From Candidatus Zhuqueibacterota bacterium (lineage in GTDB: Bacteria > Zhuqueibacterota > Zhuqueibacteria > Zhuqueibacterales > Geothermadaptataceae): a stretch of 46,126 bases of DNA. This document shows, piece after piece, positions 1-46,126 of this stretch. Made by a program: the position numbers and the translations under genes. The stretch is from assembly GCA_030950365.1 (NCBI GenBank), contig JAUZRQ010000100.1, forward strand, positions 1-46,126, in the 5' to 3' direction. Under the pieces are notes generated by a model. That model worked only from the letters and a program-made list of their open reading frames with translations, did no database searches and had not been told where the DNA came from. Positions within the stretch are counted from its first letter, which is position 1, and each line of letters opens with the position of its first letter.

Positions 1-408
1 TACTCCTGCTTCGATACCTCTGGTTGATCCATCATTAAATGTTCGCGCCAACCGCGATCGCTTCGCTTTCAGCGTTGGCGCTATAGGAAATATTCTTGAT
101 TGGTAACTATTCAGTTATTCCCGCTTGATGAAATCTTGCCCGTCATCGCGAGCAGCCGCCGCAAGGCGGGTGCGCGGCGATCTCTTTGTCAATAGAACAA
201 TGAGATCGCGTCGTCTCCGCCGGCTGGCGAATCCTCGCGATGACGGGTAGGAGACTGAACAGTTACCATTATTGAGACATAACAATTTAATCGCAAATCG
301 ACTTTCAATCACCCTGGCTTCCGGCAAGAAAAAGCGCCGGAATGCCGGAAGCGGATCCCCGCTTGGCTCCGAAGATGACGATTCCGGAGCTTCAATCGCA
401 AACCAGAC
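1..408. other. Non-coding flank with palindromic repeats
   Basis: No credible gene lies here; the short open frames have no family signature or ribosome site. Positions 45-52 and 74-81 form an 8-bp inverted repeat (GCGCCAAC/GTTGGCGC). Positions 102-267 are a MITE-like element listed separately. The stretch at about 317-393, just beyond the stop of the RseB-like gene, is rich in CCGGAA/TTCCGG motifs and looks like another repeat fragment. Confidence 0.6.
102..267. repeat. MITE-like palindromic element, copy 1
   Basis: A 166-bp element bounded by near-perfect 13-bp terminal inverted repeats, GGTAACTATTCAG on the left and CTGAACAGTTACC on the right. Inside are a second inverted pair, CCGTCATCGCGAG and CTCGCGATGACGG, and the motif GATCTCTTTGTC. 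It has no coding capacity. The same element in reverse orientation occurs at 8588-8764, so it is a dispersed family and not a local hairpin. It resembles the widespread 'CGTCATCGCGAG' repeats of environmental genomes; mobilisation in trans is inference. Confidence 0.75.
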
Positions 409-1542
409 TTACCGCCGGACGCGCCGGCGCTGCCACCACAGCATCCATGCCGCCGCCACGGCCAGAATCGCCCAGCCGTAATAGGCGGGCACATTCCGCC
501 GCGTCACCCGCTGGATGGGCAACAGGCTTTGCGCCATGCGCTCCAACTCCTCACGCGGAACTTCACTAACCAGATGGTAGCCGATTTCGCCGATACGGCC
601 ATTCACCACTGAAAATTCTGTATGCCGGCGTGCGTGCGGTTTTCGCGCGCCATTATTTTCTGCTGCCGTTTTCGGATATTCAAACAGGGAAATAAACGCT
701 AGTCCGTCGCTGTACAAGAGGTGCATGTACGTACGATCGCGGCTGCGAAATTTACGGATGCGCATCAGTTCAAAACCGGCCGGGAGCAGCTGCGGCACCA
801 GGATCGGGCCGTCGTGGTCGGCCAGAACATGCACCAGCTTCGAGTAAGTTTTACTGTACCGCCGCATCCGGCGCGAACGCGCATCGGCAATCGTGTCCAG
901 TGAGGCCCAGATGCGGCTGAATTCGGCCGTATCGGATGGTGTAAACTCAATTTTGGTGTATTCATGCAGCTCGCTTTGCACAGCGATCGGCGACAACCGC
1001 TGCATTTTGAAAATGAACAACGTCTGCCGGTCCACCCACAGCCGCAGCTCCGGCCGTCCCGCCCGTGTTGGCTGGATATGCACCACATAGGTCGGCCGTT
1101 CCAGCATAACCGGGCCGGGCTCGATAGATACGGCATAATTGCGTTTCAACAGATCGATTTCTTTAAGGAAAAACCGGTGCCGGAGCCACTGTCCGGGCCG
1201 CATATGCCAGGCCATTCGGTGCACATGCCGGTCGCCGCGGGCGCGCACCTGCTCGCCGCTGAGGGCAATGACCGTTTCCCGCAAGGAATCCGGCTGCAAG
1301 AATTGAATCACGGTTTTGTCCGGCGGCCAGTGCTGGATGAAATATTTTAGTTTCAGATCCCGACCGGCGTGGTGGGTCTGGTGTACATATTCGCCGGAGT
1401 AGCCGATGGATCGGCCGGCCGTGGACAGCCGTACCAGCAAACTGTCCACCGGCGGCGGCCCCGCCTGTTGCGCTGCTACGCGACCAGGCAACCAGAGCGT
1501 CAGCAGCGCCAATACCATCAACGTGTTTTTCCCATGTCTCAT
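409..1542 (-). CDS. RseB/MucB-like sigma-factor regulatory protein with C-terminal membrane anchor
   Basis: A 377-residue exported protein. The N-terminus has a hydrophobic signal segment (about residues 8-24, ending ...GRVAAQQ). Residues about 30-230 resemble the MucB/RseB N-terminal fold, a LolA-like beta sheet that senses lipid or envelope stress ('YSGEYVHQTH', 'RHVHRMAWHMRPG'). Residues about 240-345 correspond to the smaller C-terminal RseB domain. In known systems RseB binds the periplasmic part of the anti-sigma factor and protects it from proteolysis. Unlike the soluble E. coli RseB, this copy ends in a membrane helix (about residues 352-370) followed by RRRVRR, so it is probably tethered to the inner membrane. 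Its ATG overlaps the stop of the anti-sigma gene by 4 bp, indicating translational coupling. The family call is good; the ligand is unknown. Confidence 0.78.
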   Translation of the reverse strand: MRHGKNTLMVLALLTLWLPGRVAAQQAGPPPVDSLLVRLSTAGRSIGYSGEYVHQTHHAGRDLKLKYFIQHWPPDKTVIQFLQPDSLRETVIALSGEQVRARGDRHVHRMAWHMRPGQWLRHRFFLKEIDLLKRNYAVSIEPGPVMLERPTYVVHIQPTRAGRPELRLWVDRQTLFIFKMQRLSPIAVQSELHEYTKIEFTPSDTAEFSRIWASLDTIADARSRRMRRYSKTYSKLVHVLADHDGPILVPQLLPAGFELMRIRKFRSRDRTYMHLLYSDGLAFISLFEYPKTAAENNGARKPHARRHTEFSVVNGRIGEIGYHLVSEVPREELERMAQSLLPIQRVTRRNVPAYYGWAILAVAAAWMLWWQRRRVRR

Positions 1543-2033
1543 TCCGGACTTCCCAGAGCAATGAAGGTCACGCCGTACGGCGCCGGATGCAAGGCAGAGG
1601 CCTCGGCCACGCGCGTATGCTCTTCGATAATCAAATCAAGATCATTCGGCCCGGTCAGCGTCTCCGGGGTGTGCGGTCGGAACAGAAGCTGCAGCAATAG
1701 AAAAGCGATGGCGGCCAGGGTGGCCATGGCTGGAACCAGTCGTGGCCAGCGCATGCTTTGCATGAGTGTAGCCCATGATATGCCCGCACCGACACGGCTG
1801 CTCAGCCGATCCAGCCGCGCCTGAATACGGGTCTGCAGCCATTGTTGCGCTGCTGGAGACAATTTTTGGGCCGAAAGACCAGCAAGGCTAGTCTGGAGAC
1901 TTTGCATCTCTGTCAAGAATTGCCGACAGTCGTCGCAAGAATCCAGATGCGCCTGCACCGGTTCCGGCAACCGGCTGAGCTTGCCATCCAGAAAATTTTG
2001 TAAAATTTCTTCGTACTGTTCACAGGTCATCAT
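1539..2033 (-). CDS. Anti-sigma factor with zinc-finger (zf-HC2) domain
   Basis: A 164-residue membrane protein. The N-terminal 45 residues carry the ZAS/zf-HC2 signature: an early Cys in MTCEQYEEIL, then HLDSCDDC (H-x3-C-x2-C), which binds zinc and clamps the cognate ECF sigma factor in the cytoplasm. A single transmembrane segment is visible at about residues 94-114 (LVPAMATLAAIAFLLLQLLF). The remainder is predicted periplasmic and would contact the RseB-like product of the next gene. It lies between the ECF sigma gene (297 bp upstream) and the RseB-like gene (4-bp overlap), the usual sigma/anti-sigma/RseB order. The start is one of two adjacent ATG codons; the Shine-Dalgarno sequence is weak (AGAAAAAAAC). 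Confidence 0.85.
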   Translation of the reverse strand: MMTCEQYEEILQNFLDGKLSRLPEPVQAHLDSCDDCRQFLTEMQSLQTSLAGLSAQKLSPAAQQWLQTRIQARLDRLSSRVGAGISWATLMQSMRWPRLVPAMATLAAIAFLLLQLLFRPHTPETLTGPNDLDLIIEEHTRVAEASALHPAPYGVTFIALGSPE

Positions 2034-2330
2034 GTTTTTTTCTCTTTGGTAAAGGCTACTCTCAGGCTCCTATTGCAGATCAAATTCATAAAACAGTGCC
2101 ATTTTAAAAAAAGATACGGGAACGCCCAGAAAATAACGAAATCGGCAAAAAGGCATTCGCCTTGACACTCACGAAGCAAGAACGAAAGCCGTTGGTCTTT
2201 GCGCTCATCTGGCAGACACTTATGTAACCTGCACAACCACCATCAGAGATGGGGCTAAATCGGTTTTTTCTCTTTTAACGCTTAGAGGCATTGAGGTTAA
2301 ATACCCCTACCGCCGCTATCCTATTTTGCC
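2034..2330. other. Gap between sigma and anti-sigma genes
   Basis: A 297-bp AT-rich interval. A 68-codon frame on the minus strand ends by overlapping the anti-sigma start, but its Cys/Phe-rich product has no recognisable family and no ribosome site, so I do not call it. The gap is longer than usual for a sigma/anti-sigma pair and may hold a separate promoter; I see no clear motif. Confidence 0.4.
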
Positions 2331-2918
2331 TCATGACAAATAGTCACGCAACAACTTCCGCAACCGCTTGCGCGCGTGGTGTAACCGGGAGGTCACTGTG
2401 CCTTCTGGGATGTCCAGCATCACGGCGATTTCCCGCGCCTTAAAGCCTTCGATGTCAAACAGAACCAGCACCGTCTTTTGCGGCTCCGGTAATTGATCGA
2501 TGGCGTTTTGCAAATACTCCCGCAGCTCCGCCTGCTCGAAATCACGTTGCGGATCATCGGCGCTGCGCGCCCCCCCCAAAAAGTCTTCCCACTCCATTAT
2601 GGGCGAACGAAAGAACAATCGCCGGGCGCGACCGAGTCCACGCCACATGTTGGAAATGCGGTTCAGCAAAATGCGAGTGATCCAGGTGGAAAACTGAAAC
2701 GCAAAATCAAAGCGTTCGATATTCTGGTAGGCCGCCACAAACGTATCCTGCACCACATCCACGGCATCCTCGGGCGACAGCCCCAACCGGCGCGCAATAC
2801 GGTAACACTTGTCCAGATACCGCTGCGTCAGCGCATCGAATGCCGCACGATCCCCGGATATGGCCTTTTCGATCAGCTCCGTATCCCGAAAGCGCTTTTG
2901 TGTTCCCACCGCATTCAC
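2331..2918 (-). CDS. ECF RNA polymerase sigma factor (RpoE-like)
   Basis: A 195-residue sigma-70 family factor of the ECF type, with only regions 2 and 4. Region 2 (about residues 25-95) includes YLDKCYRIARRL, DAVDVVQDTFVAAY and FSTWITRILLNRISN, which bind core polymerase and the -10 element. Region 4 (about residues 135-190) includes LPEPQKTVLVLFDIEG and the helix-turn-helix REIAVMLDIPEGTVTSRLHHARKRLR, which reads the -35 element. The chosen start is GTG, with GAGGTG about 11 bases upstream; no in-frame ATG gives a better product. The downstream genes encode its presumed anti-sigma factor and an RseB-like sensor, so it likely answers envelope stress. A perfect 14-bp palindrome lies 73 bp upstream. 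Confidence 0.93.
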   Translation of the reverse strand: MNAVGTQKRFRDTELIEKAISGDRAAFDALTQRYLDKCYRIARRLGLSPEDAVDVVQDTFVAAYQNIERFDFAFQFSTWITRILLNRISNMWRGLGRARRLFFRSPIMEWEDFLGGARSADDPQRDFEQAELREYLQNAIDQLPEPQKTVLVLFDIEGFKAREIAVMLDIPEGTVTSRLHHARKRLRKLLRDYLS

Positions 2919-2990
2919 AATGAATTATACACCTCAGATGAAAAATCCTTTAACCATTTTTGCCAAAACTGCCATTCTTGGCGGTTTGCT

Positions 2991-3004
2991 TACCCGATCG
3001 GGTA
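2991..3004. promoter_or_regulatory. Perfect 14-bp palindrome upstream of ECF sigma gene
   Basis: TACCCGATCGGGTA is a perfect inverted repeat centred about 80 bp upstream of the sigma-factor start codon. Its position fits an operator for a dimeric regulator. No other copy was noticed in the window, so the binding protein is unknown. Confidence 0.35.
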
Positions 3005-3351
3005 GTGACAGACCGATTTTTTTTCGCAAAACCATCGGCATTGCCCAAATCCTGGCCATAGCCGGCTTCTCGCTAAGGCCCTTCGCGCTTTTCGGCCATT
3101 CATTCTACCGTTATCCATTATGGACAACCCTAACGCCAAAGCGTTGCACCGGAATGCAAGAGGGTAAAAGACTTTAAACGCAGGTCCGCACATCCATCTG
3201 GCCGGTTGCTGATTCATCACTATTCGCCCTGACCTGTTTTTGGTACGCTGGTATTTTCCATCATCTGGCGTGTCCGAAAATCCGAAGAGACAAAATGGCT
3301 GTGGTTATGCCTATTCTACATCAAATCATTACAAATTGTTCGCCAATCTTC

Positions 3352-3380
3352 TTGCATTTGCACCGACCTGAACGTATATT
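3352..3380 (+). promoter_or_regulatory. Sigma-70-type promoter of the DtxR-like gene
   Basis: TTGCAT (3352-3357), a 17-bp spacer and TATATT (3375-3380) followed by TG form a good -35/-10 pair; the -10 also matches the TAnnTTTG form seen in Bacteroidetes-related bacteria. Transcription would begin near 3387. That places the TTG codon at 3380 upstream of the transcript and supports the ATG at 3425 as the start of the gene. Confidence 0.55.
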
Positions 3381-3424
3381 TGGGCAAACAAAAAGCCAAC
3401 GGACGTGGAAACCTTGGGGATACC

Positions 3425-4081
3425 ATGACCACCCAGGCCATTGAAGATTATTTAAAAGTCATTTTCAAGCTCAGTTCTGCGGGCAAAAAGGTCTCCACCT
3501 CGGCCATCGCCAAAAAGCTGTCGGTGGCCCAGGCCTCGGTGACCGGCATGCTCAAAAAACTGGCGGAAATGCACCTGATCGAGTATCTGCCGTACAAAGA
3601 AATCCGCCTCACCGAAGCCGGGCGCAAAATTGCGCTGGAGACCATCCGCCATCACCGCCTGCTGGAGCTGTACCTCAAAGAGGCCATGGGGTATAGCTGG
3701 GACAAGGTGCACGAGGAGGCCGAACATCTCGAGCACCATATTTCTGAGGAATTCGAGGAAAAAATTGACGAGTTTCTCGGCCGCCCCACAGTCGATCCTC
3801 ACGGAGCGCCCATTCCCACCAAAGACGGCCACCTGCCGGAAGAAACCTACAAGCCGCTCACCCAGGTCAAGCCTGGCACGCGCGCCGTCATCCGCCGTGT
3901 CAGCGATGACGATCCGGAAAAGCTGCGCTATCTGGGCAAGCTCAATCTGTATCCCAATACCGAAATCGATGTACTACACCGCGAGCCATTCAACGGGCCG
4001 ACCAAAATCAAAGCCGGCGACAAGATGCACTATCTCAGCAAAGAACTGTGCGACAATATTTACGTGGATGAAATCGCCTGA
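3425..4081 (+). CDS. DtxR/MntR-family metal-dependent transcriptional regulator
   Basis: A 218-residue repressor of the DtxR/IdeR/MntR type, which binds Fe(II) or Mn(II) and then DNA. A winged helix-turn-helix occupies about residues 1-60 (IEDYLKVIFKLS, TSAIAKKLSVAQASVTGMLK, EYLPYKEIRLTEAGRKIA). The dimerisation and metal-binding domain follows (about 65-130), with His/Glu-rich stretches RHHRLLELYL and EEAEHLEHHISEE. A C-terminal FeoA/SH3-like domain (about 145-218) is present, so it is the long IdeR-like form. Start choice: an upstream in-frame TTG at 3380 overlaps the promoter -10, so ATG 3425 is preferred. The next gene on the strand encodes a small Cys-containing exported protein; whether it is a target is unknown. 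Confidence 0.9.
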   Translation: MTTQAIEDYLKVIFKLSSAGKKVSTSAIAKKLSVAQASVTGMLKKLAEMHLIEYLPYKEIRLTEAGRKIALETIRHHRLLELYLKEAMGYSWDKVHEEAEHLEHHISEEFEEKIDEFLGRPTVDPHGAPIPTKDGHLPEETYKPLTQVKPGTRAVIRRVSDDDPEKLRYLGKLNLYPNTEIDVLHREPFNGPTKIKAGDKMHYLSKELCDNIYVDEIA

Positions 4082-4226
4082 CGGTCGTCGACCCTCGCCT
4101 TCCGATTCCCACCATCGAAATACAGCAATTTGCGGAATAAGCCATGCTGTTGATTTGTTATCCCTCACGAAATCCCATTTTTTTGCGCTTCAAACCATCA
4201 TTTTCACAATAGCGTGGAGGTAACTC

Positions 4227-4625
4227 ATGAAAAAGGCATTTTCGCTTTTTCTGGCGGTCACCATAATTTTAGCCGTATCTGGCCTGGTGCTAGCCGGCGG
4301 TAAAATGAAACAAACCACTGTATCCGGCACGCTGGTCGATTTGAAATGCTATGCCGCCATGGGCGTTACGACCAATGACCATGGAGAAATGAAAAAGTGT
4401 GGCTCGATGTGTGCCGAAGGCGGCCTGCCGCTCGGCTTGGTTGATGAAAAAGGCAATATGGTGTTGTTGGGCGTGCCTTCGCCGGCCTACTCCAAACTCG
4501 TTGGCAAAGAATTGAGACTCACCGGCACTTACGGCAAATACAGCAAAGTGTTTATTCCCAAGACCATGGAAATCAAAGTGGACGGCAAATGGAAGAAAAC
4601 CAAGTTGCCCAAGACGATGATGTAA
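4227..4625 (+). CDS. Small exported protein with conserved CxxxC region, function unknown
   Basis: A 132-residue protein with a clear signal peptide (MKKAFSLFLAVTIILAVSG, cleavage near LAGG), preceded by the ribosome site GGAGGTAACTC. The mature part holds TVSGTLVDLKCYAAMG, an Asp-His pair (TTNDHGEMKK), then CGSMCAEGGLPLGLVDEKG, and ends lysine-rich. I recognise this general pattern (GTLVD.KCY ... DH ... C...CA..G.P.G) from small periplasmic proteins of unassigned function in several phyla. The three Cys residues and one His could bind a metal, but this is inference. It stands 145 bp after the DtxR-like gene and is followed by a strong terminator, so it is probably a single gene or the end of a two-gene unit. 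Confidence 0.75.
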   Translation: MKKAFSLFLAVTIILAVSGLVLAGGKMKQTTVSGTLVDLKCYAAMGVTTNDHGEMKKCGSMCAEGGLPLGLVDEKGNMVLLGVPSPAYSKLVGKELRLTGTYGKYSKVFIPKTMEIKVDGKWKKTKLPKTMM

Positions 4626-4646
4626 ATTGCATACACCCATATTCCC

Positions 4647-4678
4647 AAAGGACAGTCGATTTGGCTGTCCTTTTTTAT
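4647..4678 (+). terminator. Rho-independent terminator
   Basis: AAAGGACAG (4647-4655) pairs with CTGTCCTTT (4665-4673) around a 9-base loop and runs into a T tract. It lies 21 bp after the stop of the small exported protein and ends that transcript. Confidence 0.88.
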
Positions 4679-4923
4679 TTTTGAATCTGCGCACTGACAG
4701 AGTTCTCTTACCTGCTCAATCGGAACCGGATTCAAGATCGTCTCTGGCGCTGTTTTTTCCAACCCCCAAGATCGCAAAACCACGAAGAAAAGCTGAGACC
4801 TTTGTAGCCACGATCCTCGTAGCCAGATGGTATTGTAAGGTTTGGCGGGAACCATCCAAAAGCGAACGCGGATGAACCAGATGACGCGGATGGTCACGGA
4901 TGATGATTAATCACCTTCCCTGA

Positions 4924-5157
4924 AATAGTAGCACAAGCTTCCAGCTTGTATGCCGGGAGCGCATCCATAATCAATCGCAAATCCATGCTTGCTCCCCGTC
5001 ATTTTGATCTCCATTCCAAATTGCATTCGGGACGGAGGATAATAGTAGCATAAGCTTCCAGCTTGTCTGCAGGGAGCGTATCCACGACCAATCGCAAATC
5101 CATAATTGTTCGCCGGCATTTTGATCTCCGTCCCAAATTGCATTTGGGACGGAACGA
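4924..5157. repeat. Two-copy 117-bp tandem repeat built of palindromes
   Basis: Copy one is 4924-5040 and copy two 5041-5157; both start AATAGTAGCA, and identity looks high but not perfect. Each copy contains the hairpin AAGCTTCCAGCTT at its left side and a second hairpin at its right. In copy two that hairpin is perfect: TCCGTCCCAAAT (5127-5138) against ATTTGGGACGGA (5142-5153). The copy-one equivalent has decayed. Confidence 0.8.
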
Positions 5158-5316
5158 ATCAGGAGAAGCTCAGCTTCTCATTCTCTCGCAAGGACGCGGA
5201 GGGCGCAGGGAAAGGCAGTTCACCCAAAGTTGCAACGCGTTTCCAGAAGCAGCGCTTTTCCGTATTACCCCCAGCATGTCGCCATGCCCCTTTTTCGAAG
5301 CAAAGCTTTCGTTATT

Positions 5317-5343
5317 TCCGTCCCAAGTACAGCTTGGGACGGA
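5317..5343. repeat. Palindromic repeat related to the 117-bp unit
   Basis: TCCGTCCCAAG (5317-5327) and CTTGGGACGGA (5333-5343) form perfect 11-bp arms around a 5-base loop. This is the same arm sequence as the right-hand hairpin of the tandem repeat at 4924-5157, so it is a solo member of that family. Confidence 0.7.
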
Positions 5344-5679
5344 GGGGAAAGCGAACTCAAATGATGCAGATTCTGGTGGAGCCAGAAACTTTAAAAAACC
5401 AACAAGTTTCATAGACGCCAAATAATGCTATAGGATTGGTATGCCCTGAGCAAACGCGATATGGTCCAGAATTTAAAACGCGCAAAAGCTACAGGTTGAT
5501 CAACCTAATAGCGATTCCCAAATCGCCGAGCTAAAGCGTAAAATTGCCCGATTATGAGGGTGAATTTTTGTGGATTCGCAAAAATCGCTCAATTTAGGTC
5601 GTTATAAAAAATCAGTGCAAATCTGTGAAATCTGTGGTTTGCAGAAATCGATCTTGCAGGCTGTCAAGCCCAGGGTTTT

Positions 5680-5716
5680 CTCAGTCTGGCAAGGACTAAA
5701 ATCCTGCCAGACTGAG
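5680..5716. repeat. Long perfect hairpin downstream of the cytochrome gene
   Basis: CTCAGTCTGGC (5680-5690) pairs with GCCAGACTGAG (5706-5716), extended inward by AGGA/TCCT. It sits 100 bp beyond the stop of the cytochrome gene on the other strand. There is no T tract on either side, so it is a repeat or a weak terminator. A related GTCCTGGCAGAATGG segment occurs near 34090. Confidence 0.55.
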
Positions 5717-5816
5717 CTGTGCTCTGCCCGGCAGCTGCGACACTCCCACATGCCCTGGCTGGTTACTCACCACATTTGAAATAAAAAAGCAAAGCGTTTC
5801 AGGAGGGGCGCAAGCG

Positions 5817-6257
5817 TTATTTTTTCGGCCGCAGGGCCGGCTCAACATCGCCCCGGTGGCAGGTATAGCAGTTGATGGTCGCCTTTTCATCAACGATGTT
5901 TTTCAGCTCTTCGCGGATTTCGCCAACCATCTTCATCATTTTTCGGGCGGTTTCTTTCTCCGGCTTCTCGTCCGAATCCCACTCGCCTTTGACGTGACAG
6001 AACGTGCATTTCACGCCCAGGGCCGGCGAGAATCCATTTTCCATAATCCGCAAGACTCGAATAGCCGGGATCCCCTTAAGCATCTTAATATTTTTAAACA
6101 CCTTTTCGGCTGGCTCGTTTTCTCGCCCGGCAATGGCCTTCTCGAGTTCCTGAATCACGCCACTTTTTTTGCGCTGCTCCTGAGCCTGCAAAGATGCCGT
6201 AGTCAGAACAACCGACAATAGCATGAACAATCCGATCGCACGCTTTAAGGCCCTCAT
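5817..6257 (-). CDS. Exported di-heme c-type cytochrome (reaction-centre cytochrome-like family)
   Basis: A 146-residue protein with a signal peptide (MRALKRAIGLFMLLSVVLTT, cleavage near LQAQ) and two heme c attachment motifs, CTFCH and CYTCH. The segment KNIKMLKGIPAIRVLRIMENGFSPALGVKCTFCH is characteristic of small periplasmic proteins annotated as photosynthetic-reaction-centre cytochrome c subunit-like, which occur widely in non-phototrophs; the upstream Met (IMENGF) is the likely axial ligand. The ATG at 6257 is chosen because GGAGGAG lies just upstream; a start at 6272 would place the Shine-Dalgarno inside the coding region. It is divergent from the TetR gene. The role is presumably periplasmic electron transfer; its partners are not visible here. 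Confidence 0.85.
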   Translation of the reverse strand: MRALKRAIGLFMLLSVVLTTASLQAQEQRKKSGVIQELEKAIAGRENEPAEKVFKNIKMLKGIPAIRVLRIMENGFSPALGVKCTFCHVKGEWDSDEKPEKETARKMMKMVGEIREELKNIVDEKATINCYTCHRGDVEPALRPKK

Positions 6258-6577
6258 CGATTTCTCCTCCATAGCTGGTTCTTTCCGCCTGAATTTTTGA
6301 AATAGACGACACAGATCCTAAAAAGTTGTAATCATTTTTTGCAATTTAATTTCTGAATGTCCCGGTGCAAATCACCATAGCAAAACGCGGCGCAGAAGGC
6401 CCGCAATGGAAGCCGTTTAAGGGCAACTCCTTCATTCAAAATTGTTTGTCCGAATGGCTCGATTTTGCTCTATCTTAAACAATGCTCTTTGTCGAAAATT
6501 TCCCCAAAAAAAATCGCTTGCTTTTTTCAATTAATTTTCTTATTTAATCTTTAAATTTAATTATTCAATTAAACCAA
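6258..6577. other. Divergent AT-rich promoter region, cytochrome and TetR genes
   Basis: A 320-bp gap that becomes very AT-rich next to the TetR start. It holds the inverted repeat at 6556-6573 listed separately. No other gene or RNA is seen. Confidence 0.45.
6556..6573. promoter_or_regulatory. Candidate TetR operator
   Basis: TTTAATTATTCAATTAAA is a perfect 7-bp inverted repeat with a 4-base spacer, ending four bases before the ATG of the TetR gene. An autoregulatory operator is plausible, but the low complexity of the region makes a chance palindrome possible. Confidence 0.35.
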
Positions 6578-7216
6578 ATGGATGAAATGGACGCGCAATT
6601 TTCCGAGACCGAGCAAAAAATTTTGCATGCAGCCAAAGAGGTTTTCCTGCGCCATGGGAAAGATGGCGCCCGCATGCAGGAGATTGCCCGACTGGCCGGT
6701 ATCAATCAGGCGCTGTTGCATTACTACTTTCGCAACAAGGACACGCTGTTCACCACCGTGGCGCGGCACCTGATCCGTGACTTTCTGCAGCATATTTTCA
6801 TCGACACTCATGAAGAGGCCTCCCTTCAGGACTTTTTGCAGAAATTTGTTTCCAATTACATCGATTACATTGCCGAGAACCTGGAATTACCGCGTTTTAT
6901 CCTATGGGAGATTGAGCGCGGTGGTGACATTATGGTGCAGGAGGTGCGCGCTCTGCAACAGCAACACGGTTTCGGGATTTTGCCACTGCAGCAGCGCATA
7001 GCCGAGGCCATTCACAACCGGGAAATCCGAGCCGTGGACCCGCTGCATCTGATTTTGAGCATCATCGGCATGTGCATTTACCCGTACGTGGCCCGACCGG
7101 TGGCCGAGAAGATTTTTCAGCTTCCGGACATCACATCCAGGACCTTTCGCGATCAGCGCAAGCAGGAGGTGTTCCAGATTCTCTGGAATGGCATCAAATA
7201 CACCCCATCAGACTGA
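6578..7216 (+). CDS. TetR-family transcriptional regulator
   Basis: A 212-residue TetR/AcrR regulator. The N-terminal helix-turn-helix (about residues 8-55) reads EQKILHAAKEVFLRHG, ARMQEIARLAGINQALLHYYF and RNKDTLFTTVARHLI, the canonical TetR order. The C-terminal ligand domain (about 70-205) is variable and gives no hint of the inducer. It is the first gene of a seven-gene export cluster, 35 bp before the TolC-like gene, so it most likely represses its own operon and is relieved by a pump substrate. The start is ATG 6578; a second ATG at 6587 is possible. Neither has a good Shine-Dalgarno sequence. Confidence 0.92.
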   Translation: MDEMDAQFSETEQKILHAAKEVFLRHGKDGARMQEIARLAGINQALLHYYFRNKDTLFTTVARHLIRDFLQHIFIDTHEEASLQDFLQKFVSNYIDYIAENLELPRFILWEIERGGDIMVQEVRALQQQHGFGILPLQQRIAEAIHNREIRAVDPLHLILSIIGMCIYPYVARPVAEKIFQLPDITSRTFRDQRKQEVFQILWNGIKYTPSD

Positions 7217-7251
7217 GAAGGCTGCGAGCAAACCCAATCACGAGGTCTTTC

Positions 7252-8583
7252 ATGAAACAGGTTTTTGGGCTGTTGGTGTTTATGCTTCTGGCCGCGCCCG
7301 TTCCGGCGCAGGAGGTGAAAACATATACTTCGTTGCAGGACATCTGGCAGGCGCTCTCCCGGCAAAACGTCAATCTGGCGCAACTGGATGCGGCCCTCGA
7401 ACAGGCCGATCTGGATGTCCGCGTGCGGCGAGCCTCCCGGCTGCCCGCGCTGCAGGCCGGCGCTGGCTATAACTACATCTCCGAAACCGCGCGGTTCACC
7501 CTGCCGTTCACGTTACCGGGCACGCCGCCGCAGGAAATCGAAGCCGGGGTGAAAAATCAATACGATCTCAACCTGCGCGTACAGCAGCCGGTGTTCACCG
7601 GCTTCCGGCTGAAAAACGAGGTGCGGCTCGCGCGCACGCGCAAGGAAAGCGTGGCGCTGCAAAAGGCGATCACCCGCAATCAGCTTTTCCTGCTGGCAGG
7701 ACAGATTTATTACCGCTACCAGCTCAACCGCATGCAACAAAATTTGCTGCAAAAAGGCCTGAATCGGCTCGATATCCAATTGCAAAAGGTGCGCAATTTC
7801 TTTCTGTCCGAGCAGGCCACGTCCTTTGACACGCTCGAGGTGTACAATCGCAAATTGGAGCTATCCAACCGGCTGCAGCAACTCCGCCGACTGGAGCGCA
7901 TCATCCTGTTGCAACTGCAGCACGTGCTCAATGACACCGCGGCGGTGCGGATCGCCCCATCGCCGCTGCCGGGAAAACCGCCGTTCCATTTGCAGCCCTT
8001 TGAAACGTATCTGCAGCAGGCATTGCGGCAACGTCCGGAGCTGCAGCATCTCTCGCTGCGGGAACAATCGCAATCGCACCTGATCCGCATCGCGAAGTCG
8101 GCATTGCTGCCGCAGGTCTTTGCCAGCGCCAGTTTCCACTATGCCCGCCCCGGAGTCAACTTCTTTCAGGATGAATGGATGACCTATTACACGGTAGGGG
8201 TGCAACTGCAATGGCGGCTCTGGAACTGGCGCCAGGATCACTACCGTGTGCAGCAGGCCCACGTGGAACTGGACCGCCTCCGGCTGCAGGAACGCGCTCT
8301 GCTTCAGGATATCCGGCAGCAGGTGCAGGAAGCGTATTTGAATCTGGAAAATGCGCTGGAGCAGATCCGGCTGCAGGAACAGCTGGTGGAGCAGGAGCGC
8401 GAGCGCTACCGTCGCGTCAGTGAACGCTATGACCAGGGGCTGGCGGCGCAGCTGGATTTGCGCAATGCCGAAACCCGGCTCACCGAATCGGAACTGCAAT
8501 TGCAATCGACCTATATTGAAGCGTATCAGGCATATTTGCAACTGCAATATGCCACCGGAAAGTTCGAGTCTGTGCAACCATAA
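7252..8583 (+). CDS. TolC-family outer-membrane efflux channel
   Basis: A 443-residue outer-membrane factor of a type I or tripartite exporter. The signal peptide is MKQVFGLLVFMLLAAPVPAQ. The mature protein shows the two-fold TolC repeat: long Gln/Leu/Arg-rich coiled coils (about residues 40-230 and 260-440), the NQYDLNLRVQQPVFTGFRLKNEV strand in repeat one and YYTVGVQLQWRLWNWRQD in repeat two. The frame is open upstream to 7072, but that part overlaps the TetR gene; the ATG at 7252 gives a proper signal peptide. It partners with the HlyD-like protein and ABC transporter downstream. A MITE-like repeat begins only 5 bases after its stop. Confidence 0.92.
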   Translation: MKQVFGLLVFMLLAAPVPAQEVKTYTSLQDIWQALSRQNVNLAQLDAALEQADLDVRVRRASRLPALQAGAGYNYISETARFTLPFTLPGTPPQEIEAGVKNQYDLNLRVQQPVFTGFRLKNEVRLARTRKESVALQKAITRNQLFLLAGQIYYRYQLNRMQQNLLQKGLNRLDIQLQKVRNFFLSEQATSFDTLEVYNRKLELSNRLQQLRRLERIILLQLQHVLNDTAAVRIAPSPLPGKPPFHLQPFETYLQQALRQRPELQHLSLREQSQSHLIRIAKSALLPQVFASASFHYARPGVNFFQDEWMTYYTVGVQLQWRLWNWRQDHYRVQQAHVELDRLRLQERALLQDIRQQVQEAYLNLENALEQIRLQEQLVEQERERYRRVSERYDQGLAAQLDLRNAETRLTESELQLQSTYIEAYQAYLQLQYATGKFESVQP

Positions 8584-8587
8584 AGGA

Positions 8588-8764
8588 GGTAACTATTCAG
8601 TCTCCTACCCGTCATCGCGAGGAGTGGAGCGACGACGCGACCTCATTGTTATATTTGCAAAGAGATCGCCGTCCGCCAGCAGTCGGACAGGCGCATCCGC
8701 CTTGCGGCAGAGGCTCGCGATGACGGAACCATTTATTTGCTGTTCCATAAGGCTGAATAGGTAC
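8588..8764. repeat. MITE-like palindromic element, copy 2, inside the export operon
   Basis: Begins GGTAACTATTCAG (8588-8600) and ends near CTGAATAGGTAC (8753-8764). The internal CCGTCATCGCGAG and CTCGCGATGACGG arms match copy 1 at 102-267 in reverse orientation, including the TCATTGTTATATTTGCAAAG segment. It lies in the gap between the TolC and HlyD genes. Transcripts of this operon would carry a long hairpin here, which might affect processing or polarity. Confidence 0.78.
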
Positions 8765-8813
8765 GTTTTTTTTAAATTTACTGAAGTATTAATAGTTATT
8801 AAAGGGTCAATGT

Positions 8814-9701
8814 ATGCAATTCAAGGTTTGGCTTATTTTGGCCGGCGCAGCCGCGATCGCGGGTTGTCGGGCCAACGGCTCATCCGATAGTTACACGGGC
8901 ATTCTGGAAGGTACGTCCATTCAGGTGCCGGCCCTCACCGCCGGCCGCATCGTTCGCAGTTTTGTGGAAACCGGCAGCCTGGTGCAACGCGGGGACACGC
9001 TGGCGGTGATTGACACCACGGAATTGCATCTGCAGTGGCAGCAGTTGCTGGCCAAACGCGAGGAATTGGAATCGAACCGGGAGGCCGCTCAGACCGCGCT
9101 GCGGCAGGCGCAATCGGATGTGGCGTATCTGCAGAAAAAATTTGATCGATTGAAACGGCTGTACGAAAGCGAAACCACGCCGAAGCAGTCGCTGGACGAT
9201 TTGTCGCAACAACTGCAGCGCGCGAAAACGGCTCTGGCCAATGCGAGGAATAAGCTTCGAACCCTGGATGCGCTGCAGGCACAACTGGATGCGCAAATTG
9301 CCCTGGTGCGCAAAAAAATCAACGATAGCACCATCGTCAGTCCGCATGCGGGCACGGTGACCACGCTGTATTACGAAACCGGCGAGGCCGTGCCGCCCAT
9401 GGCACCGGTCGCGGAGCTCATCGACACGCAGGAGCTGACGGTGAAAATCTACGTAGCCGAGGCCGTACTACCGCACGTGCGCGTCGGCCAGAAGGCCACG
9501 CTGCGGGTGGATGGCCTCGACCGCGAGCTGAAAGGTCAGGTGACCTGGATCAGCCCGAAATCGGAATTCACGCCGAAATCGATTTTGACGCCGGAAACGC
9601 GCAGCACCCTGGTGTATGCCGTGAAGGTCACCGTGCGTAACCCGGAAGGCATTTTGAAGCACGGCATGCCGGTGGAAGTGGTTCTGGAGCAACGGACGTG
9701 A
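8814..9701 (+). CDS. HlyD-family periplasmic adaptor lipoprotein (YbhG-like)
   Basis: A 295-residue membrane-fusion protein. The N-terminus is a lipoprotein signal with lipobox IAGC (Cys at about residue 18), so it is anchored by lipid. A biotinyl-lipoyl half (GRIVRSFVETGSLVQRGDTLA) is followed by a long alpha-hairpin (about 65-160, LAKREELESNREAAQ...KLRTLDALQAQLD), the second lipoyl half (TIVSPHAGTVTTLYYETGE) and a beta-barrel (about 205-290). It bridges the inner-membrane ABC transporter and the TolC-like channel. The start is supported by AAAGGG 7 bases upstream. It is separated from the TolC gene by the MITE-like repeat and from the ATPase gene by a 485-bp gap. Confidence 0.9.
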   Translation: MQFKVWLILAGAAAIAGCRANGSSDSYTGILEGTSIQVPALTAGRIVRSFVETGSLVQRGDTLAVIDTTELHLQWQQLLAKREELESNREAAQTALRQAQSDVAYLQKKFDRLKRLYESETTPKQSLDDLSQQLQRAKTALANARNKLRTLDALQAQLDAQIALVRKKINDSTIVSPHAGTVTTLYYETGEAVPPMAPVAELIDTQELTVKIYVAEAVLPHVRVGQKATLRVDGLDRELKGQVTWISPKSEFTPKSILTPETRSTLVYAVKVTVRNPEGILKHGMPVEVVLEQRT

Positions 9702-10186
9702 ATGGGCCGGGCGGTGTTCAAATGCCCGATGGCTGCCATGAATAGCCGAAATCTCATTCCCGGCACGTTCCATTAAAAGAGATTCCGGTATCCGTCAGCT
9801 GGCCAAACCGGAATGACGGGCAAATATCGAAATCGCTTAGGGGGTTGTGCTTTTTTAGACAGGCGTTGAGGTCCCAGAATTTTCAAAAAAACACCGTCGC
9901 AGACGGTGTTGGATCTTGCATGCGCTCTGCAGTGCAAATTCCGTGCGCCTACAAGGGGCACGGGCTACCTGGTGGCCTTCGTACTCGGGTGTGGCTGAAT
10001 CGTTGTTTTCATGCTGTGTTAAATTCAAAATTGCCAAACGCAAAATATCCTTGTGCAGTCACTATTCAGCCATAAGCCCATTTTTATCATTCCGGCTTTC
10101 CTCTGAGGGCCCGGCGCCTCTGCGAGGAATCCATGTTTTGTTAATGAACACAAAAAAAGAGCAAACCAACGCAGGTCCGTCCATTC
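9702..10186. other. Non-coding gap within the export operon
   Basis: A 485-bp interval with no supported gene. It contains repeat-like ATTCCGG/CCGGAAT motifs near 9780-9820, a hairpin at 9890-9910 oriented as a terminator for minus-strand transcription, a GGCTGAATCGT / ACTATTCAGCC inverted pair between about 9990 and 10070, and TCATTCCGGC sequence near 10090. The ends resemble the MITE termini, so this is probably a decayed composite of repeat insertions. Confidence 0.5.
9890..9910 (-). terminator. Terminator-like hairpin facing against the operon
   Basis: AACACCGTC and GACGGTGTT form perfect 9-bp arms with a 3-base loop. On the minus strand the stem is followed directly by a run of T, so it would stop antisense transcription and not the export operon. 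Confidence 0.55.
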
Positions 10187-11113
10187 ATGTATGCCATCAA
10201 AGTCCGACAATTCCGCAAACGCTACGGCGACCTTGAGGCCGTCCGCGGCATTCAATTCGAAGTCGAGCCGGGTGAGCTGTTTGGCATTATCGGTCCGGAT
10301 GGCGCCGGCAAAACCACGCTCTTGCGCGCGCTGTGCACGCTGCTGTTGCCCGACGACGGCGAGATTCTCATCAATGGCTTGAATACGCGCCATCACGTGG
10401 CGGACATCCGGCAGATCATCGGTTACATGCCGCAGCGGTTCTCGCTGTATCAGGACCTGACCGTGGAGCAAAATCTGAACTTTTTCGCCGATCTGTTTCA
10501 GGTGCCAGAAGACGAGCGGCGCGCCCGCCTCGAACAGCTCTACCGCTTTTCGCGGCTGGGGCCGTTCAAAAAGCGCGCGGCCGGTGCGCTTTCGGGCGGC
10601 ATGAAGCAAAAGCTCGCCCTGTCCTGCGCACTGATCCACACGCCGGACATCCTCATCCTCGATGAACCGACCTTCGGCGTGGACCCGGTTTCGCGCCAGG
10701 AGTTCTGGGACATTCTGCGCGATATTCAGCGACAGGGCACGACCATTGTCGTTTCCACGGCCTATATGGAAGAAGCCGATCTGTGCGACCGGGTGATGCT
10801 GTTTCACCAGGGCCGCATTCTGGCGCTGGATCAGCCCTCGGCATTGAAAGCGCAGTATCGCTTTCCCCTTTACCGCATCGAGGCCGACCATCTTCCCGAA
10901 ATGCAGACGTATTTTGCCGGCCTCTCCGGGGTGCGGTTCATCCAGCGCTTTGGCGACAGCCTGCATGTGAGCTTCACCCGCGAACCCGGGGACGATCTCT
11001 GGCAAACGGCCCGCGATCAGGGCCTGCAGCGCTTTGAGCGCATTGCACCTTCCATCGAAGATATCTTTATGGATTTAACCACGCGTGAGGAGCATGAATC
11101 CGTTGAACATTAG
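10187..11113 (+). CDS. ABC transporter ATP-binding protein 1 (YbhF-type, N-half)
   Basis: A 308-residue ATPase of the multidrug/ABC-2 type. The Walker A loop is GPDGAGKTTLLR (about residues 36-47), the signature LSGGMKQKLALS, Walker B ILILDEPTFGVDP, and the H-loop region shows IVVSTAYMEEADLCDRV. The H-loop His appears replaced (Thr-Ala where many relatives have Thr-His), which may reduce hydrolysis at one site. With the next gene it corresponds to the two halves of E. coli YbhF, here as separate polypeptides. The C-terminal about 80 residues form the extension typical of this family. The product would form a heterodimer with ATPase 2 and drive the two permeases. Its 3' end overlaps the next gene by 20 bp. 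Confidence 0.9.
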   Translation: MYAIKVRQFRKRYGDLEAVRGIQFEVEPGELFGIIGPDGAGKTTLLRALCTLLLPDDGEILINGLNTRHHVADIRQIIGYMPQRFSLYQDLTVEQNLNFFADLFQVPEDERRARLEQLYRFSRLGPFKKRAAGALSGGMKQKLALSCALIHTPDILILDEPTFGVDPVSRQEFWDILRDIQRQGTTIVVSTAYMEEADLCDRVMLFHQGRILALDQPSALKAQYRFPLYRIEADHLPEMQTYFAGLSGVRFIQRFGDSLHVSFTREPGDDLWQTARDQGLQRFERIAPSIEDIFMDLTTREEHESVEH

Positions 11114-11840
11114 CGTACAGACTCGCAATTTGACCCGACGCTTCGGCCGGTTCACGGCCGTGGACCGCGTCACCCTCGACGTGTACGAAGGCGAAATTTT
11201 TGGTTTCCTAGGCGCCAACGGCGCGGGCAAAACCACGCTGATCCGCATGCTCACCGGACTGCTCAAGCCCACCGAGGGCGAGGCGCAGGTTGCCGGATTC
11301 GACGTGTGGGGGCAATCCGAGGCGATCAAACGTCGCATTGGCTACATGAGCCAGCGTTTTTCGCTGTATGAAGACCTCACCGCCGAAGAGAATTTGACGT
11401 TCTACGGAGGTATCTACGGGCTTCGCCGCGACCAGATCGAACAGCGCAAAGCGATCTTGTTTGAGCATGTGGGTTTGCAACCGTTCGCCGGCCAGATGAC
11501 GCGCGATCTGCCGCTGGGATTCAAGCAGCGGCTGGCTCTGGCCTGCGCCCTGCTGCACGACCCGCCCATCGTGTTTCTCGACGAACCCACATCCGGCGTG
11601 GATCCGAAGGCGCGCCGCAGTTTCTGGAATTTGATCTATCAGACCGCCCAGCTCGGCAAGACCTTGTTTGTGACCACGCATTTCATGGACGAGGCGGAAT
11701 ACTGCCACCGGGTGGGCATCATGCACATGGGCCGGATGATCGCCGTGGGACCGCCGGGGCAGCTCAAACGGCAGTACGACAAGTCCACCATGCAGGAGGT
11801 GTTTATTGCGCTGCATCAAAGCTCGGAGGAGGCGGCATGA
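11094..11840 (+). CDS. ABC transporter ATP-binding protein 2 (YbhF-type, C-half)
   Basis: A 248-residue ATPase with Walker A GANGAGKTTLIR, Walker B IVFLDEPTSGVDP and an intact H-loop (FVTTHFMDEAEYCHRV). The signature is LPLGFKQRLALA and not LSGGQ; this form is usual for the second half of YbhF-like proteins. Because ATPase 1 has a canonical signature but an altered H-loop, the two products probably make an asymmetric pair with one fully competent site. The start at ATG 11094 is chosen from GAGGAG directly upstream; an ATG at 11085 is also in frame. Its stop overlaps the ATG of permease 1 by 4 bp. Confidence 0.9.
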   Translation: MNPLNISVQTRNLTRRFGRFTAVDRVTLDVYEGEIFGFLGANGAGKTTLIRMLTGLLKPTEGEAQVAGFDVWGQSEAIKRRIGYMSQRFSLYEDLTAEENLTFYGGIYGLRRDQIEQRKAILFEHVGLQPFAGQMTRDLPLGFKQRLALACALLHDPPIVFLDEPTSGVDPKARRSFWNLIYQTAQLGKTLFVTTHFMDEAEYCHRVGIMHMGRMIAVGPPGQLKRQYDKSTMQEVFIALHQSSEEAA

Positions 11841-12952
11841 ATGCATCGCTGAAACGGGTGGTTGCCATCGCGCGCAAGGAATTCCTACACATCATTCACG
11901 ATCCGCGCAGTCTGGTAGTGATTTTCGTGCTACCAATTTTTCAATTAACCATGTTCGGCTACGCGCTGAACATGGAAATCAAAAACGTGGACCTGGCCGT
12001 GCTGGATTACAGTCGCAGCCCCATTTCGTGGCAACTCGTTCAGACCTTTGAAGGCAGTCCGTTCTTCCACGTGCAGTATTTTGACGGTCAGCCGGATGAA
12101 CTGGAACGCCTGTTTTTGCAGCGCAAAGCCCGGGCAGCGCTCATCATCCATCCCGATTTTGGGCGCGATTTCCACCGCCAGCCTGCTACTCCGGTGCAAC
12201 TCATCATCGATGCCGTCGATCCCAATGCAGCCACGCTGATTCGCAATTACAGCTTGCAAGTCATTGCCGAGTTCAACCGCCGGTTCGGCGGCGAAATTCG
12301 GCTGCCGTTCGACGTCGAAAAAGCCATCTGGTTCAACCCGGATTTGAAAAGCGCGTATTTTTTCGTGCCCGGGCTGCTGGCGCTGATTCTGATCATGCTC
12401 TGCACCCTGCTCACCAGCGTGACCATCACGCGCGAAAAGGAAATGGGCACGATGGAACAGATTCTGGTATCGCCGGTCAAGCCGCGGGAAATCATCATCG
12501 GCAAAGTGATCCCGTACATCGTCATTTCCATGACCATCGGCGTGCTGATTTTGTCCATCGGCATTGTCCTGTTCGGGGTGCCGTTCCGCGGCAGCTATGT
12601 CCTGCTGGCGCTCTTCTCGTCGATTTATATCATCACCGCGCTGAGCATGGGCCTGATGATCAGTACCATCGCGCGCACGCAGCAGGTGGCCATGATGATG
12701 GCGCAGATCGCCACCCTGCTACCGACGATCATTCTCTCGGGTTTCATTTTCCCGCTCTCGTCCATGCCCAGACCGCTGCAGTGGGTTTCCAACATCATCC
12801 CGGCAAAGTATTATTTGAAAATCGTGCGCGGCATTATGCTGAAGGGGAACACGTTCAGTCAGCTCATCGAGCCGGCCGGCGTTTTGCTGGTCATGACGCT
12901 GCTGCTGTTTCTTATTGCCCGAAGAAGGTTTAGCATGCATCTGGAAGGCTGA
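11837..12952 (+). CDS. ABC-2 type permease 1 (YbhS-like)
   Basis: A 371-residue inner-membrane protein with the ABC-2 layout: one N-terminal helix (LVVIFVLPIFQLTMFGYAL, about residues 27-45), a large extracytoplasmic domain (about 46-170) and five C-terminal helices (about 175-365). Conserved segments include EKEMGTMEQILVSPVKPREIIIGK and LSGFIFPLSSMPRPLQWVSNIIPAKYYL, typical of YbhS/YbhR and DrrB-like permeases. Start and stop overlaps (ATGA with ATPase 2; a 4-bp gap to permease 2) show tight coupling. It forms the translocation path with permease 2; the substrate is unknown. Confidence 0.9.
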   Translation: MNASLKRVVAIARKEFLHIIHDPRSLVVIFVLPIFQLTMFGYALNMEIKNVDLAVLDYSRSPISWQLVQTFEGSPFFHVQYFDGQPDELERLFLQRKARAALIIHPDFGRDFHRQPATPVQLIIDAVDPNAATLIRNYSLQVIAEFNRRFGGEIRLPFDVEKAIWFNPDLKSAYFFVPGLLALILIMLCTLLTSVTITREKEMGTMEQILVSPVKPREIIIGKVIPYIVISMTIGVLILSIGIVLFGVPFRGSYVLLALFSSIYIITALSMGLMISTIARTQQVAMMMAQIATLLPTIILSGFIFPLSSMPRPLQWVSNIIPAKYYLKIVRGIMLKGNTFSQLIEPAGVLLVMTLLLFLIARRRFSMHLEG

Positions 12953-12956
12953 AACC

Positions 12957-14084
12957 ATGCAACAAATTCTGTATTTGATGTGGAAGGAATTCAAACAGGT
13001 GTTTCGCACCCGCGAAATGCTGAGCATTATTTTCGTTGCGCCCATGATTCAAATGCTGGTGCTTGGTTTTGCCATCAGCACCGAGGTGAAAAATGTGTCG
13101 CTGATCATTACCGATTTCGACCGCAGCAGCACCAGCCGGGAGATCCTGCGGGCGTTCGAACACACCGACCGGTTTCGCATTGTAGGTTATGAATCCTCTT
13201 ACCGCGGGATCGATAACGCCATTCACCGCTGGCACGCGCAAATGGCCATTGTCATTCCGCCCAACTTCGGCCGGGATTTGCAGCGCGGCCTGCAGCCGGA
13301 AGTCCTGCTCATCGTCGATGGCCTGGACGGCAACACCGCAGGCGTGGCGCTGGGCTACGCCACCGGCATCTTGCGGCAATTTGGCCAAATGGTGCTGCGC
13401 CAGCGCATGCTCGCCCGGCCGGATGCCGCGATCCCGGTGCATCAGGTGGTGGCTGAGGATCGCATGTGGTACAATCTGGACCTGCAGCCTGAGCAATACA
13501 TGATCCCGGGAATTGTTGTACTGCTAATAACGATCATTTCTATGTTGCTATCGGCCATGAGCATGGTGCGAGAAAAGGAAATCGGCACCATGGAACAGCT
13601 CATGGTGACGCCGTTGAAGCGCTACCAGATCATCCTCGGCAAAATCCTGCCGTTTCTTATTCTGGCATTCGTCGAACTGGGGATTGTGCTGGTGGTGGCG
13701 CAGTTCATCTTTTCGATTCGCATCGTGGGGAGCTATGCGCTGCTGGCCGGGCTGGCCTTTTTGTACCTGTTCGCCACGCTCGGTTTAGGCATATTCATAT
13801 CGACCATCACGCAAACGCAGCAACAGGCCATGTTCGTGTCCTGGTTCTTTCTGATTTTTATGATTTTGATGAGCGGCTTTTTCATTCCGATTGAAAACAT
13901 GCCACCGTTGTTGCAAAAAATCACCTATATCAATCCGATGCGTTATTTCATGTACATCATGCGTGAGATTTTTCAAAAGGGGTCCACATTTCCTTTTCTG
14001 CTGAAAGATCTGGTTCCCATGACCGTTTTCGGGCTGCTGATTTTCACCTTCAGTGTGCTGAAATTTCAGAAACGCCTGGCGTAG
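12957..14084 (+). CDS. ABC-2 type permease 2 (YbhR-like)
   Basis: A 375-residue permease paralogous to the preceding gene. It has the same N-terminal helix (MLSIIFVAPMIQMLVLGFAI), large external loop (about 45-170) and C-terminal helical bundle, with EKEIGTMEQLMVTPLKRYQIILGK and MSGFFIPIENMPPLLQKITYINPMRYF. The frame is open from 12915, but ATG 12957 with GGAAGG upstream matches the family start. It is the last gene of the TetR/TolC/HlyD/ABC operon. Palindromes at 14094-14201 separate it from the convergent dehydrogenase gene. Confidence 0.9.
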   Translation: MQQILYLMWKEFKQVFRTREMLSIIFVAPMIQMLVLGFAISTEVKNVSLIITDFDRSSTSREILRAFEHTDRFRIVGYESSYRGIDNAIHRWHAQMAIVIPPNFGRDLQRGLQPEVLLIVDGLDGNTAGVALGYATGILRQFGQMVLRQRMLARPDAAIPVHQVVAEDRMWYNLDLQPEQYMIPGIVVLLITIISMLLSAMSMVREKEIGTMEQLMVTPLKRYQIILGKILPFLILAFVELGIVLVVAQFIFSIRIVGSYALLAGLAFLYLFATLGLGIFISTITQTQQQAMFVSWFFLIFMILMSGFFIPIENMPPLLQKITYINPMRYFMYIMREIFQKGSTFPFLLKDLVPMTVFGLLIFTFSVLKFQKRLA

Positions 14085-14093
14085 TATCATGTA

Positions 14094-14201
14094 ACACAAG
14101 CTTCAGCTTGTGTGGCACTGAAATTGGCCACAACCCACAGCTGGCGGCAAGGATGCTGGTGCTACTGCCACATCCAACATCCGCCGGCAAGGTTGCCGGC
14201 G
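14094..14201. repeat. Two palindromic repeats between convergent genes
   Basis: ACACAAGCT/AGCTTGTGT (14094-14113) and CGCCGGCAA/TTGCCGGCG (14182-14201) fill the space between the permease stop and the dehydrogenase stop. The same two motifs occur together near 44351-44430 and the first also at 4931-4947 and 5049-5065, so they are members of dispersed REP-like families. They may act as bidirectional transcript ends. Confidence 0.7.
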
Positions 14202-14912
14202 CTACTTTACGCCTCGAAACTCGAACACCGTTCCCGATAGCGCATCGCCGCCTTCGGCCAGAAACAGCGCCGCCTCCACCAGCTCTCGCACCGGCACCCA
14301 TGTGCTTCGATCCACATCCGGCATGGCCTGCCGGTTCTTTTCCGTATCGATCGTGCCCGGCGCCAGAGCATACACCTGGATGCCGTCGGCGCGGTACTCT
14401 TTGGCGGCGGCGCGCGTCAGCGCAATCACCCCCGCCTTGGATGCGGCATACACAGCGCTCATCGCGCCGTCGTATAGCGGCGTCAGCGAAACGAAATGGA
14501 TGATTTTCCCGCGGTTCTGCCGCAGCATCACCGGCAGAACCGCCTGCATCAGATGAAACGCCGGCCGCAAATCCATATCCAGCATCCGGTTCAGCTCGGC
14601 GTCAGTGTGCTCATGCAGCCGCTTGCCGCCCAGCCAGCCGCCGATGGCATTCACCAGCACATGCAGGGCGCCCCATTCCGCTTCGATGCGCTGGATTGCC
14701 TGTTGCACGCTGCTGCTAACGGTGGCATTCACCTGAACCGGCATAGCACGGTCGCCATATTTCGCGAACCGGTTCCGCAGGTCGAGCTGGTGCCGGGCGC
14801 TCCGGTACAATAGCCCCACGTGCCAGCCGTTTTCCAGCAATCCGCGGCTGATTTCCGAGCCCACGGATCCAGAAGCGCCGGCCACGCACGCCACACGCAA
14901 TGTATCGCTCAT
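14202..14912 (-). CDS. Short-chain dehydrogenase/reductase
   Basis: A 236-residue NAD(P)-dependent SDR with a Rossmann fold. The nucleotide loop is GASGSVGSEI (about residues 11-20), a variant of TGxxxGxG; the NNAG-equivalent motif is VNAIGGW; the catalytic motif is SLTPLYDGAMSAVYAASKAG with the Ser and YxxxK residues; and the post-catalytic segment is YALAPGTIDTEKNR. The frame is open to 15038, but ATG 14912 is preferred because GGAGGAG lies 8-14 bases upstream and the nucleotide fold then begins at residue 6. The substrate cannot be inferred. It is divergent from a methyltransferase gene 206 bp away. Confidence 0.88.
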   Translation of the reverse strand: MSDTLRVACVAGASGSVGSEISRGLLENGWHVGLLYRSARHQLDLRNRFAKYGDRAMPVQVNATVSSSVQQAIQRIEAEWGALHVLVNAIGGWLGGKRLHEHTDAELNRMLDMDLRPAFHLMQAVLPVMLRQNRGKIIHFVSLTPLYDGAMSAVYAASKAGVIALTRAAAKEYRADGIQVYALAPGTIDTEKNRQAMPDVDRSTWVPVRELVEAALFLAEGGDALSGTVFEFRGVK

Positions 14913-15118
14913 CGTCCCGCTCCTCCATTTTCTTTCTCTGTCAAAAAACCCCATAATCACCCGGCGGCTTTGAGGCGCCGGATGATTTATCTGCATTATG
15001 CCAATTCCACCCACCGAATGCAACCGGATTCGGCCCATCGGCCGCCATCCGAACGATTCTCATTGCAATTTTCGTTCATCCTTTTACTTTCATTGGCAGG
15101 ACCCATAGGAGGACCATC

Positions 15119-15790
15119 ATGCCCTGTGCCCACTGTATCGACATCGAAAAAGAATTTGATCGACGGACCGCCGCGCGTGATTTGAAACGCTACCGCCGCC
15201 GGGGACCGCGCAAAACCACGCGCATGCTGCTGCAGGCGCTTAAGCAGCGGCTCCCGGAACGCTTCTCCCATCTCGACATCGGCGGCGGCGTCGGGATGAT
15301 TGCCGCCGAACTGGCCCGGGCCGGCGCCACCGATGTGGCGCTGGTTGACGCCTCCTCGGCGTATTTGAACGCGGCCAGAGAAAACCTGAACACGATCAAC
15401 GGCGCGGTCAACAAGACCTTTCGGCATGGCGATTTTCTCGATGTGGGAAAGGACCTTCCGCCGGCGGACGTCGTCACCCTGGATCGGGTGATTTGCTGCT
15501 ATCCCCACGTAAGTGAACTGGTTCGGGCATCGTCCGATCATGCCCGGCGCCTGTACGGCCTCGTTTATCCCCGCAAGAATCCCATCATGAAGCTGTTCGT
15601 CATTGTTGCCAATATGTACCTCGGCCTGCGCAAATGCGCTTTTCGTGTTTACCTGCACGATCCTGATAGGGTCCAAAGCCTGCTCGCCGAAACCGGCTGG
15701 ACGCCTTACTACCAGAGCCGCACCTTTATCTGGCGCGTGGAAGTTTATTCCAAATCCGAACATCAGGTGAATACGAAAACCTCGGAGTAA
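15119..15790 (+). CDS. Class I SAM-dependent methyltransferase (BchM-like)
   Basis: A 223-residue methyltransferase. The AdoMet-binding motif I is HLDIGGGVGMIAAELARAG (about residues 48-66), followed by VALVDASSAYLNAAREN (motif II region) and the motif GDFLDVG...VVTLDRVICCYP. The overall arrangement is that of proteins often annotated as Mg-protoporphyrin O-methyltransferase-like, but no other tetrapyrrole gene is nearby, so that substrate is not supported. The N-terminus has a CAHC pair. The start is ATG 15119 with TAGGAGG upstream. It stands alone on the strand; a strong hairpin at 15797-15825 follows. Confidence 0.85.
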   Translation: MPCAHCIDIEKEFDRRTAARDLKRYRRRGPRKTTRMLLQALKQRLPERFSHLDIGGGVGMIAAELARAGATDVALVDASSAYLNAARENLNTINGAVNKTFRHGDFLDVGKDLPPADVVTLDRVICCYPHVSELVRASSDHARRLYGLVYPRKNPIMKLFVIVANMYLGLRKCAFRVYLHDPDRVQSLLAETGWTPYYQSRTFIWRVEVYSKSEHQVNTKTSE

Positions 15791-15796
15791 CAATGG

Positions 15797-15825
15797 CAAT
15801 GCCCCCGAATCCTTCGGGGGCATTG
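15797..15825. terminator. Hairpin between convergent methyltransferase and CopB genes
   Basis: CAATGCCCCCGAA (15797-15809) pairs perfectly with TTCGGGGGCATTG (15813-15825). It lies between convergent stops at 15790 and 15877. No T tract follows on either strand, so termination efficiency is uncertain. Confidence 0.6.
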
Positions 15826-15876
15826 CACGGGGCGATTGGGGGGTAAGACAATGCGGTTAAGTAAGGCAATCGATGA

Positions 15877-18108
<2,232 letters not shown>

Positions 18109-18227
18109 ATGACCTTCCTCCCATTAATGAATCAAATAGTTTGAAGCGCGATCGTGCGAATCAAGAGTCAATGGCACCACCGCGCTTCGCTCAGGCCCGG
18201 GAGCGCATGTCCGGCCCGATAAGTGAT

Positions 18228-18452
18228 TTATTGCAATAACTGTTTCCGGCGCTGAAACTCTTCTTCATCAATTTCGCCGTTGGCAAAACGTTTTTTCAGA
18301 ATCTCCAGGGCATCGGCATTGCTGTCTCTCGAGGCAGCATTTCTGTTCTGGCTATCCACAAACGATTTGACCGCCCATACGATAACGACAATCAGGACAA
18401 TCCAGAACAACCAACCGAACCACATGCCGCCAAATCCGAATCCGTGCATCAT
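18228..18452 (-). CDS. Small membrane protein with SHOCT domain
   Basis: A 74-residue protein with one transmembrane helix (about residues 8-31, MWFGWLFWIVLIVVIVWAV) and a C-terminal SHOCT motif (about 45-74, ADALEILKKRFANGEIDEEEFQRRKQLL). SHOCT modules are short oligomerisation or interaction tails common in small membrane proteins beside heavy-metal ATPases. The start has an excellent Shine-Dalgarno (AAAGGAG). It lies between the PII-like and CopB genes and probably belongs to their transcript. The N-terminal Met/His/Gly stretch (MMHGFGFGGM) could bind metal, but that is a guess. Confidence 0.85.
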   Translation of the reverse strand: MMHGFGFGGMWFGWLFWIVLIVVIVWAVKSFVDSQNRNAASRDSNADALEILKKRFANGEIDEEEFQRRKQLLQ

Positions 18453-18584
18453 GATATCACGCTCCTTTCACGAACGCTTTAAGATAGGATAAATCGCGTC
18501 GGCCTCACACTCTGCCGGCCGACTTGTTTATGCATTTCATTCCGGGAAGTTACCGCCGGCATCATACCAGCCACCTCACCAGAT

Positions 18585-18923
18585 TTAAAGAGCCGCTTCA
18601 TTGATCTCTCCACTGCGGATTTTCACCACCATCTCGATATCGGAAACGCTGATAATGCCGTCGCCCTGCATGCCGGTATAAGCGGCCTCGCGAATCACAT
18701 TGACCAGCCGATCCACATCTTCATCGCGACAAATGACTTCCAATTTGGCGACTTCCTGATATTTTTCAACACAGTTTATGGAATATTTGTAGTTTTTCGG
18801 ATCAATATTCGGGCCCACGGCCATCACGTCAATCAGGGTGACGCCGCTCACGCCGGCGTCTTCTAGCGCGTGAACCACCTCTTCGGCCTTTTTGCAACGA
18901 ATATAAGCTTTAATCTCTTTCAT
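18585..18923 (-). CDS. PII-family signalling protein of the metal-efflux-associated type (PII-NG-like)
   Basis: A 112-residue PII-fold protein. The N-terminal strand MKEIKAYIRCKKAEEVVHAL and the C-terminal TGMQGDGIISVSDIEMVVKIRSGE (PII signature 2 region) fit the family. The T-loop region (about residues 36-55, VGPNIDPKNYKYSINCVEKY) lacks the canonical GRGxQKG and Tyr-51 context of GlnB/GlnK, so uridylylation by GlnD is unlikely. A distinct PII group (PII-NG) has been described next to CusA-type pumps, and the context matches: a CopB gene follows and a CusABC set lies 2 kb upstream. It may sense a metal or nucleotide and modulate the pump, which is inference. The start at 18923 matches the family and has GGAGAG upstream. 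Confidence 0.85.
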   Translation of the reverse strand: MKEIKAYIRCKKAEEVVHALEDAGVSGVTLIDVMAVGPNIDPKNYKYSINCVEKYQEVAKLEVICRDEDVDRLVNVIREAAYTGMQGDGIISVSDIEMVVKIRSGEINEAAL

Positions 18924-18972
18924 TCCGACTCTCCAACAAAACCTTGATGATTGTTCTTTGCCCCTGTCAACA

Positions 18973-18986
18973 GCAAGATGCATACC
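18973..18986 (-). promoter_or_regulatory. Sigma-54 (-24/-12) promoter of the PII/SHOCT/CopB operon
   Basis: Read on the minus strand the site is TGGTATGCATCTTGCT: GG and GC are separated by exactly 10 bases, and TTGCT matches the -12 consensus. Transcription would start near 18961, giving a leader of about 38 bases before the PII gene. The paired palindromes at 19066-19102 lie about 80 bp further upstream, as expected for enhancer sites of an NtrC-type activator. Confidence 0.75.
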
Positions 18987-19065
18987 AAAAATTTTATCAC
19001 CATCACAACCTCTTGTTTAAAATATAATTACGCCAAGACGTTCTTCATATGGATTGATAGCCTCG

Positions 19066-19102
19066 TGCAGAATAATCTACAAGGGTTGTAGAATATTCTA
19101 CA
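19066..19102. promoter_or_regulatory. Paired palindromic activator sites, PII operon
   Basis: Two 16-bp sites: TGCAGAATAATCTACA (19066-19081, 14 of 16 matches) and TGTAGAATATTCTACA (19087-19102, a perfect palindrome). Their centres are 21 bp apart, two DNA turns. The identical arrangement occurs at 27889-27925 upstream of the TolC/CusB/CusA operon. The NtrC-type regulator encoded at 28074-29432 is the obvious candidate to bind here. Confidence 0.8.
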
Positions 19103-19220
19103 TTGAACAAGGCTAAGCACCTGAACGGCGATAAAGCTTTTCTCCAATTGGTAGCGAAAAAGATGTTTTGATTGATAGGGGAAACGGTAAGTTCCGACAA
19201 AGGACGGAAAGAACAAATAA

Positions 19221-19250
19221 CGCCTTGCCGAGCCAGGGCCCGACAAGGCG
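19221..19250 (-). terminator. Terminator of the NTF2-like gene
   Basis: CGCCTTG (19221-19227) and CAAGGCG (19244-19250) are arms of a longer GC-rich hairpin. On the minus strand the stem is followed by TTATTTGTTCTTT. It lies 23 bp beyond the stop of the NTF2-like gene and insulates the PII operon promoter. Confidence 0.7.
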
Positions 19251-19272
19251 CCTTCCTCTTACTTCCTCATCG

Positions 19273-19746
19273 CTACGATTTGGACTTGCGACGAGGACTA
19301 CGGGAGGTGTGCAAATGGCGAATCTTCCAGCCAGATGGAGTGTTCACCAATATCGCCGTACCCAGACCTTTCGCCTGGATATTGCGATCTTTCATTTTAA
19401 TGGCAATACTGTATTTGAACGTGGCGAAGGCCAACTTTTCATCGGTCTCAACTTTGATGTTGTTATATTCATAGCTGATCGAATCAAATTGCTTTAATTC
19501 CGGCGCCAGATGATGATCGCGATAATCGGACCAACCATTGTTTACATGACCGCCTTCGAATACCGTGAAAGATTCATCCGTCACCACATATTTTTCGACT
19601 TTGGAAATATCCTTGCTTGCAATCGCAGCGGCGTAGTTTTTCAGGGTTTGTTCCACCGCTTCGTGTTCATCGCCTTGCGCCATCAGCATCGTCGCCGATG
19701 CCATCAGCAGCACGGCGGCCAGGGAATACAACCGTTTTCCGCGCAT
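19273..19746 (-). CDS. Exported NTF2-like (SnoaL/DUF4440-type) protein
   Basis: A 157-residue protein with signal peptide (MRGKRLYSLAAVLLMASATMLMAQ). The mature part has the NTF2-like cone fold pattern: HEAVEQTLKNYAAAIASKDISKVEKYV, FTVFEGGHVNNGWSDYRDHHLAPELKQF, FATFKYSIAIKM and GWKIRHLHTS. Such proteins bind small molecules or act as accessory domains; no catalytic residue can be assigned. It ends in a basic tail (RSPRRKSKS). The start is ATG 19746 with GGAG 8 bases upstream; ATG 19758 and 19752 are also in frame. It follows the DUF2231 gene, within the copper island, and ends at a terminator. Confidence 0.8.
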   Translation of the reverse strand: MRGKRLYSLAAVLLMASATMLMAQGDEHEAVEQTLKNYAAAIASKDISKVEKYVVTDESFTVFEGGHVNNGWSDYRDHHLAPELKQFDSISYEYNNIKVETDEKLAFATFKYSIAIKMKDRNIQAKGLGTAILVNTPSGWKIRHLHTSRSPRRKSKS

Positions 19747-19896
19747 AGCCATCTCCATGGTTTTATGGAAGTTGTCTCTCGTACCGGCCTCGACTCATTC
19801 AGGATGTTTGCCGGCTCGGGATGCAATTGGGTCAAACGTTCATTGGTTTCTGCCCGGAACTGTCCGGCAGGGCAACTACGCATTGAGCCTGTATGG

Positions 19897-20982
19897 CTAT
19901 TTTTGAATGGGCGTGATGGTGACTGACAGCACACGCACTGTTCCACGGCCATTGAACCACAGGCCTGCGCGTCCGGGGCCGGCCGGCTTGGTGTGGCCGT
20001 GCACCACCTGCTTGCCATTGACGAAGCCCTTCAAATGGGAGCCTGCCACGGATGCGGCGATGCGAATCGGGCCGGGGCCGAAGGCAAACTTCCCGGAATC
20101 CAGCGCTCTGGTCTTCGGATTGCGCCGCTCCAGCAGGCGGGCATTGGCTCCGGTGGACAGGGCAAACAGGCCGGTAAGCTGCGCCGTTTGCCATCGATAG
20201 GCCAGTCCGAATTCACCCTGGAATTCGGAAAGATCCAGCACCGCTTCGACCTGCACATTCAGCGACGAATCGGGCGTGAGCAGGAACGATTCGCCCTCCA
20301 CCGCCAGGGCCAGTCCCTGCGGCACGGGCCGATACACCGGTGTCAGTCGCGCCATACTATCGGCCGCAAACGGCAACCAGAACTCGCCAATGGCATTGGT
20401 GTCGGACGCCAGCGGCTGCCATTGCAGCCCGCCGTTGGCAGCGCGCTTCAAACGTGTTTTAGCGGACGGGATGGCCGTCTGCGGCGGTGTTGCCGCGGGC
20501 GCTCCGAGGTTCACCGCCACGCCGTGCTGATATACCAGCGCACCTCCCAGATCGGCGGTGCGCATGAGCAGACCAATGCCAACGATGGCCAGCACAAACA
20601 CCGCCAGGCGCAATGGCGTGGACTGAATCTGATTCTCTGCGGACTGTTTGCGCATCACGAAAATGCGCAGGCCGGTCACCAAGAAGAAGAAAAGCAGCGT
20701 GTATAAAGCCCAGTCGCTGTGGGTGGCCATAACCAACTGGGCATCGGGGGAAACCATGCCAACGCTATCCGCCGCCTGCCGGCCGGCGAAATAGGTGACT
20801 AGCGCCCCCAGCCACCCGGTGGCATACAGAAATACGGCGGCATTGTCGAGCCAGACCTGCCGTTTGAACAGCAGACTGCCCAGATCGAGTAGTACCGCCA
20901 TCATGAACAGGGCAATGGGAAAATGCACCAGAGCCGGGTGTAAATTGGGCAGCGCCGTCAGGTTGGCGATCCAATCAAACAT
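19897..20982 (-). CDS. DUF2231 membrane protein with C-terminal lectin-like (LamG/DUF1080-type) domain
   Basis: A 361-residue protein. The N-terminal about 150 residues are DUF2231: HPALVHFPIALFMMAVLLD plus three further helices (about 50-70, 92-110, 128-145), with conserved His residues that suggest heme or metal binding in the membrane. After a linker of about 40 residues, residues about 190-361 form a beta-rich region (GGLQWQPL, SFLLTPDSSLNVQVEAVLDL, RIAASVAGSHLKGFVNGKQV, GRAGLWFNGRGTVRVLSVTI) typical of concanavalin-like LamG/DUF1080 domains facing the periplasm. This combination is unusual to me. It lies between the YHS lipoprotein and NTF2-like genes. The function is unknown. Confidence 0.75.
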   Translation of the reverse strand: MFDWIANLTALPNLHPALVHFPIALFMMAVLLDLGSLLFKRQVWLDNAAVFLYATGWLGALVTYFAGRQAADSVGMVSPDAQLVMATHSDWALYTLLFFFLVTGLRIFVMRKQSAENQIQSTPLRLAVFVLAIVGIGLLMRTADLGGALVYQHGVAVNLGAPAATPPQTAIPSAKTRLKRAANGGLQWQPLASDTNAIGEFWLPFAADSMARLTPVYRPVPQGLALAVEGESFLLTPDSSLNVQVEAVLDLSEFQGEFGLAYRWQTAQLTGLFALSTGANARLLERRNPKTRALDSGKFAFGPGPIRIAASVAGSHLKGFVNGKQVVHGHTKPAGPGRAGLWFNGRGTVRVLSVTITPIQK

Positions 20983-21014
20983 AGAGCTATCTCCGCGATT
21001 TTAAAATAACATCA

Positions 21015-21045
21015 GGCGAGCCGGAGGGCGCACCGGCCCGCCTGA
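21015..21045 (-). terminator. GC-rich hairpin between YHS and DUF2231 genes
   Basis: On the minus strand AGGCGGGCCGG and CCGGCTCGCCT form an 11-bp stem with one mismatch, followed by a moderately T-rich stretch. It could attenuate transcription between the YHS lipoprotein gene and the DUF2231 gene. Confidence 0.45.
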
Positions 21046-21051
21046 AGGGCT

Positions 21052-21384
21052 TTACTTCTGCGCAACGTACTTTTCCGGATTTTCCAGAAAGGCTTTGTAG
21101 TCGTTTTCCATGCAAAAGTAGTAGGTTTTGCCGTTGTACTCATGCGTCATCTTGGCATCGGCTTTTTTGATTTTCATGCCGCAAACCGGATCAATGGCCT
21201 CATCGTCCGCCACTTCTCCGCTCTGCATCATACCGCCCATCTGACCCATCTGCTGATGCTCCATCATCTGAGTGGACGGCTGTTCCGTTTTGGCCTGTTC
21301 CTGAGATTCTTTCTTCCCGCAGGCCAGAAACAGAAACGCGCTTAATCCTAAAAGCACGGCGAAGGTCATCCACGATCGTTTCAT
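21052..21384 (-). CDS. YHS-domain lipoprotein
   Basis: A 110-residue protein. The lipoprotein signal ends in LFLACGKK (Cys about residue 22). A Met/Gln/His-rich linker (STQMMEHQQMGQMGGMM) precedes a YHS domain (about residues 63-107): DPVCGMKIKKADAKMTHEYNG then TYYFCMENDYKAFLENPEKY, with the two Cys of the CGM and FC motifs. YHS domains bind copper or other soft metals and often accompany Cu ATPases and CusABC pumps. It is exported, so it could capture periplasmic copper near the pump. The ribosome site AAAGGAGG is excellent. It is 183 bp downstream of the CusA gene, with a palindrome in that gap. Confidence 0.88.
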   Translation of the reverse strand: MKRSWMTFAVLLGLSAFLFLACGKKESQEQAKTEQPSTQMMEHQQMGQMGGMMQSGEVADDEAIDPVCGMKIKKADAKMTHEYNGKTYYFCMENDYKAFLENPEKYVAQK

Positions 21385-21506
21385 CGCTTCCTCCTTTATA
21401 GGTTACTATGAATAATGTGATTTAAACGCTAACTTTTCAAAGCAGCTCTCCTGCTTGATGGATGACGGCCCGACAACGTACGCTGCCCGAATGGATCACC
21501 CGGTAG

Positions 21507-21528
21507 TTGTGTATTCAATGTTACACAA
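21507..21528. promoter_or_regulatory. Inverted repeat between CusA and YHS genes
   Basis: TTGTGTA and TACACAA are perfect 7-bp arms separated by 8 bases. It is in the 183-bp gap before the YHS lipoprotein gene and could be an operator. It differs from the TGTAGAATATTCTACA sites, and no -24/-12 promoter was found here, so this gene group may have separate control or rely on read-through. Confidence 0.35.
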
Positions 21529-21567
21529 TTTGTGGAATCCGGGCAACCTTTTTCAGGCAGCGCATGA

Positions 21568-24500
21568 TCATCGGCCGTCGTTTTCGGTGCGGCTTTCACC
21601 ATCCGGCAGCAGCCGATCGTCTGATTCTTCGTGATCCGGTGGCAGCTTCCAGCCTTTCCAGATGTAATACAGGGCCGGAATCACCAGCAGCGTAAGAATC
21701 GTCGAGCTGATCATGCCGCCGACCATCGGTGCCGCGATGCGCCGCATCACCTCCGAGCCCGTGCCGGTCCCCCACATAATGGGCAGCAGGCCGGCCATGA
21801 TCGCGGTCACCGTCATCATTTTCGGCCGTACGCGATCCACGGCACCTTCGATGATGGCTGCGTACAGGTCCTTCAGGCTGCGCATCTTTCCGTGCATCAG
21901 CCGGTTTTCATAGGCATGATCGAGGTAAATCAGCATCACCACGCCGGTTTCGGCGGCCACACCGGCCAGGGCGATGAAGCCCACGCCCACAGCCACGCTG
22001 AAGTTGTAGTTGAGCAGATACATGAGCCAGATGCCACCGACCAGCGAAAACGGCAGCGACAGCATCACCACCAGGCTCTCAGGGATGCTCTTGAAATTCA
22101 GATACAGCAGCACGAAAATGATCAGCAGAGTGACCGGCACCACAAACTGCAGCCGTTTTTTTGCGCGCTGCATGTACTCGTACTGCCCGCTCCATACCAT
22201 GGAATAGCCCGGCGGCAGCTTGATTTTCTCATCCACCACCTTTTTGGCATTGGCCACGTAGGTGCCCACGTCGATGTCGCGTATGTCCACGTACAGCCAG
22301 GCCGTGCGCCGCGAATTCTCCGACTTGATCACCGGTGGGCCTTTGTGAATATCGATCTTCGCCACCTGACCGATGGGAATCTGCGCCCCGGTGGGTGTGC
22401 TGATGAGCACGCGCTCCAGATCGGTGATGTGGTCGCGCAATTCGCGCGTGTAGCGCACATTCACTGGATAGCGTTCCAGGCCCTCCACCGTGTAGGTCAC
22501 ATTCATGCCGCCAATAGCGGACATGATCACGTCCTGCACATCACCGACGGTGAGCCCGTAGCGCGCCGCTTCGACGCGATTGATCTTGAAGTCAAAATAG
22601 TTGCCGCCGACGGTTTTTTCCGGGAACACGCTCAGGGTTCCGGGCACGTCGCGCAGCACCAGCGCAATCTGTTCGGCCAGGTCGGACAGCACCGCCAGGT
22701 CCTCACCCATCAGCTTGATACCCACCGGGGTTTTGATGCCCGTGGATAGCATATCGATGCGCGTTTTGATGGGCATGGTCCAGGCGTTGGTCAGGCCCGG
22801 GAACTGGATGGCGCGATCCAGCTCCTCCACAAGCTTGTCGATGGTCATTCCCGGTCGCCACTGATCTTTCGGTTTCAGGGTGATGGTGGTCTCGATCATG
22901 CTCAGTGGCGCCGGATCGGTGGCCGTTTCTGCGCGCCCGATTTTGCCGAACACGGTTTCCACTTCGGGAAACGATTTGATGATTTTATCCGTTTGCTGCA
23001 AAATCTCTCTCGCTTTGGTAATCGAAATACCCGGATCGGTGGTGGGCATGTACAGCAAATCGCCTTCGTTCAATGGCGGCATGAATTCGGAACCAATCTT
23101 TTCCAGCGGCCAGATAGAAACAACCAAAACAACCAGTGCGGTGGCAATCGTCGTCCATTTGAAGCGCAACACCAGGCGTATAAGCGGATGGTATACCTTG
23201 ATCAAAAAGCGGTTGATCGGGTTTCGCTCTTCGGGGATGATTTTGCCGCGAATCAGGTAGCCCATCAAAATTGGCACAATGGTGATGGACAGCAACGCCG
23301 ATGCCGCCATGGCGTACGTTTTGGTATAGGCCAGCGGCTTGAACAGCCGGCCTTCCTGTGCCTGCAGGGCAAACACCGGCAGGAACGACAGGGTGATGAT
23401 CAGCAGGCTAAAGAATAGCGCCGGCCCCACCTCTTTGGAAGCGTCGATGATGATCTGCCAATGGTCTTTGCGGTGGCCGTCCCGCTCAATGTGTTTATGC
23501 GCGTTTTCGATCATCACAATGGCCGCATCCACCATGGCGCCGATGGCGATGGCGATGCCGCCCAGACTCATTATGTTGGCGTTGATGCCCTGCTTGTACA
23601 TCACCAGGAAGGAGATGAGAATACCTACCGGCAGGGTGAAGATGGCCACGAACGCCGAGCGAAAATGCAGCAAAAAGATGATGCTGACGATGGCCACGAT
23701 CACGCTTTCTTCGATGAGCTTCTCCTTCAGGTTGTCGATGGCGCGCTCAATGAGAGCGGCGCGGTTATACACCGGCACGATCTCCACACCCTCGGGCAGG
23801 CCCTTTTTCAGCTCTTCCAGCTTGGCTTCCACCGCATGGATGGTCTTAAGCGCGTTTTCACCGAAACGCATTACGATAATGCCGCCGACCACCTCGCCCA
23901 GGCCGTTGTAATCGGCCAGACCGCGACGCAACTCCGGTCCGAGGTGAATGTTGGCGATATTTTTCAGCAGAACCGGAGTGCCGTGCGCATCCACGCCCAG
24001 CGGAATATTTTCCAGGTCCTGGATGGACTGAATGTAACCCAGGCCGCGCACCATGAACTCGGTTTCCGACATTTCGATGAGCCGGCCGCCGACGTCGTTG
24101 TTGGAGCGCTTGATGGCCATCTTGACCCGTTGCAGCGGGATGTTGTACATTAGCAATTTGTTGGGATCCACTTCGACCTGATACTGCTTAACGAACCCGC
24201 CAATGCTGGCGACTTCGGCCACGCCCGGCACCGACGCCAGCTCATAGCGCAAGTACCAGTCCTGAATCGAGCGCAATTCCGACAGATCATGTTTGTCGCT
24301 CTTCAGGATGTATTCATACACCCAGCCCACGCCGGTGGCATCCGGACCCAGAGTGGGGGTCACCCCGGGCGGCAGCCGCTTGGACACGTAGTTCAGGTAT
24401 TCCAACACCCGGCTGCGCGCCCAGTACAGGTCGGTCCCATCTTCAAATATGATATAAACGAAACTCAATCCGAAAAAACTATAGCCGCGCACCACCTTGG

Positions 24501-24735
24501 CATAGGGAACCGATAACATGGCGGTGGTCAGTGGATAGGTCACCTGATCCTCTACCACCTGCGGCGCCTGCCCCGGATACTCAGTGTAGATAATCACCTG
24601 CACATCCGACAGATCCGGAATGGCGTCCAGCGGGATGTTGAGCATGGCGATGGTGCCGGCGAAAATCAAAAATAGAACAGTGAGAATCACCAAAAATCGA
24701 TTATTCACCGACCATTCGATAATTCGTTCTAACAT
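21568..24735 (-). CDS. cusA: CusA-type heavy-metal efflux RND transporter
   Basis: A 1055-residue inner-membrane RND pump of the heavy-metal (HME) family. It shows the expected two-fold layout: a first helix (FLVILTVLFLIFAGTIAML), a large periplasmic loop (about 35-335), helices 2-6, a second helix and loop (about 530-860) and helices 8-12. The proton-relay segment in TM4 is GAMVDAAIVMIENAHK (about residues 398-413), the CusA form found in Cu(I)/Ag(I) exporters, as opposed to the divalent CzcA form. It exports Cu/Ag from cytoplasm or periplasm through CusB and TolC. The start is ATG 24735; an in-frame GTG lies at 24747. It is 22 bp after the adaptor gene, so co-transcribed. Confidence 0.93.
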   Translation of the reverse strand: MLERIIEWSVNNRFLVILTVLFLIFAGTIAMLNIPLDAIPDLSDVQVIIYTEYPGQAPQVVEDQVTYPLTTAMLSVPYAKVVRGYSFFGLSFVYIIFEDGTDLYWARSRVLEYLNYVSKRLPPGVTPTLGPDATGVGWVYEYILKSDKHDLSELRSIQDWYLRYELASVPGVAEVASIGGFVKQYQVEVDPNKLLMYNIPLQRVKMAIKRSNNDVGGRLIEMSETEFMVRGLGYIQSIQDLENIPLGVDAHGTPVLLKNIANIHLGPELRRGLADYNGLGEVVGGIIVMRFGENALKTIHAVEAKLEELKKGLPEGVEIVPVYNRAALIERAIDNLKEKLIEESVIVAIVSIIFLLHFRSAFVAIFTLPVGILISFLVMYKQGINANIMSLGGIAIAIGAMVDAAIVMIENAHKHIERDGHRKDHWQIIIDASKEVGPALFFSLLIITLSFLPVFALQAQEGRLFKPLAYTKTYAMAASALLSITIVPILMGYLIRGKIIPEERNPINRFLIKVYHPLIRLVLRFKWTTIATALVVLVVSIWPLEKIGSEFMPPLNEGDLLYMPTTDPGISITKAREILQQTDKIIKSFPEVETVFGKIGRAETATDPAPLSMIETTITLKPKDQWRPGMTIDKLVEELDRAIQFPGLTNAWTMPIKTRIDMLSTGIKTPVGIKLMGEDLAVLSDLAEQIALVLRDVPGTLSVFPEKTVGGNYFDFKINRVEAARYGLTVGDVQDVIMSAIGGMNVTYTVEGLERYPVNVRYTRELRDHITDLERVLISTPTGAQIPIGQVAKIDIHKGPPVIKSENSRRTAWLYVDIRDIDVGTYVANAKKVVDEKIKLPPGYSMVWSGQYEYMQRAKKRLQFVVPVTLLIIFVLLYLNFKSIPESLVVMLSLPFSLVGGIWLMYLLNYNFSVAVGVGFIALAGVAAETGVVMLIYLDHAYENRLMHGKMRSLKDLYAAIIEGAVDRVRPKMMTVTAIMAGLLPIMWGTGTGSEVMRRIAAPMVGGMISSTILTLLVIPALYYIWKGWKLPPDHEESDDRLLPDGESRTENDGR

Positions 24736-24757
24736 GTTGTTATCCACTCCGTTGGGG

Positions 24758-26293
24758 TTATTTCTTCTTCAACCGCTCTCGTATCATTTTCTGAATCGCT
24801 TCCTGAATCCGGCTCTCGGAATCGAGCAGGAACTGTGCAGAGGTCACGATTTCTTCGCCGCCTTTAAGGCCGGCCAACACCTGATATTCGCCATTTTCGC
24901 CTTCGGCGCCCAAAATGATTTCTCGCGGTTCAAACTGGCCATTGCCCAGGGCAATGAACACCAGATTGCGCCGGCCGGTGCGAATTACCGCTTCCGATGG
25001 CACCACGGGGGTTTCGCGTTCCAGTTCATGCAGAAAATGCACATTGGTGTACATCTGCGGTTTCAAACGCAGTCCCCGATTGGGCACCTCGATGCGCACC
25101 TTGACGTCACGCGTCTTCGTGTCTAGGTAGGGATAAATATAATCCACCCGGCCCCGGAAAATCACGCCGGGGATGTATGGCGACTCCATTTCCACTTCAT
25201 CGCCTTCGGCCACCCACGGCACTTCATATTCGAACAGATGCGCATACACCCACACCGAGGACAGATCGGCAATGCGGAACAGGTCCATGCCGGGTTTCAC
25301 ATACATGCCCTCTTCGGCATTTTTATGCAGCACAATACCGGTCTGGGGCGAATAGATGGTCATGGTTTTGACCACTTTGCCCTTTTCTTCCAGCTCCCGG
25401 ATTTGCGCCTCGGTGATGTCCCACAAACGCAGACGGCGGCGCGCTGCCGCGAGCAAATCGAGGGCGCTGCGGTAAATATCAGGTATGGCGTTGTCTTTCA
25501 GCTTTTGCACATTTTGATACGCCAGCAGGTATTCTTCCTGAGTGGACACCAGCTCCGGCGAATAGATTTCCAGCATCGGCATGCCTTTAACCACTTCCTG
25601 GCCGGTTTCATTGACATAAAGCTTTTCGATCCAGCCGGAAAATTTGGTGTTCACCCGGTACAGTTTTTCCTCGTTGTAATCGACATGGCCCACGGTGCGA
25701 ATTTCCCGCCGCAGCCGCTTCACTTCCACGCGCGTGGTCTTCACGCCGATGTTTTGCACCACAATCGGATCGATGATGATTTTGCTGCCCGTGCTCAGAT
25801 TCTCCTCGCCCTCATAGACCGGAATCAGGTCCATGCCCATGGGCGATTTTCCGGGCTTGTCAGAGATATAGGTCGGGTCCATCGGCGCACGCCAGTACAA
25901 TATCTTTTTGCCTTTTTTGCTCTTTTTCGCCGCCTTTTCCGAACCGGCCGGCGCATCGGCGGTGCCCATGTCCATCTCCGCCATCTCGTGTTCGGCGCCG
26001 CCATTGGTTTTATGTTCGGCGACCTGTCCGGCCGCGGCCTGTTCACTGGCCTGCTGCTCGGTACGCAGCGGCGTCAATTTCATGCCGCAGATGGGGCAGT
26101 TGCCGGGCTCATTCTGGATTACCTGCGGATGCATACCGCAGGTCCAGAGCTGCCCGGATTCACTGCTCTGTTCGGTTTTGGCTTTATCATCGCCACAGGC
26201 GATCATGCCCATGGACAGGCCTGCCACGATTAAAAACAGCAGCGCCCACGGGAACAGTTTACCAGTCCAGGTTTGAATCGCGTTGGTTTTCAT
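24758..26293 (-). CDS. cusB: CusB-type periplasmic adaptor with two heavy-metal-binding motifs
   Basis: A 511-residue membrane-fusion protein. The N-terminal signal ends in a lipobox-like MIACGDD (Cys about residue 33). A heavy-metal-binding domain follows (about 48-75: WTCGMHPQVIQ and GNCPICGMKLTPL), then a linker with Met/His/Ala/Lys and a second motif (about 135-165: LYWRAPMDPTYISDKPGKS, PMGMDLIPVYEGE). The adaptor proper has a barrel-sandwich half (GWIEKLYVNETGQEVVKGMPML), an alpha-hairpin (about 265-320), the second half (YSPQTGIVLHKNAEEGMYV) and beta-barrel domains. It links CusA to the TolC-type channel and may deliver metal. The start at ATG 26293 is chosen over upstream codons for its proper signal and Shine-Dalgarno. 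Confidence 0.93.
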   Translation of the reverse strand: MKTNAIQTWTGKLFPWALLFLIVAGLSMGMIACGDDKAKTEQSSESGQLWTCGMHPQVIQNEPGNCPICGMKLTPLRTEQQASEQAAAGQVAEHKTNGGAEHEMAEMDMGTADAPAGSEKAAKKSKKGKKILYWRAPMDPTYISDKPGKSPMGMDLIPVYEGEENLSTGSKIIIDPIVVQNIGVKTTRVEVKRLRREIRTVGHVDYNEEKLYRVNTKFSGWIEKLYVNETGQEVVKGMPMLEIYSPELVSTQEEYLLAYQNVQKLKDNAIPDIYRSALDLLAAARRRLRLWDITEAQIRELEEKGKVVKTMTIYSPQTGIVLHKNAEEGMYVKPGMDLFRIADLSSVWVYAHLFEYEVPWVAEGDEVEMESPYIPGVIFRGRVDYIYPYLDTKTRDVKVRIEVPNRGLRLKPQMYTNVHFLHELERETPVVPSEAVIRTGRRNLVFIALGNGQFEPREIILGAEGENGEYQVLAGLKGGEEIVTSAQFLLDSESRIQEAIQKMIRERLKKK

Positions 26294-26327
26294 CCTCGAT
26301 TCTCCAAAAATATGGGGTTCAGTCATG

Positions 26328-27632
26328 TTATTCTTGCGAATTGAACGGTTGTCCCACGGCCTTTTCCAGCGCCGCGTATTGCTTGAAATAATTGGCCTGC
26401 TCACGTGCATAGGCCAGGCGCAGTTGCAGCAACATGCGCTCGGCATCCAGCAGGTTCAGAAAATCCAGTTTGCCGGTTTTATAGGCCGACAGCGCCGACT
26501 CCAGGCTCGTTTCGGCCTGCACCAGCAATCCCTGTTCGTACAGGTCCAGGGTTTCTCGCAGGGTTTTTAACTGAAAAAGAATATCGGCAATCTCCGCTTC
26601 CACGGTTTTCCAGAGATTGTCGTATTGATACTGCCGGGCGATTTGCATCTCGGTGGCCTGCTCCACGGCCGCCCGCCGCGGGCCGAGCCAGATCGGCAGG
26701 TTGATGCCCAGCATCACCGAAAAAGCGTCCTTGCCGGAATCCTGAAACATGCCATTGACCTTCGGAATCGAAATGTAGGTGGTTTGAAAATTAAAATCCG
26801 GCAGGTAATTTTTGCGGGCCAGCTTTTTGGCAAACGAGGCTTTTTCAATCATGTATTTGGTCGCCTTCAGCTCCTGGCGGCGCTCGCGCGCGATTGCCAG
26901 CAACTGTTGTTCAGCCAGGGTCACCGGCGGCAGATCAATATCCACTGCCGTGCCGATCGGCGCATCCGCGGAACGGTTCATCAGTGCGTTTAGCCGGGCT
27001 ACCACGCCCGTGCGCCGTTTTTCAAATGCCAGCTCTTTCACCTCGATCGTGCTGATCTCGACCTGTGCCTTCAGCACCTGCGCCTGAATGCCGCTACCGG
27101 TGGCATACTTGGTGGCCGCCACATCGGCGAAATCCCGCAGGATGCGCTTGTACGTGCGCAGAATGCGCAGCGATTGATCGATGTTGTACAGGTCTGCGTA
27201 AGTGCTTTTCACCTTGAACAGCACATCCCGGCGCGCCGCTTCATAGTCCTGTCGTGCGGCTTCGGCATCCTGCAAGGCGATTTTGCCTTTCAATCCCAGC
27301 TTTCCCGGGAACGGAATGCGCTGCGACAACACAAACACGTTTTCCTGTGGACCGACCCGCGTTTCCACGTTTTTCACCCAGCGGGTGTAACCCAGAACCG
27401 GATCGGGCAGCGACGATACCTGCGCCGGTACCGCCAGCAACGCGCGATAGCGTTTTTCAGCTGAACGGATTCCCGGATTCTCCTTCAGGGCAATCTCGAT
27501 GATCTCGGAGAGATTCGCCACCGCGCTGGTGTCCGCCATCGGATTCTCCTGCAATTGCCGTGCGCGTGCGACTCCGGCCAGCAGCAGGATGGTGATGAAC
27601 ATCCAGCTTATTTTCATCATGCTGTGCTTCAT
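26328..27632 (-). CDS. TolC-family outer-membrane channel of the metal efflux pump (CusC-type)
   Basis: A 434-residue outer-membrane factor. The signal peptide is MKHSMMKISWMFITILLLAG. The protein shows the family's duplicated coiled-coil layout: NLSEIIEIALKENPGIRSAEKRY, then the strand LGYTRWVKNVETRVGPQENVF with the metal-pump-typical LSQRIPFPGKLGLKGKIA, and in the second half FSVMLGINLPIWLGPRRAAVEQA. It completes the tripartite Cu/Ag pump with CusB (34 bp downstream) and CusA. The start at ATG 27632 follows GAGGATAGA; in-frame codons further upstream lie in the 5' leader. It is the first gene of the operon and has a sigma-54 promoter with its predicted start about 59 bp upstream. Confidence 0.9.
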   Translation of the reverse strand: MKHSMMKISWMFITILLLAGVARARQLQENPMADTSAVANLSEIIEIALKENPGIRSAEKRYRALLAVPAQVSSLPDPVLGYTRWVKNVETRVGPQENVFVLSQRIPFPGKLGLKGKIALQDAEAARQDYEAARRDVLFKVKSTYADLYNIDQSLRILRTYKRILRDFADVAATKYATGSGIQAQVLKAQVEISTIEVKELAFEKRRTGVVARLNALMNRSADAPIGTAVDIDLPPVTLAEQQLLAIARERRQELKATKYMIEKASFAKKLARKNYLPDFNFQTTYISIPKVNGMFQDSGKDAFSVMLGINLPIWLGPRRAAVEQATEMQIARQYQYDNLWKTVEAEIADILFQLKTLRETLDLYEQGLLVQAETSLESALSAYKTGKLDFLNLLDAERMLLQLRLAYAREQANYFKQYAALEKAVGQPFNSQE

Positions 27633-27702
27633 TCTATCCTCTTGTTGATCTGTCTGATTCATATTCCAGATTATTTCCATAGATTAAACGTCTCTTCTAT
27701 TG

Positions 27703-27716
27703 GCAAAGGCTGTGCC
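27703..27716 (-). promoter_or_regulatory. Sigma-54 (-24/-12) promoter of the TolC/CusB/CusA operon
   Basis: On the minus strand the site is GGCACAGCCTTTGC, matching the consensus GGCACGNNNNTTGC at 13 of 14 positions including spacing. Transcription would start near 27691, giving a leader of about 59 bases before the TolC gene. The paired palindromes at 27889-27925 lie about 170 bp upstream of the -24 element. Confidence 0.82.
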
Positions 27717-27888
27717 GAAAATAAAGCGATGGCGGCATTACCGCCACGCACGAGGGCCTGCTGGGTAAGATGCGAAAACAGGTGTTTGTTTTTTTGAGAA
27801 TTGCGCCGCCAGAGGACGGGAAAAATTTTTGGTCGGGGGAATTTTTTGGCTGGTCGTTGGAACGTTTGGATCAAACGGGAGGGCAACC

Positions 27889-27925
27889 TGTAGAATATTC
27901 TACAAACCATGTAGAATATTCTACA
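27889..27925. promoter_or_regulatory. Paired palindromic activator sites, Cu/Ag pump operon
   Basis: Two identical copies of the perfect 16-bp palindrome TGTAGAATATTCTACA, at 27889-27904 and 27910-27925, with centres 21 bp apart. The spacing equals that of the pair at 19066-19102. They lie immediately downstream of the NtrC-type regulator gene and upstream of the sigma-54 promoter, so they are most likely its enhancer-type binding sites. Confidence 0.85.
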
Positions 27926-28073
27926 AAACAGATAATCCACAAAAAAGACCAAAAAGTCGCCGCGCGGGAGATTCACAAACCAACACCTCAAAACGCGATG
28001 GCAGCCAGTGGCCGATAGCGAGAACGGCCATCGGTGGGATTAAATGGAACGATTCGGCTGTAAAAGGACAGAA

Positions 28074-29432
28074 TCAGGATATGCCCAGCTTTTTCATCCG
28101 GTAGATCAGCACATGGCGCGGGATACCGAGCATCTTCGCCGCGGCCGTCTGGTTGCCGTGGCACTTGTTCAGGGCGTTGAGGATCGCCTCTTTTTCAATT
28201 TCGGCCAGCGAATGAACATCACCGGTGCCGCCATCAGACGCGCCCGGCTCGGCTTTGCGGCCATGCACCACATGGGCAGGCAGGACGTCCAGGCCGATCA
28301 CGCCGCCGTCGGCCAGAATCGTGGCGCGTTCCATGACGTTCTCCAGTTCTCGCACGTTGCCGGGCCAGTCGTACGCCATCAGCGCATCCATGGCCTCGGG
28401 CGAAATGCGCATGCGTTTGGTGCTGCCGAACTTGTTCAAAAAATACTGCGCCAGATGCGGAATATCTTCCCTGCGCTCGCGCAGCGGCGGAATGCGGATG
28501 GGAAACACCGACAGCCGGTAGTACAAATCTTCGCGAAACACGCCTTCCTGCACCAGCTTTTCCAGATTTCGGTTGGTGGCCGCAAGAATGCGTACATCCA
28601 CCTCGATGGGCCGGTCGCCCCCCACGCGCTCGATGACGCGCTCCTGCAGCACGCGCAGCAGTTTGGCCTGCAGCTCCGGCTTCAAATCGCCGACCTCATC
28701 CAGAAAAATGGTGCCGCCATTGGCCTGCTCAAACTTGCCGCGGCGGTCGCGGGTGGCTCCGGTGAAAGCGCCCTTCACATGACCAAACAGCTCGCTTTCG
28801 AGCAGGTTATCGGGGATTGATGGGCAATTCACCACCACCAGTGGGCCATTTTTGCGGCCGCTGTTGTAATGAATGGCGCGCGCGATCAGCTCTTTGCCGG
28901 TGCCGCTCTCGCCCAGAATGAGCACGGTGGCCTCGGTTTCCACCACCCGCGCCACCATCTTCAGCACTTCTTGCATCGGCTGACTGCGCGCGATAATGGC
29001 TGAAAAATCATAGTTTTTCAGCAGTTCGGAGCGCAACTGAATATTTTCCGTCTCGAGCTGTCGCGTGCGCAACGCCTTTTCCAGCGTGAACAATAGTTGC
29101 TCCCTTCCGAACGGCTTGGCCACGTAATCATCCGCGCCCTGGCGGCAGGCTTCCAGCGCATTATCAATGGTGCCGTAGGCGGTGATGATGATAAAAATCA
29201 CATCCAAACTTTGCTGGCGCACAAATTTCAAAAAATCAATGCCCGAGCCATCGGGGAGCGCTAGATCGCACACCACAGCATCGAAACTTTTCTCCACGAA
29301 CCGCTGCCGCGCCTGCTGCAGATTTTCCGCCGTGGTCACGCTGTATCCAGCCTGACTGAGCTGGTGTTCCAGCACTCGCAACAGACTCGGATCGTCATCC
29401 ACCAGCAGAAGCTGTTTCGGCTCTTTCTTCAT
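28074..29432 (-). CDS. Sigma-54-dependent response regulator (NtrC/ZraR-type)
   Basis: A 452-residue activator. The receiver domain (about residues 6-118) has the acidic pocket VDDD and the phosphoacceptor Asp56 (CDLALPDGSG). The AAA+ domain (about 140-375) has Walker A GESGTGKE, the sigma-54-contacting GAFTGA loop, Walker B GTIFLDEVGDL and the arginine-finger region. The C-terminal Fis-type helix-turn-helix (about 410-452) reads AILNALNKCHGNQTAAAKMLGIPRHVLIYRMKKLG. It is translated from an ATG that overlaps the kinase gene by 38 bp. The GAFTGA loop and the adjacent -24/-12 promoters make control of the metal pump operons very likely; the inducing metal is inferred from the targets. Confidence 0.94.
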   Translation of the reverse strand: MKKEPKQLLLVDDDPSLLRVLEHQLSQAGYSVTTAENLQQARQRFVEKSFDAVVCDLALPDGSGIDFLKFVRQQSLDVIFIIITAYGTIDNALEACRQGADDYVAKPFGREQLLFTLEKALRTRQLETENIQLRSELLKNYDFSAIIARSQPMQEVLKMVARVVETEATVLILGESGTGKELIARAIHYNSGRKNGPLVVVNCPSIPDNLLESELFGHVKGAFTGATRDRRGKFEQANGGTIFLDEVGDLKPELQAKLLRVLQERVIERVGGDRPIEVDVRILAATNRNLEKLVQEGVFREDLYYRLSVFPIRIPPLRERREDIPHLAQYFLNKFGSTKRMRISPEAMDALMAYDWPGNVRELENVMERATILADGGVIGLDVLPAHVVHGRKAEPGASDGGTGDVHSLAEIEKEAILNALNKCHGNQTAAAKMLGIPRHVLIYRMKKLGIS

Positions 29433-30555
29433 ATTCCGCCCTCATTAGAGGTATCACCAGCCTTGCCGTCGTGCCTTTGCCGGGTTCGCTTTCCAGGCTC
29501 AGCTCCCAGCCATAGCTGTCTGCAATGCGTTTGGAAATCGGCAGCCCGAGCCCGGTGCCAGTCTGGCGCGTGGTGAAAAACGGTTTAAAGACCTCTTCAA
29601 GCACCTCCGGATCGATACCCACGCCGTCGTCCTTGATGGTGAGCTCGACCACCGGTTGCTGCGAGGTTTCGCGATCGACCGCGAGCAGCACATTGATGTG
29701 GCCTCCGGCGGGCACAGCAGCAAAGGCATTGAGCAACAAATTCAACACCACCTGCCGGTACTGGTTTTCATCGCCGGTGACCCAGACGGCTTCGCCGGGA
29801 ATACCGGCGTGCAGGTGTTTTTTTTCTTTCCGGGCTTTTGCTTGCAAAATCTGGGCCACGGTGCGCGTGGCTCTGGCCACATCGAAGCGCTCGTGTTTTT
29901 TGCGCGCCGAAGCCCCCGCCAGGCTCAGGTAATTTTCGATCACCTCGTTGATGCGGTCCACGTCGCGAATCAAAAGCTCCACAAACTCGCGGTTTTTGCC
30001 GCCCTGCGGATAATCGTCGCGCAGGATTTCCGCCGCGCCTTTGATGGCGCCGAGCGGGTTGCGCACCTCGTGCGCCAGACTCGCCGTCAGTTCGCCGAGA
30101 ATCGCCAGGCGATCGGCCAGGCGCAGTTGTTCTTCCACTTCGGCAAGCTGCTCGGATTGCCGCTGCAATTTTTCATACGACGCCTGCAGCTCCCGGGCCA
30201 CGCGTTCGTACCGGAACCGCTCCGCCCGCTCGCTTTCCACCAGCTTACCGGTGATGAACGCCACCACGTTGAAAATCACCATCTCCACAAACCGGTTGAC
30301 AATGACCTCGAAATGCTCGCTCCAGTCGCTGGTGACGTGGGGCGTATAAATGATGGAAATGGAGATCGAGGCGATAAGTCCGCCGCGCACCCCAAACCGG
30401 AACGCCGCCAGGATGATGGGGATGTAATACAGAATTTTGTAGATGTCGTGAAAATAAGCCAGGGCAATATCGGTGCTATAATGCAACACGCTGATGATGG
30501 CGATCAGGCCGGCAATGCCCAGCGCATCGCGTTTGTCCTGTCGGGTGAGTTTCAT
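29395..30555 (-). CDS. Membrane sensor histidine kinase
   Basis: A 386-residue kinase. Residues about 10-105 form a hydrophobic bundle (LGIAGLIAIISVLHY, ILYYIPIILAAFRFGVRGGLIASISISIIY, VEMVIFNVVAFITG) with only short loops, so there is no sizeable periplasmic sensor domain. A coiled coil (about 106-147) leads to the HisKA domain with His162 in LAHEVRNPLGAIKG. The HATPase domain has the N box (VVLNLLLNAFAAVP), G1 (DDGVGID), F (FKPFFTTRQTGTGLGL) and G2 motifs. It overlaps the response-regulator gene by 38 bp and is its cognate kinase. In ZraS/CusS-type systems the signal is periplasmic metal; here sensing may be within the membrane. Confidence 0.92.
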   Translation of the reverse strand: MKLTRQDKRDALGIAGLIAIISVLHYSTDIALAYFHDIYKILYYIPIILAAFRFGVRGGLIASISISIIYTPHVTSDWSEHFEVIVNRFVEMVIFNVVAFITGKLVESERAERFRYERVARELQASYEKLQRQSEQLAEVEEQLRLADRLAILGELTASLAHEVRNPLGAIKGAAEILRDDYPQGGKNREFVELLIRDVDRINEVIENYLSLAGASARKKHERFDVARATRTVAQILQAKARKEKKHLHAGIPGEAVWVTGDENQYRQVVLNLLLNAFAAVPAGGHINVLLAVDRETSQQPVVELTIKDDGVGIDPEVLEEVFKPFFTTRQTGTGLGLPISKRIADSYGWELSLESEPGKGTTARLVIPLMRAEYEERAETASAGG

Positions 30556-30592
30556 GGGTCGCTCGCGTTCATCGCTCGTTTGGCTTGCGAAT

Positions 30593-30620
30593 AAAAAAAC
30601 CCTGCTTTCCAGTGGCAGGG
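30593..30620 (-). terminator. Terminator upstream of the histidine kinase gene
   Basis: On the minus strand CCCTGC (30615-30620), a 9-base loop, GCAGGG (30600-30605) and a run of seven T form a compact terminator. It lies 38 bp before the kinase ATG, so either the kinase promoter lies inside this short gap or the hairpin attenuates read-through from the tRNA unit. Confidence 0.65.
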
Positions 30621-30736
30621 CCGCTCAGTCAAGGGGGCAAAGCAACGTCAAGGACGGCACATTCGTACAAATATAGCCATTTCCCCCGGCCGGATGCAAG
30701 ATTTTTGCGCTGAGTCCCGAGGAGATGGTTCAGCAA

Positions 30737-30768
30737 TAAAAAAGCCCTGCACTGGCTGCTGCAGGGCT
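30737..30768 (-). terminator. Terminator of the tRNA-Met gene
   Basis: On the minus strand AGCCCTGCA (30760-30768) pairs with TGCAGGGCT (30742-30750), followed by TTTTT. It starts 7 bases after the 3' end of the tRNA. Confidence 0.9.
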
Positions 30769-30774
30769 GTTGCA

Positions 30775-30848
30775 ATAGCGGTGCAGGGACTCGAACCCCG
30801 AACACGCGGATTATGATTCCGCTGCTCTACCACTTGAGCTACACCGCC
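30775..30848 (-). tRNA. tRNA-Met (CAU), elongator type
   Basis: Minus-strand cloverleaf of 74 nt. The acceptor stem GGCGGTG pairs with CACCGCT (the first pair is G-U) and the discriminator is A. The D arm reads GCTCAAGTGGTAGAGC, the anticodon stem-loop GCGGA-ATCATAA-TCCGC with anticodon CAT, and the T arm GGGGTTCGAGTCCC. The CCA end is not encoded. The acceptor stem is paired at position 1, unlike initiator tRNA; tRNA-Ile2 (also CAU before lysidine modification) cannot be fully excluded, but the body matches elongator Met. Confidence 0.92.
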
Positions 30849-30876
30849 ACGATAGTGTCTTTTTTTGAAGCGTCCA

Positions 30877-30905
30877 AATTTAATATATCATCCTTCGATT
30901 TGCAA
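30877..30905 (-). promoter_or_regulatory. Sigma-70-type promoter of the tRNA-Met gene
   Basis: On the minus strand TTGCAA (30900-30905), a 17-bp spacer and TAAATT (30877-30882) followed by TG. The start would be near 30870, some 22 bases before the mature tRNA. The -10 again fits TAnnTTTG, like the promoter at 3352-3380. Confidence 0.6.
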
Positions 30906-30940
30906 GCGAAATTTCAACCGATCGGCCGGCTTTCGTGCAC

Positions 30941-31834
30941 TCAAATCGCCCGCCGTTCCCACGGGTACGGCCGCGGCAGCGCCTCGTTCACCGCGCGGCG
31001 TTTGATCAGCGTCACCCGGTTACCCGGCGGGTGGAAAATCACCTCGTCCATGAACTGCCGCATCATATACACGCCGCGGCCGCGCGGTTTATATAGAAAT
31101 TCTTTCTGCGTGGGATCGGGTAAGCCCTCAAAATCGAAGCCTTCACCTTCGTCGCGGATATCAAACACGGCTTTTTCGTAATCGAAATCGGCCTGCACAT
31201 ACACTTTTTTGTTGGGATCGAACTTGTTGCCGTGCTCCATGGCGTTGGTCAGCGCCTCCACCAGCGCAATCTTCACGTTGATTTGCTCAAGCGAAATCAG
31301 GCCATGTTTAAACAGCTCCTCGGTGAGATAATAGACCGTACCGCCGAGCAGCTCCAGATCGCTGGGCAATTCCAGTCGCAGCGTGGTTTTCATGTGCGGC
31401 AGCACTTTGACATAGCGCAAGTGCTCCAGCCGGAACTGCAGCAGCCGATCGATGACCGCAGCGACTTGCCTGGGCTCCGAAATATCGCCGACGAAATGAT
31501 TGGCGCCCGCCTTGATGGAGCGTTCCAGCACCTTCCGATCGCAGCCATTGGCCACCAGCAGGATGGGCATCAGCGGGAAGCGGTTCCGAATCTGGAAAAT
31601 CTTTTCCGGCGTGTGCGCGCCATCGCCAGCGTCGATCAACACCAGATCGGCTGGATGCTGGCCCAACCAGGTCAATAGCCGGTGATTGCTGTGAAAGAGC
31701 TTGAGCGCATACCCCGTCGGCTCAAAGGTTTGACGAATTTTCTGAGCGTTGGTGCGGTCCTCGCACAATACCACAATTCGCGCCTGTTTCAAATGATTTC
31801 CCTTGATGGTGGGATTTTTAATGATTGTCGCCAT
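30941..31834 (-). CDS. Receiver-domain protein with RsbW-type HATPase domain
   Basis: A 297-residue two-domain protein. Residues about 18-135 resemble a response-regulator receiver (RIVVLCEDRTNAQKIR, Asp68 in DLVLIDAGDG, PILLVANG, KAGANHFVGD). Residues about 155-285 are a HATPase_c_2 domain of the anti-sigma-factor kinase type: KIALVEALTNAMEHGNKFD (N box), DIRDEGEGFD (G1) and PRGRGVYMMRQFMDEV (G2). There is no HisKA domain, so it is a Ser/Thr kinase or partner-switching protein of the RsbW/SpoIIAB kind whose activity may be set by phosphorylation of the receiver. No anti-sigma antagonist or PP2C gene is visible nearby. It follows the cytidylate-kinase-like gene by 121 bp. The start (ATG 31834) has a poor ribosome site. 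Confidence 0.82.
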   Translation of the reverse strand: MATIIKNPTIKGNHLKQARIVVLCEDRTNAQKIRQTFEPTGYALKLFHSNHRLLTWLGQHPADLVLIDAGDGAHTPEKIFQIRNRFPLMPILLVANGCDRKVLERSIKAGANHFVGDISEPRQVAAVIDRLLQFRLEHLRYVKVLPHMKTTLRLELPSDLELLGGTVYYLTEELFKHGLISLEQINVKIALVEALTNAMEHGNKFDPNKKVYVQADFDYEKAVFDIRDEGEGFDFEGLPDPTQKEFLYKPRGRGVYMMRQFMDEVIFHPPGNRVTLIKRRAVNEALPRPYPWERRAI

Positions 31835-31955
31835 GCAAACAGGTCACCGCAATGGTCCATCATCCAATTGATGCTCTAATCCACCATTATCGGCATATCT
31901 GCCGATGTCTTTTAAAATGTTGACATTTTCACACAATCTCGGTCGCGATTGCGCT

Positions 31956-32678
31956 TCAGGCCACCGTCTCCGCTTCCAGCTTTTCGACGCCCAGGATGAT
32001 AAATTCCACGCAATTTTCCACGCCCAGGCTGGCGGCATTCAGAACCATGTCGTAATGCGTGCAATCGGCGATATTCTGGTGAAAATGCTGCCGGATGAAA
32101 CTACGCTGCATTTCATCCGATGCTTCGAGCCGGCGCCGCGCCTCGTCTTCGGAAAGCCCCTCCTTTTGCTGCAATTGTTCGATGCGCCAGTTCAGCGGCG
32201 CGACGATGCGAACGCGCAGGCCATTTTTTTGCGGCACAATGAAATTGGCGCCGCGTCCGACAATCACCGCTTGGCCGTGATGCGCTATGGCGTAAATCAC
32301 CTCACTGAGCTTTTTCAAATAGTGCCGGCCATCCATGGAGCTGAATGTCAGCAAATTCTCGACCCAGGTGTGCAGTTCATTCTGCACCTTTTCATCGAAC
32401 AGCGCCACGATCTACCGGCGCACCCGCGACTCATTGGCGATGTATTCGACGATCTCCCGATCAAAGAGCTGCCAACCAGGCCGTTCCGCCACCTTGCGGG
32501 CAATCTCATCGCCCGCGGTTCCAATGAAACGTGAAATGGTCACATAAGGCCCGAATTTCTGCGCACCACCGGTCAGCACATCCTCGGTTGCTACCACAGG
32601 CTGCGCCATCGTCTCCCACAGCCGAATCTGCCGGTTAATCAGGGCCTCGATCTCTTTACCCCGTTTGGCTCTGGACAT
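31956..32678 (-). pseudogene. Cytidylate-kinase-like gene interrupted by an in-frame amber codon
   Basis: A single reading frame of 241 codons is broken by TAG at 32412-32414. The first part (88 residues) carries the family N-terminus, PYVTISRFIGTAGDEIARKV and WQLFDREIVEYIANESR, matching the Cytidylate_kin2 pattern (TISR..GSGG.EIA ... YD.E...YIA). The second part (about 150 residues) continues in the same frame with ALFDEKVQNELHTWV, GQAVIVGRGANFIV and RVRIVAPLNWRIEQL. No frameshift is involved. The P-loop equivalent is degenerate (GTAGDE), as in many members of this family. The gene is either a recent pseudogene, a sequencing error or a read-through gene; a GTG just after the stop could restart translation. 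Confidence 0.75.
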
Positions 32679-32744
32679 GGCGATTCCCCATGGTCAAAGT
32701 GCACTGCTTTATCTTCATTCCCCCCTGATGCTCTCTACCCTGTT

Positions 32745-33794
32745 TTACTTTGCATCGATCAATTTATATCCTTTGGGGATCGCAAAAAGATCGGCAGACA
32801 GATTTTCGGCCTTCAGTTCCAGAGTTTTGGATACCGTTTTCAGAAGTTCGGTGGCTTTTTTCTCTTTCTTTTTCTTTTTGGCGAGCTTTTTCCCCAGGCC
32901 TTTAAACAACCCACCCACGGATTTGGGGATTTCGATTTCTTCTTCTTCCTCCATGCTCTGCTGTTTGGATTCGCCCCAGCTTTCGAACACGGTATGGCTT
33001 TCCAGCGGCACGCCATCGAGTTTTTCTTTTTCCGCATCGACGCGCTGCAAGGCTGCGGCAAGCTGCGGATAGGCTTCCTGCAGTTTTTGCAGCATGCTGC
33101 GTATGTTTGTGCCGGAGGGGGAAAAACCGAGTTTTTCGGCCAGCCGCTGCTGGAACGCCTTCATTTCGTCCAATCCCGGCACATTTTTAGAGAGCCAGAC
33201 GGTCGCAATAACGTTGACGCCACCCTGCCCGGCTTCCTCCATTTCACCGGTTTCTTCGTCGCGCTCCTTCACATCGGCCGTTAGCTTCAACCGGATGACC
33301 ACCTTCTCCGCCTTATAGCCGGCGATTTTTTTGGTATCTCCCGGAGTGTCGATATCAACCTCGACATCCCATTTCACCTCAGTATCTGGCGGCTCCATTT
33401 CTTCAGCCTGAGGCTGCTCCGGCGATTTGGCCTCCGCCATGGTCTCGCGCAAGGCTTCCAGGCTTTCCCGCCACTCATCGAAACTCGTTTCGGTGTACTG
33501 CTTTTCTTTGTGGTTGATATGAATCAGTACCTCGCGGTCCAGATCCAGAATCTGAGTTTCGACGAGTTTGCCTTTTTTATCGAGCTTATCGGTGCGCAAC
33601 ACATTGCCTTTGAGATAGGTCACGGTTTTGACCGGCTTGTTGCCGCCGAACAGGCGCATCATCAATCCAAGAGTTCCTTTAAATTCAAATTTGGATTCGG
33701 TGACATGCTTGATATCGGGGGCTGGCAGGGCAATAAGTTGGGCCGAAAGCGCTACCATGAAAACGCTTACTAAAACGGCCTTCGCTTTTTTCAT
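32745..33794 (-). CDS. Exported protein with acidic and lysine-rich segments, function unknown
   Basis: A 349-residue protein with signal peptide MKKAKAVLVSVFMVALSAQLIA. Residues about 30-110 (FKGTLGLMMRLFGG, KTVTYLKGNVLRTDKLDKKG, REVLIHINHKEKQYTETSFDEW) resemble DUF4412-like periplasmic proteins that follow a LolA-type pattern. A Pro/Glu-rich linker (about 125-140) precedes a beta-rich middle (about 140-215). The C-terminal third has coiled-coil-like sequence (LQKLQEAYPQLAAALQRVDAE), a run of Glu (MEEEEEIEIP) and then a run of Lys (KKLAKKKKKEKKA). The start at ATG 33794 has GGAGGG upstream. It precedes the broken kinase-like gene by 66 bp. The function is not known. Confidence 0.7.
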   Translation of the reverse strand: MKKAKAVLVSVFMVALSAQLIALPAPDIKHVTESKFEFKGTLGLMMRLFGGNKPVKTVTYLKGNVLRTDKLDKKGKLVETQILDLDREVLIHINHKEKQYTETSFDEWRESLEALRETMAEAKSPEQPQAEEMEPPDTEVKWDVEVDIDTPGDTKKIAGYKAEKVVIRLKLTADVKERDEETGEMEEAGQGGVNVIATVWLSKNVPGLDEMKAFQQRLAEKLGFSPSGTNIRSMLQKLQEAYPQLAAALQRVDAEKEKLDGVPLESHTVFESWGESKQQSMEEEEEIEIPKSVGGLFKGLGKKLAKKKKKEKKATELLKTVSKTLELKAENLSADLFAIPKGYKLIDAK

Positions 33795-34254
33795 GATTCC
33801 CTCCAACTCGTTGAAATAAAGGAATTTAATATCCCGCAGAAGACAATATATCCTATTTTGCGCTATAGTGCAAGGAAATTATGGCCGGGTAGATTGACTG
33901 TAAGGCGATGGTCAACTCAGCTGATAGTATTGGACAAGCTGGCAAGTTCTCAACCCCTGCCAGCGCTCCCCCCCTTTTTCTGCAAGCAGGCTAAATTGGG
34001 ATTTTCCTTGAAATCAGCGTAAATCAGTGAAATCTGTGGTTGATTGTGTGGCTGTGGTATTACATCCTTTTCCCACTGGTATGATTCCAGTCCTGGCAGA
34101 ATGGGATTGCACAAGCTGACAGAGCGCCTACCCATGCCAACATTAAAAAACAATCTTTGCAAACAGACTAAGGCAGCATTTCCCTTATAATCTGTGTAAA
34201 TCTGTGGTTTCTGTTTAACGCAGCCACGGTCTGCAGCCTGGCAGAATGGGCGAC
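33795..34254. other. Repeat-bearing gap after the giant synthase gene
   Basis: About 460 bp without a gene. Two stretches read AAATCAGTGAAATCTGTGG (near 34024) and AATCTGTGTAAATCTGTGG (near 34190), and two GTCCTGGCAGAATGGG / AGCCTGGCAGAATGGG units occur near 34090 and 34235. The same motifs lie near 5610-5720, so this is another dispersed repeat family. Confidence 0.5.
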
Positions 34255-37200
34255 TTAATGCGATTCATACCCCTTCAATCCGCCTTTGGCCACGATCAAC
34301 TTGAAATGTTCGCGGGAAATTACAAATGTCTTGCCATCGGCAGTGAACGTGCGGATGCCGCTGGTCTCGGCAATCTCCACGCCGGCCAGGCGTAGGGTTT
34401 TCTCCACGCGCTCCTGCCAGTACGGCCAGTCTTCATCGGCAATCGCCTCGATTTTCCCGTGCGTGTACTGATGCGGATCGAGGCGATCGTACGGATCGAA
34501 GAACAGCATGCGGCCGCGGGAAGCGCCGCCCAGCAGCTTGGTGCCGCGGTACGGCCGCGGCTGGGTGCGCAGCCGGCCTTCGGCGTCGAAATATAGGCCG
34601 CCGAAGAAGAAATCGCCGCCCATAAGCGACTCGCCGGCGTATTTGCTGGCGCTGCCGAGAATATGCACCTGCAGCGCCTGGCAGCGTGGATCGTTCACCG
34701 AGTTGGTCCAGGCGCGATCCACGATATCGCCGAGGATAAACACTTCGCCGCCCTTGGACGCATAGCCGCACACCTTGCCGGCATTGCCGAAAATTTGCAA
34801 ATAGCCGTGGTGCATGCACATGGCGGCAAAGTTCTGCGCATTGCCGTGCACGCGCAGCACGCCACCCTGCATGAACGCGCCTAAATACTCGCCAGGTGTG
34901 CCGTACACGTCCATCACCACGTCGTCGGTATCGGTTTTGCCCATGACCGCCGTGGAAATGAGCCGCTGGCCGTTCACGCGGTACAGCACATAGCGCCGCC
35001 AGCCGAGATCGTACGCGCGGGCCAGCAGCGCCGCCAGCGACCACTGCGGATCGGTGCCCTCGGCAGCAAACCCACGCGCATCGATGAGCAGCACGCGTTC
35101 TGTCCCGGGATCGGTTTGCGGCAGCTCCCGGTGCTCGAACGTCAGCCGGTGCCAGCGTTCACCATCGATGTCCGGCAGCCGGTCGAAAAACGCGTTCAGC
35201 AGCGTCCGCGTGATGTCCAGCAGCGAGCTTTTGGCCTTGCTGCCGGTGTTCATGGTGCGCAGGTAATCGATCAAATAGGTAAAAATCTCGATCACCTCAT
35301 CCACCGACGCCCTTTCCGCTCGCTCGGCAATGGTTGTCAGCACCCAGCGGTAGGTGTTAAAATCCCAGCCGGCCAATTGCTCGCGAATCCACGCGCGGAT
35401 GACCTGCGGCGGGGCCTGTAACGCTTGCAGCAGCTCGGCCTCGTTTTCGGGCGTGCGCAGGGTTTCGCGCCGCATGGAGTAATGCTGGCCTGGATGCTGC
35501 AGCTCGATGGACTGGCCATAGCGATCGATGATCTCGACGTCGTTGATGCGGCCGGAATCATCGTAATGGAACCGGCTGATCATGCCGTTGCTCACGGTCA
35601 CCACATCGGGCGCGGCGCCGTCCACTAACCCTTCCTCATCCATCAGCTCCAGCATGTGCTGGATGGCCTGTTCTTCGGAAGCGATGAAGCTGAACACCCG
35701 CTGCCGACCGTTGCTCTGATCGATCCAGAAGGCGGTGGTGCTGGGGCGCAAATCGGCCGGGTCTTTCAAATCCACGCGCTCGGTGACGTTTTTCTCCGGC
35801 AGATGGCGCAGACACAGGTACTGATACGGCCCGTCCGGGCTACTGGTGAACTCGACCCGCTGCACCTCTTCGAGGTGATGCCGCAGCTCGCCGGAAATCA
35901 GCGCGAGGTCATCGCCGGTGGTGGGCGAAAACGCCTCGAACAGCGCCCAATCGGGGTATTCCAGCTCCTCGGCCACCAGGTGAAATTTCAGCGACGCGAC
36001 CTCGGTGTCGGTGGTGGCCAGCGGCGGCAGACCGAACTGTTCCACCCGCTGTTTCAGGGTCTCGTAATTGGTGGTTTCGCCATTGTGCGTCAGCGCGGTG
36101 TGCAGTTTGGCAAACGGATGCGCGTTCATCTGCTCCACCACACTGCCGGTGGCCAGTCGCACGTGAATGATGTTGTTCGGCGCCGGCGGCGTGTCCCACG
36201 GAATTTCGCGGCCCGCCGTTTTCCACACCGCGAAATTCTTGCCGGCGGACATCACCGCGGCAATGCGCCGCTGCCGTGGCAGGTATTTTTCTTTGTGCTG
36301 CGTAGGCGGATAGGCCTGCACGAATTTGCGTAAGGTGTACAGGTACATCTCGCCGTACTCGTCGAGATTGGCGTCCCGCAACGGCTGATCTGCCTGCAAC
36401 GCTTCGAGGTACTCCCACGCAATTTCATCCTGTTCCACAAACTGCCGCCAGGCCTCCGACTCGATCTGCCACACGTACAGAATCTGGCTCAACTGCACCG
36501 TGTGGTTGAACACGAACAGGTCTTCGGCCTTCTGCAAAAACTTTTCAAGCTGCTGATAATTGTCCACATCGACATGCGGGAAATACTCGCGGATGTACGC
36601 ATAGCGCGGGCTCACCAGCAGCTCCTTTTCGATGAACTCGGTGAGTACCGACTTTTTCACGCGCACGAAATAGCGGTAGATGTCGCCCGGGTCGGTGTCC
36701 GGGCCGCCGAACTCGCGGTAATCGCGTTCGCGGCCCCGATCGTCGCGTTTGTACGATTCGCGGATGGTTTCCGGCGTGGTGTCGGCTTTGAAGTCAAAAT
36801 ACGGTTCCAGAAACACTTTGCGGATTTTCTCCGCCAGCCGGTGGCGGTAGGCCAGCACCTTTTGCCGGGCGGCGCGCCGCAGCTCATCGCCGCTGAGGCC
36901 GGTTTCGGCCAGCTCGCGCTCCACCTCGATCTGCAGCACGCCCTTCACCATCACGCGGTAGGCGTAGTCGTGCGGATGCTCCGGGAAGCACAGGGTTTTG
37001 CCCACGCCCACGCCATCCATGCCGCGGTTTTTCATGGCGTGCAGGGCTTTGTCGAGAATGTAACTGGGCACCGGCTCGCTGCCGATCACGGCGGCCACGC
37101 CGCAGTTGCTCTGGCCGGTGGCATGCAGCATCTCAGCCACTTTATGGCTGCGCTCGCGGTACTCCCGCCGCTGGCGGATTCGGAAATCCACGCGCTCCTT

Positions 37201-40200
37201 GAGCCCCAGCCATTGGATTTTATCGAACCGGCCGCGTAGCTCGCGGATATCGCGGATGCCCAGCGCGGCCAGAGCCCGGATCACCTGCATCTGCATCAGC
37301 AGGAACGCGTTGGTGATCTGCCGCGCATTCAGGTCCACATCGCGCAGTTTCTGCATGATCAAATTACTGGTGGCGATGCCGCGCGAGCAGCCATCGTGGC
37401 AGTTGCGGTTGCGGTCGCAGCCGATGGCCACCATGGGCGCGGTTCCCCAGATCACGCCATCCGCACCGAGCGCAATCGCCTTGATCACGTCCTCGTAGGT
37501 GCGGATGCCGCCGCTGACAAAGAATTTCACGTAGTTGCGCAGGCCGTCCTTCACCAGCCGGTGATGAATGAGCGGAATGGCATACTCGATGTGCATGCCC
37601 ATCTGGCCTTTGATGATGTTGGGCGAGGCGCCGGTGCCGCCGCGCGGGCCATCCAGCCAGACTTCGATCTTCATGCCGTACTTGCGGACATAATCCGGCA
37701 TCTCCCGGCGGATCTCCTCCGGCGTTTTGCCCAACTCCTGCGCTTTTGCTTTGATGGCTTCTTCGGTGTTGTCCTTGGCGATGCGCCCCAGGCCAGCAGC
37801 GATGAATTCGATATCCACCGAAGGTGAGACCTTCACCGAAATCACCGCCTCGGGGTTGATCATCCGCACCATGTCCACAAACGCCTTCACATCTTCGATG
37901 GAATAGCAGTTGTGAAACGGAAACGGCGAGATGATGCTGGTGTACGAATACCGGATCACCTCCTCGCTGAGGTGCAAGATGTTTTCAAATTCCAGCGGAT
38001 CGATTTGGTTCTGCGCGTGCAGCTCGTACGCCTGCTGCTGGATGTTCCACAGACTCATTTTGAGTTCGGGAAACAGGGTCTGCTCGTCCTGCGCCCGCAG
38101 GATATGCGGATAGGCTTCCCTGGCCACCTCCTGCAGCGGGTGCCCGGCCTGCCGTTCGATGCGCTCGATGCGTTCGGCCAGTTGCTGGATTTTCTCCACG
38201 TCGATTTCTTCCAGTCCCTCGATACCGCGCAGGTACGACACCAGTTTGTTCACCTTCTGTGCCAGAATGTGCCCGCCGATGCCCATCTTGGCGCCCTGGC
38301 TGTAGGCGATCACCACCCGGCGCGCTTTTTTAATCGTCTCCTTGGTTACACCGAACAGGCCAGTTTTGAGCTCGGTGGAGACGTACGGCTCTTCGTCTTT
38401 ACCGACCACCTCGTAGAACAGAAATGGCTGCAGGTCGGGATATGGCTCCAACGCTTCAAAGATTTTCGGATGCGTTTCATCGGTGATGCCGTTTTCGGCC
38501 AGTCTAGCCTTGATATCGCGCACGGTGTAATAATGATCGTGCTCGAACAGCGACTTGATGCGCTGGATATCCGGCTCGGTGAAGAAAATCGGCTCGCCTT
38601 TGCGGTTCAGGAAGAAGCAGGTCGGATAGCCGCCCTCGCCGGTGTCGAACTGGATGCCCAGCGCTTTTGCGGCGATCACATGCGCGCGCCAGCTATCCAG
38701 CCCGATGCTGCCCACCGATTTGCCGCCGAACATCCACGGCGCCTGCAGAATGAGGTCTTTGTCAAGCTTCACCGCCGTTTTCACCTGGTCCAGCTCGGAC
38801 TCCGGAATCATGTCCGGGTCGCGCTGATACAGGATTTTCATCACATCGAAGCCGTCGCCGAGCAGGCCGATGCCCTTGACGTTTTTCAGATACGCCAGCC
38901 GCATGTCGCCGGCGGCCATGTGCCCGAGCGATTCAATGACCCAGCCCGGCCACACGTGATCGCGCTGATACACGGTCTGGTTTTCTTCGCCGAGGTGATA
39001 AAAATGGTGCGGCAACCGCAGCGGCTGTACGCCGCGCTTGAGCTCCGTGTACGTGCGCACGCCCTCGTCGGGGATCGGCTCTTCCTCGATGAGCTCACGG
39101 TTCAGTTCCTGGTAGTCGTGCACATACGCTTCGTTCTCGAAAATCTGCTTCTGGATGCGTTCTTCCAGTTCGTTGAAATCGATGAGGCGGCCTTCTTCGC
39201 CCACGGTCTTTTTCAAATCTTTGAACCCGGCCGCGCCCAGCACCTCGAGAATCTGCACCTTGCGCGATTCCATCTGATTATTGAGTCGCTCAATGGCCCA
39301 GTCGATGTCCAGATTCAGCAGCTTCTCGGTGGTGGTCTGTTTCTCGATGATGGCTTTGTAAGCGTACGGATCCAGCGCCAGCAATGCCGCAAAATCGATC
39401 AACGTGGCCTCGGCGCCGCGCTGGATGGTCTTCTGGCTGTCCGACGCCAGCCGGATGCCGCCAGAAGCGATGATCGACACCAGATGCCGGCGCCCGCTTT
39501 CGAGCAGGTAGTGATGTACCGCCCGCACGGCATGCGAGGTGACGAAATAGTTGTCCTTGTTGCGCAGCCCGTGGATGTGAATCACATCGACGTCGTTTTC
39601 GAGGAAGCCCTCGATTTTCTCTTTGATGTGCGGCAGGATCTCGCGGTCGCCGATCATATCATATTCGGAAATTTCGAGATAACCGCTGAGCAGCGGTTTA
39701 TGGCCGTTCATCTGCGCCACCGACTCGGTGATGTAGCGCACGGTTTCACTCAACTGCGGATGGTAATGAATTTCGAACAGCGGCATCTGCCACAGGTCCA
39801 TGAGCAGCTCGCGGTTGATGTTCGGGTTGACGATCAGGTGATGGATCAGCTCGTGATCCACTCGCGGTACGATGACCGCCGGCAGGTGCTCATAGCCGCC
39901 CTCTTCTTTGAAAAAGTCGAAATATTCCAGCAGCCGGTTGAGCTGAATCACCACCAGGGTGTTCTGCTGCTCGGCGACCTTCATCAGCGCCAGCTCCACC
40001 CGGCCGTGGCTGTCCAGCGGGATGGCGTTGTACAAAATCGGCGTGTTGAGCTTGATTTTCGGATACGGCGGATTGTGCATGCGGCCATTTTCATCGAATC
40101 GGCAGTACCGATGGCGCTTACCAAGAATGACCGACAGCTCTTCGTCCGGGTCGCCCTCGTGCAGCCGGTTCTGCGCCGGGCCGACGATGTGAAAGTGCGA

Positions 40201-42927
40201 AAAGCGCTCGGCGTCGAAACCGATGCCGCGGTGCTTGTCGCCCTGGCCCATGCCCGACACCGGAATCTGGCCGGTGGAACACTCTTTATCAATCTCCATC
40301 AAAATTTCTTCGGTGACATAAACATCGGCCATTTCGGTGAGCGCCGTGGCGCGCTGCACCGTGGTCGTATCGCGCAATTGATGCAACTGCGTATTCCAGT
40401 AACGCTTTTCGTCCAGGTCCACGGCATGGTCAATGAGGTTCTGCACGAACTCGCGCTCCTGCTGGATCACTTTATTCTGCGGGCAGAAGTTGATGCAGGC
40501 GTTGCACAGGGCGCAGTTTTGATCGATGAGCGTGGGGATTTCGCGCGGTTGGCCGATGCGCGCGCCGTAGGTGCAGGCGTTCTCGTGTGCGCACATGCCA
40601 CAGCGGATGCACGTCTCCGGGTCGATATACAGTTTGCCATAGGCAAACCCGCGCGGGTACAAGATTTTCAGCCCGTGCTGCAAATGCGAGCCGTTAGCTT
40701 TCTGCTCCGCCAGGGTGTGCGACCGGTATAGCGGATTTTCCTTCATGATCTGCCAGAACCGGTCGATGAACTCGGACTTTTCCTCCTCATCCAATTTAAG
40801 CGCCTGCTGAAAACGGTTGTCGGCTTCGACCAGATCGTACAGTTCGGTCAGCGGAATGTTGGTGGGGCACACGCGGGAGCAGTTGTCGCACCGGGTGCAC
40901 ACAAGAAAGCCCAGGGCTTCGATCTGCGAAATTGTTTCGCCCCGGGCGATGCGCACAGCCGTCTTGCGACGGGTGATGGGCGTGGCCAGCCCATACAGAC
41001 CGAACACGTCGCTGGTTGGGCAGACCCGCTCGCAACTGTCGCACTCGGCGCACGACGCCGCAAGCTGCTCGATGCGGTCGCGCTTGGCTTTGAGCGCCGG
41101 CGGCACCACCAGCGGCAGCACCACACCTGAGCCTCGCCACAGCAGTTTGCCCAGATACCACAGTGAAAACCGGTCTTCACTGATTTTTCCACGGTGCAGC
41201 AATTTCATGCCCCAACGCATCAACATCGGCGCCACCGACTTGAACAGCCGCAGAAACAGCCCCCGGCCGGTGGAATTGATAAACTTGGTCTGGTTGATCA
41301 GCGACTGCGGATCGTACTGGCGCTTCAGGGTGAGCAGCCGCGTCCAGAATTTGGCGCGTTCGCCCTTTTGCTGGCTTTTCAAAAAGGGCAGATTCCACAA
41401 TCCGGTGCCGTACGGCCGGCCGCCGTAGTGCACCGCAGCCTGAGTCATGAAGGGCACCAGCCCCAGGTACATCTTGTGTCGCGCCCGCTGAATGTCGGCC
41501 AGAATGATCGATTGCACTAAAATCTCGCGGTCGCTGATCAGGTGCGCCTCGGTTTTCACCGCATTGCCGGTCCAGTCGCTGATGGCCTTCTGAATAAACG
41601 ACAGATAGTGCGGAAAGCTCTCGAGGGGCAGAATGGTTTCGCTCACCAGCATCGACGGACCGAGCGGCTTCATTTCCACCGGCAGATAGCGGTGCTCCCA
41701 CAACTTGTGCGCCAGGTCCACCGACAACCGGCGATAGGCCAGGTCCTGATAGCGGCGGCGCTCGTTCACCGCGCTGAACATGGGGATGCGCAGCGCCTTT
41801 TCGTAATCCTCGCGCGTATCGAACTCCATTACCACCACATGCTCCACCTCACGCAGCGTGTCGATGAGGTCCTTCTCCTGCTGCAGGTAATGCAACTTCC
41901 GCTGATCGTGCTGCTCGAGCGCCTTCTGCAAGCGCTTCTGCACTTTATCCGCCTCGACCGCATGCGTGGCTCGCAGATATTCAGCATCAAAATACATTAC
42001 GCTGGTGGGCCGCAGTTGCCACTCGCTCAGCTTCTGTAAAAATCGTTTGGCGCTGTGCACGTCGTTGAACGAAAACGCATATGGCTTGCTCACATAGGTC
42101 AGCCGTTTGACTTTCAAAATCACGCCGGCAATCACACCGAGCTGGCCCTCACTGCCGAAAAACAGATCGAAATCGTCGTCGCCCGCACGCAAGATCCGCC
42201 AATCGCCACCGGGGGTGAGCAGCAGGATGGCCTGCACGGCGTTACGCACATGGCCGTATTTAAATGCTCCCAGACCGATGCCGCCGGTGGCCACCCATCC
42301 GCAGAGGGTGCCCGAGTGAGGGTTGGTAATATCCTGCTGCAGCGCGAAGCCCTGATCGCGCAGGTATTTGCGCACGCGGGCGAAAATCGCGCCCGGCCCC
42401 ACGATGATGGACTCGCGGTCGGCATCCAGCTCATGGAAATCGAGATAGGACAGATCGAGAATGACGTCCTTATTCACCGGCACGGCGCCACCGAACGGCC
42501 AGGTGCCCGCGCCGCGGATGGTGTAGCGAATCTTGTGCTGACGCGCATAGCGCACAAATTTCTGCAGGTCGGCCAGGGAGCCGGGCCGCACCACATACCG
42601 CGATTCGATGTTGACCAGCATTTTTTTCAGCCGCTTTGGGACAAACGCCGTGCCCGAGTCGTTGTGATAGATCTCTTTTTGCACGGGCATGAGCGGAAAC
42701 ACTTCGGAAGCGAAACTCAGCAGGGAACGCAGGTCGCGGAAATGCGTTTCTGCGGGCGCCGCCATTTCTTGCGACACCTGCTCCTTGAAATTTTCCAGCA
42801 ACAGATCCACGGCCTCGCGCTGATGCCGCACGCGGTCACTGGCGCTGAACGCAAACAGTCGATCGAAAGGAGCGTATTTGTTGATCTCCGGTGTATCGGC
42901 GATGACACTATCCCGAGCCAATTCCAT
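34255..42927 (-). CDS. Giant FAD / iron-sulfur / glutamate-synthase-like fusion protein (2890 aa)
   Basis: One uninterrupted frame. Domains in order: FAD-binding PCMH-type oxidase (about 108-275; VVRPGSLADLQKFV, PHSGTLCGWVATGGIGLG, FFGSEGQLGVIAGV) and its C-terminal part to about 560; two GlcF-like 4Fe-4S motifs (C626/629/632/636 and C677/680/683/687); a ferredoxin pair (C773/776/779/785 and C805/808/811/815); a GltB central-like region (about 880-1250; AVRAVHHYLLESGRRHLVS); the FMN synthase domain (about 1380-1910; GSIGLDSW, DTGEGG, YSQGAKMGIGGH, SPFPFHNCYSIED, GPRGGTGASP, cluster Cys 1837/1843/1847); class II glutamine amidotransferase (C1942, HVRLATGS about 2257, HNGETTNY about 2280, TDTEV); GXGXG domain (about 2620-2800; GGVLRVHGNAQNFAAM). 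Normal GltB order is amidotransferase-central-FMN-GXGXG, so this is permuted. Glutamate formation is likely but unproven; the electron source may be a hydroxyacid in place of NADPH. Confidence 0.88.
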   Translation of the reverse strand: MELARDSVIADTPEINKYAPFDRLFAFSASDRVRHQREAVDLLLENFKEQVSQEMAAPAETHFRDLRSLLSFASEVFPLMPVQKEIYHNDSGTAFVPKRLKKMLVNIESRYVVRPGSLADLQKFVRYARQHKIRYTIRGAGTWPFGGAVPVNKDVILDLSYLDFHELDADRESIIVGPGAIFARVRKYLRDQGFALQQDITNPHSGTLCGWVATGGIGLGAFKYGHVRNAVQAILLLTPGGDWRILRAGDDDFDLFFGSEGQLGVIAGVILKVKRLTYVSKPYAFSFNDVHSAKRFLQKLSEWQLRPTSVMYFDAEYLRATHAVEADKVQKRLQKALEQHDQRKLHYLQQEKDLIDTLREVEHVVVMEFDTREDYEKALRIPMFSAVNERRRYQDLAYRRLSVDLAHKLWEHRYLPVEMKPLGPSMLVSETILPLESFPHYLSFIQKAISDWTGNAVKTEAHLISDREILVQSIILADIQRARHKMYLGLVPFMTQAAVHYGGRPYGTGLWNLPFLKSQQKGERAKFWTRLLTLKRQYDPQSLINQTKFINSTGRGLFLRLFKSVAPMLMRWGMKLLHRGKISEDRFSLWYLGKLLWRGSGVVLPLVVPPALKAKRDRIEQLAASCAECDSCERVCPTSDVFGLYGLATPITRRKTAVRIARGETISQIEALGFLVCTRCDNCSRVCPTNIPLTELYDLVEADNRFQQALKLDEEEKSEFIDRFWQIMKENPLYRSHTLAEQKANGSHLQHGLKILYPRGFAYGKLYIDPETCIRCGMCAHENACTYGARIGQPREIPTLIDQNCALCNACINFCPQNKVIQQEREFVQNLIDHAVDLDEKRYWNTQLHQLRDTTTVQRATALTEMADVYVTEEILMEIDKECSTGQIPVSGMGQGDKHRGIGFDAERFSHFHIVGPAQNRLHEGDPDEELSVILGKRHRYCRFDENGRMHNPPYPKIKLNTPILYNAIPLDSHGRVELALMKVAEQQNTLVVIQLNRLLEYFDFFKEEGGYEHLPAVIVPRVDHELIHHLIVNPNINRELLMDLWQMPLFEIHYHPQLSETVRYITESVAQMNGHKPLLSGYLEISEYDMIGDREILPHIKEKIEGFLENDVDVIHIHGLRNKDNYFVTSHAVRAVHHYLLESGRRHLVSIIASGGIRLASDSQKTIQRGAEATLIDFAALLALDPYAYKAIIEKQTTTEKLLNLDIDWAIERLNNQMESRKVQILEVLGAAGFKDLKKTVGEEGRLIDFNELEERIQKQIFENEAYVHDYQELNRELIEEEPIPDEGVRTYTELKRGVQPLRLPHHFYHLGEENQTVYQRDHVWPGWVIESLGHMAAGDMRLAYLKNVKGIGLLGDGFDVMKILYQRDPDMIPESELDQVKTAVKLDKDLILQAPWMFGGKSVGSIGLDSWRAHVIAAKALGIQFDTGEGGYPTCFFLNRKGEPIFFTEPDIQRIKSLFEHDHYYTVRDIKARLAENGITDETHPKIFEALEPYPDLQPFLFYEVVGKDEEPYVSTELKTGLFGVTKETIKKARRVVIAYSQGAKMGIGGHILAQKVNKLVSYLRGIEGLEEIDVEKIQQLAERIERIERQAGHPLQEVAREAYPHILRAQDEQTLFPELKMSLWNIQQQAYELHAQNQIDPLEFENILHLSEEVIRYSYTSIISPFPFHNCYSIEDVKAFVDMVRMINPEAVISVKVSPSVDIEFIAAGLGRIAKDNTEEAIKAKAQELGKTPEEIRREMPDYVRKYGMKIEVWLDGPRGGTGASPNIIKGQMGMHIEYAIPLIHHRLVKDGLRNYVKFFVSGGIRTYEDVIKAIALGADGVIWGTAPMVAIGCDRNRNCHDGCSRGIATSNLIMQKLRDVDLNARQITNAFLLMQMQVIRALAALGIRDIRELRGRFDKIQWLGLKERVDFRIRQRREYRERSHKVAEMLHATGQSNCGVAAVIGSEPVPSYILDKALHAMKNRGMDGVGVGKTLCFPEHPHDYAYRVMVKGVLQIEVERELAETGLSGDELRRAARQKVLAYRHRLAEKIRKVFLEPYFDFKADTTPETIRESYKRDDRGRERDYREFGGPDTDPGDIYRYFVRVKKSVLTEFIEKELLVSPRYAYIREYFPHVDVDNYQQLEKFLQKAEDLFVFNHTVQLSQILYVWQIESEAWRQFVEQDEIAWEYLEALQADQPLRDANLDEYGEMYLYTLRKFVQAYPPTQHKEKYLPRQRRIAAVMSAGKNFAVWKTAGREIPWDTPPAPNNIIHVRLATGSVVEQMNAHPFAKLHTALTHNGETTNYETLKQRVEQFGLPPLATTDTEVASLKFHLVAEELEYPDWALFEAFSPTTGDDLALISGELRHHLEEVQRVEFTSSPDGPYQYLCLRHLPEKNVTERVDLKDPADLRPSTTAFWIDQSNGRQRVFSFIASEEQAIQHMLELMDEEGLVDGAAPDVVTVSNGMISRFHYDDSGRINDVEIIDRYGQSIELQHPGQHYSMRRETLRTPENEAELLQALQAPPQVIRAWIREQLAGWDFNTYRWVLTTIAERAERASVDEVIEIFTYLIDYLRTMNTGSKAKSSLLDITRTLLNAFFDRLPDIDGERWHRLTFEHRELPQTDPGTERVLLIDARGFAAEGTDPQWSLAALLARAYDLGWRRYVLYRVNGQRLISTAVMGKTDTDDVVMDVYGTPGEYLGAFMQGGVLRVHGNAQNFAAMCMHHGYLQIFGNAGKVCGYASKGGEVFILGDIVDRAWTNSVNDPRCQALQVHILGSASKYAGESLMGGDFFFGGLYFDAEGRLRTQPRPYRGTKLLGGASRGRMLFFDPYDRLDPHQYTHGKIEAIADEDWPYWQERVEKTLRLAGVEIAETSGIRTFTADGKTFVISREHFKLIVAKGGLKGYESH

Positions 42928-43155
42928 GATGCACTTCTTCCTTGTATTTATTGGAAAATCATATCGTTAGTATCGGTACAGCTTCGCAAAATTCAACGTA
43001 TTTAGGTTTCTTTTAATTCGAAATTGCATGAAGGGTAAACAGGCAGCCTGGTTCCCCCTACCAGCATGAACGTTTCTGCCCATGCTTTGCCAATGCAAGA
43101 GCCATGCTGCGGTCCGGCGTTGTATATACCGTTTTCGAACACCTCTACGTTAGGG

Positions 43156-44103
43156 CTATTGTGTTTCGCTGCGCATCAGCTTCATGATCGGCTTGTAGCT
43201 GATCAGCTTGATGCCCAGTTCTTTGACCAGTTGCTTCAGTGCGTCGGACATTACCCATTCGTATTCGGCATGGCGGATGGCATGCGTGGCCGTGATATGT
43301 TTCAGCTCCGGGGAGTCAATGGAAGCATGGATATAGATTTCGGTCACACCCGGTTTCAAATTGCGCAGCACCTTTTCAAACACCACGGGAACATCTTCCG
43401 GCTTTTTGATGGCATCGCGTTCGGTGTGTACCAGATAATCCGGCGCTAAAAGTCCCATCTCTTTGGCAATTCTGCGCCGCTCTGTCACGCCGAATCTGCG
43501 TAGCAATTCCTCATCGGCCATGCGGATGGGTAAACGGTATTCCCGCGCCACTCTGGCCAGCACCAGCCAGTACTCCTGATTGTACTGCAGCGTGCCCATG
43601 TGCGAATCGAGATGATCCACCGGGATGCCGAGCTTCAGGGCCTTTTCAATCTGTGCGCGAATTTCGATTTCGGCTTCTTTCGGGGTGGCGTGTTCGTACA
43701 CCGGCTGCACATCGGGCCACATATAGCCACTGGGCTGCAGCAATCCGGGCACCTTATCGACCGGCGCCACCGTGCCCCATTTGTAATTTTTCCACTCTGA
43801 GGTCAGAGTCAGATGCAGGCCATAGCCATACTCCGGATGTTCGCGCGCAAACGCGGCGATTTCGGGCACCCAACTGCACGGCATCATGATGGTGATGCTG
43901 GTCAGCAGCCCGTTTTGCAGCGCGTCCATGGCGGCGGCATTGGCTGCATGACACATGCCAATGTCGTCGCTGTTGATGATCACCAGTTTATCCTGCGCCG
44001 AATAGCCGAGGCGCTCGGCCAGAGTCTGGGCGTTCATGGAAATCGGTGCCATAGCCATGGTCATCAAACTAACAAGTCCCACACGAAACCAGCGCCAGCG
44101 CAT
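43156..44103 (-). CDS. Exported YdjC/ChbG-type carbohydrate deacetylase
   Basis: A 315-residue protein with a signal peptide (MRWRWFRVGLVSLMTMAMAP, cleavage near MNAQ). The mature region shows the YdjC/ChbG fold markers: VIINSDDIGMCHAANAA (metal-binding Asp pair), YGLHLTLTSEWK and the metal/catalytic VDHLDSHMGTLQ with two His, then APDYLVHTERD and EIYIHASIDSPELK. Relatives remove acetyl groups from chitooligosaccharides or related sugars using a divalent metal. Secretion is a feature of the branch found in environmental bacteria; the substrate cannot be assigned. The start at ATG 44103 is preferred from GGAGGGAGC directly upstream; the frame is open to 44151. It lies 228 bp from the giant synthase start on the same strand. 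Confidence 0.87.
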   Translation of the reverse strand: MRWRWFRVGLVSLMTMAMAPISMNAQTLAERLGYSAQDKLVIINSDDIGMCHAANAAAMDALQNGLLTSITIMMPCSWVPEIAAFAREHPEYGYGLHLTLTSEWKNYKWGTVAPVDKVPGLLQPSGYMWPDVQPVYEHATPKEAEIEIRAQIEKALKLGIPVDHLDSHMGTLQYNQEYWLVLARVAREYRLPIRMADEELLRRFGVTERRRIAKEMGLLAPDYLVHTERDAIKKPEDVPVVFEKVLRNLKPGVTEIYIHASIDSPELKHITATHAIRHAEYEWVMSDALKQLVKELGIKLISYKPIMKLMRSETQ

Positions 44104-44432
44104 GCTCCCTCCGCGATATTTGGGTTCGCCACTGTTTTCAAATGAAACCAAAAATAATAAAAAAACCGGTTCATTACAACAAGAGCTTTACAAAAAGGAA
44201 CATTTGCGGAAGGGACCTGAAGCGAGGATCGAAGAGAATAGCAATCTCCTTTTTGCAAGAATGCAAACCATCCGCATTCCCGGCCAGGTCATGTGCAGAT
44301 GGTTCAATTGCGACGGTGTTTTCTAAATTAAATTATGGAAGCGCGTGTTCTAGTAGCGCCGGCATCCTTGCTGGCAAAATACTTGCCTGACGCGAAGTAT
44401 CGTATGACACAAGCTGGAAGCTTATGCTACTC
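44104..44432. other. Gap with REP-like palindromes
   Basis: About 330 bp without a gene. It carries TAGTAGCGCCGGCATCCTTG and its partner CTGGC (44351-44376), and ACACAAGCTGGAAGCTTATG (44406-44425), which match the palindromic families at 14094-14201 and 4924-5157. The second unit is in opposite orientation to those at 4924. Confidence 0.55.
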
Positions 44433-46126
44433 CTACCATCGTTTCGCCAGTGCCACCGTCGCCGTCTGGTTCACCAGCACGCCATTGCCGGCATCGATGG
44501 CCTGGAGATGCACAAAATACAGCCCGAGAGGCAGCACCCGTCCGGCGTCATCGCGGCCGTCCCAGATCACCGTGCGCTGGCTTCCGGTTGGCGCATTGTT
44601 CAGCAATTGCCGCACCCGGCGGCCGCGTATATCAAACACAAACAGATGCACCCGCCCGGTGACCATCGGCAGGTCATACCGGATCAACGCAAAATCTTCG
44701 TGCCCATCGCTGTCGGGAGAAAACGGGTTGGGTGAAACGCTCAGCGCGCTCGCTTCGGGAAGCCAATCCACAAACACGCTGTTGCGCCGCCCGGGCGTGC
44801 TGCCCGCCGGATCTACACTCGAACTCCAGTTGCTTGCATCATTGCCGGACAGCCCGGGCTGGATGCGTTCCAGCGACATACCAGGTGACGCCGGCGCCAC
44901 ATAATCCAGGCTGTCGATGATCCCGCCGTTGAAATCCAGCAGCATCAGCCTATCCCGGTCATTGTTCAACGAAGGCCAGTCATCCAGGACCCGATAAGCC
45001 GTTTCAGGCAGACCAGCCACCGGCTCCTGCGCCAGCACCAGCAATTCGCCCGGCGCAAGCCAGGTGTTTTCCAGTACGGGCCCGCTCGTCGACCGTGCGT
45101 CGGCCACCCGCCAGCCGCTCAGATCGAGCGGCGCATCCAGCAGGTTGATCACCTCGATCCACTCTGGCTGACCATCTTCAGGTCGTGCCATGATTTCGTT
45201 GATGACGGCATCGCCGCGCACATACCCCACCGGCAATTCAAATTCAAACCGGTTGTTGTGCGCACGCTCATCGTTTGCCGCCTCGATTTCTATCTGCATG
45301 GTGAACCGGCCCGACTGCGGCGGTTGCCATTCAAACGTCACCAGTCGCTTTTCCCCGACGCCGAGCGTTTGCGCCAGCTCCCGCGCATCCGCCACGGTTT
45401 GCGGACTGTACGGCTCATCCGCGGCAGCCAGCCACAACGATGCCTGCGTCAGCTGCACCGGTTGCCGGCCGATATTGCGCACCAGGACATGAATCTGCAA
45501 CCAGTCCTGCCGTGTGGCCGGATTCGGCGAGAGGGTCAGGCCACGGCCGTCCACCGCTGCATCGAATTCCAGCGGGGACACGCTGTTGAAGCGTCCCGGA
45601 GTGGCGCCAGCGGAATCCACACTGGCCTGCCAGTTTTGTGGATCTGTCGCAGGCCGGTCCTCGCGGACGCGTTCCAATGAAACATTGCGCGGTAGCGACG
45701 AAACCAGCGCGTATGCTACCGAATCGATTTCAAAACCGGCAAAATCCAGCAGCGCGACCGTTTCGCTGCGGTTGTTCAGCGCCGGAAATGGCGCGGCGCT
45801 CCACACCGGACTGCCCTCCGGAATGGCGTACGCCAGCCGCACCGAGGGATCGGCAGCAACCACGGCATAGCCGCCGGGCGGCACCGTTTCTCCTGCCGCA
45901 ACAGCAACGACGGCGGTCCGGCCGCTGGCATCGCGGATGCGCCAGCCAGCCGGCGAAACGGCCAGAGGGCCCGGGTTATACAGCTGGATCCACTCTGGCG
46001 CGCCGGGCTCCGGATTGAACATGATTTCATTGATCACCAGCGCCTGCTTCGGCCAGCCGATGGTCATGCTCAGGGTATCGCGGTTGTTTTCCAGCCTTTC
46101 GTCATCCTGAAGCCACACCTCGGCCC
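44433..46126 (-). CDS. Lamin-tail-domain surface protein with FlgD-like C-terminus (5' end outside window)
   Basis: At least 564 codons; the frame is open to the window edge, so the N-terminus is missing. Two lamin-tail (LTD) domains are visible: LVINEIMFNPEPGAPEWIQL ... GWRIRDASGR and AVINEIMARPEDGQPEWIEV ... SGWRVADARS. Between them is an Ig/CARDB-like region (LSPNPATRQDWLQIHVLVRN, TFEWQPPQSGRFTMQIEIEA). The C-terminal about 100 residues are FlgD-Ig-like: LSVSPNPFSPDSDGHEDFAL, VHLFVFDIRGRRVRQLL, TVIWDGRDDAGRVLPLGLYF. Such tails are common on secreted proteins of FCB-group bacteria and may act in sorting or adhesion. The GTG at 46118 is not a credible start. The function is unknown; it is probably extracellular or on the cell surface. 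Confidence 0.85.
   Translation of the reverse strand, partial: AEVWLQDDERLENNRDTLSMTIGWPKQALVINEIMFNPEPGAPEWIQLYNPGPLAVSPAGWRIRDASGRTAVVAVAAGETVPPGGYAVVAADPSVRLAYAIPEGSPVWSAAPFPALNNRSETVALLDFAGFEIDSVAYALVSSLPRNVSLERVREDRPATDPQNWQASVDSAGATPGRFNSVSPLEFDAAVDGRGLTLSPNPATRQDWLQIHVLVRNIGRQPVQLTQASLWLAAADEPYSPQTVADARELAQTLGVGEKRLVTFEWQPPQSGRFTMQIEIEAANDERAHNNRFEFELPVGYVRGDAVINEIMARPEDGQPEWIEVINLLDAPLDLSGWRVADARSTSGPVLENTWLAPGELLVLAQEPVAGLPETAYRVLDDWPSLNNDRDRLMLLDFNGGIIDSLDYVAPASPGMSLERIQPGLSGNDASNWSSSVDPAGSTPGRRNSVFVDWLPEASALSVSPNPFSPDSDGHEDFALIRYDLPMVTGRVHLFVFDIRGRRVRQLLNNAPTGSQRTVIWDGRDDAGRVLPLGLYFVHLQAIDAGNGVLVNQTATVALAKRW

Follow-up and report, generated by a model that had tools for sequence, protein, structure and literature searches.

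A probable glutamate synthase encoded by one giant gene, with permuted domains and a built-in FAD/four-cluster module of presumed electron input

The window, by which we mean the whole 46,126-nucleotide stretch of DNA analysed here, carries on its reverse strand one gene of 2890 codons that is read without an internal stop and has a GC content by codon position of 0.62/0.37/0.79, a coding-type pattern. It stands by itself; a DUF4412 protein is encoded downstream of it on the same strand, and a YdjC-like deacetylase upstream. From N- to C-terminus it encodes an FAD domain with a D-lactate-dehydrogenase fold, two GlcF-like [4Fe-4S] motifs, a two-cluster ferredoxin, a half barrel like the central domain of GltB, an FMN synthase domain with 3Fe-4S cysteines, a class II glutaminase and a GXGXG beta-helix. 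Elsewhere in the window (21568-30555) lie CusABC/CzcA-type heavy-metal efflux genes and, behind them, a pair of genes for a sigma-54 response regulator and a histidine kinase. The features of the gene, in window coordinates, are these:

34255..42927 (-), whole gene, 2890 codons, ATG to TAA; full-length single-frame relatives exist
42196..42597 (-), FAD-binding PCMH domain, residues 111-244; Pfam FAD_binding_4 7.2e-27; predicted fold nearest to LDHD and LctD
41272..42081 (-), FAD-oxidase C-terminal-like cap, residues 283-552; invariant W410, R413, E430, Y506 and W511; (P)YGxGxW, without GDGNxH and GEHG
40867..41052 (-), two GlcF-like 4Fe-4S motifs, residues 626-687; Fer4_8; conserved cysteines
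40483..40611 (-), two-cluster ferredoxin motifs, residues 773-815; Fer4_21/Fer4_10; conserved cysteines
39103..40326 (-), central domain, residues 868-1275; degenerate half barrel, like the GltB central domain and the C-terminal half of the FMN barrel
37123..39102 (-), FMN glutamate-synthase domain, residues 1276-1935; Pfam 3.6e-64; PDB GltB 4e-45; hhalign to GltB, probability 100
37387..37419 (-), 3Fe-4S ligand motif C1837-x5-C1843-x3-C1847; invariant cysteines
37102..37104 (-), catalytic Cys1942 of the class II glutaminase, in 14/14 single-chain relatives; predicted self-cleavage N1941|C1942
35608..37104 (-), class II (Ntn) glutamine amidotransferase, residues 1942-2440; R2257, N2282, G2283, D2307
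34258..35130 (-), GXGXG beta-helix domain and C-terminal tail, residues 2600-2890; Pfam and profile comparison

A 939-aa open reading frame also lies antisense inside the gene (window 37912-40731, forward strand), with similar antisense frames in L007 and L008; we do not count it as a real gene, since it is probably an artefact of codon composition (high third-position GC).

The same architecture is found well beyond this contig. A scan of bacterial and archaeal genomes returned 17 loci, mostly from MAGs labelled Calditrichota or KSB1, and at least 10 of them hold the complete or near-complete gene in one frame, with 58-71% identity over the alignment (mostly 64-71%); more distant forms share 31-41% identity. 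A further search, covering 40 relatives and 82 genomes of the phylum, added more copies, and the gene occurs in several families of this one phylum. There is a longer form of about 3300 aa (G008 and G013), a 2533-aa frame with the same domain order in a more distant MAG labelled Deltaproteobacteria (L023), and probably a further copy in G060, whose contig has runs of N. Some copies are damaged, by one frameshift (L022), by runs of N (L021) or by insertions (G022). These, with the runs of N in L059, are all that speaks for an assembly join or a pseudogene, to which we attach next to no probability, given at least 10 independent contigs with the same full-length frame and catalytic residues invariant throughout. 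A preliminary description of this DNA had reported a single 2890-codon gene and had named separate genes in related genomes, should they occur, as a sign of a join. The frame is indeed single, here and in many other genomes, and because full-length relatives come from many independently assembled MAGs, the gene is not a join. Separate-gene relatives are real, in G015 (861 + 885 aa) and G045 (479 + 473 + 894 aa) of the same phylum, but they lack the FAD module and represent a natural alternative architecture.

The domains listed in that description were borne out by Pfam, profile, PDB and fold comparisons, and the FMN, amidotransferase and GXGXG assignments, singled out there for checking, were each upheld by at least one of the last three. 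In Pfam, FAD_binding_4 (7.2e-27), Glu_synthase (3.6e-64), GATase_6 (2e-7, over the cut-off) and several Fer4 models match; GXGXG (3e-7, 30.6 bits) stays slightly under its cut-off of 32.5, and Glu_syn_central is weak (20.3 bits, under the cut-off), its match being placed in the FMN domain and not in the central region. There are four 4Fe-4S cysteine sets, at residues 626-636, 677-687, 773-785 and 805-815.

Comparison with GltB (which works with GltD; PDB 1ea0, 6s6s, 7mfm) revealed that every GltB domain is present and homologous, so that the whole glutamate-synthase core claimed at the outset is there. The FMN domain, together with the last part of the central domain, aligns with a GltB of the same phylum at a probability of 100 (hhalign, E 8e-48), the synthase core matches PDB GltB at 4e-45, and the beta-helix reaches a probability of 98 in profile comparison. 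In profile-profile comparison the central domain of GltB aligns with the C-terminal part of the central region (about residues 1098-1275), and the central region alone resembles the second half of the FMN barrel; the central domain of GltB has been described as a truncated barrel that duplication may have produced (PMC8097209). The barrel motifs QGAK...GG, SPxPxH..YSIED and GGTGA of GltB are all present, and C1837, C1843 and C1847 are invariant in the 14 single-chain sequences, spaced x5/x3, one residue less than in the GltB aligned with them. K1547 and R1567, which belong to the synthase site, are likewise invariant in these 14 sequences and conserved with GltB; at position 1553, in contrast, an invariant histidine stands where the synthase loop of GltB (GGQ) has a glutamine. 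In the Azospirillum enzyme the counterparts of K1547, H1553 and R1567 are Lys972, Gln978 and Arg992, which line the synthase site; one of these three residues therefore differs here. The split relatives G015 and G045 carry the histidine too, so it is not specific to the fusion.

In spite of these similarities, the gene differs from GltB in three ways: (i) The domain order is shuffled. GltB runs from glutaminase (1-422) through central (423-780) and synthase (781-1202) domains to the beta-helix (1203-1472) (PMC8097209), whereas here the glutaminase lies behind the synthase, between it and the beta-helix, in 14/14 single chains; the NCBIfam equivalog for GltB (NF008730) scores 117 bits against a cut-off of 1047. 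(ii) The glutaminase cysteine is internal to the chain. (iii) An FAD/4x[4Fe-4S] module is built in where GltD would feed electrons. The gene encodes an enzyme of the glutamate-synthase superfamily with the glutaminase moved behind the synthase and, in the position of GltD, a built-in module of presumed electron input. The gene, its domains and the likeness to the GltB core were correctly described at first; the permutation, the internal cysteine, which had gone unnoticed, and the loss of the FAD motifs discussed below have to be added.

Class II glutaminases need a free N-terminal cysteine as nucleophile. Cys1 of GltB is marked in PMC8097209. In the present chain the cysteine is residue 1942 of 2890, and it is invariant in all 14 single-chain sequences together with R2257, N2282-G2283 and D2307, which complete the catalytic Cys, Arg, Asn-Gly and Asp set; the domain matches GlmS by fold and sequence, and GltB by fold. 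In G015 and G045 the glutaminase and beta-helix form a separate gene, whose frame opens or starts 17-41 codons before the cysteine. An internal translation start just before the amidotransferase was considered and rejected: in five of the fused relatives (L008, L010, L014, L016 and L045) the 30 codons that precede the cysteine include no start codon, so a separately initiated product starting near it would be unavailable to them. Since the fold needs an N-terminal cysteine, the split genes begin before it and nearby starts are missing, we predict that the chain probably cleaves itself at N1941|C1942 into pieces of about 222 and 109 kDa, the simplest reading of the internal cysteine.

The putative electron-input module has a familiar fold and unfamiliar motifs. 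The predicted structure of residues 20-860 (mean pLDDT 79) has as nearest folds the D-lactate dehydrogenases LDHD and LctD (PDB 8jds, 7qh2_C), with TM about 0.78 over the target. The module thus shares the PCMH FAD domain and the overall fold of the FAD D-2-hydroxyacid dehydrogenases (GlcD/LDHD/D2HGDH), but the metal-binding and catalytic motifs of that class, GDGNxH and GEHG, are absent, and (P)YGxGxW, with an invariant YG, stands at the second position. What had first been called an FAD oxidase is therefore a module without the catalytic motifs of a 2-hydroxyacid dehydrogenase, and it may not oxidise a hydroxy acid, as the metal/His motifs of its nearest characterised relatives are missing. 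Five residues of the cap (W410, R413, E430, Y506 and W511) are nevertheless invariant down to 31% overall identity, which suggests an FAD active site that is maintained but altered. As for the clusters, all 16 cysteines are present in 12 of 14 sequences, and 14 of the 16 in all of them; the long forms L044 and L045 (G008 and G013), which have extra N- and C-terminal extensions, lack the equivalents of C683 and C785, so that two of their clusters would have fewer cysteine ligands.

There are free-standing FAD/FeS/CCG oxidoreductases with which the FAD/FeS part of the gene is collinear. One of these, a 1037-aa protein of G020 (L062 1133-6914), is collinear with residues 82-706 and has an RPY motif in common with them; where the fused gene goes on into a glutamate synthase, this protein continues with CCG domains, and its gene adjoins rnfC and rnfD.

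A second glutamate synthase in the window's genome (G000) was ruled out, the sole other PF01645 match being IMP dehydrogenase. Among the 12 genomes of the phylum with the gene family, fused or split, only G038 has a canonical GltB, compared with about 36 of the 70 others (Fisher p about 0.01, uncorrected for kinship, with counts read off searches of 82 phylum genomes); in G038, a GltD-type gene adjoins that of GltB. Neither G003 nor G005 gave a match to a GltD-type protein at E<=1e-20, so the electrons need not come from GltD. Other carriers do encode GltD-family proteins elsewhere, among them the window's genome, where there is one weaker match to the family; in these carriers a GltD partner may act in trans. 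The neighbourhood names neither donor nor acceptor: across the relatives no gene recurs widely beside the fused gene, and the only upstream gene common to several close relatives, which encodes the rRNA methyltransferase RlmD, was not retained as a partner. G000 has glutamate dehydrogenases. Glutamine synthetase (PF00120; type III, PF12437) was not found in this assembly, which is about 95% complete, and is present in the relatives; it lies in the missing 5% or is truly absent, and a full GS-GOGAT cycle consequently fits poorly.

We found no enzyme of this composition in the literature searched, in agreement with the initial statement that no described enzyme has this set. Known glutamate synthases take electrons from NAD(P)H via GltD or from ferredoxin. 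The archaeal-type split glutamate synthases and the N-methylglutamate synthases are described as having the same modules as separate genes for small subunits, without an FAD oxidase module; the present gene is a single chain. The eukaryotic NADH glutamate synthase, in which alpha and beta are fused, also joins electron input and synthase on one chain, but with an adrenodoxin-reductase-type GltD module and an N-terminal glutaminase (PMC8097209).

From what is shown here, namely the domain content and order, the conserved ligands and catalytic residues, the lack of any other glutamate synthase in the window's genome and the split homologues, we infer a reaction with its direction and substrate, an electron path and the self-cleavage. 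The reading that we favour, with a probability of roughly 0.6, is that of a self-contained and self-cleaving glutamate synthase that depends on glutamine, or of a very closely related synthase working by reductive amination, with its own electron input. Glutamine would be hydrolysed at Cys1942 and the ammonia passed to the FMN barrel, where a 2-oxo acid, most likely 2-oxoglutarate, would be aminated and reduced by FMN. Electrons would enter the FAD module from a small molecule or a carrier and travel first over the two GlcF-like and then over the two ferredoxin-like [4Fe-4S] clusters, reaching FMN by way of the 3Fe-4S cluster; after the cut at N1941|C1942, the redox/synthase piece and the glutaminase/beta-helix piece would stay together. 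We advance more tentatively the fuller proposal of nitrogen assimilation by one gene, independent of NAD(P)H and ferredoxin: a chain that splits at its internal Ntn cysteine would give a two-subunit synthase, and an organic donor, oxidised at the FAD site, would pay directly for glutamine-dependent amination. Against the favoured reading stand the want of a conserved neighbour that names donor or acceptor, the lost metal/His motifs, the histidine at position 1553, the missing glutamine synthetase, the presence of GltB in G038 and the FMN-only relatives of about 550 aa that G003 and G005 also carry.

Several other readings have to be weighed against this one. The FAD module could be, instead of an enzyme acting on a small substrate, a docking site for a protein or membrane carrier (ferredoxin, EtfAB or Rnf/quinone) or an electron-bifurcating part, as suggested by the lost metal/His motifs, by the presence among the closest folds of LctD, an EtfAB-linked enzyme, and by the rnfC/rnfD neighbours of the free-standing relative in G020. 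This is a serious minority possibility; the cap residues R413, E430, Y506 and W511, invariant as those of a substrate pocket would be, speak against it, as does the lack of recurrent Etf or Rnf genes next to the fused gene. The oxo acid could also differ from 2-oxoglutarate, because the glutamine of the GltB loop is an invariant histidine here. The enzyme would then make another amino acid, much as the preliminary description had allowed for another amino acceptor, by aminating another 2-oxo acid or by transferring a different amine as N-methylglutamate synthase does, and the FAD module might itself supply that oxo acid by acting on a reduced precursor. We regard this as rather unlikely: the hydroxyacid-dehydrogenase fold at the N-terminus and the co-existence with GltB in G038 would suit it, but K1547 and R1567 are as in GltB, GltB is mostly missing where the gene is present, and the histidine also occurs in the split relatives.

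Least plausible of the functional readings is the glutamate-oxidising complex offered in the preliminary description, which would run in reverse and pass electrons to a substrate of the FAD. The many Fe-S clusters would permit reversible flow, and the host's glutamate dehydrogenases are available for ordinary assimilation; the glutaminase, however, would be useless for glutamate oxidation, and its catalytic residues are all invariant, which makes this option very unlikely.

If the synthase reading holds, one chain may hold a whole nitrogen-assimilation enzyme together with the supply of its electrons, and a conserved input module of the hydroxyacid-dehydrogenase type would be a third way to power glutamate synthesis, a central nitrogen reaction. 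Self-splitting is a clear and simple prediction that follows from the internal Ntn cysteine. In a tree of the FMN domain, the family of the gene is separate from the three GltB included, on long branches that leave a single and a repeated origin of the fusion indistinguishable. Since the phylum also contains both split genes and free-standing relatives of the FAD/FeS part, the assembly of this mega-enzyme can be traced. In G022 the gene is interrupted near residue 710 by an insert of about 1.9 kb with a Schlafen AlbA_2/HATPase_c_4 reading frame (L047 4157-6088), and near residue 2063 by another of roughly 150 bp (L048, about 1014-1166).
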